A stretch of DNA of 64,000 bases from Symbiodinium sp. CCMP2592 (Eukaryota; Sar; Dinophyceae; Suessiales; Symbiodiniaceae): positions 666,373-730,372 of the forward strand of contig CAJNDT010003435.1 in NCBI GenBank assembly GCA_905221615.1, in the 5' to 3' direction. This document shows positions 1-64,000 of the stretch, piece after piece. The notes under the pieces are model-generated. The model did not search any database, had not been told where the DNA came from, and saw only the letters and a program-made list of their open reading frames with translations. A program made the translations under genes and the position numbers. The number at the start of each line of letters is the position of its first letter. The first letter of the stretch is position 1.

Positions 1-1
1 G

Positions 2-175
2 GTGATGATTCATCATCACCATCATCGTCATCTGCATCATCATCAGCACCGTCATCATTACCAGCATCAACATCATCATCGTCGTCATCATCGGCGTCGT
101 CATCATCATCATCATCATCACCATCACGGCGATGATGGTCGTTGTGACGGTCTTGGTGGTGGTGATCATGATGAC
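2..175 (+). repeat. (CAT)n-type trinucleotide microsatellite
   Basis: Interrupted CAT/CGT trinucleotides. All three forward frames give low-complexity peptides (His-rich in one), so the open frame here is a by-product of the repeat. Confidence 0.9.
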
Positions 176-382
176 AATGAGGATCTGAACTGACGATTGC
201 CTCAGCAATATATTCTGTTGAGGATAGCTGTCGCCTATTGCCTCAATGCCATCTCCAATCTCTTCTTCGCATTAGCACGGTGTGCTGCGCAAAGAACCAT
301 CACCGTCAACGTATTGGGCCCGGGGCTCCCCCTAAAGCCCATAGAGCATCGAATCGGTAAAGCTGACCCTGAACCCTGCTTG

Positions 383-490
383 GAGGCTCATGGGACTTAG
401 TATGTAGGGTTGTAGGTAACTAAATTGGGTAATAGTGAGTATAACTGCAGTTACTTTACTTATAGCCCTACTTACTAAGTCCCATGATCC
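383..490. repeat. Short palindromic element, family D (copy 1)
   Basis: Left arm GGCTCATGGGACTTAGTA is mirrored by the right arm TACTTACTAAGTCCCATGAT about 90 bp away. The interior is AT-rich. The same arms recur at 13,203-13,326 and 27,597-27,719, and a single right-half arm lies near 27,000-27,045. Size and structure fit a non-autonomous MITE or foldback element. Confidence 0.6.
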
Positions 491-1147
491 TTTAAGTAAA
501 CCACAAACCCTAAGTCCTCAGCCTAAAACTCCAAACCCTAAGCCCCAAACCCCGTCTAGATCCCTTTAAGGAACCCTTTAAAGGAACCCTGCGTCCTCAG
601 CCTAAACCTGGGGAACCCTGGCGAAGCCCTGAACGTCCTCATGGCTTGTTAGGCCTGCAGCGATGTGCGGGTGCATGATTGCATCCTTGCAAGAGGCCTC
701 GGTTGGTTTTAGGGCTGAGGGTTCAGGGGCCTCTTGGGGTTCAGGGTTTGGGGCCTCTTGGGGTTTAGGGTTCAGGGTTTAGGGGGGTTTCAGGGTTTAG
801 GGTTGGTTTAGGAGCCTCTTGCTGGGGGTTTCTTGTGACATCTCGTGACGGGACGCGCCTTTTCTGGGGCGGCCCACCACCCGGCATCACCTTTCGGGAT
901 TCAGGCTGTCGTAAACAGAATATAGGGGCCCGAATAGTTGGAACAGGGTTTGGGGGTCCATTTTATGCTATGATTAGCTATTGGTAAATATTTAGGCCCC
1001 TAGCGCCAAAACAAGCGCGAAGGGTTTGTTTAGAAGATCAGTTAGTATGTCCTGTTACTCTCTCATGTGCAAGGGCTGCACCTCAGCTCCTTTCGGATAT
1101 TCGGACTTCCAGCACCAAGAATTTCCGCTTCATGGTCCAGGTCCCGG

Positions 1148-1390
1148 CTCAGGGTTTAGGGTTTAGGGGTTTAGGGTTGAGGGTTTAGGGTTTAGGGCTG
1201 AAGGTTTAGGGTTTAGGGTTGAGGGTTTAGGGTTTAGGGTTGAGGGTTTAGGGTTTAGGGTTCAGGGTTTAGGGTTTAGAGTTCAGGATTTAGGGTTTAG
1301 GGTTCAGGGTTTAGGGTTCAGGGTTCAGGGTTTAGGGTTAAGGGTTCAGGGTTTAGGGTTTAGGGTTCAGGGTTTAGGGTTTAGGGCTGA
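1148..1390 (+). repeat. Interstitial telomere-like array, TTTAGGG with TTCAGGG/TTGAGGG variants
   Basis: About 30 near-contiguous heptamers, TTTAGGG alternating with variants that carry one C or G. The degeneracy shows an old interstitial array, not an active chromosome end. Confidence 0.85.
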
Positions 1391-2217
1391 GGCCTTTCAT
1401 CCTACAAACTTCGCAACGCGTGAATTTCCTGAAACTCTTCAGTGCGTACACAGCCCCAACACGGCAAAAATCCTGCACAATAAACGCGAACATACTCAAC
1501 AGTTCGGAACCTTGAATGCAACTTTTAACCGTAAACCATAAGCTTACCCCCTAAACCCTAAACCCTAAGCCCTATCACCTTACTTCGGCACATGCTGCAC
1601 ACGAAGGCATCTCGATGCTCCTCCGACAATGCAGTGGGTCAATCTTTCGGTGGGTGTCCTATAGGGATCAAAATAGTTACCAATACTATTTTGGGGAGGT
1701 CCTTTTTTGCATATAGTATAATGGGGAAAGCCATATTTTAATTAAGGGCTCTGGATTATCGGTTCTCTTGCACGTCTGGCCTGGTTCATCTGTACGCTGG
1801 TCTTTTTTCTGATGTTTGCAGCTTTTCCCGTTGCCGTCGTGGTTGCTGCTGCTGTTTCCGGCAAGTCATCGTCGTTGTCGTCGTCGTGGTCGTTGATGAT
1901 CTTTCTGTTGTTGCTTGTTGTTTATCTTTGGGTAATATGGATCCTGCAGAAGTCGCAAAGTTCCCTCACAGTCCGGATATGATTATGCCCCCCCCCCCCC
2001 CGCCGCGCCTCAAAAACAAACATAAAGCCTAAACCCCAACACGCATACCGTGTGGTCTACGACTCCTATTTTCGGGGTTCCTGTACTTGTACTGACGTAG
2101 TCTAATACTATAATATCCCCCCAACATTTCTGGGTGCAGGATTTTTCTACCACAAGCGGTTTTTCTCTGCATGCTGTCGGTGAGATGACTCTGAAGGATT
2201 TAGGAACCCTGAAGCCT

Positions 2218-2360
2218 GAACCCCTAAACCCCTAAACCCCTAAACCCTAAACACTAAGCCCCTAAACCCCTAAACCCTAAACCCCTAAACCCTAAACCCT
2301 AAACCCCTAAACCCTAAACCCCTAAACCCTAAGCCCCTAAACCCCTAAACCCTAAAGCCG
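2218..2360 (-). repeat. Interstitial CCCTAAA array
   Basis: Runs of CCCTAAA and CCCCTAAA on the + strand, that is, telomere repeats in the opposite orientation to the 1.1 kb array. Confidence 0.8.
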
Positions 2361-3522
2361 ATAAGCCCCAAAACCCATCTAAACCCTAAGCCTACATCCC
2401 TAAAGCCCGAAACCCCACAACCCTTTCAAATCATAGAGCCCTGAGAATAATCCGTAGAGAAGCCTTTCATGATCCCCATGTCCTTAATGCCGTAACCTCT
2501 CTAGAAGAAGGCCCTAAACACATTTAAACCCGAAGCAAGTCTTGACACCCGAACACAGAACCATAATCCTTAATTCCTAAACCCTAAGCCTTAAAACCCC
2601 AACCCCTAACCCTAAACCCCAAACCCTAAACAGCCCTATACGCTCTAAACCCCAAAACGCCAAAGCCAAAAATCCTAAACCCTAGGCCCTAAACACCCTC
2701 AGCGCCGAACCCTAAGCGGCTGCGTTGGAGGCCGCATCTTCTCCGCGATGCAGCAACAGAGGCACGGCAAGGATCTCGCAGAAGCTCCGAAGAAGGGTTC
2801 AGGCGTTGTATAGTGCAGGGGTTAGGGGTTTGAGGTTTTTTCACCAGAACCCGCAAGTCTACACACGAAACCCTAAGCCCCAAACCCGAAACGCCTGTAA
2901 ACCAAAGTTTAGGGTTTGGTTCTTCTCAAAAGGAAGCCAAAGAGCATGAGCCTGACAAGTCGTAAACCGTGTAGCCCTAAACCCAGAACCTTAAACCGTC
3001 CCAAACCCGGAGCCATAAACCCCAACAAACCCAAATCCCAAGCTCCAAAGCCTTAAGCCCACAAAACCGGAGACTCTAAATCCGAAACCCTAGAGTAACC
3101 CTTCTGGGAACCCTTATAGTAACCCCTATACACCCCTTTAAAATGATCCCCGAAGCCCCTAAATCCGAATTCCCCCCTTGCCCCTTGCTGCGAGGCCAAA
3201 GAGAAACAGACGCTCGAGACTTGACGACCAGGGTTTAGGGTTTGTTTTTTTTTGAATAGGGGTTTCAGGGTTTAGGGGTTTAGGGGTTTAGGGTTTGTTT
3301 ATCAGTTTTTAGGGTTTAGGGGTTTCAGGGTTTAGGGTTTCAAGTTTTATGGCGTGTGGGGTTCCCAGGGCTTCGGCTCCCGAATGGAAAGGCAACGCCT
3401 CCAGCGAAGACCCCAGAGTACTGGATTGTGATTGTGAACCCACCTGTGTTACCATGATGAGGTGAGCCCATGATGGGACGTGGTCTGTGAGTGTATGTCG
3501 TGTGTAAGTGTATGCGTGTGTG

Positions 3523-3559
3523 TCTGTGTGCCTGCCTGCCTGCCTGCCTGCCTGTCTGC

Positions 3560-3596
<37 letters not shown>

Positions 3597-3645
3597 GGTC
3601 TGTCTGCCTATCTGTCTGTCTAGCTGTCTGTCTGTCTACGCACAA
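3523..3645 (+). repeat. (TGCC)n/(TCTG)n tetranucleotide repeat
   Basis: Five TGCC units grade into TCTG units with occasional substitutions. Open frames on both strands here (Cys/Leu/Val-rich one way, Thr/Asp/Arg/Gln-rich the other) are translations of the repeat. Confidence 0.9.
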
Positions 3646-4644
3646 TCAAGCAATCTATCTATTATCCCTATCTGCATCGCTGTCTAGTCAACTCTAGTCA
3701 CTCTAGTCCAGACAGACCGGAAAAAACTTGAAGCCCTAAGCCCCCAACGAGCAAGACCCGACCACCCGCCGCCCTGCAACACTCGTGATGAGGTGCTTCC
3801 CGAAGCATGTTCTGCAGCCTCAACTGTCGGGATCTAAGCACCACTCGCTGAGGGCTTCATTTCTTGCTTGTGGTTTGGTGTCGGGGGCCTTGGCCCTATT
3901 CTAATTACCGGCCGCAACATTACATCGTCGGCGAAGGCGTGTATGTGGCTTGGGGTCTAACTGCGGTTCTCGTTGTCTTGCAGAGGTACATAGACATACC
4001 GCTTGTAGCCGAGTTTGACACATAGGCACTGCGAGTGTACATGTATCCTCAATCTTGCTCTGGATCTCTCCATCTCTGCAGAATCATGCATGCATGCATC
4101 GCCCAAACGTATACCGTGCAGGGCTGTAAGGTTTGGGAGTTTCATGACTTGATGCTCGCAGCAGACTTTTGCGCACACACAGCCGGAATCAGAAGAGAAT
4201 ATTAGAGGCGCTAAATCAGACTTTAGATCAATCTACATAGAAGGATCCTGAATGCAAGGACACTTCCCCTGCTCACTGCCAGCAATAATAAAGAAGCCCT
4301 ACTTATCTGACACCCGTAGACAGCACTGAAGCCGACGCCTGAAACTTGGCATGTGTTGAAGGCACGGAAGTCTTCCGATTCCTCAAACTCTCCACAGGCT
4401 GCCAGTCCAGTGTTGCGGGGAGGTTCATTCAGGGGCCATATTAGTTAGAATATGGTTGTTGGGTGGAATCTCGTAGACTCTGTAGACTCAAACCAGGAGT
4501 ATGAGGGGACATCACCATACTCCAGAACCACATTCTTACCACAGAATGAAGGCTGCGATATTGATCCTCAAACGGTTCCCGAGTTCAGCGGTAAAGGCTC
4601 TTCCGATCCTTCTTCACATTTTGATGCCTAGCACCTACAGTAGA

Positions 4645-4742
4645 AGCCCAAAAGTTGGAAACCCCGTAGCCTCAATCCTTAATTAAGAGTAATGTACAGG
4701 TAATCCAAGCACTATTTGGCCTTGATCTGGTTTCCAACTTTG
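4645..4742. repeat. Short palindromic element, family E (copy 1)
   Basis: Arms AAAGTTGGAAACC and GGTTTCCAACTTT flank an AT-rich centre. Related arms occur at 13,569-13,652 and 21,291-21,383. Confidence 0.5.
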
Positions 4743-4893
4743 TGGAGTTTACTGTAAACCCTACACCACCGAAACAAAGCAAGACTGATGTAGAGGTCCT
4801 TGGCCTGTAGCTTTGCATTGTCTAGGGTTGTAGGATTCTTTAGGGTTTTAAATTCAGGGTGATAGAGTTATTACAGGTGATATTCGGTAGGGT

Positions 4894-5000
4894 CTACCTT
4901 CACCCTGAATACCCTACTTTTTAGGGTTCCTCGTTATGATTTCTTTTATGATTTCTTTATATAAGTGCTTAAACATATAGGTTCTTCGGGGTTAAGGTAG
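4894..5000. repeat. Short palindromic element, family G (copy 1)
   Basis: Starts CTACCTTCACCCTGAATACC and ends with GGTTCTTCGGGGTTAAGGTAG, an imperfect inverted arm. Two further copies lie at 22,212-22,300 (opposite orientation) and 27,796-27,890. Confidence 0.5.
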
Positions 5001-7423
5001 AGCATTAATGTTTCGGATTTAGGGTTGCTTTCGGGTTTAAGGGCCAGGGTTTTTGCGCGTCGCATGCGCAGGAACCTAAGCTTCCGCCTTCCGTGAGAGC
5101 GGCGACAACTAATATAGTAATATAGGGGCTTAAGCTCTTAAATAGTCGGCAATACCGATTTGCGGGTTCCTTTTTGCAATTATAGTATAATGGGCCCCGA
5201 AACCCTACATTACCAAATTCTCGGGCGTCCGGAGCCTCTATTACTGGAGAAACATTCAACAACTGCACCCCTGCACCTTGAACATCTACGACAGGCACCT
5301 TAATGACTACCACGACTATTCTGGGAGTTCATTATTATAATTATAGAATAATGGGCCCCCAAAACTCTATTCCTTAGGGCCCCTCAATTATAGTATGCCT
5401 ATAGATCCCTTGTAGCAACCCTTATAGCCTTATAGACCCCTTCAAAGGAACCCTACTCTAATTACATTAACTTATTGTAAGTACTCTTATAGATCCCATG
5501 TAGCAGCCCTTATAGACCCCTTCAAAGAAAGCCTACTCTAATTAACACTAAACCCTTCCTAATCCCTAAACCCTAAGCCCTAAACCCTAAGCACTTTAAA
5601 AAACCCTAAACCCTTCACCGTAATGAGCATCTCGGAAGCAGGCGTCGCAGGCACCGCCTTCGTCTCTTGGTTTGCAAGCAAGGACTTAGGGGTACTTAGA
5701 AATATTTTTTAATTTTTGGTTGATATAATCCCTAAGAAACAGCTAAAATTATATTTTTGCTAGGGTTCTAAGTTCGGTAAAGTATGGGGGGGGGGGGGGG
5801 GAAGGTTCAAGAAAATTTGGCTCCTTCTTTGGGGGGGGTCTCCTATGCCCTAAATGAACCCTAAAGCTTGTAAGCCCTAAACCTTAAACCTTAAAACCTA
5901 AAGCTTAAACCCGAAAACCTAAAGCTTAAACCCTAAACCCTAAAGCTTAAACACTAGGCCCCAAAGCTTGAACCCTAAACCCTAAACCTCTACTATCTAC
6001 TGTCTCGTGAGAGTTTCCTGCCTTCCGGAAGGCCTAAGCCCGGAAAAAAGTCCAACAAACCGTGAAACCCTCAAGCCTTGCCTGAATTCGATAAGGCCGA
6101 CGTTCCTCAAAGCGACCTAGATGTAGTCTCCAATCTAGCTCCAGTTTTTGGGGTGAGCCGAGCTTTTCAGTTAGTTACCAGTAGCGCCCCACAACAGCGG
6201 AACGCAATTCGCAAGAACCCTAAACCGGCTACATGGATTTTAGGGCGCCGGGTTGGAGCACTTCCTGGTTACCCGGTCTTTGTTCAGAGCCTGGCCCCTA
6301 GGGTTTAGGGTTTAGGGTGCGGACCTGAATTAGGTTAGTTTAAGCGCTTGCTCCGTAACTTCCCGGGCTGGTTGCTCACGGCTTTCCCTCGGTTTGGGGC
6401 GGAGGTGTTCAGAAAGACTGGGTTCTTGTTAAGGAACTTAGTTTAAGTTACCAGAATGGGGATCTACAGTAAACAATCTGGTTTCCTTATAATGGTAACT
6501 TACATTAAATCTTGAATTTGAGCCCAGAAGAAGAGCTGGAGCTGTCTTCGTTTTCATGTCCCCGATGTTTTCGGCCTCTTTGGGTTTCAGGGTTTCGGGT
6601 TTGGCAGGTACAGGATACCTCCGGAGAAGCGTGCGGCCAAGTCGGTGTTTGTGTTGATGTACGGCGCAGGGTTTTGCATGCTGGGGACGATTTGTTTTGC
6701 AATGCCTTTAGTGCAGCTCCGACCACGTACCTACTACGCCGGCACAGACCAGTGCCGCTCTTGCAACAGCAGTACCGGCCACGATATATACCTCGATGCA
6801 TGCCTCTCACGACGTCCTACACCCTCGCGCTGCATACCCATCCTAAACCCTTAAACCCAAACCCAATAACGGCAAACCGACCGGCCATGTTGCTATCTGG
6901 TTTCGCAAAATTCCTGTTTTCGAACCGTCCAGATGGTGGCTTCTCGTCTTGCCGGACATATTCCAGGTATGCTCATATTAGGGTTTGCTGTAATGATTGG
7001 TATTATGTGTTCCAGTTCCAGAGCTTCATGACGCGTCATGACTAGAACTGAGTCTGTTGAGAATGCCGGAGCCTGCTTGCGTCTCTTAGATTGGGGTCCC
7101 ACCTTGTCTTAGTCTTGTTTCGATCGCTAGCAAGTTGCAAGGCTTCCGTGTATGATGCTTCCTGGATGAAGTTTTGACAACTCATTTGGGATATTTGTTT
7201 AGTTCCCACTCTATAAACCCTAAACCCTACAACCCCTAAACCCTAAATCGTACATCCCAAACCCTAAGGCCTTATTGCTTAATATAGAGCTCCAGAAACA
7301 GCTTTGATGGGGACTGCTGAAATCAACACCTAGTCCAAGGGTTGGAGGCCGGGACTTGCCTTGAAGGAGGACTGTTTTAAGGTTTAGGGCTTATAGTGTT
7401 TTTCAGGGTTGATAGGGTTTATG

Positions 7424-7528
7424 TGGGAGTTTCCGAAGATTAGGGGTACCTTGTTTTGGGGTCCTGATAACAAGGATCCTATTATTTGGTGTACTATGTT
7501 TGGGTCCCCACTTGTTCGGAAACTCCCA
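7424..7528. repeat. Short palindromic element, family A (copy 1)
   Basis: Arms TGGGAGTTTCCGAAGAT and TTCGGAAACTCCCA bracket a centre with GGATCC and TTATTTGG. This is the most frequent palindrome family in the window, with six full copies and several single arms. Confidence 0.65.
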
Positions 7529-8014
7529 TGTAGGGTTTGTAGGGTTTAGGGCCTTTAGGGATTCAGGTTTTAGGATGTAAGGTTTAGGGTTTATAGGGTT
7601 TCGGGTCAGGGGTTTAGGAGTTTAGGATTTAGGAGGTAAGCTTTATAGGGCTCAGGGGTTATAGGGTTTAGGCTTTAGGTTTTCCTGTGCAACACTTCTG
7701 GCAGCCTGCTGTTCTGGACACGGTTCAGCAGCATAGTGACGGTGGCCGCGGCGAGATTCAGTAGATTGCTTGTGCGTCAGGGGAAATGACGGACGACCGA
7801 CTATAGGGCTGTTCCTTACACAAGGTTCAATCATCCGCAGCCCTGAAAATGATCTCTAGACCTTGAACCCCAAACCCCTGATCCCCTAAACCCTAGACCC
7901 CTGCACCCCTAAACCCCTAAACCCTAAACCACAGCAAGTCACCTTCGCGTGCCTGAGGTCAGCAGGCCGCCCTGACGCTGCAGGGAGAAAAGAGGCTGGT
8001 TGGCTTGTGTCATA

Positions 8015-8118
8015 TTGGTGGTTGTCAAAATTAAAGTCCTTTTTTGGGTCCCTAGTATAATACGGCACCTAATATTTAGGGTACCCGAAAAGGGACCTTA
8101 ATTTTGACAACTACCCAT
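8015..8118. repeat. Short palindromic element, family B (copy 1)
   Basis: Arms TGGTTGTCAAAATTAA and TTAATTTTGACAACTACCCA flank an interior with TATAATACGGCACC. Copies 2 and 3 lie at 22,914-23,023 and 23,263-23,370. Confidence 0.65.
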
Positions 8119-9574
8119 AATATAGGTTTAGGATTAGGGTTTTAGGGTTTAGGATTTAGGATTTAGGGCTTATGGTTGGCTTGTGTCAGAGAGAAGCCTT
8201 ACCAATCTTGCTCCTGAGGTTTCGGTTGTTTGTTGTTTTTTGTAACCCCAAAGCCCATTCAAGTGATTAAGGCCGCTAGATTGCATTTTTGTCTGCATCA
8301 TGTTGCTTAGGAAGTCCGCCATCTGTCTGGATTTTACGATCCGTACTCTGCTCGACTGCTATATTTTTCGATGCTGAGGGCCACCACCAAAATCGGGATG
8401 GTGAGAATGTTGATCTGGATGTAATGTCAACGATGCTTATGAGCTTTGACCCTGATCCGCGCAGAGTGATTCTGAACATGGCGTGCTAATGAGATTTCTG
8501 TTGATGAGACGAAGATGCCGATGGTGCTGAGTTGAAGGCTGCGATGCTCCTGATGCAGATCATGATTGCCATGGCGACGATCATTCATGATGGCCATCAC
8601 ACGGGGTTTACGTGTCCGACCTGCACGGAAAGCTTCTCAGAAACGGCACGCAGACAACCTTGGCCAGACCTCAAGCAAATATGAGCAGAACTTCCTGTCC
8701 TGTCACCCTACCGTAAAACCCTGATGGGCGCGAGCCACGATGCAGGAGTCAACTGGCAAGCTGCACATCCACAGCATCTCCACCGATGAGGTCGACAGGG
8801 TTGCATTTGACTTTCGGGGTTGTTAGGCCGGTGTCTGTATCGAGTTTCAGCCCTAAGCCGCACTCAAGATCCGCTCTGAGCTGTTCTGTGTCTGCTGCTT
8901 CGTTACTTATTATAGATGAGAGCGGGCAAGGCGAAGAACTAAACGAAGGTGTTCATCCTTGATAGGTTGCATGGTCAGGTTCTCATCATACTTCTGGGTC
9001 TTAGCACACGTTTCTCGGCTCGAAGATTTTTGGAAACATGAGGTCAACATTAACATAGCTCAGCCATAAAAGAGATATGCACATGGAGTTTTTTAGGTCT
9101 GAGCGCGCCCCAAGATCTGGATTTGCAGGTACGCAGCATGCTTGTAGGGGTGGGTGTTTCACCGAGAGGGGTGCTACACCTTACGGACAGCCTCTTGCGA
9201 AGAGAAGAAACACTATTAAGGCCCAACATTACAGTGCCCTTATAGGTCCCTTAGAGTAACTCAAACACTATTAAGGCCCTACATTAAGGTACCCCTATAG
9301 ATCCCTTAGTAGCCCTCATAAGGAAGCCTTTACATTTAAGGCCCTACAGTATAGTACTCTTACAGATCCCTGAGAGTAACTCTCATAAGGAACCCTTTCA
9401 TTAAAGTACCCTTATGAGTCCATGAGAGTAGCCCTCATAAGGAACCCTAAACCCTAAACCCTAAACCCTAAACCCCCTAAACTGCGAGGATTGCGGGTCC
9501 TCCCCGGATGAAGACGAGGAGGAGGCCCTCCTGGAAGAGAGCCTACGGCATGCGTCGTGCGGGCGTGGGGTTGA

Positions 9575-9770
9575 GTGTTTGGCTAGGGCTTAGGGCTTAG
9601 GGCTTGGGGCTTAGGGCTTAGGGCTTAGGGCTTAGGGCTTAGGGCTTAGGGCTTAGGGTTTAGGGTTTAGGGCTTAGGGCTTAGGGCTTAGGGTTTAGGG
9701 CTTAGGGTTTAGGGTTTGGGGTTTAGGGTTTGGGGTTTAGGGTTTTGGGTTTAGGGTTTAGGTGGGAGGT
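9575..9770 (+). repeat. Variant telomere-like array dominated by TTAGGGC
   Basis: A run of about 25 heptamers in which the canonical T is replaced by C (TTAGGGC), grading into TTTAGGG and TTTGGGG at the right edge. The homogenised variant suggests local tandem amplification after the array became interstitial. Confidence 0.85.
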
Positions 9771-9981
9771 TGAGGGGTTGGTGGCAGGATCAGGGTATCC
9801 AGCTCGCCACTGCATTGGACAGTTTGGGCCCATGTGCTGAAGTTCAGGTTTTGCTGGCCAAGCCGAGGTGAACATGGAGCCAGACTTCACACCCCGAATC
9901 CGAACCCCCGAGCATTATATTCTGCATCTCTGGGAAGCCGCAAACCCGAGAACACCCTACAAAACCCCAAGTCCTGAATCC

Positions 9982-10088
9982 AGGATGCCCAGTAGTACCC
10001 TTATTCCCTTTTTGTAGTCCTAGGTTCCTTATAAAGGCACCCAATACCAAAAAGGGAGCCCTTTTGATTCCTAGGTTACTGGGCATCC
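9982..10088. repeat. Short palindromic element, family C (copy 1)
   Basis: Arms AGGATGCCCAGTAGTACCC and GTTACTGGGCATCC surround a centre with CCTTTTTGTAG and AAAAAGGG. Copies 2-4 lie at 17,348-17,450, 23,431-23,521 and 27,370-27,482. Confidence 0.65.
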
Positions 10089-10679
10089 CAGGAATCCTCA
10101 CCCCTGAACCCTTTTCCCTAAACGCTCAACCCTGAAGCATGTGCTCTGAACCCTAAACCCTAAAATCCCAAAACCCTAGAAGACCCAAAACCCTAAACCC
10201 TAGGCCCTTATCCCTAAACCCCTTAAGCGGACAAAGGGAGCCATTGCACTTAACAAAAAAGACACCCTGAAGCCTGAGCCCTTAACCCCCGGAGAGGATC
10301 TCAACATTTGCCCGATCTACTCGGCCGACGCGGCCGGAGGCTTTGGTGTCACAGGCATTTCAGGGCCCTGCGACTGACTTTATTTAGGGTTTAGGGTTAA
10401 GGTGTACGATTTAGAGTGCAGGTATTCGGTGATGGAAGCTTGTCCTGAATTGGCGAAGACATCGCGCTAAATGCGAAACTCCAAACTCCTAACACCCTAA
10501 AAAAATGAACCTAAACAAAACAGGGCTTGGGATTTAGTTGCAGCAAGGGGCTCGATTTCTTTAGTTTGGGCTGAGGAATGCAACGACCGCGATTGGTTTG
10601 CCTTCTGAGGTGGGTGAAGGCTCGAGGATGGTTTGTGGACTGTGAGGCCCGGTGGCTCTATGTAGTAGATGTACCATCA

Positions 10680-10985
10680 ACAGCACCAATGCCATCATTC
10701 ACACCATCATCATCATCATCGTCATCATTATCATCATCATCATCATCGCCAGCATCACAATCTTGATCATCACCACAAAAATTATCACCACGACAGTCAT
10801 GATGATGCTCATCATCATCCTCATCATCGTGCTCATGACCGCCAGTTTCGTCTTCTTCGTCACCACGAACACGTCACTTCGACCATCATCACCGTGATGA
10901 TAATGTTCTTCATCATCGGCAACAGCCATCCGCTTACCAGCTTAGCCGGCATCATCGTCATCAGCATCATCATCATCACCAGCAG
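10680..10985 (+). repeat. (CAT)n trinucleotide microsatellite
   Basis: Interrupted CAT trinucleotides. The forward frames are Ser-, Ile- or His-rich and the reverse is Met-rich, so none is treated as coding. Confidence 0.9.
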
Positions 10986-11324
10986 CAGAACATCGCTTCA
11001 TCCTCCTGATGCCGCTCATGCTCATGCCGTAGCCTCGTGCCCTGATCCTGCTCCGCTTCATACCGCAAAACATCGGGGTCTATCACTGACATTTTTGTGT
11101 CCTGTTTCCTGTCTTGCCAGGTCCGTAGTGTGCATGCGAATTTAACCGTTCTTTCTGTTTATTGCCATATAACTTTCACGTGTCATTAGCCACAGTATTT
11201 CTGTTTGGGTATATATAGCTTCGAGGAGTGATTCCCGATACGATGCCTGCTAATTTAATGATGATACTAAGAACAGTGAAAATTGTACTACTTTTGCGAA
11301 TAACAATAATACTAGTGATACCCC

Positions 11325-11404
11325 TTCTCCTCCTCCTCGTCCTCCTCCCGCTCCTGCTCCTACTACTACCGCTCCTACTACTGTTACTCCTACCACTACG
11401 ACTA

Positions 11405-11436
<32 letters not shown>

Positions 11437-11712
11437 ACTGCTACTTTTGCTACTACTGCTGCTACTACTACTACTACTACTGCTGCTACTGCTACTGCTA
11501 CTGCTACTGCTACTGCTACTGCTACTGCTACTGCTACTGCTACTGCTAGTACTACTAACTACTACTGCTACCGCTACTGCTGCTGCTGCTGCTGCTACTG
11601 ATGCTGCTGCTGCTACTGCTACTGCTACTCCTACTCCTCCTACTCCCTCTCCTACGCTACTCCTACTGCTACTGCTACTGCTACTGCTACTGCTACTGCT
11701 TCTGCTGCTATT
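11325..11712 (+). repeat. (TAC/TGC)n compound trinucleotide repeat
   Basis: About 390 bp of CTACTG and CTGCTG units with blocks of CTACTA. One forward frame is nearly pure Leu, another Ala/Thr, and the reverse frame is nearly pure Ser. Open frames spanning it on both strands are therefore artefacts of a stop-free repeat. Confidence 0.9.
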
Positions 11713-12170
11713 ACTGCGAATAACAATAGCAAGAACAATCATAAGAATGATAAGAAGAATAGTGATAGTGACAAAGAGAACTCATGATTACTAACTGCAA
11801 GAAGAATTATCAGAATAAATCAGACGAAGAAGACGAAGAAGACTAATAAAGAGAGCTCATTAATGCTATCGCGATAGCACTGAACGGCCCAGGCCTTACC
11901 ATCTATCGGCTCGGCCAAGCACGGAGAGGGTGCATGCAGGCAGACATCCAGAAGCCTACCAGAACCTACTTTTCGTAAGGACCCTACAAACCCCATATTA
12001 GGGTTAGAATAAGAACCTACAGAGAAGTAGGGCGTAGTAGGGGCAGGTAGACGCCTACAAACCCACGAACCCCCAGACCTGAACCCCTGAACCCTTACAC
12101 CGCCAAGCACGAATCCGAATCCGTAAATGCCATAGTTCCAGACCAGGGTTTCAGGGATAGGTCGGAGATT

Positions 12171-12274
12171 TGGGAGTTTCCGATAAATATGAGTACCTTA
12201 GTTTGGTGTCCATATAATCAGGATCCTAATATTTAAGGTACTATGTTAGGATCCCCTATTTTCGGAAACTCCCA
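12171..12274. repeat. Short palindromic element, family A (copy 2)
   Basis: Arms TGGGAGTTTCCGATAAAT and TTTTCGGAAACTCCCA, with GGATCC near the centre as in copy 1. Confidence 0.65.
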
Positions 12275-12597
12275 TTTGTCGTGTCTTGGAAACACCAGTG
12301 GGACAAGAAACTCTTGTTCCCTTGGTGTCAGAACTCCAGACTGCTTCATCCGCAGTTCAGCTCAGGGCTTCTGGAAGTGTAGTCGGCGTGTGATTTTACC
12401 AGGTGCTGCCAGCAACTTTTGCCAGACTCGCTTATCTTTGCTTCGCCTGTTGTTTCGAGGGCGTTTCGGAATTTGTTGTTCGGGGCTTCGACAGCATCCA
12501 TCGAAAGCAGCAGCGCCCTGCAAATAATGAGAAGAAAGAAGCCTGTGCACCCCCGACGACACCAGCAGAGCTTGAAAGGATATGCGTTGCTAGCATA

Positions 12598-12720
12598 CCC
12601 AGACGCCCGGGAGGATCCCAAAAGTAGATCCCTTAATGGGGGTTCCTATAAAGTACCCTTAGTCGTATAGGGCCCCAAATTAGGGGATCTACTTTCTAGA
12701 TCCTCCTGGGGGTCTGGGTA
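12598..12720. repeat. Short palindromic element, family K
   Basis: Left arm CCCAGACGCCCGGGAGGATC and an inner AAGTAGATCCC match, inverted, GGGGATCTACTTT and GATCCTCCTGGGGGTCTGGG at the right. The two arm blocks are separated by short mismatched spacers. Confidence 0.6.
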
Positions 12721-13202
12721 AGTCTTTTGTGTAGGAGTTTCAGAAATATGTTAAGGGCTCCGAAAGTAGATCCTTGGCTGTCACATCCTGATTACTGGGC
12801 TCGTAAGCGGGCCCTGGGGTAAGCCTCGATCAAATTATGTGACGCCCTGATACGTAAGGTTTAGGGTTTAGGGTTTAGGGTTTAGGGTTAAAGTCCCATA
12901 GTCGTCGGACGCTTTGACGTGTTTAAGCCCTTGGCCATAACTTCCTAGTTCAAGATATGAGGAATGCAGGGTTGCACCAGCCAGAAGAACAGCTTGTGGC
13001 CCGAAACCCTGAGCCTCAAGAGCCTTGCACCCTAAACCGAAACCCTTAAACCCTAAGCCCTAAATTTAATCCCTAAATCCTAAACCCTAGCACCCTAAAC
13101 CGAACCCCCTAAACCCGAATCCGCTTTTTGGGGTGAGGCGGTGCTGCTTCTTCCCCAAGGGGAGATGCCACAACGGCCAGGACGCAGCCTCAGGGGCTGT
13201 TA

Positions 13203-13326
13203 CTTAGAGGCCCAAGGGACTTAGTAAGTAGGTTATAAATAGGGTTCTAAGTACCCTAAATGGAGTTGCCCCAAGAATAGTAACCCTACTTTAACCTACT
13301 TACTAAGTCCCCTGGGCCTCTAAGTA
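13203..13326. repeat. Short palindromic element, family D (copy 2)
   Basis: Arms CTTAGAGGCCCAAGGGACTT and AAGTCCCCTGGGCCTCTAAG with an inner AAGTAGGTTA/TAACCTACTT pair. Longer and better preserved than copy 1. Confidence 0.7.
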
Positions 13327-13568
13327 TTCCATGCGTAGTTTGGGTTCAGAGGGTTTGGGTTGAGGGTCGGGGGTTTATTCAGAGCTTTAGCGCCAGGGCA
13401 TTGCGGTAGCTGCCGAAGCCGAACCCTAAACCCGAAACCCGAATACCAAGGACTGCCTTTTCTGCCACTTCTCGCACGAGAAGCGGGCTCCTCGTGAGAG
13501 CGTTCCAGCTTTCTGGTGTCGCAAACCCTAAACCCTGATTCCTAAACCCGACACCCTAAAGGGAACTC

Positions 13569-13652
13569 CAGAAAGTTGGAATATGGTGTCAGGGTAGGAT
13601 ACTCTATAATTTACCATAGAAGGGTTAGGATAATCAGATTCCAACTTTCTGG
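13569..13652. repeat. Short palindromic element, family E (copy 2)
   Basis: Arms CCAGAAAGTTGGAAT and ATTCCAACTTTCTGG are a perfect 15-bp inverted pair 84 bp end to end. A lone right arm occurs at about 16,325. Confidence 0.7.
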
Positions 13653-15724
13653 CTTTTACCTTAAGCCCTAAGCCCTATGTGTGTATGCCTTGTGTTTGAT
13701 ATCAGAGTGCGTTCCCGATTGTGTGGCGGCTGGATTCTTTCGTCGTGCTGACATTGGAGTCAAGGGTGCATTGCGTTTTAAAACAGACAGCCGCCGGAAG
13801 GCACGGAACCCTGAACCCTAACCAAGTAAAGCCGGAAAGCGGTAAGCCCTCCTTATGCTTAGAACGCTTGAGACTTGAACCCTGCAAAGCAGCGATTTGG
13901 ATTAATAGTAGTTTCCCCTCTTGTCTCTTGTTTAATGTGGAGCCCTACATATTGAGTGCTTGAGGGGGGTATTGAAATCGACACCTCGTGTAACCTGAAC
14001 CCCCAAACCTGAGAAGCTGCAATCCTTCGATTTATTCAAGAACCCTATGCAAACTCAGAGCACTAAACTCCACCAGTCCTTCCCGTAACCCCTTCGGAAG
14101 GTAGGGTTTTTTGGGGTCCAGGTAAGCCATTAAAAGCTTTTTTAAAACCGAATTCGAAGCCTTCCGCCCAAAGGCAACCTACAAGCTCTAAAGCCAAAAA
14201 CCGCATTTGGTAAACACCAGAAACCTTGAACCCCCAAATAAACTCGCAAACCCTGAAGCCCTTAACCCTAAGCCTTGAGCCCTAAACCCTAAACCCTAAA
14301 CCCCCAAACCCCCTAAACCCCCTAAACCCTAAGCCTTGAGCCCTAAACACTAAATCCCTAAACCCCCTGAACCCCCTGAACCCTGAGCCCTCAGCCCTGC
14401 AGAAGCCCCAAGGCGCCGGAGCAAGCCGAAGCCCAAGAAGAGCAAACGGCTCAAGAAGCGCGCGGCAAATGCGTGTGAGGAGCACTGTGCGCCAGGGATT
14501 GTACCTACAGGATCTTAAGGAGTTTTGTGCAGTTTGTAGATAGGGATGTTAGAGGGTTTCTACATGGGATGTCACGGTATGTCGGGTTTTGTCGGATTTT
14601 AAAACGGTGTTTTTAGGTTTCACAACGTTCCAATAACCGTGGCGCCCATGCGTTACACACCTCGGAGGCGCAGTAACACGCCCTGCAGGGCAGCCGTATC
14701 TTCTTCCTTGAGCTTCCACGTCGTCAATTCCTGTCCTCAACCCTTCACCCTGCGCCTTGAACCACAAACTCCCAAACACTAAACTCCACAACCGATAATG
14801 TAGGCGGTATGCGGTATTTTGTTCTCCCCCGTAACCATAAACACGCCGGGGGAGGTGTTGGTATGTTCAGCACAGATCTCCTGTAGTAACTATGTAGTAG
14901 GCTCCCCGACAGAAAGCTTCGGAAACTGCCGCGCAACACTTAGGAAGCAACAGAGCCCTTCAACAGAGCCCTTCAAATATAAGAGGACCCGAAATAGATT
15001 ACTCCTGAGTTGTTGGAATGCTTGCCTGTCGGCGGAACTTAGAGCCCTTCATCCCTTCTGCTTAGGCATGTCGGAAGTGAAAGGTAGTCCAGCCTGAAAA
15101 TTTGAGTAACGTTTTTCTTTTGATAAGGGTTTTTTACTGGATCTTCGCGGAGGTTTGTCGGGGTTCATGGAGACCTGACTAGGCGCGGTCCTCAGTGAAG
15201 CCGAAACGCCGAAACCCTTAACGGTTTAGTGTTTAGGGGTTAGGAATTAGGGCCAGGGTTGCTGATGATTTAGAAGAAGTCGGGTAAGCAGCCTTTGACC
15301 CCTTGGGGTTATGCCACAAGGTTAATTTTTAGTTCCATTGCGGAACTGGAGAAGTACGTAGTTTGCATGCATGCATCCGGTGCTTCTCTCCGCACGAGGA
15401 GATGATGGGAGTTGGAGCGGTTGACACGATCGAAGGCGCAAGTGTAACCTGCAGATGGTTTGGGCTTCAGCACATCGTTCAGGACGCGGGAGCTGAGCTA
15501 CCGTACAAGATTGAACAAACATCTGAGATTCCAGGATGTTGTTTTCAGCTTAGGGCGCGGGGTGTAAGGTTTGGGTTTGAGTTTTTCCGCTTGTCTCAAA
15601 GGTTGTTTAAATTAAACGGAAATCTCCAGATCCGGCACACTCTTCTTGGTTCTCAGGTTTTGAGGCCGCGGTTTCCATTTTTAGCTACCAGCTTCCCGGA
15701 CTAGTTATGTGCTCATGAAATACT

Positions 15725-15990
15725 TGTTGTCACGGCGATAACGATGACGACGATGACAACGACAACGACGGCGATGATGATCACGATCAGAACGAGGATG
15801 GGCATGATGGCGTCGATGACGATGTTGATGTTTTGGACGAATCTAATGATGCTGATGACGTTCTTGATGACTACGCTGGTGCTGATGATGACGATGATGA
15901 TACCGAAGGTGACGATGACGGTGATGATGATTATGATTACGATTGTGATGCTGATGATGATGACGGTGATGATGACCAACAACAAGAAGA
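15725..15990 (+). repeat. (GAT/GAC)n trinucleotide microsatellite
   Basis: Interrupted GAT, GAC and GACGAT units. The three forward frames read as Met/Thr-rich, Asp-rich and mixed peptides, none with other protein features. Confidence 0.85.
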
Positions 15991-17347
15991 AAGCGGAAAT
16001 GGTATTTGGTGTCTTCCGTAAGGATCTGACGATGATCAGATAATTTGCTGTATGTTTGAAGTTGGTGCCGTAGTTGATGACCTCCCAGTTGTGACAAAGC
16101 TCGCGGCATCGTGGTATGTCTCAACCCCCACACCATTGGCAGAATGAGCAGTCAAGTCCTACCCCGCACCGGGACCTCTCAACAGAGATCCGAGAAACGT
16201 ACACTTTGAAGATCCTTGCCATTGACGCAGTCCCCACGACTCAGGTGAACACGAGAAAGTTAGAACATGGATTAGGATGGTTGACATGCCCTGTAGTGTG
16301 CCATATGGACATCAAGATAAAGATGTTCCAACTTTCTGGCTTCTGTTGTAATATGGGAGTTTCCGAAAATAGGGGAATAGACCCCCCCCCCCCAGAATGG
16401 CATCCGCATTATGCACATAGGGCCCTGAACCTCTAACTAACAACCAGAGCCATGGCAGGTTCTTACGGCCAAGCAACTCCTGTCCCCGTCTCCATCGCCG
16501 GGGCCCTGGTGGCCCTAAAGGCCGTTCTATAGGGGCGCAGTCTTGTTTTTTGCTTTCACGTTGCGGCGAAATCAAAGGGTGTTGTAATCATCACGGCAGA
16601 ACGCATCTCCCTGATAGAAGTATACCAGCATGGACCCCAAGATCTTACTCTTCAGCCCCCCATGTCAATGTTACCCTCTCCGACGATTTCATTTTCCCGG
16701 CCAAGGCAAACACAACCTGAAACCGCTCGTTGCACACTTGTTCGTTTGGGTTGCGTTCGCCATGAAGCCTATAATCCCTAGGCCACAAGTTGAGTAAACC
16801 CCAAACCCTAAGTCGTAAACCGTCAGCCACACACTTAAACCCTAAACCTCGGAATCTACATGAATCCTCCCTAAACCGTAATCCCTCAACCCCTTAACCC
16901 TAAACCCTCCCTTCCGTCAAAGCCCGGCCCCGTTCCGCGAACTTGAAAGCGACGGTGGTTCCTCGATGGCTTCCTTTCCTTTCATGGTTCACGTACATCG
17001 CGCTTTGCTTTTCCGTACTTGTGGCAGCACAGCACGTCCCTAAAGCCTCCACCCCGGGAACCCTGGGCCCTGTCTGAACCCTAAACCCCCTTAACCCTAA
17101 CCCCTAAACCCACACCCTCGTCTGTTTATGTCAAGCTGGTTTGTAGTCTTCCCAACTACATTAAACTACCTTCCAACCAGAGATCTCAAACCCTAAGCAA
17201 CTAGGATTTAGGGTACTTCCGAAATATGGCCCTGGTTGAGAGTGCTTGAAGCTGCGTTGTGAGTAGGCCTCAGGGTATTCAGCAACAGCCGCAGGGTTCG
17301 AGCGGCGGTTGGAAGCATTCCGGTTTAGGGTTTAGGGCAAGTCGTCT

Positions 17348-17450
17348 AGGATGCCCAGTAGTACCCTTATTCCCTTTTTGTAGTCCTAGGTTCCTTATAA
17401 AGTTACCCAATACCAAAAAGGCCTTTTTATTCTTAGGTTACTGGGTATCC
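17348..17450. repeat. Short palindromic element, family C (copy 2)
   Basis: Nearly identical to copy 1 in its left half. The right half carries a short deletion (AAAAAGGCC) before GTTACTGGGTATCC. Confidence 0.65.
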
Positions 17451-18834
17451 TAGTCGTTCTTGGGTTCCGGGCTATTGGCTTTTCAGGTCTTGGTTTGTCG
17501 GGTTTTAAGTTGAGTGGCTTTAGGGCGTTTAGGGGTTTAGGGCCCTGGGGCGCGGGTCTTAATATAGGGAGGGCATCAGATCTACATTGATACAGGAGAT
17601 GAGACACCACGATACCGAGGCATAGATGAGTCAACGCTGGTTTTGGCCACCCTAGGCCATATACCCGACACCCACCCCAAATTCCGGCGCTCTGAAGCCA
17701 ACGCTTCTAGTCAAGAAAACGGCCTCAGGTCCTACAGACTGCCATCCCAGAGGGCTCGCAACCATCTGCCTTCCCCGCACGATTTTAGCTGGGTTGCGCT
17801 TTGGGAATTTGTTTTTAATTTCCTGTATTTCCTTATAAAGGCAAAGGGTTTAAAGCACAACCCAGTTAGGGCTCAGGGAGTTCAGCCTTTAATGTTTTTT
17901 AGGGGGTTCTAGGGTGTTTAGGGCTAAGGGGGTTTAGGGGTTTGGGGGTTTAGGGTTTGAGGGTTTTAGGGGTTTACGGGTATGGATTTTAGGGGTTTCA
18001 GGGATTAGGGTCCCCTGTTTTCGGAAACTCCCAAACCCTAAACACTGTAGAACCCTTATAGCAGCCCTTTAAAGGAACCCCAGAATCCCTATGGATCCCC
18101 TTAGAAGGAGCCTTCATCTCCCCAAGTTCGGAAACTCCCACATATTTTCGGAAACCCCCAAACCCTTATAAAGCCCTTGAAAGGAACCGTAACAGTACCC
18201 TTATGGTAACCCTTTCAGGAGCCCCTTATAGCACCCTCATTCTCGGAAACTCCCAACTATCCGCATGACGCCAGGGCCAAGGCTACAGCATGGCCATCGT
18301 GTCCGTCCCCTTCTGCGTCGGCCTTGGCGATCCTAAACACTAAACCCCAAAACTTCAAGCTCTAAGACCCGCGATCCTAAGCCCCCTTCCGCGTCTAGTC
18401 GGCGCACGCGTGAATGGATGAGGCAACCTATGGTGGTTTCAGTAGCCTCCTGAAGCCTGAGCCCTCATTTGTAAGCCTTCTACTAACTCTTGGAGTTTTA
18501 TGGTCAAGGGCTGTTAAGGGTTTTGGCGTAAGGGTATAGGGTTTACAGGCAGCTTCCACAAATGCGGCGAAACTCGAGGATGCCGATTCCCAGCCACTTC
18601 CCTGTCCTGAGACCCGAACCCCTGAGCCGACGTTGTTGACGGTTTAGGGTTTAAGGGTTCAGGGGTTAAGGGTTAAGGGTTTAAGGGTTTAGGGTTTAAG
18701 GGTTTAGGGTTTAGGGTTTGAACCCCGGGTCCTTTTTGCCCGGCCTGCTGCCGAAGGCGTGGGCGCTTACTGAAGAGCGCTGAAAGTCCGCAACCTGAAC
18801 AGTGGAAAGGAAGGGGCCGGGATCTCGGCGACCA

Positions 18835-19330
18835 TCACCATCACGGTCATCAATCAACATCACATTCAGCATCATCACCACCAGTATCATCATCATAATC
18901 ATCATCCTCATCCTAGTTCTCATCCTCATCCTTATCCTTGTCATGAGCATCCTCCCCATCATGTTTTCCTCACCGTCGTCACCAGCAACATCATCATCAT
19001 CATGACAATTTGCCATGATCCTCATCGTCATCAGCAGCATCAGCATCAGCACATCGTCATCATCATCATCATCATCGCCAGCATCGCCAGCATCATCAAT
19101 GCATATTCTTCACCATCATCTTCCCCATCATCTTCATCGTTATCGTCGCAATCATCGTCATCACGTTCATCAGCAGCTCATCGGCATCCACAGTTCATTG
19201 TCACAGCGACCTCAATCACCATTATCATAATGATGGTTGTCATTATCCCCATCATCATCACCGTCAGTATCATAATCACCATTTTGACCAGCATCATCGA
19301 CACCATCCTTCATCATCAGCAGAATGGTAG
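18835..19330 (+). repeat. (CAT)n trinucleotide microsatellite
   Basis: Long interrupted CAT/ATC/CGT tract of about 500 bp. Its open frames on both strands are low complexity. Confidence 0.9.
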
Positions 19331-19852
19331 TCACTGTCATCGATGGTGTTTGTCTATTTTGGTCATAAGGTTCTGCAGCAGAATGCTGGAACTTCCGATT
19401 TTGAGCCGCCCCTGACCTGCCTGAAGCGACGACACGAGGTCTAAACCCACAGCTAAGAGCTCCTTTTTGGGGGGTTTAGGCAAAAGGGGTTTAGGTCTTC
19501 GGGTTTTGGGTGAAGGGGTTTAGGTCGTTCAGGTAAGCCCTACTTTTCTGTGTCTTGGCACACCTTTGTCGGAAGTGCACTGAGGTTTCGGCGAATTGAC
19601 TGCATGTCTCTTTGAGGCGCAAGGATGGGTGCTCTAGTTCTCCAAACTAGACTAGGGTCCTCCCCAAAGAATACCTTTACGGAAACGGACCCGAAAAGGG
19701 ACCCTGATTTAGAGAACTGCCCCACATGCTTTCCGGACTTTGGTGGCTTGGTCGGGTGGTTCTCATGCTTTGCGCACTTGGAGGCTTGCATTTTGCCCTG
19801 AACCACAGGCACATGCATATTTTCCATGGTTTACATGCATGATACAAACTGT

Positions 19853-20055
19853 ATATACGTATATGTATATGTGTGTTTACATATATATATATATATATAT
19901 ACATATGTGTGTTTATATATATATATATATAAATTTACACACATACATGTACATATACATGTACAGCTACATATACACTTACATTTCCGATTACAGATAC
20001 AGATACATATATACATACATATGTATATATGTATATATATACATACATACATACG
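19853..20055. repeat. (TA)n / (ATACAT)n repeat block
   Basis: Two pure (TA) runs separated by ATACATATGTG and followed by degenerate ATACAT hexamers. Tyr/Ile-rich translations on both strands are artefacts. Confidence 0.9.
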
Positions 20056-20178
20056 ATTCAGTGATTCAGATCTGGGAGGCGAAACCGTCCTGGACGCAGC
20101 TGTTTGATGCGCTCTCGGGCAACTTTCGCCCAGAAGTGGAACTGGTGAAGCTCCGAGGAAGCTCAGCCTTACATATAA

Positions 20179-20253
20179 TATAGGGGCCTAAATTTTAGTA
20201 CGAATACTACTTTGGGGGTTCCTTATTATACTTGTAGTATATGGGGCCCCAAA
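20179..20253. repeat. Short palindromic element, family F
   Basis: TATAGGGGCCTAAATTTTAG is mirrored by a GTAGTATATGGGGCCCC block. Related elements with a central TATAGTATAATGGG or similar occur near 5,117-5,200, 24,757-24,848 and 28,659-28,753. Confidence 0.4.
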
Positions 20254-20492
20254 ACAGCTACGTAGCTGTAAGCAAGAGTACGGCAGCACGTTTTGGTCGG
20301 GCTCTTTGGGATTCCGGATCGCTTCGGATGTTTTGGGTTCGCCTTTGGAGTGCGCACCAGCCACCAGCATCTGCATGAAGTTTGTCTCACTGCCATCAAA
20401 GCAGACGCAGGGGTTGCAGCAGCTCATGAAACCAAGATGTCAATCTGCATCTGTGGGGGAACCTCTCTCTTGTAGAAACAGGCAAAGGCAAG

Positions 20493-20516
20493 CTCTCTCT
20501 CTCTCTCTCCCTCTAT
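20493..20516 (+). repeat. (CT)n microsatellite
   Basis: About ten CT units with one interruption. Confidence 0.85.
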
Positions 20517-20995
20517 CCTGTACTGCTTCGTGTCGCATTTTGGTGCATGTCCTGTTTGATGAAGCTGCTTGTGAAGCGCCCATGCCATGACCGCAAGTCA
20601 TCTGTTGGGAGCTGGATGGCGGACGGTCTGCCATTCTCCGCTGCATGTTCTTCTGGAGGTTCCAACTGGAATGATCGAATAATTGTTCAGTCCAGTTTTC
20701 AGCGCTCATGGGTTTGCAATCAGCAGTCTCTTCTCTGAAGCTTCGTTGCGACTAAACATGATGGATGGTATGCTTCTTCTTGTCATTGATTATATCTTAA
20801 AGCAGTTCTGTAACCAATACCCCCCCAGTTTCTGCAGCAACCCGCGTTGGGGTGGCGCCATGCACGTGTAGTATGCAGGGAGGGCAGTGGCCCCACGGAA
20901 TTTGTTTGAAAGAAGGCCAGTGGTCGACCCAAAGGACTAAAGGAGATTCATCAAGCCATTTGGGTTAGCGTTGAGGGTTTAGGGGCCTCTTGGGT

Positions 20996-20999
<4 letters not shown>

Positions 21000-21027
<28 letters not shown>
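21000..21027. repeat. (TA)14 microsatellite adjoining the telomere array
   Basis: A pure TA run ends five bases before the cleanest telomere-type array in the window. Confidence 0.9.
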
Positions 21028-21031
<4 letters not shown>

Positions 21032-21178
21032 GTAGGGTTTAGGGTTTAGGGTTTAGGGTTTAGGGTTTAGGGTTTAGGGTTTAGGGTTTAGGGTTTAGGG
21101 TTTAGGGTTTAGGGTTTAGGGTTTAGGGTTTAAGGTTTAGGGTTTAGGGTTTAGGGTTTAGGGTTTAGGGTTTAGGGC
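21032..21178 (+). repeat. Clean interstitial telomere array, about 20 x TTTAGGG
   Basis: Twenty consecutive heptamers with a single T-to-A change (TTTAAGG) near the middle. It is much more uniform than all other arrays here, which suggests recent insertion of telomeric DNA (for example at a repaired break, or by telomerase) or recent expansion. The adjoining TA run is consistent with a breakage site. Confidence 0.9.
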
Positions 21179-21290
21179 CATGGTATTTGGAGTGAGCTCC
21201 TGGACCAAATCCCGCAGCACCCAGAGCAGAGTCCAAGTAGAAGGTTCCTACAGTAACTTACCCAGTAGTGGTATACAGTAAACCCCATAA

Positions 21291-21383
21291 AGTTGGAAGC
21301 CGGATTAAGGCCAAATAGTGCTGGGACTCCCTATGCATTGCTCTGAAGGATTGAGGCTATGGGGTTGCCAACTTTTGAGCTTT
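21291..21383. repeat. Short palindromic element, family E (copy 3)
   Basis: AAAGTTGGAAGCC at the left and TTGCCAACTTTT at the right, with an inner GGATTAAGGCC / GGATTGAGGC pair that matches the interior of copy 1. Confidence 0.45.
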
Positions 21384-21525
21384 TACCGTAGATTCAAGAT
21401 GCCCTTATAGTACCTTATAGTACCCTTATAGTATCCCTTCTTATAGTACCTTACAGTGAGTTTTTACTCTAGTGGTTTTGGGGTGTCAGGGTGTCTCGGT
21501 CAGGTCTCCCTTTGAGACTCCCACA

Positions 21526-21597
21526 TGGGAGTTTCCGAAAATTAGGGGTACCTTTAATAAGGATCCTACTATTTGGGGTACTTTTCGGAAACTCCCA
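21526..21597. repeat. Short palindromic element, family A (copy 3)
   Basis: A compact version. Arms TGGGAGTTTCCGAAAATTAG and TTTTCGGAAACTCCCA are only about 35 bp apart. Confidence 0.65.
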
Positions 21598-22211
21598 CAT
21601 CACTGCTGCAGTGGGCCGCATGATACCGCGTTAGCCCGACGTCCCCGAAAGTCGGGATCTGATCTCATGCCGTTATTGGGGCAAGTAAGCTTCATCCCTT
21701 CAGGGGGGGGGTCTAAACCCTAGTCCCCTAAACATCCCTAAACCCTCGAACCCCAAACCCTAAACCCTCAACATCCTTAAACCCCAAACCCTGAACTTTA
21801 AAACCCTACACCCTAGCATCCTGCAGGCGGAAAAAGGTGCTTAAAAAAACCCTACACCCTAGACCTTCGACCGAGCTTCGACAGCTACACCCTCAACCCT
21901 CGATCCCGAAACTCAAAGTCCGGCCCACAGGCCTCTGCACCGTTCGGCCTCCAGACTTCTTCATGGGTAGCATGATCAGGGAGACCCCTTAAAGGGTAGG
22001 TTTAAGGCTTAGGGTTTAGGGTAAAGGGTTTAGGGTTTGGGGTTTAGGGTTTTGGTGTTTAGGGTTTAGGGTTTAAGGAACCCTACTTCGGCTCTCTTAA
22101 CAGGGACCTTATTGAGAGGGTCTATATCCCCGAGGGTCCCCCTAATCCGAAATCCCACTTCAGGAAAGAGCGGAGCGAACTTTCGTAGGAATATCAGTTT
22201 AGGGCTTAGGG

Positions 22212-22300
22212 TTTACCTGAACCCCGAAGAACCTACATGTAATAAGGATTCATATAAAGGAATCATAATAAGGAACCCTAAAAAGGTAGGTTATTCAGGA
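22212..22300. repeat. Short palindromic element, family G (copy 2, inverted)
   Basis: Reads as the reverse complement of the 4,894-5,000 copy: CTGAACCCCGAAGAACCTAC at the left and AACCCTAAAAAGGTAGGTT at the right. Confidence 0.5.
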
Positions 22301-22913
22301 TTATTGCAGGGTCTAGGGTTCAGGGAGCTCAAGAGACGGAGCAGCTGAAGCACACAAGTCTAATCTCCAAGCCCTTGAGACCTTCTAGAAGCAAAAGACG
22401 TGAAGAGGCCCCCTGCCCCAAACCCCTAAGCCCTTAGCCCTCTAAACCCTTCAATCCTAATCCCTCAAACCTCTAAATCCTAACCTTCAAAGCCTAACCT
22501 CACAACTCGACCGGCCTCTGTGAGCCTTCGCTGTCTCTTTGGCCTCATCGGGCCAGGGATTCACCAGGAAGGGCGCGCGCAAGCGCGCGCGAGTTTAGGG
22601 TCCAGAGTTCAGCTGGTCCTCGGTATTGTAACCCCAAGCTACCTAGACCCCTAACCTCTGGTAAACCCTACACCCTAAACCCTGAAACCCTGAACCCTGA
22701 ACCCCTGAAACTCTAAACCTGAAACCTAAACCCTAAACTCTGAAACCCTGAACCCCTAAACCCTAAACCCTGAAACCTGAAACCCTGAACCCTAAACCCT
22801 ATGAGCCCTAAGAAGCTCTTACGCTCTAGAGTTCAATCGCTGCGGACTGTCGATCGACGCGCGTGCCCTTCGTGGGTCTGGAAATCCGCCACTGGGGGCG
22901 CTGGGGGAATACA

Positions 22914-23023
22914 GGTGGTTGTCAAAATTACCCCTTTTGGGTGCTTATTCTAATACGGCACCCAATATTTATAGGGTACAGTAATTATCCAAAACTGGGC
23001 CGTAATGTTGGCGACTGCCCATA
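22914..23023. repeat. Short palindromic element, family B (copy 2)
   Basis: Left arm GGTGGTTGTCAAAATTA is intact. The right arm has decayed to GTTGGCGACTGCCCAT. Confidence 0.55.
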
Positions 23024-23262
23024 TAGAGGTCGTACTACAGTTTATGAAATAAACCTTGTATGACATAGTAAGGGATATACACCACGACTCTGCAAGTTTT
23101 AGTGTCCTTAATGCAGAGTTTTATATCATGAACCGTGGTTGCCAGTGGTATTCCTTAGGGTTTATGAAGGTTACTCGTATTACAAAGTACACTTTGGCAG
23201 ACCTGGAGCCCTCATGTAGGAACCTGATTCAGGAATCCTGGGTCTTTATAAGGGTTCCTTAT

Positions 23263-23370
23263 ATGGGTGGTTGTCAAAATTAGGGTCCCTTTTTGGGTCC
23301 TGAATATAATACGGCACCTAATATTTAGGGTACCCAAAAAAGGGGCCATAAATTTGACAACGACCCATAT
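23263..23370. repeat. Short palindromic element, family B (copy 3)
   Basis: Arms ATGGGTGGTTGTCAAAATTA and TTTGACAACGACCCAT with the TATAATACGGCACC core shared with copy 1. Confidence 0.65.
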
Positions 23371-23430
23371 ATGAATCCTACTATTCGGGGCTTTCTTAAT
23401 CGGGCTCCTACATTATTTAGTTGAACTCCT

Positions 23431-23521
23431 AGGATGCCCAGCAGTACCCTTATTCCCTTTTTGTAGAGTTACCCAATACCAAAAAGAGAGGCCTTTTTAG
23501 TCTTAGGTTACTGGGTATCCT
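23431..23521. repeat. Short palindromic element, family C (copy 3)
   Basis: Shares AGGATGCCCAG, CCTTTTTGTAG and GTTACTGGGTATCCT with the other copies, but lacks about 20 bp of the centre. Confidence 0.6.
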
Positions 23522-24490
23522 AGTAGTTGAACTCTCTTAAGGCGCCTAGATAAAATTTAAGGAGGAGTCATGAAGATTCCTCCTGCGGTGCTGCCGGGTT
23601 TAGGGTTCAGGGTTTAGGGTTTAGGCCTAAACCCAAGCTGAACCCTAAATCCTTAACCCCGAGGCCGTTCTAAATCCTCAGAACTGATGTCGCTCTCGCA
23701 AAGAGCCCTTAGCCGTAAATCTGATCCTGTAGATACCATAATTCCTACAGATCCCTTTGGGTGTCCCGATATCCCTATAAACTAGATCCCTAAATCCATA
23801 GTGCCCGCAACTCCTAAACAGGACCTAGGGCTGTAGCATCTGGGACGGCGTGAAGGCATCGGCGCAGCACCCTCGGCTTAGACAGTTTAGGGATTAGGGT
23901 TTAGGGATTTAGGGGCTTAGGGGCTTGCGGTTACGGGTTTACGGGGGTTTAGGGTTTTAGGGTTTCGGGGGGTTACAGATAGCAAGAGGATCTGCAAACT
24001 CAAGCCGAAAATGATGTGTGCCGTAGTGAAGCCGAAATTGCTCTCGTTTTGGAGCTTGCAGGCCAAAGGGTTTGCAGAAGAGCTTTAGGGTTTAGGGTTA
24101 CGGACTTGTGTGAAGGTGAGGGTGTGGCCTCACAAGCAACTTCACTTGATCCGCCCGTAGATACGCCGGTAGCCGATGGGTCCCAGCGCCCGTGGGCAAA
24201 GGTTTTCCAGCGGTGCTGATGCCTTGCGGCACACAATGGCACAAAGCTGTTTTGTCCTTGTGTCGGAAGGCAAGCAGTGATACTTCGAATTCTTTGTGAT
24301 GCAACTGCCCATGTCACGAGAGAAGTTCTCACCACACGTTGTTGAGCACTGCAGCAGAGAACTTGCGACGATACTTCTGACAATGGAAAGCCCTAGAAGC
24401 CCACTTACCTGTATAGTAGGTTCATGTCCACATACCCAGCATATGGTAAGCCTGAAACCCTAAACCCTGTATAGTAACAGTGTTAGGATG

Positions 24491-24626
24491 TCCTTAAGGG
24501 GGGGTGGTCCAAGGGGGGTAGGTAACCTAGTAATCCCCATTATTCCCCAATACTCCCTAAGCTTCCCTAAGGTTCCCCAAAGCTCCCTAGTACCCTCCCC
24601 CCTTGAACCACCCCCCCTTAAGGATC
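24491..24626. repeat. Short palindromic element, family I
   Basis: Left arm TCCTTAAGGGGGGGTGGTCC is mirrored by GAACCACCCCCCCTTAAGGA at the right. A second inner pair (AAGGGGGGTAGG / the CCTCCCCCCTT block) extends the stem. The centre is a run of TTCCC/TCCC-like units. Confidence 0.6.
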
Positions 24627-24756
24627 CTATAGAACAGGCAAGACAGGCAACTGGGCTTTCAGGGAAGTGCTGCGGCAAATGCTGGAAGAAGCTGGCTCGA
24701 CTGCGGCAGCGACTCGGCTTCATGGCTTCCTCCCCTTTGGGGCCTTTATATAAGGA

Positions 24757-24848
24757 CCTTAAGAATTAGAGTAGGGTTTTGGGGTATTTTCTACTATAAT
24801 TAGAAGAAGGAGCCCCCCCAAATAGTACAGGTAATTATTAAGGCCCCT
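24757..24848. repeat. Short palindromic element, family F (related copy)
   Basis: CCTTAAGAATTAGAGTAGGG at the left and a GTAATTATTAAGGCCCC block at the right flank a TACTATAATTAGAAG core. Confidence 0.4.
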
Positions 24849-24996
24849 ATACTAGGGCTTCAGGGGTTTAGGGTTTCGGCCTACCCTAAGGCCTTTGCCA
24901 TGTGCATCAAGACGCACCCCCAACAACCCCGGAAAAGTCGTTTAGAATCCGTATCAAAACCACACAGAACCCTATCAGCCCTATCAAACGTTTATA

Positions 24997-25081
24997 TGGG
25001 GTTTCCGAAGATAGGGGTACGATGTAGGATCCTTGTCATAAGGACTCCCAAACAAGGTACCCCTATTTTCGGAAACTCCCA
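24997..25081. repeat. Short palindromic element, family A (copy 4)
   Basis: Arms TGGGGTTTCCGAAGATAGGG and CCCTATTTTCGGAAACTCCC flank GGATCC. It is bordered by the direct or inverted sequence CGTTTA/AAACGT (ACGTTTATA left, ATAAACGTA right), so the palindrome runs slightly past the family arm. Confidence 0.65.
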
Positions 25082-25201
25082 TAAACGTAGGAGTACCTAC
25101 CTTGAGTTCGGTGTTTTTCCTTGCTTCCTTGTACCCCACAGCTCTGGTAATTACCTCTGATCTAAACATCAAAACCCTAACCCCAAACCCAAAGCCCTAC
25201 G

Positions 25202-25427
25202 GTGGATGATATACATCCTGCATTACCTTAAGTACCCCAAGCTATGGGAATTGTGGTATATACTCCTTACTATGGGAATTATGGTATATACTCCTTACTA
25301 TGGGTACTTTCGGATTTATATCATCAACCGGTTGATGATATAAATCCTGCATTACCCACAATAAGGAATATACCATAATTGCCATACTTTAGGGTCCTTA
25401 AGGGAATTTCGGATTTATATCATCAAC
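25202..25427. repeat. Double palindrome built on GATGATATAAATCC
   Basis: Four arms: GATGATATACATCCTGCATT (about 25,206), then GGATTTATATCATCAACC meeting GGTTGATGATATAAATCC head to head at about 25,312-25,348, then GGATTTATATCATCAACC at about 25,408. The internal segments carry TATGGGAATTATGGTATATA-like repeats. This resembles two copies of one foldback element joined at their ends. Confidence 0.6.
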
Positions 25428-25499
25428 CCTCGGACTCTGGCTCCGGGCACGTTGGGTTTAAGGCCAAGCCCTGAACCTCCTAGAGGCCCTGAGACGCCC

Positions 25500-25632
25500 C
25501 AAGTGTCTAGGGTTCAGGGGATTAGGGTTTAGGGTTTTAGGGTTTTAGGGTTTAGGGTTTAGGGTTTTGGGTTTTAGGGTTTAGGGTTTAGGGTTTTAGG
25601 ATTTAGGGGGTTTAGGGTTTAGGGTTTAGGGT
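25500..25632 (+). repeat. Interstitial TTTAGGG array with TTTTAGGG variants
   Basis: About 17 heptamers or octamers in one orientation. Confidence 0.85.
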
Positions 25633-25650
25633 AGGGGGCCCCCACCTCCT

Positions 25651-25755
25651 ACTTAGCAGCTGAGTGGATACATGTTACACTTTTTTGGGATAATATTACC
25701 CACTATAAAACTGAACGTGTACACTTTTTGGGGGCTTATGAACTCAGCTGCTAAG
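25651..25755. repeat. Short palindromic element, family J
   Basis: Perfect terminal arms CTTAGCAGCTGAGT and CTCAGCTGCTAAG with an inner ACATGTTACACTTTTTTGGG / GTGTACACTTTTTGGGGG direct similarity. 105 bp end to end. Confidence 0.65.
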
Positions 25756-26466
25756 CCTAAATGCCCCGAGACGCCCCAAGCTGCAAAACCTCCAAAACCC
25801 CTCAAGCCCTGAACCTTTCAAGCTGCGAGCTCTAAAGCTCTCAAACTCTGACGCACTAAGTAAGCGCTTGTAAAAGTTTATAGGAATTATTGAAACCCGA
25901 AAATGCTCTGAACTCAAAGCCGTAAGTCCTAAACCTTATAATTGAACCCTAAACCCTAAACCCTACAACAACGCCTTCATTAACCTAAAAAGTCCTCAAC
26001 CCTTCGAGAACCATCACAGGACCCCTTGAAGCCCAGAACCCTAAACCCTACACCCTCTGAAGCCCCGAACCCTAAGGCCCTAAAGCCTTAAACCCTGAAG
26101 CCCTGAAACCCCGAAGCCCTGAAGCCCTAAGCTGTGAGGCATCTTCTGTCTCGGCCTTAGTGTCGTTGACGGAAGACTGGTTTAGGGTTTAGGGCTTAGG
26201 GTTTAGGGTTTAGGGACAGCAATCCCATCAGGATACGTGCGGATTTCTTCAGGGCATTTGGAGTTCTACTAGCAGTTTGTGTTGGGTACGGCCTCCACTC
26301 TGTAATAGTTGAATAATATTCATAATATAAATATACTAGGACCTGAATAGTAGCCCTATTATAGACTCTTACTGCATGGGGTCAGTTCCTAAAGTTTGTG
26401 GTTTAGGGTTGTTGAGGATGTCGGAGTTCTTTGACATTGTTTTCATTTGTTGAATACCATAACATA

Positions 26467-26604
26467 TGGGCGCTTCCGAAAATGGGGGACCCTAATACCT
26501 GAATAATAGGATCCTTATTATAAGGACCCCAAAATAACCCTAAATAATAGGATCCTTATTATAAGGACCCCAAAATAAGGTACCCCCTATTTTCGGAAAC
26601 TCCA
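26467..26604. repeat. Short palindromic element, family A (copy 5, expanded centre)
   Basis: Outer arms GCTTCCGAAAATGGGGGACC and CCCTATTTTCGGAAACTCC. The centre contains a tandem duplication of about 45 bp, with AATAGGATCCTTATTATAAG present twice. Confidence 0.6.
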
Positions 26605-26790
26605 AACCCTAAACCCTTTATAGAACCCTTATATAGATCCCTTTAAGGAACCCTAATGGGTCCCTTTAAGGGTGCCCCTACTTACCCACACAATTTAACA
26701 CCCTAAGATTATCAAGGCATTGGGCCGGGGGACACATCGGGCTTACATGACAGGGCCGACTCCTCAGGCATTCTCTCTCTCACGTCCGAT

Positions 26791-26900
26791 ATGAGAGTTT
26801 CCGAAACTTCGGGATACCTCGTCTTTTTGGGGTCCTTAGAATGTGGATCCTACTGTTTAGGGTGCCATATTAGGGTCCCCTATTGTCGGAAACTCCCATA
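26791..26900. repeat. Short palindromic element, family A (copy 6)
   Basis: Arms GAGAGTTTCCGAAACT and TTGTCGGAAACTCCCATA, core GTGGATCCTACTG. Confidence 0.6.
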
Positions 26901-27369
26901 TCCTTTAGACCCTTGAGGGTTTAAGGTTTAGTCCTTCAGGATTTCAGAGGGTTTCGTCCCAAACCCGAAACATTGGGGTTATCAGAAATATTCACTGTAG
27001 TTACTTTACTTATAGCCCTACCTACTAAGTCCCATGATCCTCCTTCTAGAACCCTTATAGATCCCTTTAAGGAACCCTATTATAGAACCCTATAGCACCC
27101 TTAAAAGGAGCCCTAAGTCCCATGGTCCTTTTTTACGTACTGGGCCTCTTTGGGCTTCTTGTCTGGACTTCAGAGCTCCACCACTGGCGTAATACAGCAA
27201 AGGCTTCCTTTAAAGGGGTCGATAAGGGGTACTATGAGGGATCTATAAGGGTACAAAAAGGGGCCGTAAGAATTAGACTACGGTTTTGGGGGCATATTAT
27301 AGGATGGATATAATGAGGAACCCTAAGGAAAGTATTGGCAATTATCAATTATTCAGGCTTCTGCAATAT

Positions 27370-27482
27370 ACCAGGACCTAGAGTAGGCCCTTATTCCCTT
27401 TTTAAGGGTTCAGGTTCCTTTACAAGCCCCTTTAAACCAAAAAGGGCACCCTTTTTATTCCTAGGGTACTCTTGGGTCTAGT
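27370..27482. repeat. Short palindromic element, family C (copy 4, diverged)
   Basis: Ends CAGGACCTAGAGTAGG and AGGGTACTCTTGGGTC. The interior shares TTATTCCCTTTTT and CCAAAAAGGG with the other copies. Confidence 0.45.
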
Positions 27483-27596
27483 ATACCATGTTCTGAGACT
27501 TTCATTGGTGGCTGCAACAGCCCAGACATCCGGTCCTCAGCCCCCTCTTCGGTTTGGGTGTTTGGATTTGATGTTGGGTTTCAAAGAGGTCAGTGT

Positions 27597-27719
27597 ACTT
27601 AGAGGCCCAGGGGACTTAGGAAGTAGGTTATAAGTAGGGTTATTATTGGGGCAACTCTATTTAGGGTACTTATACCCTATGTATAACCTACTTACTAAGT
27701 CCCTTGGGCCTCTAAGTAT
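27597..27719. repeat. Short palindromic element, family D (copy 3)
   Basis: Arms ACTTAGAGGCCCAGGGGACTT and AAGTCCCTTGGGCCTCTAAG, almost superimposable on the 13.2 kb copy. Confidence 0.7.
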
Positions 27720-27795
27720 GGGGCTCCTTTAATGGACAAGGCTTTCTACACGGGTTGCCTTGAGGGCTCGAAGCTTTGAGGCGGTATGTTGCTGG

Positions 27796-27890
27796 ATCCC
27801 TAGACCCTGAATAACCTACCTTTTTAGGGTTCCTTATTATGATTTCTTTCTATGAGTCCTTAAAAATGTAGGTTCTTCGGGGTTAAGGTA
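27796..27890. repeat. Short palindromic element, family G (copy 3)
   Basis: CTGAATAACCTACCTTTTTAG at the left and GTAGGTTCTTCGGGGTTAAG at the right match the 4.9 kb copy in the same orientation. Confidence 0.5.
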
Positions 27891-28658
27891 GACCTTGAAC
27901 CCCAAGCCCAAAACCCTGTAAACCCCAAACCCTAAGCTCTGTAAGCCCTAAACCCTAAACTCTGTAAGCCCTAAACCCTAAACCCTGTACCCTGTAAACC
28001 CTAAACCTTAAAACCTAAATCCAAACCCTAAACCCGTTTAAACCCGAAGCCCTAAATCCAAACCCTAAACCCTAAGCCAACCTGTGGATTCCCTGAAGTG
28101 CTGAGGTGCCCGCTGGGGGGCAAGCAATCAGACAGGTTCGGTGTCTAGATAAGGGGATGGCGGTGTCTGAAGAATCACCCCTCCTTAAACCCCCAAAAAG
28201 TACGTAAATTAATTGCCCAACACCCATAAAAGTCTATTATTCTACATACTTGTGGGGTCCAGGTCATGGTGACAATAGTATGCAATTTACTTGTGATGGG
28301 AGAGCGGGTGGAGGTTTCTTAAGAAGTTTTTTCGTGTTGAGAATACTACAAGACCAAGGAGTTGTCGGAAACATCAGTAACCCTAACCATAAACCCTGAA
28401 ACCCTAAACCGTAAACCCTAATGCGAACTGAGGCCCTGAACTCTCAACCCCAAACCCTACGCATAAGCCCGGCACCCCAAACCCGTACTCCCTGAACCCT
28501 AGACCTGAGCCTTAAACCAGGACCCTGAAAATTAAATGTATTTTGATTGAATATTATATTCTATGAATATTTTAAGAAACGTCGCCGACCCTCACCCGAT
28601 AAGACTGCATCTCAAGGCACAGCCCCGTCTACAGCTACCGAGGGCCTGATCTAGTACA

Positions 28659-28753
28659 GGGGCCTTGACAATTACCTATACCATTTCGGGGTTTCCTTGT
28701 GATGATTATAGTATCATATACCCCAAAACCTTATTCTAACTACTAAGGCCCCT
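28659..28753. repeat. Short palindromic element, family F (related copy)
   Basis: Left AGGGGCCTTGACAATTA and right ACTAAGGCCCCTACA around a TGATTATAGTATCATATACC core. It sits at the boundary between the telomere-repeat desert and the genic region. Confidence 0.45.
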
Positions 28754-29274
28754 ACATTCCTTCTGATTTAGGGGTTGGGGTTCAGGGGAGGCTGAGCTGT
28801 CACTTGTGCAAAGATTTGCCCGTTCGCTTGTGCAAAGACGCCGCCGTTCGCTTGTACGCGCGCACGTGCGTTTTGTGTTGGCAGGGCCAACGAATTCGGA
28901 GTTGGTCACTTGTGACTAGGCTATGTTCTCCGGCCGTCAAAGTGTACCAAACGTCGGCAGGGCCGTGGTTTCTTGCATTCGGCGTGCACGTTCGAGTTCG
29001 CCTGTTTTGGCTTTGAAGTTGCAAAAGTGCTGGCAGGGCCACATGATTCGGCTTTGCTGTGTTGGCTTTCGGCCCCTGTTACGTGTCATGTCACGGTAAG
29101 TCATCGACTGAAATCCTCGACGGGGGTGTTGGTTTTGCATCATGCCACATGCATCGGAACGAATGTTGGATCGGAGCGCATGGGTTTAAGGAACCGTGCT
29201 TGTGGAGCCCTGTCGCGCATCACGCATTATTCTGGTTTGCAGTTTGTGGTTGTTTAGTCGCTGCAATGCTTCCG

Positions 29275-29308
29275 AAACGTACTTTTGGAGCCTGCAAAAG
29301 TGCGTTCT
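29275..29308. repeat. Hairpin with AACGTACTTTT arm (copy 1)
   Basis: GAAACGTACTTTT and AAAAGTGCGTTC pair with one G-T-type mismatch around a loop GGAGCCTGC. Same architecture as the perfect hairpin at 29,486. Confidence 0.6.
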
Positions 29309-29357
29309 GGACATCTCTTCGGAGTTTGCGCTGGCTCTCGGGCGTTGTGCACGCGCG

Positions 29358-29384
29358 GTCTCGGCTCCTGGCCAGGCCAAGCCA
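29358..29384 (+). repeat. CTCGGCTT hairpin element, copy 1
   Basis: GTCTCGGCTCCTGGCCAGGC followed by CAAGCCAAG. First occurrence in the window. The right arm ends CCAAG, not CCGAG. Confidence 0.7.
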
Positions 29385-29485
29385 AGGTTATCTATTTGGA
29401 ACCGTATATGAGCGACCCAGGGGGACGGAAGCAGCAGTTACCTCGCTTGTCTTGCCTCTGCGCGGCACGGGCTCGGGACCCTCCA

Positions 29486-29518
29486 AAACGTGCTTTTCGG
29501 GTCTGCAAAAGCACGTTT
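29486..29518. repeat. Perfect hairpin AAACGTGCTTTT / AAAAGCACGTTT (copy 2)
   Basis: A perfect 12-bp inverted pair with a 9-base loop, CGGGTCTGC. The loop ends in CTGC as in copy 1, which shows the two are copies and not chance palindromes. Confidence 0.7.
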
Positions 29519-30693
29519 CGGTGGTCCCTTCCGGGTTTGCGCTTTGCAGGATCCGAGCACGTTTGGATGCACAGGTTACGGCTCGGGGTTCGCGTTTTTC
29601 TTTTTTTAGGCTCTATTTCAGAGCACTTCAAGGTAAGCCAGCACCTCGATGCTTTCTCTGGTGCGGGTTTATTTTTAGGGCAGCCTTGCAAGTAAGCGAG
29701 TCGGAATCCCCGGGGGGCTGCTGTTTTGATTCGTGGCGCACGCATTCCAAACCATGTTGCATGCTCTAGACCGTGGAAATCATTACTTTTTGGAATCCTC
29801 ATTTCTGCAACTGGAGTTTGGGCGCCACGGTTTCTTGCTTTCTTGCTAGACACCGGGAACGAATCCTTCGGGGCAGTCTAAGTTAAGTTTCCGAAGGTCA
29901 GGAGCCTTCTTTTTTAGTTGTCCGAAGCTTGAGCGCGTACTGTTCATGCGTCAACAAGCAGCTCTACCTCCCGCTGTCTTCTGTCGTGGAAGCTTCGCTT
30001 CTCTTCGCACGTCGGGGGCCCCAGCGGGTCGGTTGCGTCAGAAGGTTGAGCGAAGCACTTTTCTTGGGCTGCATTCAATCATCGACCGTGAGTCTGGTGG
30101 CTTTTTAGGGACAATACAGCAGCGACCTTTCTAGGCTGCCTTTGTAAGCTTGAAGGAACTGAACGTATTTATCGAGTCATACTCGGCGGCTTCGCGAGGT
30201 TGCAGCTCTCAGAAGAAAGCCGAAGAGATTACGAGGAGGGCAAGGCAAGGCTTTTGCACGTTCGGCTTGGTCCAGTGTTATCGGGTTTGTTCCAGTTGCT
30301 CGAAGCGATGTTCGCTCATCGGTTAGAGGCCTCTGCTACTGTCTGACTTTTGTCGTGACGTTCTTGCACTTGAGGCAGCAGGCATTTTAGCGGGTCAGGG
30401 TGTCGGAAGGCCGAGAGGAGTATACTTTATGGGGTTGTATCGGATCATTGGCTGCATGGCCGACATCTTTGTTAGTCTGACACAGCAGCTGCTTTTTTGA
30501 TGTCGGTCCTAACCGAAGGAAAGGAAAGCAGATCTCGAGTTCCAATTGCCGTCTCTGTGAGGTTTGCATTTTCTAGCAGAAAGCCAAGAAGACGAGAAAC
30601 ATCGCAAGGCCGGGCTTATGTATGTTCTATCGTCTGCCAGGGTTGACCATGTGTTTATAGCTTCTCGAAGCGACGTTCGCCCCTCGGTTCGAG

Positions 30694-30722
30694 GCCTCGG
30701 CTACTGGCCGGGTCAAGCCGTG
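30694..30722 (+). repeat. CTCGGCTT hairpin element, copy 2
   Basis: CCTCGGCTACTGGCCGGGTC then AAGCCGTGA. It lies about 100 bp upstream of the ATG at 30,818. Confidence 0.7.
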
Positions 30723-30817
30723 ACGTACTCTCATTTCAGGTAGCAGGCATTCTCGTGCTCGCAGCATTTTCATGCAACACAGATTACTGCAGTGGACCGA
30801 TTTTGTCTCGTGTTGCA

Positions 30818-31546
30818 ATGGCTCCGAACTCTTTACCGTTGACTTTGACCACCGGCCCAGCCTCCAAAGCGGAGATAAATCTCGATCCGCGTTCGGGTCG
30901 ACCATGTCTTTGTGTCAGTGTGGACTTGCAGATGAAACTTGATATATCTGACTTGATTCAGCTTCTTCTCCATTTCGCGGCCGACTCGAGAGCATCTGCA
31001 CCGGATAAGTCTTCGGATCTGTGTTCCAACAAAACAGGTTCGGTTGCGGATCGCTCTGAGGAACAGTCTGCTCCTAGGCGCAAGAATTGGACCTGGGAAG
31101 AACCTATGTATAGCCTGGAGCCATGGATCGAAAAATATTCCCAGAGGTCTGATGTCCGCTGGCGCAAGGAAGAATCGGTTTCTGCGGGCGAACCTTTCTG
31201 CGTGGTCGACAACGAGGAGTATAGGCAAGCTTTCAGGGAGATGACATTCGAGCCGTTGCCGGTTCCTGAGAGATCTCCTATGACGCATGCCAACTTCAAG
31301 GAAGCGGAAGTCATTCGGTTCAAAGAAGCGCAATCCGTTCGGCGGTCGCCAGGACGTATCCCCGTTGTTTCGTCTGCGAGCACATCGCCTTCGGAGGAGT
31401 CCAATCTCTCGTTTCTGTCTGCCGGGATGCATGCCAAGGCGAAAGCTCCAGCTGGAAGGCTGCGGCACCAGGCTCATCGAAGCGTACCTTTGTCCGATGA
31501 GGATCCCGGCAGGATGTATCCGAACCAGGATTGCAAGTCGCAATGA
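30818..31546 (+). CDS. Unrecognised protein, about 242 aa (possibly an exon)
   Basis: Open frame continuing upstream to 30,755. I chose the ATG at 30,818 (MAPNSLPL...) because the preceding in-frame codons run through AG-rich sequence that could be a splice acceptor. The protein is charged, with a central Trp-rich patch (NWTWEEPMYSLEPWIEKY) and Ser/Arg-rich C-terminal segment, and has no membrane segment or motif I recognise. A hairpin element of the dispersed family lies just upstream. A competing antisense frame of 276 codons exists; the + strand is preferred because the neighbouring supported genes are all on it and its composition is more protein-like. It could be one exon of a longer gene. 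Confidence 0.4.
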   Translation: MAPNSLPLTLTTGPASKAEINLDPRSGRPCLCVSVDLQMKLDISDLIQLLLHFAADSRASAPDKSSDLCSNKTGSVADRSEEQSAPRRKNWTWEEPMYSLEPWIEKYSQRSDVRWRKEESVSAGEPFCVVDNEEYRQAFREMTFEPLPVPERSPMTHANFKEAEVIRFKEAQSVRRSPGRIPVVSSASTSPSEESNLSFLSAGMHAKAKAPAGRLRHQAHRSVPLSDEDPGRMYPNQDCKSQ

Positions 31547-31691
31547 GTAGGAGTATGTCCGGTTGGCAGGAATCACAGTGTTTGAAGTAACGAGCGTAGG
31601 AAACAGGGGGGGGATTCCGTTCCATCCTTGTCTGCAGAGGTGCGTTTGGTTTTTTACTATCATGTCCTCTGCATCTTCCTTATCGGTTCGA

Positions 31692-31718
31692 GGCTTCGGC
31701 CACTGGCCAAGCCAAGCA
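31692..31718 (+). repeat. CTCGGCTT hairpin element, copy 3
   Basis: GGCTTCGGCCACTGGCCAAG then CCAAGCA. The stem is weakened on the right. Confidence 0.6.
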
Positions 31719-31719
31719 C

Positions 31720-32022
31720 ATGATTTCAGTAAGTTCGCAAAGGCTCAAGCTTGTTGTCGGAGGATGTGCGGTGCGTTCGATAGTGTCATGTGCGGAAAGC
31801 ATAGAAGTTCCGGTTGTGAGCGCCAGAAATTCTGTTGCCATTGCGATGAATGTAGTTCTGCCGCGCGTGACCGAGATGCGCAAGCACGTGGGCGAGCTTC
31901 TTTTGCAAAGGGGCGTTCTCGGGGCAGTCGGCGAGGAGAAGGTGGGGCAGGTAGTCTATCTGCAGGTCTTTTGGGAGTCAGTGGCAAGCTCAGATTTAGT
32001 TGCTTTTGAGTCATGCACTTGA
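31720..32022 (+). CDS. Unrecognised small ORF, 100 aa
   Basis: ATG five bases after hairpin copy 3. The predicted peptide has amphipathic stretches (VLPRVTEMRKHVGELLLQRG, then VGQVVYLQVFWESVA). No motif recognised. An antisense frame of similar length overlaps, so coding status is uncertain. It is reported because its placement directly after a hairpin copy matches the MULE genes further right. Confidence 0.25.
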   Translation: MISVSSQRLKLVVGGCAVRSIVSCAESIEVPVVSARNSVAIAMNVVLPRVTEMRKHVGELLLQRGVLGAVGEEKVGQVVYLQVFWESVASSDLVAFESCT

Positions 32023-32189
32023 GGCACGGTTGCTGCTCGACATTGCCCAATACAGCGCTGCAGTGATGCAGGTCAGTGTGTTCGCTCAGGCTCGCCGGCA
32101 TGGGGCAAGTGTGGGTGCGCTAGCTTCACTCTTGTAGATGTTCTTCGATTAGAAAAGCTGTCTTGACCGCGTCTTCGACGCCGGCTCGA

Positions 32190-32218
32190 GGCCTCGGCGT
32201 CTCGCCGGGCCAAGCTGT
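32190..32218 (+). repeat. CTCGGCTT hairpin element, copy 4
   Basis: GGCCTCGGCGTCTCGCCGGGC then CAAGCTG, about 110 bp upstream of the ATG at 32,327. Confidence 0.6.
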
Positions 32219-32326
32219 GTTTTGCCTAGAGACATTTTGTAGAGCTTTGCAGTCAGGCTCACGCGACTTACCTTTCTTCAAGTTTCCCGAGCATAAAAAC
32301 AAAAGGCAGGTTACCGGGTATCTGGC

Positions 32327-33832
32327 ATGGCGTCACACGCTCGTTCCCGGCGGCGGCCTGCGAGGCAACAGCTTCCGGGAGCCCCCATGATGGGAACTGT
32401 GAGGTCACTTCACAGATCCGAATGGGTCGAGAAGGCCGTGAAGTTTTATGAGGAAAGCTATTATCAAGGCTTTTATACGGGAGAGTTGCTCCCTTTGCTC
32501 AAGTATCAGATAGAAGCGTACGGGGATTGGGAATTTACGGAGCGTTCGCTGGGCTACTTGAAGGAAGTCGAAGGCCAGGTGGCAAGCTATCTCGGGGAGG
32601 AACAATCGTGGAGGCCACCACTGTCCTTGGAGTGGGTCGGCCGCATGGTCAGCTCGCTCTACACTCTGCATAGTGAGGAGGGATTGAACACGGTCGACAG
32701 GGTGTCTTCGCCGCAAAGGGATGTAGCGGCCGAGGGGAGCCTGCTTCCTGCGGATTCGGTCGAATCTCGCGAGCTTTCGCACCTCCAGGCGGAGGCGAAA
32801 ACGGCACGGACATCGTCTCTGCTTCAGACGAGCTCCGAGGCCGTGGACGAGTTGCAGGCATTTGGGGGTTCATCCCCTCACGTGCCATTCCGACCCTCGT
32901 GTACTTGCACCAAACGCAAACCGGCTCCAGTCTCTTCGACCGCTTGCAGCAGAATTTGCAAGACTTCCTATTCTTCCAGTGATTCTTCTAGACACAGGAG
33001 CTGTGGCGAAGCAGCAGTTTTCGAGGAGGAAGTTGAAAGTCTGGTACAGAACGCAGTACAGGTTGCTTTCGAGAAGAACCACATGGGACATGTCGCAGCC
33101 TCGTTTCAATTGGAATTGTGTAAATCCATATCTGGGCGTTTGTACCAGGAAGCCAGCTCTTGGAGTTTGCAGAATCATTCGTGTTTGGAGGCCGCGGCGA
33201 TGTTCGTGGACGCCGTGCTGGACCAGTTAGTTCGTAAGCACAAGGACGATGCCTGGTTCTGCGACCTGGACCTGAGTCCGGCTTTGTGTCAAGTCTGGAA
33301 AGCTCTGCATGCGGAGCGACCAGATTACATAGAGGCTCGAGTGGAACAGGCAGTCATCGGCAAGCATCTTGAGCGTTTCGAGAAGTTGCTGTTGGACAAA
33401 GCTTTATGGCACTGTTCTTTCGTTCATCTCTCGGGGGACAAGCAGATGCAGAAGATGCTCTACAAGGTACTGTGGAGCAGCTACGAGCTTGCTTTTGCAG
33501 CTGCATCCTCGAGGAAGGCGGCGGGCCTCACGCCCGTTGAGCGTGTCGAGTGTTTCACCAGAGAATGGGTGGAGCAGACAATGTACAAGATATGTAGTTG
33601 GCCACGTGTAACACAGGAGCGCGTGGCCAGCAAACTCAAGAATCCCTACGGCGTCCTGCAGCTGTTTCGGGAGCTCATGGCGCCTTTCGGGGAGCAGCAT
33701 CCTTTCTCCTGCGTTCCCGAGATTTTGATCCAGTTCATTGGTCCTCCTGCCAGGACCTGGCCCTTTCTTGAAGAGGTTGTAACACAGTATTTCAGACGCG
33801 GCACCCGCACAGATCGGCGCGCGTCGCAGTGA
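32327..33832 (+). CDS. Unrecognised protein, 501 aa
   Basis: The longest + strand frame between 29 and 40 kb, with protein-like composition throughout and no strong competing frame. It begins at the first ATG (a second, MMGTVRSL, is 20 codons in and could be the true start). Visible parts are a helical N-terminal region with aromatic residues (EWVEKAVKFYEESYYQGFY), a Ser/Cys-rich linker around residues 180-225 (CTCTKRKP..., SSSDSSRHRSC), and a helical C-terminal half containing repeated Glu/Leu/Trp patterns and Cys residues. No signal peptide, membrane segment or known domain is apparent. It follows a hairpin copy by about 110 bp. Function unknown. Confidence 0.55.
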   Translation: MASHARSRRRPARQQLPGAPMMGTVRSLHRSEWVEKAVKFYEESYYQGFYTGELLPLLKYQIEAYGDWEFTERSLGYLKEVEGQVASYLGEEQSWRPPLSLEWVGRMVSSLYTLHSEEGLNTVDRVSSPQRDVAAEGSLLPADSVESRELSHLQAEAKTARTSSLLQTSSEAVDELQAFGGSSPHVPFRPSCTCTKRKPAPVSSTACSRICKTSYSSSDSSRHRSCGEAAVFEEEVESLVQNAVQVAFEKNHMGHVAASFQLELCKSISGRLYQEASSWSLQNHSCLEAAAMFVDAVLDQLVRKHKDDAWFCDLDLSPALCQVWKALHAERPDYIEARVEQAVIGKHLERFEKLLLDKALWHCSFVHLSGDKQMQKMLYKVLWSSYELAFAAASSRKAAGLTPVERVECFTREWVEQTMYKICSWPRVTQERVASKLKNPYGVLQLFRELMAPFGEQHPFSCVPEILIQFIGPPARTWPFLEEVVTQYFRRGTRTDRRASQ

Positions 33833-34111
33833 TCGTTACCCTTCCCTTGCTGCACAATCGATCGCGCAAATGTGTTTTGCATACCAGCCACATCCTTAAA
33901 TGATATCGATCCTTAAATGCCTTTTTCTGCGTGTTATTATACTCTTTAGTTGGGTATCTCCATGTGAGTCAGGCGACTGAGGGGGGCCCAGAGACGCAAC
34001 GAGGAGTGGTGACTTGGTTGTGACGAGGTCATGTAGCACGAGTCGGCAGGGGGGGGGGGCAGGGCATCAATTAATTTGAATTGCGGTCCGTAAACTGGGA
34101 TCCTAGACCGA

Positions 34112-34139
34112 GGTCTCGGCTTCTGGCCAGGCGACGTCG
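34112..34139 (+). repeat. CTCGGCTT hairpin element, copy 5
   Basis: GGTCTCGGCTTCTGGCCAGG then CGACGTCGA. The right arm has diverged from AAGCCGAG. Confidence 0.65.
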
Positions 34140-34336
34140 AACGCTTCAATTCTTTATGCTGGCAGCTCGGTCCTGCCTTTTCTCAGGCTGTCCATTCGCA
34201 AGGCACCAGTGAGCTTGCAGAGCGAGGACCTTGCAAGTGTCGCCGACATCTTCGTGGCTCAAAACGCTGTTGTGCTCGGACCCAAGCCATGTCGGCGCTC
34301 CCGGGTTAGGCTTCGAGGCGAAGAAGGCGGAAATGG

Positions 34337-34364
34337 CTGCGGCTTCTGGCCAGGCCAAGCCGAG
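34337..34364 (+). repeat. CTCGGCTT hairpin element, copy 6
   Basis: CTGCGGCTTCTGGCCAGGCC then AAGCCGAG. Right arm consensus; left arm TGCGGCTT has one mismatch. Confidence 0.75.
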
Positions 34365-34865
34365 TTTTTTGGCGTTCAGTAGCGACACACACACCGCACC
34401 TGCATTTGTTGGGTTTTTCATTTATTGGCAGAGTTCCTTCAGCTATATGCGCCCTGACAAACAGCCGCAGTTCAGGGGTTGGTTCAGGACCTTGGTTAGT
34501 CGACGTCGAGGCCTCCTTAGCAAGCTTCAACTGAACCGAGGCAAGTTCCTGGCGGTCGCCAAGGTCAAGCGGAGCTTGGTGTCCTTGTTTACTCATACGT
34601 TTCGGTACGATCACTGATACTTTTAGGCACCATCACGTGGGGTTGTGGTGTTTTTTTTTCTCCGGGCGGCATGGTGTTGCCCGGTGCTGTCGCCTGCTGT
34701 GGTTGTCGCGGCATTCCATCTTCGACCGAGGCAACCTTACGCTGTCGGCGGATGTCTCGGCTAGTATCCAGGCTCAGGAGAGTAGCTCGATTTGGTTTAG
34801 TTACAGCACCCCGGTGGTCGAGCGCCGGCCGTCTCCGGTTTCGTAGCCTCGTCAGTCAAGCCTAG

Positions 34866-35435
34866 GCCAACTCTCGCCGGTTCTACGACGGGTCAGAGGA
34901 AAAACGGCCGCTTGCGGAGCGAAAAAAAGCATTCTAGCCTCCGTGAAGATTGAGAAACCATCACAGAACGACGTTCCCGTCGATGCAGCGGGCGGAAGTC
35001 GCCTGACGAAGCAGGGAGGCGTCCGAGTTAAAGGAGAGGCTTCGAAGGATGGGAAAACGGAGGTTCATCGGTGCCTTACGGAGAGACACCTTCGTGGAAC
35101 GCAGGTTCGCAAACGACCAGTCATTGTCAAGCACAAGTTTGAAAACTTCGTCCGAGACATTCTTCGTCGTTTCCGGAAAGAGAACGTCATATACTCACGC
35201 GATCTCCGAATCGGGGGCGAGGCAATGGAAAAGCTTCGGCTGGCTGCCGAGGTTGCATTGCTGCACTTCTCGAGTCGGCAATGATGCGGCGACCACGGTT
35301 TCTGTCTCCGTCCTGACCTGCTAGGCTCTCCTGACCAACTTTGTGGCAGCGCGACACAAGCCGGGAACGGTGTCGGCACTCAGAGCTATCGCACAAATGC
35401 TCTCTCAAGACTTGCGGCAGGTATTTTTCTTTTAG
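34866..35435 (+). CDS. Histone H3-like protein, copy 1 (5' exon not found)
   Basis: Exon 34,866-35,251 and exon 35,325-35,435 joined across a 73-nt GT-AG intron (donor GTTGCA, acceptor CTAG|G). The product has a basic N-terminal tail (LRRVRGKTAACGAKK), then a histone-fold core in which LRGTQVRKRPVIVKHKFENF aligns with the H3 alphaN/alpha1 segment (RKLPFQRLVREI type), LRIGGEAMEKLRLAAEALL with H3 alpha2 (MALQEASEAYL type), and ALRAIAQMLSQDLRQ with the H3 MPKDIQLAR region. Without splicing the frame ends in alpha2. With it, the fold completes and the second copy splices at the identical codon. The first exon with ATG is not identified; an acceptor AG|G at 34,865/34,866 is conserved in both copies. 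It is strongly diverged from canonical H3, so it may be a variant, a CenH3-like protein, or decaying. Confidence 0.55.
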
Positions 35436-35641
35436 ATTTCTTGCAGTCCGTACTTATCACAGTCGCAGGTGTGGCATTCGGAGTTTAGCCGAGGCAAGGT
35501 TGAGTTGCCGGCAGCTGTCTCGGCGACTAGCCAGGGCCAGAAAAGATGCTCTTTTTCGTTCAGTTGCATTGTTCCGTTTTTTTTTTGGGGTCAGGAACCG
35601 CCGGTCGTTTCTAGTTTTCTAGGCGTGTCAGTCAAGCCCAG

Positions 35642-35725
35642 GGGAAGTCTCGCAGGTTCCAGGACGGGTCGGAGCCGACTCGGCCACCTGTGGAGTGAAG
35701 AAGGAGATTCGAGTCCCTGCCAATT
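35642..35725 (+). pseudogene. Truncated third H3-like fragment (N-terminal tail only)
   Basis: The same acceptor context (CCCAG|GGG) is followed by a frame reading VPGRVGADSATCGVKKEIRV, which matches the tail of copies 1 and 2 (RRVR..., ACGxKKxI). It then stops, with no histone fold downstream. A relic of the tandem duplication. Confidence 0.5.
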
Positions 35726-36222
35726 GACAAGGCTGAACGCAATACAGGAAAAACGGATTCGGTGCTTCCTTCACGTCATGGCAGCGGGCAATCATGGTTA
35801 TCGGCTTCCTGTCTGAGCAAGTCGAGTTTCTGGTCTTGCATCAGCGAGATGTAGCGCGACGCGCATGCGGCGGATCAGTCATTGGCTGTTTCCAAAACGA
35901 TCCCTTCGCTGTGCCATTCACGTTGCATCGATTATTTTCGTTTTATTGTTGGGGCATCATCTTTCGTTCGTTTTTCTTTTATTGTTATGCATTCCACACA
36001 TATCTTGTTCGGGTCGATTCTCGAATGCCTTGTGCGTGTCATGACGTGGTGTTCTTGGCTACATCTCGGCCACACTCATGTGAGTCAGGCGAATAGATTG
36101 GGTTGCAGAGACGGAAAGAAGAGCGGTTACTAGGTTGCGACGAGGTCACGTAACGTGGTTTAGGGGGGGGGGGGGAGGGGGGGGCAGGGCGGCAATGAAT
36201 TTGTTTTGTCATCAGTAAACCG

Positions 36223-36252
36223 AGGCCTCGGCTTTTGGCCAGGCGAAGTCGA
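36223..36252 (+). repeat. CTCGGCTT hairpin element, copy 7
   Basis: AGGCCTCGGCTTTTGGCCAG then GCGAAGTCGA. Equivalent position in the duplicated unit to copy 5. Confidence 0.65.
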
Positions 36253-36411
36253 ACTTTCGAATCCTTCATGTCGGCACCTTGGTTCTTGTTTTTTCCTATT
36301 TTTTTTATTTGCAAGGCACCAGTGAGTTTGCACAGCGACTCGAACGCAAGCTTCGCCGACATCTTTGCGGCTCGAGCGGGCTAGGTTTCGTTACGAACAA
36401 GGCAGACATGG

Positions 36412-36440
36412 CCGCGGCTTCTGGCCAGGCCAAGCCGAGA
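36412..36440 (+). repeat. CTCGGCTT hairpin element, copy 8
   Basis: CCGCGGCTTCTGGCCAGGCC then AAGCCGAGA. Equivalent to copy 6 in the duplicated unit. Confidence 0.75.
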
Positions 36441-36717
36441 ATTCTGGCGTTCATTACTGATACACATTTTGCATTTTAGGCGGTTTTGTCATGTCATCGC
36501 GCAGAGGGCAGCAGCTTCTGTTGCCCTTGGCAGCTTGCGCGGTGAGAGCTCAGGCGAGTCTTCGATGGCAGGAAAGCTTTCGCTTTTCGTTGAGTCCAAG
36601 CAGAGACTTCTGGCGATCGTTAATGAGGGACTTCGCCAGTGCACTTTATTTATGGTGCAACGGATTGCTTTTCGTGAATTCAACAGAGGCAAGGTCACGG
36701 CAGTAGACAATCCTGGG

Positions 36718-36746
36718 GTCTCGGCTTCTGGCCAGACCAAGCCGAG
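36718..36746 (+). repeat. CTCGGCTT hairpin element, copy 9
   Basis: GTCTCGGCTTCTGGCCAGAC then CAAGCCGAG. Perfect 8-bp arms. Confidence 0.8.
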
Positions 36747-36870
36747 TGACTTGTCTTGTTTCAGAGACATGCATGGCGAGTCGCATGCGGTGCGTGTGTT
36801 GTTTGCTGTTAGCAGAGTGATTCTTTCGCCGTGCCAGTCCTGCTATGTCCATTCCGCCTGAGGCAGGGTT

Positions 36871-37128
36871 ATGCGTCCGAGCGAGAGTCCGTTCGGGCAC
36901 AGGGTTTACGAGTGGCAGAGCTGGCGTAGCAGGCCGAATTGGTCGGCCGAGCCTGCGTCTTGTTTGTTATGCGAAGAGGTACTGACGTTTCACGATCCCT
37001 GGACCATCTGTGCTGAATGTTACAATACCTGCTGGCTTCATTACGAGAGCGAGCTCGGCGACAAACCTGCCAGTCTCGTTTTCGCTTTCCTCCAATCGGA
37101 AGAGCCACCCGAAGATGCTTGGGCATAG
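36871..37128 (+). CDS. Small Cys-rich zinc-ribbon-like protein, 85 aa
   Basis: ATG start (MRPSESPFGHRVYEWQSW...). The centre carries CLLCEE, then about a dozen residues on, CAECYNTCWLH, that is two CxxC pairs with a following Cys and His, spaced as in treble-clef or RING/PHD-like zinc sites. The C-terminal tail is acidic (SEEPPEDAWA). A degraded copy of the same region lies at about 37,571-37,817 with the C-terminal pattern (EELSEDAW-like) but a broken Cys region. It sits in the H3-like duplication cluster. It may be a single exon of a larger gene; no function is assigned beyond probable metal binding. Confidence 0.4.
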   Translation: MRPSESPFGHRVYEWQSWRSRPNWSAEPASCLLCEEVLTFHDPWTICAECYNTCWLHYESELGDKPASLVFAFLQSEEPPEDAWA

Positions 37129-37252
37129 GAGCGACCAGGCTGAATGCAATGCAGGATTCGCAGATTTGCTGTTTGCATACTAGGCATCCAACGAGGCTGC
37201 CATTCTTGCCTTAGTTGGATTGTCGACCGCTGCGAGGTTGAGATGTGGAAAG

Positions 37253-37283
37253 GGCTGCGGCTTCTGGCCAGGGCAAGCCGAGA
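37253..37283 (+). repeat. CTCGGCTT hairpin element, copy 10
   Basis: GGCTGCGGCTTCTGGCCAGG then GCAAGCCGAG. Confidence 0.7.
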
Positions 37284-37422
37284 CTTTTTGTGGCGTTCCC
37301 TAGTGACATCCCTCGCAAGTGCATCGGTTTCTCTCTTTACATATGTCGAGGGCACGATTTTCTGCTGCCGTTCCTGGGGTTGGCGGAGTGGGAGCCGAGG
37401 CATTTCTTCGATGGCAGAAAAT

Positions 37423-37452
37423 GCTTCGGCATCTGGCCACACCAAGCTGAGC
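37423..37452 (+). repeat. CTCGGCTT hairpin element, copy 11
   Basis: TGCTTCGGCATCTGGCCACA then CCAAGCTGAG. The arms keep pairing through G-T wobble. Confidence 0.6.
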
Positions 37453-37570
37453 GTCTCGTTTTGTTGGGGTGAGATGTATGGCGACTCGTATGCGGTGCAT
37501 ATGCGACCTGCACTTCGCAAAGCGATTCTTTCGACGCGGCAGTGCTGGCATGCCCTTTTCGGCCGAGGCA

Positions 37571-37820
37571 GGCTCATGTGTTCGATCGATTAACGGGGTC
37601 GCGGAGCTGCCGCGGCAATTCGAACTGGTCGGTCGAGTCTGCAAGCTGTTAGTGACGCAAGAGCTGTTGCATAACTAACAATCCCTCAAGTCTTGGTGGT
37701 ACACGCCAGAAGTTCCGGTGGCTCTGCCAAGAGAGCGAGCTTGGTTGCAGACCCGTTAGACTCCTTTCATCTTTCCTCCGACTGGAAGAGCTGTCCGAAG
37801 ATGCTTGGGTACACGAGTGA
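37571..37820 (+). pseudogene. Degraded copy of the 36,871 zinc-ribbon-like ORF
   Basis: Landmarks of 36,871-37,128 recur in order (GAATTGGTCGGCCGAG-like, then GAAGAGC..CCGAAGATGCTTGG), but the frame is interrupted several times and the first CxxC is lost. The flanking words shared at both loci (about 37,138 and about 37,820: GCTGAATGCAATGCAGGA / TCTGAAAGCAACGCAGGA) support a duplication. Confidence 0.45.
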
Positions 37821-38221
37821 CAAATCTGAAAGCAACGCAGGACTTGCAGATCGGGCGTAAAGTTGCCGTTCGTTCCAGGCAGATCTTGCGGAAGCGGTTC
37901 ACGTCGGAAATTCGGTGTTGCGCTCTTTCCGGTACTCAGGCTGCAGTCGGCCACGGTAGGTAGTAGCTGTTTGCATATGACACGATATGTCTTCCGTCGC
38001 CGAGCGTTAGGCGGCTCAGATTTGGATTTCTCGAACTTGCCATGCCGGCCCAGCGGCGGGCGCAGAGAGTCTTGTCTCGTTCAGCCTGTTCTTGTGTCAT
38101 CTGCACGTAGTGTCGTTCGACCGCTCGAGTCATGTCGAGCAGTTTTTATTCATGTTGTTCCTGCGTGCGTCAGGACGCATCGCAGCCGAGGCAAGGCTAT
38201 GCCGGCAGGGAAATCTTCTGG

Positions 38222-38252
38222 CGCCTCGGCTGCTGGCCAGGCCAAGCCGAGA
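38222..38252 (+). repeat. CTCGGCTT hairpin element, copy 12
   Basis: GCCTCGGCTGCTGGCCAGGC then CAAGCCGAGA. Confidence 0.8.
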
Positions 38253-38410
38253 CGCTTGCCCTTATTGGATTAAGTTCATGTTTCATTGAGGAGACGCCCT
38301 CGCGAATTAGTGTATTCGTCTTCGGTTCAGGACTTTCGTCAGTCCGTGATCGAGGTCTCGTCGCCAGCTTGCAACTGAACCGAGGCAAGCTCCCGGCTGT
38401 TGCAAAGTTT

Positions 38411-38443
38411 TCGGCTTCGGCTTCTGGCCAAGTCAAGCGGAGA
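38411..38443 (+). repeat. CTCGGCTT hairpin element, copy 13
   Basis: TTCGGCTTCGGCTTCTGGCC then AAGTCAAGCGGAG. The left half is partly duplicated (CGGCTT twice). Confidence 0.65.
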
Positions 38444-38527
38444 TTCTCGTGCCTGTTTAAAGAGATATATCGGGACGAACAGCGAGCCCTATTTGTGCCG
38501 TTCGGCAGTTCCGTCAATGAAGCCGAG

Positions 38528-39113
38528 GCCAAGTCGCGCTGGTTCCACGACGGGTCAGAGCCAAGTCGCCCGCTTGCGGAGTCAAGAAGGACATTCGAGC
38601 TTCTGTGAAGATCGAGAAATCACGAGAGAACGAGGGCTCCGTCGACGCGGCGGGGGCAACTCGCGCGAAGAAGCAGAAAGGCGTCCGAGTCAAGCCAGAG
38701 TTGAAGGAGTCGAAGGACGGCAAGAAGAATAAGGTTTACCGGCGTCTTGTGGAGAGAGACATTAAACGAATGCAGCTCCGGAAAAGACCAATGATCGCCA
38801 AGTCCCGGTTCGGCAAGCTCGTCCGAGAGACTCTGTGTTGTCTTCGCAAAGAAAACGGCCAGGATCTAGACGAACTCAGAATCGGGGGTGATGCATTGGA
38901 AAAGCTTCAGCTGGCCGCCGAAGCTGCGCTGCTGCACTTATAGAGTCGGCAAGCATGGGGACACAACGGATTCGCTCATTTGCTATCATCTGCGAGGCTC
39001 TCCTGACCAACTTTATCGAAGCGCGACACATGCTCAAAACAAAGTCGGCGCTGAGAGCCATCGCGGAGATTCTGCCGGAAGACTTGCGGCAGGTACTTTT
39101 GTCCAAAAAGTGA
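38528..39113 (+). CDS. Histone H3-like protein, copy 2 (5' exon not found)
   Basis: Exon 38,528-38,922 and exon 38,997-39,113 joined across a 74-nt GC-AG intron (donor GCTGCG, acceptor GCGAG|G). The junction falls at the same codon as in copy 1 although that copy uses GT. The product has a tail VPRRVRAKSPACGVKKDI, a linker rich in Lys, then the histone-fold core: RMQLRKRPMIAKSRFGKLVR (H3 alpha1-like), LRIGGDALEKLQLAAEALL (alpha2-like) and RAIAEILPEDLRQVLL (loop 2/alpha3-like, cf. MPKDIQLARRI), ending LSKK. Core residues match copy 1 more closely than the tail does, as expected under constraint. Canonical H3 tail modification sites cannot be placed with confidence. Alternatives are a CenH3-like or other divergent H3 paralogue. 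Confidence 0.6.
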
Positions 39114-39462
39114 CTCAGTTTGTACTTTTCTTGTTATTTTCAGTAACATCATCGAGATCTCTGTGGTGCCGGGTTAATAACCGCGGAGATACTCGTTGCT
39201 GTTCGAACTCCTGATTAGGGCAGCTGGAAGGAGTCCGCACAAGGTTGCGGACGAAACCGAACGGGTGAGATTGCCGCCTCCTTTTTGGCGGCCGGGGCGC
39301 TGCTTGCAGGGGTAGCAGTGAAGTTCAGAAAACAAGGAGCGTCCGTCGCTTGGCACTGGAAGCGGGAGTCTAGAGTGACTGCCTGGCTTAGCACATTCGT
39401 AAAAAAGACTAGCACTCTCAAAGAAACGATGTTGCAAATGTTTGCAGTAGTTTTTTGGCTCG

Positions 39463-39492
39463 CGTCTCGGCTACTAGCCAGACAAAGCTGCG
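39463..39492 (+). repeat. CTCGGCTT hairpin element, copy 14
   Basis: CGTCTCGGCTACTAGCCAGA then CAAAGCTG. Member of the CAGACAAAGC subfamily. Confidence 0.6.
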
Positions 39493-39650
39493 CTTATCGA
39501 TAGGAACACGCCCTGCCAATCCGAGACCTTGTAACAGTTACGCCGAAGGCATAGCCAGTTCGGAGTAGTTGGTAGTTGTCAGAGATTATCACATCGATGC
39601 GGTCACATATAGCGTTGCGACGCATGTCTTGCCACTAATTATACGGTTAG

Positions 39651-39679
39651 CGTCTCGGCCACTGGCCAGACAAAGCGGT
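39651..39679 (+). repeat. CTCGGCTT hairpin element, copy 15
   Basis: CGTCTCGGCCACTGGCCAGA then CAAAGCGG. Same subfamily as copy 14. Confidence 0.6.
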
Positions 39680-39720
39680 TCTTATTGGTAGGAGCAGAGT
39701 AGCAGCGGGTTTGCGGCTCG

Positions 39721-39750
39721 CGTTTCGGCGATTGTCCAGACAAAGCTGTT
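39721..39750 (+). repeat. CTCGGCTT hairpin element, copy 16
   Basis: CGTTTCGGCGATTGTCCAGA then CAAAGCTG. Most decayed of the three local copies. Confidence 0.5.
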
Positions 39751-40110
39751 CTTCGCGGCCGGAGAGCGGTGCTTTCCCTTCGCTCCGGGGCACACCGCCG
39801 GCCGGCACAGTCGAGATTTCTTCGGGCGGCGAGGAGCACAGGGTTCTCAGGTTTCTCGTGACCTGAGGGCGATGACTCCCTGGCTGGCCGTGGCGCTGGC
39901 GTCGCTTCTCTTCCTTCGTCAAAGCAAGCAGCCTCTTCCGCGGCAGCTGACTAGATTTCTTACGTTTGCGTATCAAGACATCGAAGATCATCTTTGGGTC
40001 CTTCGGCTTGTATTTGTATCTAACAACATATAGACGTGCGTAGATGCATATTCCTACGTCACTCTCTTTTTCTTACCTTTTGTCTTTGTTTCTTTTTCTT
40101 TCCCGTAGGA

Positions 40111-41877
40111 TGTGGCACAGACCCGATGCATGTCTTACCGAGATGCATGGAAGGTTCTTTGTCAGCATCCCGACCCATCCGTGGATCTGACTTGGAGGAC
40201 GGTCTTGGATGAGCATCGAGCCGGGGCCCTTCCTTGGTCGGCCTTAGCTCACTACGGACCAGCTCTAGCTTTGCTTGCAATGAGACACATTCTGTCTTCG
40301 GCATGTCGATCGGAAGACAGAGCCGTGGCAGCTCGGTACTCAGCGTGGATTTCTCGCAGATGGGGTTGGCCTTCCACCTGGATCAGGCCGACATGCGAAG
40401 CTGACATTCTGGCGATGTCGCCTCCGCCCGTTTTGCTAGCGGACCCCGAGTCGCCAGTTTCGAGATCGTGCCGGGCGCAATCGCACTCGCGGACGCCGCC
40501 CAGGAACGCCGAGGTTCGGGAGGCTCTCGAACCATCTCTTCTCGAGTTGCCGCCGGATCCGGATGTGTTAGCTTCGGGATCAGGGCGCGCGGCCTCGCGT
40601 TCGCGGACGCCGTCCAGGAATGCTACGGTCGAATCCGCTCTCGAAGTTTCTCCAGCGACGGCGGCTCACTGGTTGGACATGGGTCCTCGCAGTCCCATTC
40701 ATCATGCGGATTCTCCGGGAAGCCTTCGTTGCAAAAGTTTCGAGTCTTTTGTGTCTCCAAAAGTTATGGTTATTTTTGTACATGGATCACAACGATCCAT
40801 ATACACCGACATACTTGCAGCCCGCCGAGGTTGGTGGGCCATGCAGCGACAGGCTTGCCTGCATGTTCCGGGCGCCTGTCCCGGGGAAGATGTGTGCACG
40901 GTTTCCGATTCAGACGATCTTCTGGACAAAAGTCCTTCGGCGTCCGCGTTAGTTCCTGTCCGTGCTCTTCTTCCAGCCGATGTCGCCAAAAGGGATTTGT
41001 GCATACGGCTCGGAGATTCTCCGAAGACAATGGCTGCCAAACGTCACCTGCCTTGTATGTAATTGCATGCAGTATTACCTGGGTTTGCGTGCGTTGCAAC
41101 CGAGGTTCTTTGTCTCGGAAAGCAAAAGCCGCGAGAGATTCTGAAGATCCCGCAGCGGATCCCTTTCAGGACGGCGCGGTTCTCTTGCCCGCCTTGAAGA
41201 TTCCTTCTGGTTGGCAAGCTCCGAACGCCGAAGAGTTGGATCAGTTCAACAGCCTCAACGACGGGCGCCGTAGCGATGTTTGTTTTGCCTTCGTTTTTTC
41301 TTTCCTGAAGAAGTGGTCCTCGTTGTGTTAATTACTTGGCGCAGGAAATTCCACCTCGTCCCAAGCATCAGTTGGACACGTCGGCTTCACGCTATTCCTG
41401 GTGGTATTGGACACAGCCCTGGGCTCCGGAGGTTTCCGCATCGCAGCCGGATGCGTACTCGAAAGCAATTCCGCTCGCCTGCAAGCGTGTTTCTGGAGCG
41501 ACAGAGGCTCCTGTCGGTTGTGCAGATTACCGCAAATGCTGTTATTCTTCTTCCATGGCAAGTACTGCTAGTGTGCTCGACAGGATCCCGTCGAGGACCA
41601 GCCGAAGCAAAAGGAGACTCCTCGCAGGGCGGTCCGCTCCAAGTATGGCCTGTGTCCGAAGCATCATTGTGCGCGGCGACCTTACATTTTCGACACTGGT
41701 AGTAATGCAGGAAAACCCTTGCACGTGTGCAGTCGTTTCTTTAAGCGCAGCGGCGACAAACGCGAGTGTTGGCATTTCGAAATCCAGGATAGTCGAGTCG
41801 TGCAGGATCTGTGGCCGAATGCAATGAAAGAGAAGCACTTCAGTTTTCAAGCCCGCCTGAACAGAGCCGGCCGCTGA
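40111..41877 (+). CDS. Multi-exon gene ending in a GRF-like zinc finger
   Basis: Exon pieces inferred from frame continuity: about 40,111-41,054 (after a C/T-rich tract and GTAG|G; donor GTATGT); an exon ending at 41,277 (donor GTTTGT) that reads ADPFQDGAVLLPALKIPSG; an exon from 41,345 (acceptor GCAG|G) reading EIPPRPKHQLDTS; and 41,584-41,877 (acceptor ACAG|G). The first piece has a Trp-rich N-terminus and two near-identical SRSRTPSRNA-type repeats. The last exon carries YGLCPKHH...GSNAGKPLHVCSRFFKR...ECWHFEIQD, that is C-x2-H, GxNxGKxxxxC and a CWxF segment followed by D. This is the arrangement of GRF-type zinc fingers (which bind single-stranded nucleic acid in known families). The start codon is probably in an upstream exon, and exon 2's left edge is unclear. 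Confidence 0.5.
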
Positions 41878-42556
41878 TCTCGGGCTCGGAAAATCAGGGA
41901 CCGGCAATCTCGGTCGCATCTGGCGACTGTGCGGTCGAGAATATTCATGCGATTTCTTAGTTGTTTTCATTTGCATGCCGAACAGCGCGCAGGCTTGCGC
42001 GTGCGGCACGTTAATTAGCATAATTAGGGTTGGCGACAGCCGTGTTGGTCTCGATCTTTCCATTTTCTTAGGGTCGGGAACACGGTCACCTCGCCTGCTG
42101 TGATCAGCACATGCATCATCTCGCCGAAGAACATTCGGCGAATGTAATTCGCAGCCATCAGGATAGCCGACACGGATACCTTTCTCGACGGAAAAGCGGA
42201 AAAGTATCCAGGCGCCAGCTTCCGTGTATCGGAAGCACGGAGTTCGGGCCGATGCGATAGCCCTGCCATTTCTCTTTCGGAGTCGACCGTTTGCCCGAGG
42301 CGCCTCGCCGCAGCATCTCCGCGATGCGCTGCTTTCATAGGCCTGCCCGTGGGGGAAGCCATGCCTTTTTGCGAAGGATTTCGGAAGGGTTCGAGTTGCA
42401 GGTGTGTAGAGAAGCAGGATGAGCAGGGCCAGGCAGTTGTTTCGGAAGCTAACGCGGGGTTTGTGTGCCTGTCTTGAATCGGCAACATGGAATCGCGCTA
42501 TCCGTGGTTTTTGGATTCGAGGAAGGAGTGAAGCATGCGAGACAGCTTTCACGTTC

Positions 42557-42586
42557 AGGCTCGGCTACTGGCCAGTCCACGCCGAG
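42557..42586 (+). repeat. CTCGGCTT hairpin element, copy 17, at the edge of the 7.4 kb element
   Basis: GGCTCGGCTACTGGCCAGTC then CACGCCGAG. Its right end is 14 bp from the left inverted repeat of the element. Confidence 0.65.
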
Positions 42587-42600
42587 CATCCGAGTGTTTA

Positions 42601-42686
42601 TGTTATAGATCTACACTTCTATAGAAAAGTGTATATATATATATATATATATGCTACCCCCCCCCTCCCGAATCCGCGCTTTGACT
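42601..42686 (+). repeat. Left terminal inverted repeat of the 7.4 kb element
   Basis: TGTTATAGATCTACA, CTATAGAAAAGTGTATA, a TA run, GCTACCCCCCCC, CCCGAATCCGCGC. Partner at 49,893-49,985. Confidence 0.8.
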
Positions 42687-42894
42687 GTTTGTGCTCTACT
42701 GTGTCCTATTAAAATGTTATCCAACCCAAACCTCTAACCGACCCCAACCCCAAAGCCACAGACTCCACTCGCCGCGGCATCACCTGAGCTGGGCGGGAGG
42801 TTTTCAAAACAAAGTACGAAGACACCCTACACACCAACAAAAATAACTTTAGTTCCGATCCCATGGCCGCTTGTTTTTGCGCGAGGATGCCCCG

Positions 42895-43383
42895 TCAGTG
42901 AGCTCGCTTGGCGAGTTCGTCTAGGAGCAAGGCGTACTCCAACTGTGTGAGACGTCGTTCATCGTCATCGTCGTCGTACGTGAAGCAGTTGCCCTTGCAG
43001 CGCCAAACCACTGTTCCTTATGCAAGACCAAGACTTTGAGCTCAGCAGTGATGTTTCTGCTTACAGTACTACGATATACTAACCGCGACCAGGATTCCGT
43101 TCGGAAGATTTACATAGCGGCGAGGCCACTCAACTGGAGCTTTAGGTACAACCATTGGGTTCACGGGCACAACACCCAAGACTAACTTGAGGATATCATC
43201 TGCGACACATACCGGGAGATGCTGCCATATCACCACATCAAAGGACCAAGTCTCCATGGCGTCTGCTTTGCAGGGACGATCTCCGACTCGACCTGTTCCT
43301 ACGATAGCGTTCTTGAGTTGCAGCAGCTTCGTGCAGTCTAACGGTTCGATTGCTTCTTCGGGCACTGAGGGAGCGTTTCTCCA
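42895..43383 (-). CDS. Unrecognised spliced gene in the 7.4 kb element (3' exons)
   Basis: Two exons, 43,383-43,080 and 43,016-42,895, separated by a 63-nt GT-AG intron (donor GTATAT, acceptor ATAAG|G). Exon phases match exactly (304 nt, then 2 nt plus 40 codons including stop). The product ends with an acidic patch YDDDDDERRLTQLEYALLLD. The middle reads EWPRRYVNLPNGILVAV. An upstream exon reading QLEKVLAQVLDPWPEKNWLC ends at about 43,448 across a further 64-nt GT-AG intron, in phase. The start is not found. No family recognised. Same orientation as the other genes of the element. Confidence 0.45.
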
Positions 43384-43619
43384 CTGGAAGATCAGACAAG
43401 ATACCAACGTACAGCTATTCAACCAGAAAACCGAATTACTGCTCCACATCAAAATGAACCCAAATACATTTCAAACGGCTACATAACCAATTTTTTTCCG
43501 GCCATGGGTCCAGAACTTGAGCCAGGACCTTTTCTAATTGCAGCTGAGTCGCTGTGTAACACCACCGCCAGAAAAGACTGAACAAGAACGCTTGTAAGTA
43601 TGGTGTTCATGCAAGATAA

Positions 43620-44095
43620 GTGATAGGGCAGAGCTGCCGTATCACTTGAACATGCGTGACACGAACGACTGCATGTGTATACATTATTTGTCGTTACCTA
43701 CACGCACACACATACCACACGTGTTGTCTTCATGTGTTGCGAGTGATAAGGCAGAGCAGCCGTATCACTTGTGACACAAAGGACTGCATGTGTATAAACT
43801 ACTTTTTTGATATATAAATTCATGCATATACCGCACGTGTCTTCATGGTCTGGTTACGTACACGCACGCACATACCACACGTGTTGTCTTCATGTGTTGT
43901 GAGTGATAGGGCAGAGCAGCCGTATCACTTGAGACACAAAGGACTGCATGTGTATACACTGCTCTTTTGGTATGTAAACTCATACATATACCGCACGTGT
44001 TGTCTTCATGTGCTGTGAGTGATAGGGCAGAGCTGCCGTATCACTTGGGTGCGAGTGACACAAACGACTGCATGTGTGTGTGTGAGAGAGATTGT
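43620..44095. repeat. Four-unit minisatellite, each unit with a GTGATA...TATCAC hairpin
   Basis: The hairpin GTGATAGGGCAG-AGC-TGCCGTATCAC (arms GTGATA, GGCAG / CTGCC, TATCAC) occurs at 43,620, 43,743, 43,903 and 44,019, in units of about 115-160 bp. Units share CACACGTGTTGTCTTCATGT and GACTGCATGTGTATA. In the middle two units GAGCTGCC becomes GAGCAGCC, which removes one pair of the inner stem. The array lies just downstream of the transposase gene. A TG microsatellite follows at 44,072-44,106. Confidence 0.8.
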
Positions 44096-44388
44096 GTGTG
44101 TGTGTGCCGCATGCCTGCACATGATTGACAACATAGCTCATACCAGATGCACTTGCAGGGAGAATGCACGGACGTTTTCGTTTACATCGTTTCATGGGAT
44201 TGCGAAAAAACAGTTAAAGCAAGACAACCAGCAGCGACGATTCTACAGCACAGTACAGCAGTTACAAGCGAACGAAACGATGTTTTCGAACCACCAGATG
44301 CAGCAGAGAAGGGCGGTCTGAGGGAGCTAGTCGCTCGAAAGGTGCCTCACGCGAGCGAAGATCAGAGTCGTTGTCATTGTAGACAGAC

Positions 44389-45763
44389 TTACTTCATAAA
44401 CTTGCGCATGTTATCAGCGCACAGTTCGCCAAACTTAAGCCATTGGTCCTCATTACGGTACCAATACTCATATTGAGCAGACCTCAGTTTGGCACATAGC
44501 TGTCTGCTACCAGCCTTGGTGTGCTGGTTCACTCTGACCCGGTCCTTCAAAAACCTCCAACAACGATCGATAATCTGTGTTCCAGACTTCACAACGATCT
44601 TTTTGTTGGACTTAGGGATCTTGTGGGTCACGACCTTGACATACTTCGGGTTCTGCCAGATGAACTTGCCGTTGCGCTTCACGCGCTTTTTGGCATGAAC
44701 TACCTTGTCGTGAATGACACCGTCGATCTTGGCCTTGTAGGACCGGGCCGCATCCGTGTGGAGGACAACCTTGCGGTCCTTGAGAAGCTTCGTTCCTAGG
44801 GTCTTCCACTCGGTGCGCCTGATTGCTCCTGGCCCTGGTGCTCGCTTGACAGTGAGTTTCGGCTTCAACCTGGAGAGTATGAGCGTTTCAGGGCGGCCTC
44901 GCTGGATTACCCCCGCCCACTGTTCCCACATGGTCGTGGTTTTGTTGTTCTTCACGAGGTGCTTGAAGTCCACATCCTGGGAAATATCCCTTCTGTCGAA
45001 TGTAGCTTCATCCTTGCATGTATTTGTTGAGTGTCTGAGAGCATTGTTTGTTTATGTCTTACTTCCGAAGCTTTATCTCTGAGATTCCACAATCTTTATT
45101 CGAAATACACCAAAGCCAGACAACATGATGTAGACGACAAGTTGCTGCTTCCACATCTTTCCAGGTTTTGCCGTCGCCAAACACGATGTTTTTCTCCTGC
45201 TTTTCCACGAATGCTTTACGAAGGTCGCAAATCCTCGTCTCCATGTCTTCGATAGCCTTGTGGTTCACATTCAAGAGGACGTGGATGGCTGGATGTGGTA
45301 CGCGTAGCAGTTTAAGTAGCAGAAGAGATGCTTGTATCTGGAGGCCCCGTGAAGATGAACCCGTTCCTTGGGTGAATACCGGATGCAAGTGGTGAGGGCT
45401 CACATACTTGTGGCAATGGCGGGAGCTGCACCGATGTTTGTACAAAGAGGTGCGCTTTTCCACACATAGGTCGGACAAGATGCCAACCTGACAGTGAGGG
45501 CACGTCTTCCCTTTCCACTTCGGCAAAATCTTGTCCGCCACGAGCATAGTGATAATCTTCTTGTCGCTGGCCATGAGGAGCTGAGGAAGACTGCGTTGCC
45601 ACTTGATCTGGTCCTTGCGTTGTCCGCGTGGACCAACAAGGAGTTGCTCTCGGACATACGGTGTGTCCTTCCACAACTTGTCCTTCTTGATGGCAGGCTT
45701 CTTCTGTGCAGCACGGAATTTGCCCTTCTTGTGGATGATGGGTTGCTTGCACACCTTTCCCAT
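44389..45763 (-). CDS. ISXO2/IS1595/Merlin-type DDE transposase, 413 aa, one GC-AG intron
   Basis: Exons 45,763-45,146 (206 codons) and 45,012-44,389, separated by a 133-nt intron with donor GCAACT and acceptor GCAAG|G. Splicing gives WKDVEA-DEATFDRRDISQDV, which restores the family's first catalytic Asp (residue 207). Before it are a zinc-binding region (Cys 88, 91, 112, 117 with neighbouring His) and a helix-turn-helix-like segment (about residues 130-185). The second catalytic Asp is in VVLHTDAARSY (293). The third position is Asp 355 in GTQIIDRCWRFLK, followed by Trp +3 and Lys +7, the spacing of the family's E..W...K motif. Length is within the usual range for eukaryotic Merlin transposases. 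The frame is intact, so it may be active. It lies between the hairpin minisatellite and the helicase-like gene, on the same strand. Confidence 0.8.
45013..45145 (-). other. 133-nt GC-AG intron in the transposase gene
   Basis: Starts GCAACTTG and ends ATGCAAG, followed by exon base G. The in-frame read-through hits a stop, and skipping it joins two halves of a conserved catalytic motif. The GC donor and AG|G acceptor are typical of dinoflagellate introns. Confidence 0.75.
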
Positions 45764-46189
45764 GGGTGGACAAAGCTAGAAGAAAACGGACTGGCTCTTG
45801 AGATGCTGCAAGACTCAGAAGCAGAATGCAGATTTGTTGGGAAGCAACGTGTCTTGATACTAAGCCACGATGTCAGACAAGACTGTGCTGCACAATGGAG
45901 CATGTTGATTCAAGTGCATACTGTTCGCAAGGATTTTTTCTGTCTGTGCAAGGCTGCGATCGGAGATTGACTCGTATGTATACGTGTTCTCTGAACAAAA
46001 AGGCAGTTATGTAATCATGCATAGTCACGGCAAGAATCTCGTGTAGTTACATGAAGATACCCGTTGTGCAAGAACACGATACTCAAAATACGAGTGTCAC
46101 ATCGTTGTCGACTGCACGATGGCTGTGAGATTAGCACTCAGATGTCTCAGATGTTGTTCTTGACTCTCAGATGTGCTGGATGCTGGGTT
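45764..46189. other. Spacer between helicase-like and transposase genes
   Basis: About 420 bp with no further supported frame. It should hold the 3' end of the helicase-like transcript and the 5' region of the transposase. I see no distinct terminator or promoter motif. Confidence 0.5.
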
Positions 46190-48613
46190 TCACTGGTGGT
46201 CGTCCTTCGCGAGTTCCTCCGCGACCAAAGCGTCGAGCTCTTGTGATAGATCATCCATAGGATCGCGGATAGGCGACGCAATGTCCATCTCACTGCCGGG
46301 ACTGGAAGGTGGAGGATTTGGAATGTGAGGGCCACGCGGATCGGCAGAAGTTGCAGATGTCTTTGGCGATGGGACCTTCGATTTCGGAGAAGGCCACGGA
46401 GATGAAGACCTGGGCTTTGCACATGCCGCAGAAGATGGCGAAAGGTCGAGTTGTACATCTGACTTTTGAAGAATAGATGCAGTCACCGGTCGGGGAGATG
46501 CTTTGGGGGATGCCTTTGACGGAGATGCAGCTGATGATGAGTCTGAGATGTTAATCTGCAGAGGTCTGTTGCCAGATGATCTTTTTAAGTTTGCAAACAT
46601 TGCCTTGACGTCCTCCGGCTCTTTTTTTATGGTGACCTTAGTACAAGAAAAGCACACAACCATAAGAGAAAACAAAAAAAACAATCATAGTAAAAAACCT
46701 AAAACCTCAAACCCTCACCATACCAGCCTCAGCCGAGAAACGCTTGGAGCAGACATCTGGGGATTGAGGTCTACTGCATGAGATTCCTGCTTCGGTTTAT
46801 CTTCGTCATGGTGGTGCTCGTCATGACTGGTCTCGTTGGTGAGCAGAGCATTGGAAGACCGCACAGATTTGAGGCGCTTGGCAGGGAGGCTAGCTGGAGC
46901 ATCTTGGCAGAGGTCGGGATAGAAGACGGTCGTGGCGTCGATGTTGGCGAGCTCAGGACGGCACTCACGCACAACTTTTTTACCAGAGAAGTCCTTTTGC
47001 ATAACTGTGTAACACCGGCCAACCGCTTCACCGTCGAGGGCGGCTTGCAACAAGTTGAGCGACCATTGTAAGTTGACGCTGTGGTTGGGCGGCAGCTTGG
47101 AGAGATTACCCTTCTTGTAGGCGTCGAAGATTGGCCTGGCGCACGGCGACACCATGCCGAGGTCATCGGAAGGCCAAGCATGCCGTTTGACTGGTGCTTG
47201 CTGTGTGCCTGGAGGACGAACATAGATGCCCATGTCTGTGAACACGACGATGGCAGACCGCTTGAAAACGGCAATCAGATCTTCATCATTGAAGTCTTTG
47301 TGAAATGAAGGACGCACCAAGTCGTAGAAGGTCTTGAAGTCAACCTGATCAGAAGATACATTCTTGTCCATGGGCTTGGCGGCTTGGTGGTCGTAGGGGT
47401 TCGAGCACACCTGACAAAACTGATTCTTTTCATACGATGACGCATTGTATCGCGCCATGGTCTTGCGATCCACACCCGACACTTCCAAAATAGCTTTCAC
47501 CGATGCAGGGAGCTCTGTTGGAAGGTTGCCATCGTCGTAGACGCGCGGCTTTGTCCGACGCCCCATCTCCTTCCGGAAGTAGTCTAGATGATTTGCCGTC
47601 TGGAATGTAGGCCCCTGGTGGTCACGACCCTCTTGGAGCAGCCAATAAGCGGAAAGAACCTTTGCGAGTGTGTAGGACAGCGGGCTTTTGCCAACATAGG
47701 ATTTACCAATCCAGATGACACCGCTCTCGATGACATAAGGCAAGACCGGTGCGATGACTAGGTTGATGGCCCACGGAGTGAAGTCTACGAGAGTGAGCGG
47801 CCAGTCTGCGATAGTTTTCGCTTGCGACCCTTTGTCCGCCAAACAACGAAGATATTCTTTGATAGTGCCCCTGTCCCACCGAAACAACGGTCCGTTTGGA
47901 TCATTGACTTGCTCCTCCGTCCAAGATGTGAACTCGCCGTTGGAATTTTCCTGCGGCCCGTGCTCCTTCAGGAAGGTGAAGCCTTTGCGGATGTCTTCCG
48001 TTTCCTTCACCGGCTTGGTGCTTGCATTCCCAGGGACGAGTTGGTGGTACCGAACCTGAAACCCACCCAAGCCTTCCAATAGATATTGTAAGGCACGAGA
48101 ACCTTCACGGAAATTCTTCTGGTAGTTAATCTCCAAAGGCCTCCCCGTGCACATCGTTTTAATGGTTGAACTCATCATCCTGGTGCCGTCGGCGAACCTG
48201 ACATGCTTCACAATATCCCATTTGTTCGCCCCTTTTGGCAGCAAGAACAATTGCATGGTGTAGGGATGGAGATTGTTACCTTTCATCTTGATTGGCTCAG
48301 GGAGATCGCTGTACCTCTGCTGCTTGAAGAGAGTTTCGATGATTTTGAGGTCTAGGTCACCCTCGTAGTCCATCAAAACTTCCAAAAACTGCACCTTTTT
48401 GTTCATACTGTCCACGATCTCGTCTTTTGCAGGCAGGTCCCCGATCTTGATGGCACCAATGGGCTTATTCACTACCAACGGCTTGTCCAAAGTCATGATT
48501 TTCATACCATCGGTGATGCCAATGGCTTCTTCCCATGTAGTTGTGCCGTCCAAAGTAGCTTCGTTCATGGATTGCGCGAGTGACACCGACCTCTGCGGTG
48601 GCAAGGACGCCAT
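46190..48613 (-). CDS. SF3 helicase-like ATPase, 778 aa, one intron
   Basis: Exons 48,613-46,724 (630 codons) and 46,636-46,190, separated by an 87-nt GT-AG intron (donor GTATGG, acceptor CTAAG|G). I start at MASLPPQRSV because the frame further upstream runs into the inverted-repeat array. Residues 303-310 are GKSYVGKS, a Walker A loop. KPRVYDDGNL (355-364) fits Walker B with two Asp. FCQVCSN (399-405) fits SF3 motif C with its invariant Asn. Spacing A to B is about 50 and B to C about 45, within the range of SF3 helicases of small replicons. A basic stretch (RKTMAR, 383-388) may hold an arginine finger. The C-terminal 150 residues are Ser/Pro/Lys-rich and probably disordered. No HUH nuclease motif is visible. 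It is probably involved in replication or transposition of the element; this is inference. Confidence 0.65.
46637..46723 (-). other. 87-nt intron in the helicase-like gene
   Basis: GTATGG at the 5' end and TACTAAG|G at the 3' end. The phase is zero on both sides and the downstream exon reads VTIKKEPEDVKAMFANL, protein-like and in frame to a stop at 46,190. Confidence 0.6.
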
Positions 48614-48769
48614 GAGCGACACAAGGGGGCAAAAGCTACAGCAAAATAACTTGAGCGAGTAGTCTGCATCAAGAACATTTGCTTCTGACACCATCATTCT
48701 GCACGAGACATCGTCTGATTCATGAGACTGTGCATCGTGGCAGGTCTTCAGAGTTACCGGTGTCTCAAA

Positions 48770-49640
48770 CATTGGTTTTTTGAGACCCTCTCGAGACTTG
48801 GGAGCTTCAGAGCTTTCAAAGACTGGAAGGGTTTCAAAAAAATCCATCTTTCGCTATCGAAAAACAGCGAAACCTTGAGAGAGTCTCAAAAAAACCTAAA
48901 AAACCAATCGTGGCAGGTCTTGGGAGTTACCGGTGTCTGAAACATTTTTTTTTTGAGACCCTCTCGAGACTTGGGAGCTTCAAGGCTCTCAAACACTGGA
49001 AGGGTCTCAAAAAAAACAATCTTTAGAAGATCCGGTATTGGTTTTTTTGAGACCCTCTCGAGACTTGGGAGCTTCAGAGCTTTCAAAGACTGGAAGGGTC
49101 TCAAAAAAACCAATCTTTAGCTATCGAAAAACAGCGAAACCTTGAGAGGGTCTCAAAAAAACCTAAAAAACCAATCGTGGCAGGTCTTCGGAGTTACCGG
49201 TGTCTGAAACATTGGTTTTTTTGAGACCCTCTCGAGACTTGGGAGCTTCAGGGCTCTCAAACACTGAAAGGGTCTCAAAAAAACCAATTTTTGGAAGATC
49301 AGGCTTTCTGAAGAGTGTACGGGATTGGTTTTTTTGGTTTTTTTGAGACCCTCTCAAGGTTTCGCTATTTTTCGATAGCGAAACATTGGTTTTTTTGAGA
49401 CCCTCTCGAGACTTGGGAGCTTCAGGGCTCTCAAACACTGAAAGGGTCTCAAAAAAACCAATTTTTGGAAGATCAGGCTTTCTGAAGAGTGTACGGGATT
49501 GGTTTTTATTGTTTTTTTGAGACCCTCTCAAGGTTTCGCTATTTTTCGATAGCGAAACATTGGTTTTTTTGAGACCCTCTCGAGACTTGGGAGCTTCAGG
49601 GCTCTCAAACACTGAAAGGGTCTCAAAAAAACCAATCTTG
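48770..49640. repeat. Array of six long inverted repeats upstream of the helicase-like gene
   Basis: Each palindrome begins with GGTTTTTTTGAGACCCTCTC and ends with AGGGTCTCAAAAAAACC, with about 40 bp of CGAGACTTGGGAGCTTCAGG-type sequence between. Centres are near 48,810, 48,980, 49,077, 49,248, 49,423 and 49,598. The last three units are 174 bp apart and nearly identical. Between palindromes lies a smaller hairpin TTTCGCTATTTTTCGATAGC/GAAA. The frame across it (ETLSVFESPEAPKSREGLKK repeated) has the period of the DNA repeat and is not treated as coding. The position next to a helicase-like gene suggests an origin-like or transposase-binding array. Confidence 0.8.
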
Positions 49641-49892
49641 GGAAGATCAGGCTTTTGGAAGAGAGTAAAGAGAAGCATGTCAAGTTTCACGTCCAGTTAC
49701 ATGTGCATGTGCACGTACACATTCACGTACAGTGTTTTCTGCATGCACATGTAGACATACACAGCAAGACGAACAACACTATACCGGCGCACTGGACATG
49801 CGAACGAAACCAAAAGAACAAAAAACGAAGGAAGCAGTGAAGAACTTGACCATGCACTCGAGGATCGCACCTGCAGCAAGGCTTGAGGGTGT

Positions 49893-49915
49893 GGATTCCG
49901 GGGGGGGGGGGTACC

Positions 49916-49948
<33 letters not shown>

Positions 49949-49985
49949 TTTATATACTTTTCTATAGATATGTAGATCTATAACA
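49893..49985 (-). repeat. Right terminal inverted repeat of the 7.4 kb element
   Basis: GGATTCCGGGGGGG, GGTACCATA, a TA run, TACTTTTCTATAG, TGTAGATCTATAACA: the inverse order of the left end. Confidence 0.8.
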
Positions 49986-50241
49986 CCGAGACCTTAACGG
50001 CGGCAGTCGTTGATACTGAAGACCGTAGTCAAGCCTCAGAGCAATGTAACTTTGTTTACGAAAACCCCTCGGAATTGCATGTATTGACAGAGTAGGCTTC
50101 AAGATGATATCGTTTCTTGGTCGGCTCCCGCGCAGTCTTGTTCTTATTGTGCTAGTCAAGGCCAGGTTTGAAAAAAAAACGGAGTTCGTGGTTCATGACC
50201 TGAAGCCATAGGACAGCAAATTTTCTTCGAACACCGACGCA
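49986..50241. other. Right flank of the element, no feature
   Basis: Unique sequence. No duplicated target site, hairpin copy or supported frame. Confidence 0.5.
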
Positions 50242-50790
50242 ATGCTCTCGCATCTCAACCGGTCCCGTGCGCGGTACGAGCTTCAGTCGGCAGATGTTAA
50301 TTCTGCCGAGGGACTGAGGTCGCCGCTGCCCGACCTGGAGCCGCGGTCGGGTGCGGCTGTCGTCTCCCGGCCCTCTTCGACGGCTGCGGATACCGGCGCG
50401 GATTCGGACGGGGAAGGCTCCCCGACGAGCGTCTGTTCCGTTTACACGGTGTTCTCGTCCGAGACCGAAGAGGCCATCAGGGGGGGCGTGGACACAACGC
50501 GACTCTATGCTCGTATACTGGCTGCCATCATCGCGCGCGCTCGTCGGCGGCTCCTCGCGTGTCCTGAGCAAGTTGTGTTCTTGCAGAGACCACTAGCAGC
50601 GGCCGTAGCATTGCACTTGCGGGGGGTGCGGATTCTCAGAGCATCGATTTTTCGCCGGCTGCACGATCTGCGTCGCATGGATGCGTTCGAAGAACGCGAA
50701 GTGCGTCTAGTCATTGCGGATTTATTGTTTGCTCTGAGATTGACGGCGCCGGACGGCGGACGAATCTCAGGATCATTGGCAGACCGCTGA
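50242..50790 (+). CDS. Unrecognised protein, 182 aa
   Basis: ATG start; the N-terminal half is Ser/Asp/Glu-rich and probably unstructured. The C-terminal half is helical and Arg/Leu/Ala-rich (ARILAAIIARARRRLLACPE, LVIADLLFALRLTAPDGG). No motif recognised. It could be a single-exon gene or a 5'-truncated fragment next to the element's insertion site. The antisense frame (139 codons) is less protein-like. Confidence 0.35.
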   Translation: MLSHLNRSRARYELQSADVNSAEGLRSPLPDLEPRSGAAVVSRPSSTAADTGADSDGEGSPTSVCSVYTVFSSETEEAIRGGVDTTRLYARILAAIIARARRRLLACPEQVVFLQRPLAAAVALHLRGVRILRASIFRRLHDLRRMDAFEEREVRLVIADLLFALRLTAPDGGRISGSLADR

Positions 50791-51122
50791 GCCTGCGGGT
50801 CCCGGAGCTGTCACTTCCAGGCTAATTCGTAATTCCCTTTGCAAACGTTTAATGGAAGGCTCGGTTGGAAGCGGTCGCAAAGCAGCTTTTCATTGTATCT
50901 TTGCATCTTTGGGAATCATAGGAGTCAAGAAGCATAGTCCGTGCCAGGTTCGTGGAGCTTCGCAGGACCTGCAGTGCGGAGTCCTTGGTTGGATCAGGCG
51001 CACCCGTCGAAGTTGCATGTTCTGTTTGGCCGCAAGGTCCTTTTATTGGCGTCTGCACGCACTTGCATTCTCCAGGCCATTTGGGCTCTTTGAGTTTGGA
51101 AAGTGCCCTTGTCCTTTCGGCC
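50791..51122. other. Intergenic stretch before the MULE cluster
   Basis: Nothing supported; short frames only. Confidence 0.4.
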
Positions 51123-51152
51123 GGAGCTTCGGCTGCTGGCCAAGCTAAGTCG
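51123..51152 (+). repeat. CTCGGCTT hairpin element, copy 18
   Basis: GGAGCTTCGGCTGCTGGCCA then AGCTAAGTC, ending 9 bp upstream of the ATG at 51,161. Confidence 0.6.
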
Positions 51153-51160
51153 TCCAAGCG

Positions 51161-51751
51161 ATGAAGCGACCTGCAGCAATGCTCGAGACGAATGCTTCTT
51201 CCGGGGAGTCGGGCCAATGCTTCTCTAACAGTGGGCGTTTCAAGCTTCGCCACACCGAAATAGTTGCAGGCCTGCAGTATCCCGGCTTGAAAGCCTTGGC
51301 GGAGCGCTGGTGCGCCACGTCCGTTCCCCTTCGGTACACGGCCATCAAATCCAGCAAGAAGACCGCTCCGAAGAAAGGATGTGCGGATTTTCTCCGCATG
51401 GAGTTTTGGTGCAACTCTTGCATCCATTGTCACGGAAGGAAAGGGTGGCGTGGCTTTGCATCGTACGAGAAGGAAACTGTCCGCATCTACACCACCGAGG
51501 ACTCGGAGCACGGCAACTGGGACTACAAGTACGGAGGGCGACAGAAAGGTCTCGACTCGACCGCGAAGGCTCTGGTCAGGCAGGGCGTGCAGAACTTTCC
51601 GAACAACCACGAAGTGGCGGAGTTTGTTTGTCGGCACTTGCCGTCGGGGGTTGAGTGGCCGGAAGAGAAGAATTTGAGGTTATTCATTGAGAACTACCGC
51701 AGGAGGTTGCATCGCAAGGCTCCTCCGCCGCTGCCCATCGGAGCAGCCTGA
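51161..51751 (+). CDS. Free-standing MULE-type DNA-binding domain, 196 aa
   Basis: Homologous to residues about 45-195 of the intact transposase at 54,187: ERWCATSVPLRYTAIKSSKK, FWCNSCIHCHGRKGWRGFAS and SEHGNWDYKYGGRQKG correspond to KWCATAFKGRTMAIKSSK, WCNSCIKCHKNKGWQGF and SEHGNWDYRYG. This CxxCxxC(H)...HGNW pattern is the zinc-binding (WRKY-GCM1/FLYWCH-like) domain of Mutator-like transposases. The catalytic core and SWIM finger are absent. The frame is open with its own ATG and stop, so it could act as a DNA-binding repressor or a domesticated factor. It could also be a truncated relic. Confidence 0.6.
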   Translation: MKRPAAMLETNASSGESGQCFSNSGRFKLRHTEIVAGLQYPGLKALAERWCATSVPLRYTAIKSSKKTAPKKGCADFLRMEFWCNSCIHCHGRKGWRGFASYEKETVRIYTTEDSEHGNWDYKYGGRQKGLDSTAKALVRQGVQNFPNNHEVAEFVCRHLPSGVEWPEEKNLRLFIENYRRRLHRKAPPPLPIGAA

Positions 51752-52099
51752 GGACTCGTGATCTGCCGTCGGGGGCGGAGTGGCCGGAAGAGAAGAACTT
51801 GACGTTTCTCATCGATAACCACTGTTGGAGCTCGCACAGCAAGGCTCCTCCGTGGCTGCCCATCTGAGCACCCTCAGGGCTCGTTCCCTCCCGGTTAATG
51901 TCAGCAATTAATTAATTCATTTCGTGGACGTTTCACGGATGCAGACGTGTATGCAAGCGAGAGAACACGAGTTTTCCGTTGCCGGCATCCACATTGAAGC
52001 TTTTCGCGTTAGCCGTGATCGCAGTTCTCGAGCTTACTGCATTCATTCTTGCAAAGTCACGCTTTTGCAATCTTTTGGCTCGAACCGTGCCACGCAGGA

Positions 52100-52126
52100 G
52101 GCTTCGGCTGATGGCCAGGCCAAGAA
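52100..52126 (+). repeat. CTCGGCTT hairpin element, copy 19
   Basis: GGCTTCGGCTGATGGCCAGG then CCAAGAA. Right arm decayed. Confidence 0.5.
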
Positions 52127-52151
52127 ATTATACATGTGAGTTTTTGGGTCG

Positions 52152-52180
52152 GGGTTTCGGCCGCCGGTCAGGCTAAGTCG
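52152..52180 (+). repeat. CTCGGCTT hairpin element, copy 20
   Basis: GGTTTCGGCCGCCGGTCAGG then CTAAGTCG, 9 bp upstream of the ATG of the frameshifted copy at 52,189. Confidence 0.5.
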
Positions 52181-52188
52181 TCCGAGCG

Positions 52189-52590
52189 ATGAAGCGATCT
52201 TCAGCAGCGCTCGAGACGAAAGCTTCTTCCGGGTCGTCGTGGCAATGCTTACGCAAGACTGGGCGTTTCAATCTTCGCGATGCCGAAAGTGGTGTAGGCC
52301 TGCAGTATCCTGGCATGAAAGACTCGTTGGAGCCCCGGCGCGCTACGGCCGCTCCCCTGTTCGCTGCAGGGCCATCACATGCAGCAAGAAGACCGCTTCG
52401 AAGAAGGGATGTGCTGATTTTCTTTGCGCGGAGCTTGGTGCAACTTTTGCATCCAATGTCACGGAAGGAAAGGCTGGCGTGGTTTTGCATCGTACGAGAA
52501 GGAGACCGTCCGCGTCTACATCACCGAGGACTTGGAGCACGGCAACTGGGACGACAAGTATGGAGGGCGACAGAAAGGTCGCGACTCGAC
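52189..52590 (+). pseudogene. Frameshifted copy of the MULE DNA-binding domain
   Basis: The first about 65 codons match the 51,161 protein in one frame, and then the match moves to the frame that includes WCNFCIQCHGRKGWRGFASY and EHGNWDDKYGGRQKG. One Cys of the WCNSC motif is kept (WCNFC) but Tyr of WDYKY is Asp. The copy ends by junction with unrelated or internal transposon sequence at about 52,595. Confidence 0.65.
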
Positions 52591-52892
52591 TAGATTGGGC
52601 AATTACAGCAGTCCGCAGGAAAGGCAACGACGAGGCATTCCAGCCAGGTTCCGGCGCGGTCGCATTCTGCCGCCTCTTCAGGGTCTCTCTGTTGCTCTAT
52701 GAAATATGCGAAAGCGTAGGCAAGCGAAGTGAAATGCTCTGTTCTGCTTTGGGCCTTTCGCTTCGCTCCGCCGAGGTCTGCAACGCGCAGCCTTCGTCCT
52801 GCACGTACTAGTCATATTTATGCAAAACTAATGCATACATATAGCTTGGCTGGAAGTGCGGCGTCGTGTTGCACGGAATCCTACAGCATCCC

Positions 52893-52924
52893 AGGCCTCG
52901 GCTGCTAGCCAGGTCAAGCTGTCG
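52893..52924 (+). repeat. CTCGGCTT hairpin element, copy 21
   Basis: AGGCCTCGGCTGCTAGCCAG then GTCAAGCTGTCG. Confidence 0.7.
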
Positions 52925-53151
52925 CTCTCCATTTTATTCTTTGCTAGGGCATGACGAAGTCGAAGCGGCCTGCAGCAAAGGCAACGGAAGTTTCAGAACG
53001 ACCACGAAGTGGTGGATTTTCATAAGCCGGCACTTGCCGTCGGGGGTGGAGTGGCGGGAAGAGAAGAACCTCATTCTTCATTGATAAATACTGCAGCACG
53101 TGTATACATCTCTCGATTGTAAGTGCGGTGCCGCTTCACACTGCAGGCCCC

Positions 53152-53183
53152 AGGCCTCGGCTGCTAGCCAGGTCAAGCTGTCG
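53152..53183 (+). repeat. CTCGGCTT hairpin element, copy 22
   Basis: Identical to copy 21 over the element. Confidence 0.7.
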
Positions 53184-53356
53184 CTCTCTTTTTTTTTGTT
53201 TGCTAGGGCATGACGAAGTCGAAGCGGCCTGCAGCAAAGGCAGTGGAATTTTGGGTGGAGTGGCGGGAACAGCAGAACCTCATTTTTCATTGATAGTTAC
53301 TGCAGGACGCGTATCAAACTCTCGGTTCTAAGTGCGGTGTCGCTTCACACTGCAGG

Positions 53357-53389
53357 CCGGGTGTCGGCCGCCGGCGAGGTCAAGCCGTC
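53357..53389 (+). repeat. CTCGGCTT hairpin element, copy 23
   Basis: GGGTGTCGGCCGCCGGCGAG then GTCAAGCCGTCC. Confidence 0.55.
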
Positions 53390-53524
53390 CTTTCTGTTTT
53401 CTTTTCCGCACGACTCGGTTCGAAGTCACTGCCATTTTACAGGGCATGTACCACTTATTCTTATGCAAAACACATGCACACAAATCAGTCGGCTCGAAGT
53501 GCGGTGTTGTATGGCGCTGCGTCC

Positions 53525-53557
53525 CAGGCCTCGGCTGCTAGCCAGGTCAAGCTGTCG
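53525..53557 (+). repeat. CTCGGCTT hairpin element, copy 24
   Basis: Same sequence as copies 21 and 22. Confidence 0.7.
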
Positions 53558-53779
53558 CTCTCATTTATTATGTTTGCTAGGGCACGACGAAGTCGTAGCG
53601 GCCTGCAGCAAAGCCAGCGGAACGTTCCGAACAACCACGAAGTGGCGGACTTTGTTTGCCGGCGCTTGCCGTCGGGGTTGGAGTGGCGGGAAGAGAAGAA
53701 ACTCATTCTTCTTTCGTACGTACTGCAGCACGCGTCTAAATCTCTTGGTTCTAATTGCGGTGCCGCTTGACACTGCACG

Positions 53780-53812
53780 CCGGGTTTTAGCCGCTGGCCA
53801 GGTCAAGCCGTT
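53780..53812 (+). repeat. CTCGGCTT hairpin element, copy 25
   Basis: GGGTTTTAGCCGCTGGCCAG then GTCAAGCCGTTT. Confidence 0.5.
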
Positions 53813-54128
53813 TCTTATCATGCGAGTTTGGGCATGTTGCGGCGGTCTGCAGCAAAGGCAGCGACGAGGCATTCCGACGAGGTTCCGCCGCGTTCGGCTG
53901 TCGGGAAGCGCTGCGTCTTCTTTTCGGGTTCTTCCTCTTGCCTTCCGAAATACGCGAAACTGCAGGCAAGCGCAGCAAAATGCTCTATGTTGCTTTCATA
54001 ATTTGCAGGTCGGCCCATTGAGGTACGTGTCCTGCAGCTTTCGTCCTGCACGCACGACTTATTGTTATGCAAGGCAGATGCATGCAAATCGGTCGGCTCG
54101 AAGTGCGGTGGCATTTTGCGCTGCACCC

Positions 54129-54161
54129 CGGCCTCGGCTTCTAGCCAGGTCAAGCCGTCGC
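54129..54161 (+). repeat. CTCGGCTT hairpin element, copy 26, upstream of the intact MULE gene
   Basis: CGGCCTCGGCTTCTAGCCAG then GTCAAGCCGTCG, followed by a C/T-rich tract and the ATG at 54,187. The C/T tract plus a following AG could be a splice acceptor, in which case the hairpin would lie in a 5' UTR intron or in the outron removed by spliced-leader addition. Confidence 0.7.
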
Positions 54162-54186
54162 TCTCCTTTTTTTTGTTAGTCGGGGC

Positions 54187-56625
54187 ATGACGAAGCCGAA
54201 GCTGCCTGTGGCAAAGGCAGCAAAGAAGGCTGCCGGCAAGGTTCTGCGCCGCCCAGCCGCGCAGAAGTCGCCCGCCGCCCGGAAGCGACCCGCAGCCCAG
54301 AAGCGGAGTCTAGGGCTTCGACTGCAGGAAGAGGTCGAGCATTTGCGCAACTACAAGGACTTCAAGGACTACGTTACTAAATGGTGTGCGACAGCCTTCA
54401 AGGGTCGAACTATGGCCATCAAATCCAGCAAGCATGTGCAGGTGCCGTCAGGCACTTTTCGCATGAACATCTGGTGCAACTCGTGCATCAAATGTCACAA
54501 GAACAAGGGCTGGCAAGGGTTCGCTACGTACAGGAACAAGACCTTGGAGGTCCGCAGCACGCCTTCCTCCGAGCACGGCAACTGGGATTACAGATACGGT
54601 CAGCGCGAGAAGAGTCTGGACGAGCAGGAGAAGAGCATTATCAGGGATCATGTGGATGGCAAAGAAACATACCGCATGCAGTCGCTCATGCAGTGTATGC
54701 GCAAGAAGACGAACAAAGCCAAGCCGTTGCCCGACGCGACCAACATCAAGTACTTCATAGACAACGATCGGAGGAGAGGAAGGAAAACTGGCAAAAACAG
54801 GGAATGCGCCAAGCTCGCTCGCGTGCGCGACTGGGCAATATGTGATTTCGAGGCTCAGGCGTTTGTCATGCCGACCATGGACAAGGTGAACCACAACGAC
54901 ACCTGGGCGCTGCTGGAGCGGCGTCTCCAAGAAAAGGACTTCATGTTTTGTTTTGCAGACGTGGGAGCGGTTCGTGATGTGTTTCGGCTTCTGTCCAGCC
55001 TCCAATGCATCCGCCTCTGTTTTGATGGCACTTTCAAGCTCACGAAGAACAAGTACGTTCTGCTCACCGGAGGCATTCTCACGAAGGAGCTGGGCAAGCA
55101 TGGCTACGCGACTCACTACCAGGAGCTGCTGTACGCTCTCGTTTCGCAGGAGAGCGAGGCGTGCTATGTGGATTTCATGGCCGCCTTGAATCGTCTGGTC
55201 GAGTATGTGGCCAAAGTGAAGCTTTGCGAAGTCGAGCATCTGCAGATACATGGTGATCAGGCTAGAGGGCTGGAGGCAGCGCGGCGTCGGATCTACCCAC
55301 ATAGCGTTCGGGTGTCTGACTTCGCTCACATAATCGGCGCCACCAGAAGCGGCCTTCCCAGTCTTACGGAGCATATCAAAGTCTGGAGGGCCGGCATCTT
55401 CAAGAACGTGAAGTCCAAGCTCAGGCAGAAGCAATACTCGGATCTCGTGGAGTTTGCTGTCTTCACCAGCAGAAGCGCTTCTCCTGGCGCCTTCGCCGTT
55501 ATCTGGGACGTGGTCTTCGAGTTTCTGAAAAACTTGCAGCCGCCGGAAGACGACGCGATCGAGGCTCTGCAGTCGTACTGGCTGGAGCAGCGCCCCGACG
55601 GCCACGGTTACACTGCCTGCTGGAACGTCCATCCTGCACGCGTGCAGCCCGGTTCTGGGTCGGGTAGTCAGGCTCAAGAGAACTGGCACAAGAACAAGTT
55701 GAAGGCTGGGGTTGACTTGAAGCAGAGCGTGGATGCCTTTCTGAAGAATCTCACAGACTTTGCCAAGGTGCGAGGCGAAATCTTGCGCAAAAGAGAGAAG
55801 CAAATGGTGGATGTTCCCTCCGAACGGTGGGATCGGGAGCTCCTGTCCGGCTCTTTTCTTCCGAAGGAAGGTCGTACCACGACGCTGGAGTACCTGGCCA
55901 GACCCTCTGCAGTTTACGAAGTTTCTCGGGCAGACGGTCGTCGGTACTTCTGCATGCGGCGCAGCCTTCGACGTATCGAGGACGGAGACCATTGGGCCTT
56001 GCAGGAGCCGGGCGACAAGGACTTCAACGACAAAAAGTGCCGGGCCCTGGCCAACCTGCACTTTTGCGAGACCTTGCAGGAGGCGAAAGCTGCATTGAAA
56101 GAGTTGAATGCCCCAAATCCCTTGCACATTGATCCAGAGAGAGTCTTGCGTCTCGTGGCAGCCTATGTTGTTGTGTGCGTCGACATGAACTTCCCTCACC
56201 CCTGGTGGCGATCTTCGCACGCAGGCGGCGCAGAACACCGCGTTGGTATGTGCCACTGCAAACACTTTTGTGTTCGGGGGTGCTGCGAGCATCTGTACAC
56301 GGCCTTGAACTTGTGCGGACTGTTGGACGTGACGATCCCTTGCGAGGCGCCGAAAAAAGGTCTCAGGAAGGGCAGGGCGGAGCCGATGGAGATGCCCAAA
56401 AAGAAGGCAAGGCCTCCCAGCAATGCCCCATACGCTCCGCCGTCGGACGGCGCCAGAAGAGCGAAGGCTGCCGGGTCGAAAGCAGCTCCTGCCGCTGGCT
56501 ACGTGGAGAGCGAGGACAGCCTGCGCGACATGCAGAGGGAGTTGAGGAAGTATGCTTACTTCGAGAACAAAGAGAGAGAGAGGCTTCTCGGGAAAAAAAC
56601 CCTCGAGTCAGACGACGAAGAGTAG
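54187..56625 (+). CDS. MULE-type (Mutator-like) transposase, intact, 812 aa
   Basis: Starts MTKPKLPVAK with a Lys/Ala/Pro-rich, nuclear-localisation-like tail (about 1-45). Residues 97-138 carry WCNSCIKCH...HGNWDYRYG, the zinc-binding DNA-recognition domain. The catalytic DDE residues are D280 in LCFDGTFKLT, D357 in IHGDQARGLEAARRRIYP and E498 in SQAQENWHKNKLK, each in the usual MULE context. Residues 689-702 are CHCKHFCVRGCCEH, a SWIM zinc finger (CxC...CxH). The C-terminus is acidic and charged. It is a single uninterrupted frame of a length normal for the group. A hairpin and C/T tract precede the ATG by 25-55 bp. The 3' flank to about 56,880 is duplicated after the second copy, so the cluster arose by tandem duplication. 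Long terminal inverted repeats were not found. A 614-codon antisense frame is a shadow. Confidence 0.85.
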   Translation: MTKPKLPVAKAAKKAAGKVLRRPAAQKSPAARKRPAAQKRSLGLRLQEEVEHLRNYKDFKDYVTKWCATAFKGRTMAIKSSKHVQVPSGTFRMNIWCNSCIKCHKNKGWQGFATYRNKTLEVRSTPSSEHGNWDYRYGQREKSLDEQEKSIIRDHVDGKETYRMQSLMQCMRKKTNKAKPLPDATNIKYFIDNDRRRGRKTGKNRECAKLARVRDWAICDFEAQAFVMPTMDKVNHNDTWALLERRLQEKDFMFCFADVGAVRDVFRLLSSLQCIRLCFDGTFKLTKNKYVLLTGGILTKELGKHGYATHYQELLYALVSQESEACYVDFMAALNRLVEYVAKVKLCEVEHLQIHGDQARGLEAARRRIYPHSVRVSDFAHIIGATRSGLPSLTEHIKVWRAGIFKNVKSKLRQKQYSDLVEFAVFTSRSASPGAFAVIWDVVFEFLKNLQPPEDDAIEALQSYWLEQRPDGHGYTACWNVHPARVQPGSGSGSQAQENWHKNKLKAGVDLKQSVDAFLKNLTDFAKVRGEILRKREKQMVDVPSERWDRELLSGSFLPKEGRTTTLEYLARPSAVYEVSRADGRRYFCMRRSLRRIEDGDHWALQEPGDKDFNDKKCRALANLHFCETLQEAKAALKELNAPNPLHIDPERVLRLVAAYVVVCVDMNFPHPWWRSSHAGGAEHRVGMCHCKHFCVRGCCEHLYTALNLCGLLDVTIPCEAPKKGLRKGRAEPMEMPKKKARPPSNAPYAPPSDGARRAKAAGSKAAPAAGYVESEDSLRDMQRELRKYAYFENKERERLLGKKTLESDDEE

Positions 56626-56997
56626 ATGCTGTGTTGACGGCGCTTCGGACAAGATTCTCGCCGTGGCCATGTCTGGCGTCCTTGATGTTGCCTTTTTTTG
56701 TACCGGTCCCTAAGCTTCGTCTTGGACCTTTTTCTATGTCAAATTAGTAATCGTCTCGCCCGACTTTCTTTAAGATGTCGCTGGCATATGCATCTCGATG
56801 ACAGACAGACGAGTGGACTATGCCGCCTGTCTGCTAATTCGCATCTCCTGGCATGCTGACTGACGACTTCGCGTGCATTGCAAAAACAAGCCCTTCCTTA
56901 TTGCTTTCGGCACGTTGCAGCGGTCTGCAGGATAGGCAGTGATGTTGCATTCCAGCATTTCTCGGCTCTAAGTGCGGCTGCGTTCAGCGCCGCGTTC

Positions 56998-57030
56998 CAG
57001 GCCTCGGCTGCTGGCCAGGTCAAGCTTTTC
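56998..57030 (+). repeat. CTCGGCTT hairpin element, copy 27
   Basis: AGGCCTCGGCTGCTGGCCAG then GTCAAGCTTTTC, 28 bp upstream of the ATG at 57,058. Confidence 0.7.
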
Positions 57031-57057
57031 TTCCCCTTTCATTTTATCGGTGTGGAC

Positions 57058-58788
57058 ATGGCAAAGCCGAAGCGGCCTGCGGCCAAGGCAGCAGAGAGAC
57101 CATCCGGCAGGCTGAGGTGTCGCCCCGGCGCGCAGAAGCGGTCTGCTGCCCAGAAGCGACCCGCAGCCCAGAAGCGGAGTCTGGCGCTTCGACATCAAGC
57201 AGCAGAACGCAGGAGAGGAAAAGGGAGCGGCCAAAACCAGGATTGCGTCAAGCTCGGTCCTCTGCCGAGGAGCGCGATCCGTGACTTGGAGGCTCGGGCG
57301 TCTGGCATGCCGACCATGGAGAACTTCGACCAAGACCGTACCTGGGCGCTGTTGCATCAGCGCTTCCTAGAAAAGGACTTCGTGTTTTGTTTCGCTGACG
57401 TGGGAGCGGCCCGCGATGTTTTTCGCCTGGTGTCCAGCATCCAATGCATCCGTCTCTGTTTCGACGGCAGTTTCAAGCTGACGAGGAACAACTGCGTTCT
57501 GCTCACTGGAGGCATTTTCTCGAAGGAGCTGAAAAAGCACGGCTACATGACTCGCTACCAGGAGCTGGTGTATGCCCTCGTTCCCCAGGAGAGCGAGGAG
57601 TGCTACGCGGACATCATGACCGCCTTGAATCGTCTGGTCAGGCACGTGGCGAAGTTGGATCTGTGCGATGTCGAGCACCTGCAAATATATGGAGCCGAGG
57701 CCAGAGGGCTGGAGGCCGCGCGGCGTCAGATCTACCCTAACAGCGTTCGGGTGTGTGACTTCGCTTACATGATCGGCGCTAGGAGAAGCAGGCACCTTCC
57801 CTTTCTTTCGGACGACATCCTAATCCGGAGGGCCGGCATATTCGAGAACGTGAAGTCCAAGCTCAGGCAGCAGGACTACCTGCGTCTCGTGGAGTTTGCT
57901 GTCTTAAGCAGCAGAACCGCTTCTCCCGGTGCTTTCGCTGCCATTTGGGAGGCGATCTTGGACTTTCTCGAAAGCTTGCAGCCACCGGAAACGGAGACGA
58001 TCCGACTTCTGAAGATGCACTGGCTGGAGGAGCGCGGCTTCGGTCGCGGTTTCAGCGCCTGTTGGAACGTCCATCCTGCCCGCGTGCAGCCCGGTTCCGG
58101 GTCGGCGGGGCAGGCTCAAGAGAACTGGCACCGAAACGAGTTGAAGGCTTGCGTATCCTCGAAGCAGAGCGTGGGGGACTTTCTCGCGAACCTGACAGAG
58201 TTTGCTAAGGAGCGAGGGGAAGTCTTGCGCAGCCGCAAGAAACTTCTGGCCGACATTCCCTCTGAACGGTGGCATCGGGAGCTTCTGTGGGGCTCTGATC
58301 TTCCGCGACAAGGTCGTACCACGACGCTGGAGTATCTTTTCAGACCCTCTGCAGTTTGTGAAGTTTCGCGGGGAGACGGTCGTCGGTATTTCTGCATGTG
58401 GAGAAGCCTCCGACGTCTCGAGCATGGAGACAACTGGGTCCTGCAGGAGCCGGGCGAGGCAGAGTTCGACGCGGAAAAGTGTCTCGCTTTGGCCAACCTG
58501 CACTTTTGCGAGACTCCGCAGGAGGCGAAAGCTGCATTGCTGAGCTTGAACGCTCCAAATCCTTTGCACAGGGATCCGTGGAGAGTCTTGCGTCTCGTGG
58601 CAGCCTACGTTGTCGTGTGCGTCGACATGGAGTTCCCTCACCCCTGGTGGCGATCTTCGCATGAAGGTGTTGCAGAACATCGCTTTGGCGTCTGTCATTG
58701 CAACCACTTCTGCGTTCGGGGGTGCTGCGAGCATCTCTACACGGCACTTGGCTTGTGCGACAAGTTGAAGCTGCGTGACTTGCACTAG
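57058..58788 (+). CDS. MULE-type transposase, internally deleted and probably inactive, 576 aa
   Basis: Paralogue of the 54,187 gene. I use the ATG at 57,058 (MAKPKRPAAKAAE), which aligns with the intact copy's start; the frame upstream is read-through. The WCNSC...HGNWDY domain is missing: the tail (LALRHQAAERRRGKGSGQN) jumps directly to the region after it. The first catalytic Asp (CFDGSFKLT) and the Glu (GQAQENWHRNELK) are kept, but the second Asp is replaced by Ala (IYGAEARG for IHGDQARG). The SWIM finger CHCNHFCVRGCCEH is intact. The protein ends LKLRDLH at a premature stop, and the remaining C-terminal codons survive as an out-of-frame relic (RKYAVVENFLGKE-like) just after it. The long frame is otherwise conserved, which is surprising for a dead copy. 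Confidence 0.75.
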   Translation: MAKPKRPAAKAAERPSGRLRCRPGAQKRSAAQKRPAAQKRSLALRHQAAERRRGKGSGQNQDCVKLGPLPRSAIRDLEARASGMPTMENFDQDRTWALLHQRFLEKDFVFCFADVGAARDVFRLVSSIQCIRLCFDGSFKLTRNNCVLLTGGIFSKELKKHGYMTRYQELVYALVPQESEECYADIMTALNRLVRHVAKLDLCDVEHLQIYGAEARGLEAARRQIYPNSVRVCDFAYMIGARRSRHLPFLSDDILIRRAGIFENVKSKLRQQDYLRLVEFAVLSSRTASPGAFAAIWEAILDFLESLQPPETETIRLLKMHWLEERGFGRGFSACWNVHPARVQPGSGSAGQAQENWHRNELKACVSSKQSVGDFLANLTEFAKERGEVLRSRKKLLADIPSERWHRELLWGSDLPRQGRTTTLEYLFRPSAVCEVSRGDGRRYFCMWRSLRRLEHGDNWVLQEPGEAEFDAEKCLALANLHFCETPQEAKAALLSLNAPNPLHRDPWRVLRLVAAYVVVCVDMEFPHPWWRSSHEGVAEHRFGVCHCNHFCVRGCCEHLYTALGLCDKLKLRDLH

Positions 58789-59110
58789 GAGCCGAGGAAG
58801 TATGCTGTTGTCGAGAACTTTCTCGGAAAAGAATGTTTTAACGGACACGGCGAAGACCGAAACCCTTCGTCACGGCGCTTCGGAGAAGATTCCTTCCGTG
58901 CTCGCGTCTCGCATGCAAAGTTTGCCGTTTGCACGGATCCTGAAGGTTTATCATGGATTTTCATATATCTCAACCCAGCAATTCTCTTGCCCGAGACGCT
59001 TTTCGATGTCGCCGGCACATGCATCTTGACGCAACAGACGGGTGGTATGCGCCACCTGTCGGTTAATTCGATAGTTCTTGGCATGCCGGCCGATGGCTTC
59101 ACTTGCATCG
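58789..59110 (+). repeat. Duplicated 3' flank of the MULE genes
   Basis: Shares in order TCGGAGAAGATTC(C), GATGTCGCCGGCACATGCAT, CGCCACCTGTCGGTTAATTC and GGCATGCCGGCCGA with the flank at 56,640-56,885. Defines the right edge of the tandem duplicate. Confidence 0.65.
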
Positions 59111-59284
59111 GGAAAAAAGGAGCTGCCTTATCTTTATAGTATTTCAGAATGTCACATGCGAACTCGCAGCCTGGCGTTGCGCGGAGCGTCGTGTTTCTGC
59201 CAGGTGCCCGGCGGTCCGATTGCCGGAGACACTGAGCTCGTCTTCTGCGGAGTTTTCGACGGACCGTCCGGTTGGAATAGAGCG

Positions 59285-60315
59285 AGGTGCAGCAAGAGCA
59301 GTCTCATCGGATCTCTGGAACAGGTTGAAGAGGCAATCTCGGGGGGCGGGGTCTGAGGGGTGGGGGGGGGGGCGGGGGGGGAGGCCAATAACGTCCGTGT
59401 TTGATGCGTGCAGCCAGACTACTTTTGTCATAGGGACTTCGGAAAACGCAAGCTCGGAGGCTGGACACGCACCTTTGGGTGGCGGGGGTGGTGGGTTGGG
59501 GGCGGGAGGTTAATAACGTCCGTGGTTGATGTGTGCAGCAAGAGTACTCTCGCGCGGCTGCCGGATAGTCCGGCCAAGTGACTCGAGGCACGGCCAATCC
59601 TGGTTTGGGGGCCTCAGGTCCATCGGAGGAACTTTGGGCGAGAGGCTAGGCTCTCTTCCTGGGTGTGCTCCTCTCGTTCAGGTTCCTTCTTCGCCAACAG
59701 AGAGTTCCGTCCCTGAATGGCAGAGCACGAGGTCTCATTGGAAGCCTGGAACAGGCAAGCGTTGCGGGGGGAGGGCGGAAGGGGCGGGCGGGCGGGGGGA
59801 CCGGTAACTCTATCGTTTGAAGCGTGCAGCAAGAGCAGTCTCATCGGATCTCTGGAACAGGTTGAAGAGGCAATCTCGGGGGGCGGGGTCTGAGGGGTGG
59901 GGGGGGGGGCGGGGTGGGAGGCTAATAACGTCCGTGTTTGATGCGTGCAGCCAGACTACTTTTGTCATAGGGACTTCGGAAAACGCAAGCTCCGAGGCTG
60001 GACACGCACCTTTGGGTGGCGGGGGTGGTGGGTTGGGGGTGGGAGGTTAATAACGTCCGTGTTTGATGCGTGCAGGAAGAGTACTCTCGTGGGAAGTCTA
60101 GAAAACGCAAGCTCGGAGGTCGCAAACGTGCCTTTTGATTGGTTTCGGGGGGTGGGTGTCGGTCACGTTCGCACTTATGTAGGCTACAAAAGGCGTGGTT
60201 CGGTCGGCTCTGGGCGGGCTCGGGGGTGGAGGGGGTGGGGTGAGGGCAGGGGGGTAGGGTGGGGTGGGGCGGGGGGTTAATAACGTCCGTGTTCGAGGCG
60301 GGCAGCAAGAGCAGT
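59285..60315 (+). repeat. Array of G-rich, intron-like repeat units
   Basis: A block of about 265 bp (59,287-59,552) is repeated at 59,824-60,090. Within each, G-rich segments (GGGTGGGGG-type) end in TTAATAACGTCCGTGTTTG then ATGCGTGCAG, and are followed by 60-75 bp exon-like pieces beginning CAAGAGCAGTC, CCAGACTACTTTTG or CAAGAGTACTCTCG and sharing GAAAACGCAAGCTCGGAGG. The TAATAACG...GCAG junction occurs near 59,389, 59,511, 59,926, 60,048 and 60,280, with a related GCAG junction near 59,825. The layout looks like several near-identical short introns separating similar short exons. Coding potential of the pieces is unclear. Confidence 0.65.
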
Positions 60316-60586
60316 TTGTTGCGCTGTAAGACTTCGGGAGAAAGTTAAGGGGGAAAAGGGTTATTTACTGTTGCAGGACAGCGAGGCCAAATCCAACGTG
60401 CCGGCAATGTGGAGGCTGTCTCCTCAAGGTGCCAGACGTTCATTGCTTCCAATTCAGATTTCCGCCGATCTCAGGTCGACTATCGTCTCTGAATGGTAGA
60501 GCACGAGTGCCTCGAGAGGCGGGGAAGTTGACGGGTCCTCTCAGTTCTTTCGGGTCATTTCTAGGCAGCAGGGTGAGACTTTCGCA

Positions 60587-60618
60587 GGGTCTCGGCTCTC
60601 TGGCCGGACCAAGCCGAC
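60587..60618 (+). repeat. CTCGGCTT hairpin element, copy 28
   Basis: GGTCTCGGCTCTCTGGCCGG then ACCAAGCCGA. One extra base in the loop. Confidence 0.7.
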
Positions 60619-60730
60619 GCTTTTATCATCAAAGGAGTGGTCGCGCGTCACATCGCCACGGAAAGTTTTCTAAGGCAGATGCACAGAAATCGGTCGGCTC
60701 GAAAGGGAGAGGCATCCTGCGCCGTGTCCT

Positions 60731-60760
60731 GGGCTTTGGCTTCTAGCCAGGTGAAGCTTT
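60731..60760 (+). repeat. CTCGGCTT hairpin element, copy 29, with decayed MULE 5' end
   Basis: GGCTTTGGCTTCTAGCCAGG then TGAAGCTTT. Followed at about 60,785 by ACGATAAAGCTGAGACGGCT, a mutated form of the MULE start ATGACGAAGCCGAAGCGGCC. Confidence 0.55.
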
Positions 60761-60829
60761 CCTTTGTTTAAGTTGGCAGTTAGGATACGATAAAGCTGAG
60801 ACGGCTTGCAGCGAAGGCCGACGAATGTG

Positions 60830-60863
60830 GAGGTCTCGGCTTTCTGGCCAGACCAAGCCGAGG
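60830..60863 (+). repeat. CTCGGCTT hairpin element, copy 30
   Basis: GGTCTCGGCTTTCTGGCCAG then ACCAAGCCGAGG. Full arms; loop one base longer than in most copies. Confidence 0.8.
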
Positions 60864-60973
60864 CTTTTTTCGTCAAACGAGCTTTTGTGCGTTACAAAGC
60901 TATGGCAAGTCTTGTAAGGCAGATGCGCAGAAAGCGGTCGGCTCGAAAGGGCGAGGCATCCTGCGTTGCGTCC

Positions 60974-61005
60974 CTGGCCTCGGCTTCTAGGCAGGTGCAG
61001 CTTTC
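60974..61005 (+). repeat. CTCGGCTT hairpin element, copy 31, with decayed MULE 5' end
   Basis: TGGCCTCGGCTTCTAGGCAG then GTGCAGCTTT. A MULE start relic (ACGACAAAGCCGAGGCGGCC) follows at about 61,030. Confidence 0.55.
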
Positions 61006-61071
61006 CTTTGTTTGAGTTGGCACTTAGGACACGACAAAGCCGAGGCGGCCTGCAGCGAAGGCCGATGTTGC

Positions 61072-61092
61072 ACACACACACACACACACACA
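61072..61092 (+). repeat. (AC)n microsatellite
   Basis: About ten AC units. Confidence 0.85.
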
Positions 61093-61246
61093 AGGAAGTG
61101 CATCTTTTCCGATACGGACGTTGCCGGGATCTCAGGTTGAGTGGCGTTCTTCAACGGCAGTGATTACGATTTTAGAGAGGCAGAGATGCCGACGACTCGT
61201 TATTCTCGCGGCGGAGCATGCGAAGGCAGTAGGGCGAGAGTTTTGC

Positions 61247-61280
61247 AGGTCTCGGTTCTCCGGCCGGGACGAGCCGAGCT
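61247..61280 (+). repeat. CTCGGCTT hairpin element, copy 32
   Basis: GGTCTCGGTTCTCCGGCCGG then GACGAGCCGAGC. First of three units in which the element is followed by (A/G)CGCTCGAC..ACATCTTCAGG-type sequence. Confidence 0.65.
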
Positions 61281-61523
61281 TGCGCTCGACGTACGTCTTC
61301 AGGCAGTGGTAGCGTGGCCCGCCGCCATGGGTTGACATGGGACACCCAAAAAAAACATGCAGGTGCGTGATAAGTGCATGTGCTTCCAGTTGAGATGTTC
61401 GGCGAGCTCAGGTAGACCTCTGTCGCTCCAGGGCAAAGAATACGAACCCAGAGAGGCGGGGATTCCCGGCACATCTTTCTCTTGCGGCGGAACATGCGTA
61501 GTCAGGAGGGCGAGAGTTTCGCA

Positions 61524-61556
61524 GGGTCTCGGCTCTCTAGCCAGGCCAAGCTGAGC
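61524..61556 (+). repeat. CTCGGCTT hairpin element, copy 33
   Basis: GGTCTCGGCTCTCTAGCCAG then GCCAAGCTGAGC, then AGCACTCGACATACATCTTC. Confidence 0.75.
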
Positions 61557-61603
61557 TAGCACTCGACATACATCTTCAGGTACTCGTTACGAGGCCTGTG
61601 TGC

Positions 61604-61638
61604 AGGGTCTCGGCTTTCTGGCCAGGCCAAGCCGAGGC
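61604..61638 (+). repeat. CTCGGCTT hairpin element, copy 34, upstream of the ankyrin gene
   Basis: GGTCTCGGCTTTCTGGCCAG then GCCAAGCCGAGG, then AGCACTCGACTCACATCTTC. Ends 46 bp before the ATG at 61,685. Confidence 0.8.
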
Positions 61639-61684
61639 AGCACTCGACTCACATCTTCACTTTCTCGTTGCGAGGCCCGTCGCT

Positions 61685-63436
61685 ATGGCTTTGCATGTGC
61701 CTTTGAAAATACAAATAGGTAACGGCCCCAGCGATCTGTGCGCGGGGTTGCTGGATGGTCTGGCCAATTGGGTCAAGGCGCCGCCACACCTGTTCTGGGG
61801 GATTGGGGCCTCTCTGGTCGGCGTGCCAGAACTGAAGCGGAATCTTGGGCGTGCTCTTGGCACTGCTTCTGTGTTTCTGCAGCTCAGGGACAATGGACGC
61901 GATGTTGTTTGCAGAGTGTCCTGCCCTCCCTTCGTGCACGTGCACTTCCTGCCGCCACTGCTACATTCCTTCGAGTGGGTAAAGATCGTCTGCGTCCTTT
62001 TCGAGCAAAATGACGAGTCGGAGGCCTTGGCGGTGCTCATGCACAGGGAGGTGCCGGAGCTTGCTCACGAGATCTGGGACGAAGTGTTGTGCATCGTACG
62101 CCATAAGCACTTTCACGTTCTCATCGTGCTGATTTGGCGAGGCCGCCTTGCCCTCGATCATCTACACCTGGTGGAAGCTTCGCCATCCGGGCGCGCTCCG
62201 CTCCTGTCGCTGACTGTGAACGACCATCGAGGCCACTTCGAAGCGCTTTTGGCATTGCGCGCGGAGGTTAACTGCCCGGACAGTCGTGGTCATACTCCTC
62301 TGGCTTATGCGGTCCGTGCCCGCTCGCCCGCTCGCGCTACGCTGTTGCTACAGGCAGGTGCCGCGGTCGCGCCGGACACGGGATATTGCCCGCTCCTGCT
62401 GTCCGTGGCTGAGAGTCAGCGTGACATGCTGCATATTCTGCTGCATGCCAGGGGCTGCCCTCATCGGCGTGCCCCATCAGGCAGCCTTCGCGGAATTTCT
62501 CCTTACGATTTGGCGTGTCAATGGGATGATGAAACGACTCTGCGGTCTTTCCGACTGCATGGGCACCACGCCGCTGGCTTGCACCCGCCGATCCTGCCCG
62601 TTTGTTATTCTTTGAGCGGCACCGAAGTTGCCCTCAGCGAAGCCGGAGCCCAACACATTTCGGTGCTCGAGCATTGCCATCGCATGCCTTCGGCGGGGTT
62701 GGCTGCCGAAGAACACGATGATCGGGTTGCCATCACCTACGCCTCTTCTTTGTCTGTGCGGGCTTATGCATTGGCCTTGCGGCGTGCTCTCGTTGGGGGT
62801 CACCATGACTCGGCCGCTAACATCCTGGAGCGTTATCCCTTCTTGATCAACGAGCAGGAGTCTCGAGTGTGGGGCGAGCAGGGCCTTCCTCTTCTTTGGG
62901 CGGTCGTGCGACAGGAAGCCGGTGCCGTTTCCACGCTGTTACAGGCGCGGGCCTCTCCGAACGCAACGCCCGGTCACGCTGCCCCGTTGCTTCTTGCGGC
63001 TCGACATGGAGGAATCGAAGCGGCCACTATACTTCTTATGGCACGAGCAGACGTCGGTCACGTTGGTGCCGGCGGCCAGTGCGCGCTGAGCGCAGGGGCG
63101 GAGCGTCAGTCTTATCCGGTGGTTTTGCTTCTCCTGGAATTCCGCGCTCATGTGAGTCAGGACCCGGAGGATCTTTTGCCGCTACTGGACAAAGCATTTT
63201 TGGGTGCTCGCAAAGATTTGGACCATTGCGCCACGCCGGCTCTATTGCTACGAGCCGCTGGTGCCCTTCCGCACTCCGCACTTTTCCATGCCGTAATCTC
63301 GGACCTCGTTCCGCGGCTCGTGGCCGAAGGCCACTGGTTCGGCCTCTTCGTGCTTCAGTGCTGGGCGCATTCTCGGTCGGGGCTCGATTCGACGGCCGTC
63401 CCAGGCTGTCCTGTCGCTCTGGCTTCGGGCTCCTAA
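61685..63436 (+). CDS. Ankyrin-repeat protein, 583 aa
   Basis: ATG at 61,685 (MALHVPLKIQ); the frame is open further upstream, but through the hairpin element. The first about 165 residues have no recognised domain. Two clusters of ankyrin-type repeats follow, one around 170-275 (RGHFEALLALRAEVNCPDSR, GHTPLAYAVRA, LLLQAGAAVAP) and one around 395-490 (LPLLWAVVRQEAGAVSTLLQ, APLLLAARHGGIEAATILLM). Each has the helix-turn-helix pattern with xTPLxxA and LLxxGAxxN-like positions. Ankyrin repeats mediate protein binding; the partner is unknown. Single exon as read. The last 80 residues are Leu/Ala-rich with a Trp-containing helix. A 284-codon frame that overlaps the 3' half in another phase is a shadow. 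Confidence 0.7.
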   Translation: MALHVPLKIQIGNGPSDLCAGLLDGLANWVKAPPHLFWGIGASLVGVPELKRNLGRALGTASVFLQLRDNGRDVVCRVSCPPFVHVHFLPPLLHSFEWVKIVCVLFEQNDESEALAVLMHREVPELAHEIWDEVLCIVRHKHFHVLIVLIWRGRLALDHLHLVEASPSGRAPLLSLTVNDHRGHFEALLALRAEVNCPDSRGHTPLAYAVRARSPARATLLLQAGAAVAPDTGYCPLLLSVAESQRDMLHILLHARGCPHRRAPSGSLRGISPYDLACQWDDETTLRSFRLHGHHAAGLHPPILPVCYSLSGTEVALSEAGAQHISVLEHCHRMPSAGLAAEEHDDRVAITYASSLSVRAYALALRRALVGGHHDSAANILERYPFLINEQESRVWGEQGLPLLWAVVRQEAGAVSTLLQARASPNATPGHAAPLLLAARHGGIEAATILLMARADVGHVGAGGQCALSAGAERQSYPVVLLLLEFRAHVSQDPEDLLPLLDKAFLGARKDLDHCATPALLLRAAGALPHSALFHAVISDLVPRLVAEGHWFGLFVLQCWAHSRSGLDSTAVPGCPVALASGS

Positions 63437-63977
63437 TCGATGACGCGTCGCTGTTGCCACACGAGCACGGAGTCTGTATCATACCAACAGAGGACCCAGT
63501 GCAGTATGGAAATTGCGATCGTGCAGGCAGGTCAGAGGAGGGACTTTGTGCGGCGGCGCTGGGGTTTCTTCCGCGGTGTGCTTCTCTCGTTCAGGTCCTT
63601 CCTTGCCTTGTTGACAGAGAAGCACCCTGCTTTGGTCGCGATGGAGAGCTCCTGGATAGGCAGGAAACTATCTTGCTTGGTGGCGAGAAGAACGTCTTGG
63701 CAGCATTCTCAATGGCCTGGTGAAGCCGATGTTACGCGCGACCGGGACAGCAGGCTCTTTTGCTGTCTCGGCCGTCTCCAGGCAGGATCTTTGCGAAGCT
63801 GCCGACAGCGTCGACGGAGAGTTCTAGGTTCCTTAAAAAAAACCTCAGGAAGAAGAGAGATCGCAGATACAGACGAGACGAAGCGCAAAACCCGGGCATT
63901 TGCTCGTCGGTCAGGCAGGGGACCGTCTTGCTCGCTCGCGATATTCAGGACTTGCCAGATTTCTCAGGGAAACAGTG
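63437..63977. other. 3' region of the ankyrin gene and spacer
   Basis: No supported gene. A short A-run (63,835-63,842) and purine-rich stretch (GGAAGAAGAGAGATCGCAGA) are the only notable compositional features. Confidence 0.4.
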
Positions 63978-64000
63978 GGGTCTCGGCTCCATGGCCATGC
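63978..64000 (+). repeat. CTCGGCTT hairpin element, copy 35 (cut by the window end)
   Basis: GGGTCTCGGCTCCATGGCCA at the end of the window; the right arm is outside. Confidence 0.55.

Follow-up and report, generated by a model that had tools for sequence, protein, structure and literature searches.

The window (64,000 nucleotides of Symbiodinium sp. CCMP2592) holds a gene for a transposase (T) next to a gene for a helicase-like P-loop ATPase (H). The general view of cut-and-paste transposition in eukaryotes is that it requires a transposase and host factors. This locus raises the question whether the two genes belong to one mobile element and what the ATPase might do in it. We find that H and T are one unit, and we give a probability of about 0.6 to the reading that the element is a DNA transposon of the IS1595/Merlin kind, active in the recent past, whose two genes cooperate.

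The first issue is where the element ends. The first-pass annotation had placed its ends at matching inverted sequences with TA and C/G runs. All of these are present—the inverted pair 42601-42652 / 49934-49985 comprises 52 nt that are 90% complementary—but the pair belongs to a host palindrome, inside the TA run of which the element is inserted. The 15-mer TGTTATAGATCTACA, part of a short palindrome within a repeated host segment, occurs exactly twice in the window; allowing up to three mismatches, the expectation is 0.81 matches, and two are attained in 21 of 100 shuffles. Genome-wide, 30 exact occurrences are listed, with inverted pairs less than 100 bp apart on 12 contigs, and the window's pair is the sole exact pair 7.4 kb apart among the matches listed; with two mismatches allowed, 607+612 matches represent no excess over the backward control (700+725). 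Four of the 12 close-pair places were examined (L001, L003, L005 and L007), and all four match both flanks of the window at 97.4-99.9% over 1.48-1.56 kb per side. Since they continue both flanks but lack the element, they are empty sites; this is where a search with the supposed ends as an inverted pair, proposed as a check by the annotation, led. The close pairs and the empty sites rule out TGTTATAGATCTACA as the element ends, and the 15-mer was not found in the right-end stretches searched of other copies. A 5-bp CCGAG duplication beside it is also ruled out, because L003 and L007 hold both of its copies without the element.

The element's own boundaries emerge from eight other near-identical copies, of which the left ends of all eight and the right ends of seven could be compared, the eighth copy running off its contig. 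In these, TA-rich DNA is followed directly by GCTACCCCC on the left, and GGGGGTACC is followed directly by TA-rich DNA on the right (Table 1). The termini read G[CG]TACCCCCCCC..GAATCC, with GG at the right end and GC at the left, so that the 5'-GG start given for Merlin/IS1595 inverted repeats in PMC8101967 is found at one end only. The objection that the ends might not be shared with other copies is thus true of the ends first named and false of the element's own. Between them lie two genes, H and T, both on the minus strand and each with one predicted intron, instead of the three co-oriented genes previously counted.

Table 1. Features of the element and of its insertion site, in positions of the window.
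Feature	Positions	Strand	Remarks
Host palindrome, left half with TA run	42601..42652	.	Target; element end supposed in the first-pass annotation
Mobile element	42653..49915	.	7,263 bp; bounds from 8 other copies and 4 empty sites
Left terminal inverted repeat	42653..42675	+	GCTACCCCCCCCCTCCCGAATCC
Four copies of near-palindrome	43621..44043	.	TGATAGGGCAGAGC[TA]GCCGTATCA, one copy differing further; inside left end, within 160-bp tandem repeat region
T exon 2	44389..45012	-	Acidic residues D207, D293, D355 (spliced numbering)
T intron, predicted	45013..45145	-	GC-AG, 133 nt; frame unbroken in homologs such as P0028, L058
T exon 1	45146..45763	-	IS1595/Merlin-like transposase; C88-C91 / C112-C117 zinc-ribbon-like motif
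H exon 2	46190..46636	-	Low-complexity tail; similar tails in P0006, P0010, P0012
H intron, predicted	46637..46723	-	GT-AG, 87 nt
H exon 1	46724..48613	-	SF3-like P-loop ATPase; start MASLPP common to homologs; frame open to 48847
Tandem and inverted repeat array 5' of H	48771..49667	.	GAGACCCTCTC x8, GGGTCTCAAAAA x6
Right terminal inverted repeat	49893..49915	-	GGTACCCCCCCCCCCCGGAATCC, read on minus strand
Host palindrome, right half with TA run	49916..49985	.	Target

Near-identical copies, each with H and T together, were found at nine loci (H identity 99-100%) in a genome search that scored the best 70 of 333 candidates with H and the best 101 of 329 with T. The eight others are 99.5-99.96% identical to the window in DNA over 3.6-4.7 kb, and the flanks of the nine are mostly unrelated. 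The comparison of empty with filled sites that had been recommended for copies carrying both genes is provided by these nine loci and the four empty sites. C2236 fits an 8-bp target duplication alone, and a length of 8 is also allowed by the seven remaining copies in which both flanks are present, in keeping with the 8- or 9-bp duplications of IS1595/Merlin elements; among relatives, C562 fits 8 only, while C2090 and C191 fit 2 or 8.

The pairing of H and T extends well beyond these copies. The best 70 of 333 candidates include 30 H loci with an identity of 50% or more. In 23 of these (nine of the 23 being copies of one family) T lies within 6 kb and on the same strand, downstream in 22 and overlapping in one, and the other seven have no T within 6 kb among the candidates scored. 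Conversely, 57 of 83 T loci have no listed H within 6 kb among the best 101 of 329 T candidates. Both of those that were fetched and examined, L058 and L059, contain a diverged H together with a third gene, and the idea that T without H is the rule was dropped. The third gene is also present in C1073 (H 66%) and C671 (H 63%, broken), where no transposase was found in ~4 kb downstream. The pairing recurs in other Symbiodinium, as read by eye: P0018 and P0027 have consecutive gene numbers and contigs of one size, the contigs of P0011 and P0033 are of equal size, and P0004, P0014 and P0025 are single gene models spanning H into T. The annotation's unit of an ISXO2/Merlin-type transposase and an SF3-like helicase therefore holds as a pairing, with the term SF3 reflecting motif order alone, and our literature searches found no earlier report of this partnership.

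The profile matches for T come from its relatives. The IS1595 model NF033547 matches 10 of 32 aligned T members at E <=0.01 (best 2.4e-8) and PF12762 matches one of the 32 (0.0032), while the window's own T, 413 aa when spliced, has no Pfam or NCBIfam match at 0.01. In the alignment of 32 the third catalytic residue is D (D355), where E is expected in a DDE triad, so the residues do not form one. The C88-C91 / C112-C117 cysteines are conserved among aligned T, and the Pfam search matched no zinc domain.

Spliced H has 778 aa, and the aligned set conserves its Walker A, DD, N and R positions. Like SF3 helicases of the P4/D5 kind, it has a Walker A, an acidic Walker B, a K-A motif and a terminal Asn in the same order; by the definitions of SF3 motifs, A, B (the acidic pair) and C ending in Asn follow in order in an alignment read by eye, some rows of which are truncated. 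Unlike those helicases, H has no significant match in Pfam, PHROGs, PDB or NCBIfam (the last searched with four relatives of the window's H), and Pfam recognized no primase domain. With hhalign, comparison to phage SF3 primases gave P 0.038 across 77 columns, with the register as expected (reversed controls 0.68 and 0.86), and comparison to a shallow P4 set gave P 0.18. We therefore call H SF3-like, on its motif order alone; the assignment to an unrelated host ATPase family that would have spoken against the helicase did not occur. When viral contigs were scanned with the H and T alignments, none of the 7 and 49 candidate stretches, respectively, was confirmed, and Rfam and tRNA scans gave no lead.

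H does not keep to one kind of transposase. Diverged H genes are also found beside probable KDZ transposases and beside a second IS1595 type. The L050 transposase matches PF18758 (4.9e-5) and CxC5 (5.6e-5), both of which fall slightly short of the curated cut-off; the L051 ORF is related to that of L050 at 8e-14 and has no KDZ match of its own; and the second IS1595 type matches PF12762 at 6.6e-4 and 0.022, all quoted family matches with a printed cut-off lying below it. Furthermore, the H and T trees disagree (for H, p-AU is 5.5e-73; for T, the clade has 100/100), and although long rows (L058, L055 and P0144) make the roots unsure, the rejected group is independent of the root. This disagreement shows that H and T have been exchanged between elements. 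H homologs accompany what are probably three transposase types. Copies thus break between the two genes, as the annotation had feared, only in that one gene is exchanged between families; its core idea holds in a wider form, the notion of a transposon that gained a helicase being too narrow. Among the loci compared there is no excision footprint, circular form or transposition event, and none shows a self-replicating form, the other option that the annotation had offered. Tentatively, and with rather less than even confidence, we suggest a eukaryotic class of helicase-bearing transposons in dinoflagellates, in which the permanent component would be the SF3-like ATPase, in many cases together with a third gene, while DDE transposases of at least three types would be swapped around it.

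How might the two proteins cooperate? T would bind the G[CG]TACCCCC ends, cut or copy the element and insert it, with an 8-bp stagger, into TA-rich DNA. H, perhaps after loading onto the arrays of repeats that lie inside each end, could be an ATP-driven DNA remodeller or helicase at a step common to different transposases, such as element unwinding or replication, or resolution of strand-transfer intermediates. An alternative that we consider unlikely but worth weighing is that H is a target-selecting AAA+ ATPase like MuB, TnsC or IstB, which coats AT-rich DNA and brings the transposase there. This would explain the insertions in TA runs; MuB prefers AT-rich DNA. All nine left flanks of the window's family end in TA-rich DNA, and in a second family an all-A/T 8-mer lies outside 18 of 20 ends, 13 of them ATATATAT (some of these flanks resemble one another and so may not count independently), compared with 272 all-A/T 8-mers and 24 ATATATAT at the window's 56,615 background positions beyond the element. 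H also aligns with MuB at the P-loop (P 0.00029; reversed controls 0.065), but over 25 columns only and with no similarity outside it. Moreover, a KDZ copy with H, L052, sits at AATCGTAA outside a TA run while its near-identical sister L051 is inside one, suggesting from the few KDZ copies seen that an element with H need not lie in a TA run, and in L058 poly-C ends lie in a TA run with T although H is only ~24% identical to the window's.

It is considerably less probable that H is a passenger, a selfish or host-interacting gene (e.g., for anti-silencing or nuclear import) with no direct role in transposition. Its low-complexity acidic tails contain, by eye, a motif pattern that we take to be SUMO-interaction-like, and there is a precedent in the TET/JBP genes carried by many unrelated fungal transposons, as described in PMC12730594. 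However, the ATPase core of H is kept while the remainder diverges to 22-29%, and H recurs beside transposase genes on the same strand and in the same order, a pattern that points beyond a rare passenger. An assembly or repeat artefact, in which a transposase gene and a host ATPase gene are neighbors by chance, is hardly a credible source of the arrangement: the genome is repeat-rich and C1091 and C2109 combine a common left flank with differing right flanks, as in a chimeric contig, but nine copies have common ends and mostly unrelated flanks, the pairing is found in other species' assemblies, and the empty and filled sites refute this reading in the main.

The preferred reading, a two-gene transposon, finds parallels in known systems. 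A DDE transposase is combined with a P-loop ATPase in Mu (MuA/MuB), Tn7 (TnsB/TnsC) and IS21 (IstA/IstB), all bacterial, although H resembles MuB in the P-loop only. If true, an ATPase that recurs as a partner and is exchanged among unrelated transposases would mirror these systems in eukaryotes or, alternatively, mark a step between transposon and replicon. It would bear on how elements fill TA microsatellites in the very large dinoflagellate genomes, and whether H alters the rate of T, its target or its mode of replication would become directly testable. Merlin/IS1595 transposons are known in Symbiodinium microadriaticum and S. kawagutii, including the 2.57-kb Sy.m_F1 family, and Merlin, unlike IS1595, has no N-terminal zinc-finger domain; the word helicase is absent from the available text of that paper (PMC8101967). 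The window's element shares with them probably the transposase superfamily (from profiles of family members), and also 8-bp duplications, inverted ends and recent Symbiodinium copies. It differs from those published, as far as the text at hand goes, in having H (and relatives a third gene), D for E, a zinc-ribbon-like motif, TA-run targets and GG at one end only. As in the fungal TET/JBP transposons, which include KDZ, one accessory gene occurs across unrelated DNA-transposon superfamilies, with the difference that it is a dioxygenase in fungi there and an ATPase in dinoflagellates here (PMC12730594).

Disrupted copies count against the preferred reading. By the genome searches, T exon 2 has a frame break in three of the nine and H a stop or frame break in three of the nine, five copies having neither.

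The P-loop ATPase gene with SF3-like motifs (H) and the IS1595/Merlin-like transposase gene (T), which the first-pass annotation had paired in a single element, do lie together in other genomic copies of that element. H was found at 99-100% protein identity in nine near-identical loci, and T is present in all nine (9/9). The eight other copies match the window at 99.5-99.96% DNA identity over 3.6-4.7 kb, and in five of the nine neither gene has a stop or frame break by these genome searches. Linkage extends to more distant relatives. Genome matches merged by hand, with extra pieces of split loci dropped, gave 61 H loci (from the best 70 of 333 candidates) and 83 T loci (from the best 101 of 329). 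T lies no more than 6 kb from H in 23 of the 30 loci whose H has at least 50% identity and in 3 of the remaining 31, always on the same strand (26/26 pairs); since nine of the 23 pairs are copies of one family, they do not represent 23 independent events. Seen from T, 26 of the 83 loci have a listed H nearby and 57 do not; of these 57, the two that were fetched (L058 and L059) each have a third gene followed by H and then T, and their H is diverged (23-29% identity with the queries). In S. microadriaticum, the genes for P0018 (H) and P0027 (T) are numbered consecutively and share a contig size (76,395). Three further gene models from outside this genome (P0004, P0014 and P0025), read by eye, span H into T.

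Coordinates of the mobile element and its two genes in the window
Feature	Position	Strand	Structure	Basis
Mobile element	42653-49915		23-nt ends	copies and empty sites
H	48613-46190	minus	one GT-AG intron, 778 aa	
T	45763-44389	minus	one GC-AG intron, 413 aa	

The element's ends were defined by comparison of empty and filled sites. In the 1.098-Gb genome, which contains the window (contig C3435:666373-730372), the 15-mer of the inverted pair first taken for these ends has 30 exact occurrences among the matches listed, and the inverted pair lies less than 100 bp apart in 12 contigs. With two mismatches the 15-mer (607 + 612) does not exceed its backward control (700 + 725), so weight is placed only on exact, paired matches. 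Four of the 12 paired places were examined (L001, L003, L005 and L007), and all four are empty sites within a repeated host segment: each window flank is matched for 1.48-1.56 kb at 97.4-99.9%, and the match breaks off at 42649-42652 and 49923-49927. The inverted pair is real, and both empty sites and copy boundaries place it in the target rather than at the end of the element. The element starts with GCTACCCCCCCCC after a TA-rich stretch, as in eight further near-identical copies, and ends with GGGGGGGTACC before a TA-rich stretch, as in the seven of those eight in which the right end is present; these common boundaries, with the empty sites, delimit it. The flanks of near-identical copies differ, except in C1091 and C2109, whose common left flank (with different right flanks) is possibly an assembly chimera. 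The window's own flanks (41104-42652 and 49923-51485) belong to a recent host repeat that four other contigs match at 97.4-99.9% over ~3 kb.

Most copies are hosted by plain TA runs, where several even duplication lengths are compatible. For the copy in C2236, 8 bp is the only compatible length (AAATATAT), and it is compatible with all seven other copies having both flanks, window included; among relatives, C562 is compatible with 8 bp only, and C2090 and C191 with 2 or 8. In a second family, every one of the 20 matches to one end pattern was retrieved, and the eight bases outside the end, some of them in flanks that resemble each other, are all A/T in 18/20 and ATATATAT in 13/20; the background, taken from this window outside the element and not from the genome, is 272 and 24, respectively, of 56,615 positions. 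The pattern TATATATGCTMNCCCCCCC occurs 812 times genome-wide and 0 times when read backwards, a count of ends and no measure of target preference because the pattern itself contains the TA run. In L022 (near 4570-4630), the right flank of L015 and L218, two poly-C-ended elements meet across a single TA run, and from such abutting elements TA runs look as if they were repeated landing sites. Merlin elements with 8-bp duplications are described in S. microadriaticum and S. kawagutii (PMC8101967); in the accessible part of that study the only family given a size is 2.57 kb, and the word "helicase" has 0 occurrences in its main text.

Homologs of H number 26 by single-sequence search and 55 by profile search, the named ones belonging to Symbiodinium, Effrenium and Prorocentrum; P0174 from Prorocentrum cordatum, outside Symbiodiniaceae, is a diverged homolog (26-29%). 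The motif order of H (Walker A, DD, K, N, then R, in an alignment read by eye) fits SF3 helicases. Pfam, PHROGs, PDB and NCBIfam (the last run on four relatives) gave it no family. Compared by profile with ten SF3 primases, two of P4 kind and the other eight phage proteins, H aligned in the expected register across the stretch between Walker A and the K-A motif with P 0.038, against 0.68 and 0.86 for reversed controls; an earlier comparison with a shallow P4 set gave 0.18. On these grounds we describe H as a P-loop ATPase carrying SF3-like motifs. C-terminal tails of H (window 46190-46636; P0006, P0010, L051 and L055) contain hydrophobic-acidic motifs such as INISDSS, INLSDTSED and VIDLDP, which we take to resemble SUMO-interacting motifs.

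At a threshold of E 0.01, T has 201 homologs, and the organism-named ones among the 120 listed are from Symbiodiniaceae. Of 32 aligned T, 10 matched the IS1595 model at 0.01 and one matched PF12762; the window's T matched neither at that threshold. D207, D293 and D355 are (nearly) invariant in the alignment. In IS1595 enzymes the third catalytic residue is E, so that T differs in having D (D355) as its last acidic residue.

H is also found beside other transposases. In L050 and L051, a diverged H (27-29%) is followed by a KDZ-type transposase; that of L050 matches PF18758 (4.9e-5) and CxC5 (5.6e-5), each slightly below the curated cut-off, and the L051 ORF, with no KDZ match of its own in the domain search, is related to it (8e-14, 24% identity). 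L051 and L052 share 99.9% identity over 5.3 kb with different flanks, which indicates that the KDZ-H unit has also moved. In L054 and L055, a diverged H is followed by IS1595-type transposases of a different lineage (48% mutual identity; PF12762 6.6e-4 and 0.022, below cut-off). Low-identity relatives of the third gene lie near H in L050, L051, L054, L055, L058, L059, L018, L019 and L028, and none was found within the window's element; in L018, L019 and L028 the gene is upstream of a window-clade H. No transposase was found in ~4 kb downstream in C1073 and C671. In fungi, a single accessory gene is described across many transposon superfamilies in the accessible part of another report (PMC12730594). 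A pairing of the H-T type was not found in titles and abstract openings, in a search whose coverage excludes most subscription journals and all preprints.

The occurrence of H beside three transposase types suggests that its step is not bound to one transposase. T would presumably act at the poly-C ends and insert into TA-rich DNA at positions staggered by 8 bp, and H may help to unwind, replicate or repair the element, the arrays of repeats within 43621-44043 and 48771-49667 being candidate loading sites. The main rival is that H selects the target in the manner of MuB. H aligned with MuB at P 0.00029 (reversed controls 0.065) over 25 columns only, at the P-loop, and SF3 and MuB profiles compared with each other gave 0.01; the KDZ-H copy L052 lies at AATCGTAA, which is mildly against MuB-like target choice.

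As judged from sequence, H and T have been exchanged between elements. The window and L029 share 60% identity in H and 82% in T, the window and P0018/P0027 58% and 91%, and L029 and P0018/P0027 89% and 80%, respectively; the H nearest to the window's is that of L027 (73%), whose T is at 43%, over 60 residues only. The T tree groups the window, L029 and P0027 with support 100/100, five of its rows covering only 34-46% of columns, and this group, picked after the identities had been seen, is rejected by the H data (p-AU 5.5e-73).

Elsewhere in the window, positions 1-30000 hold many scattered, often imperfect TTTAGGG/CCCTAAA telomere-like arrays, and an ankyrin-repeat open frame (PF12796, 8.9e-13) lies at 61541-63433.
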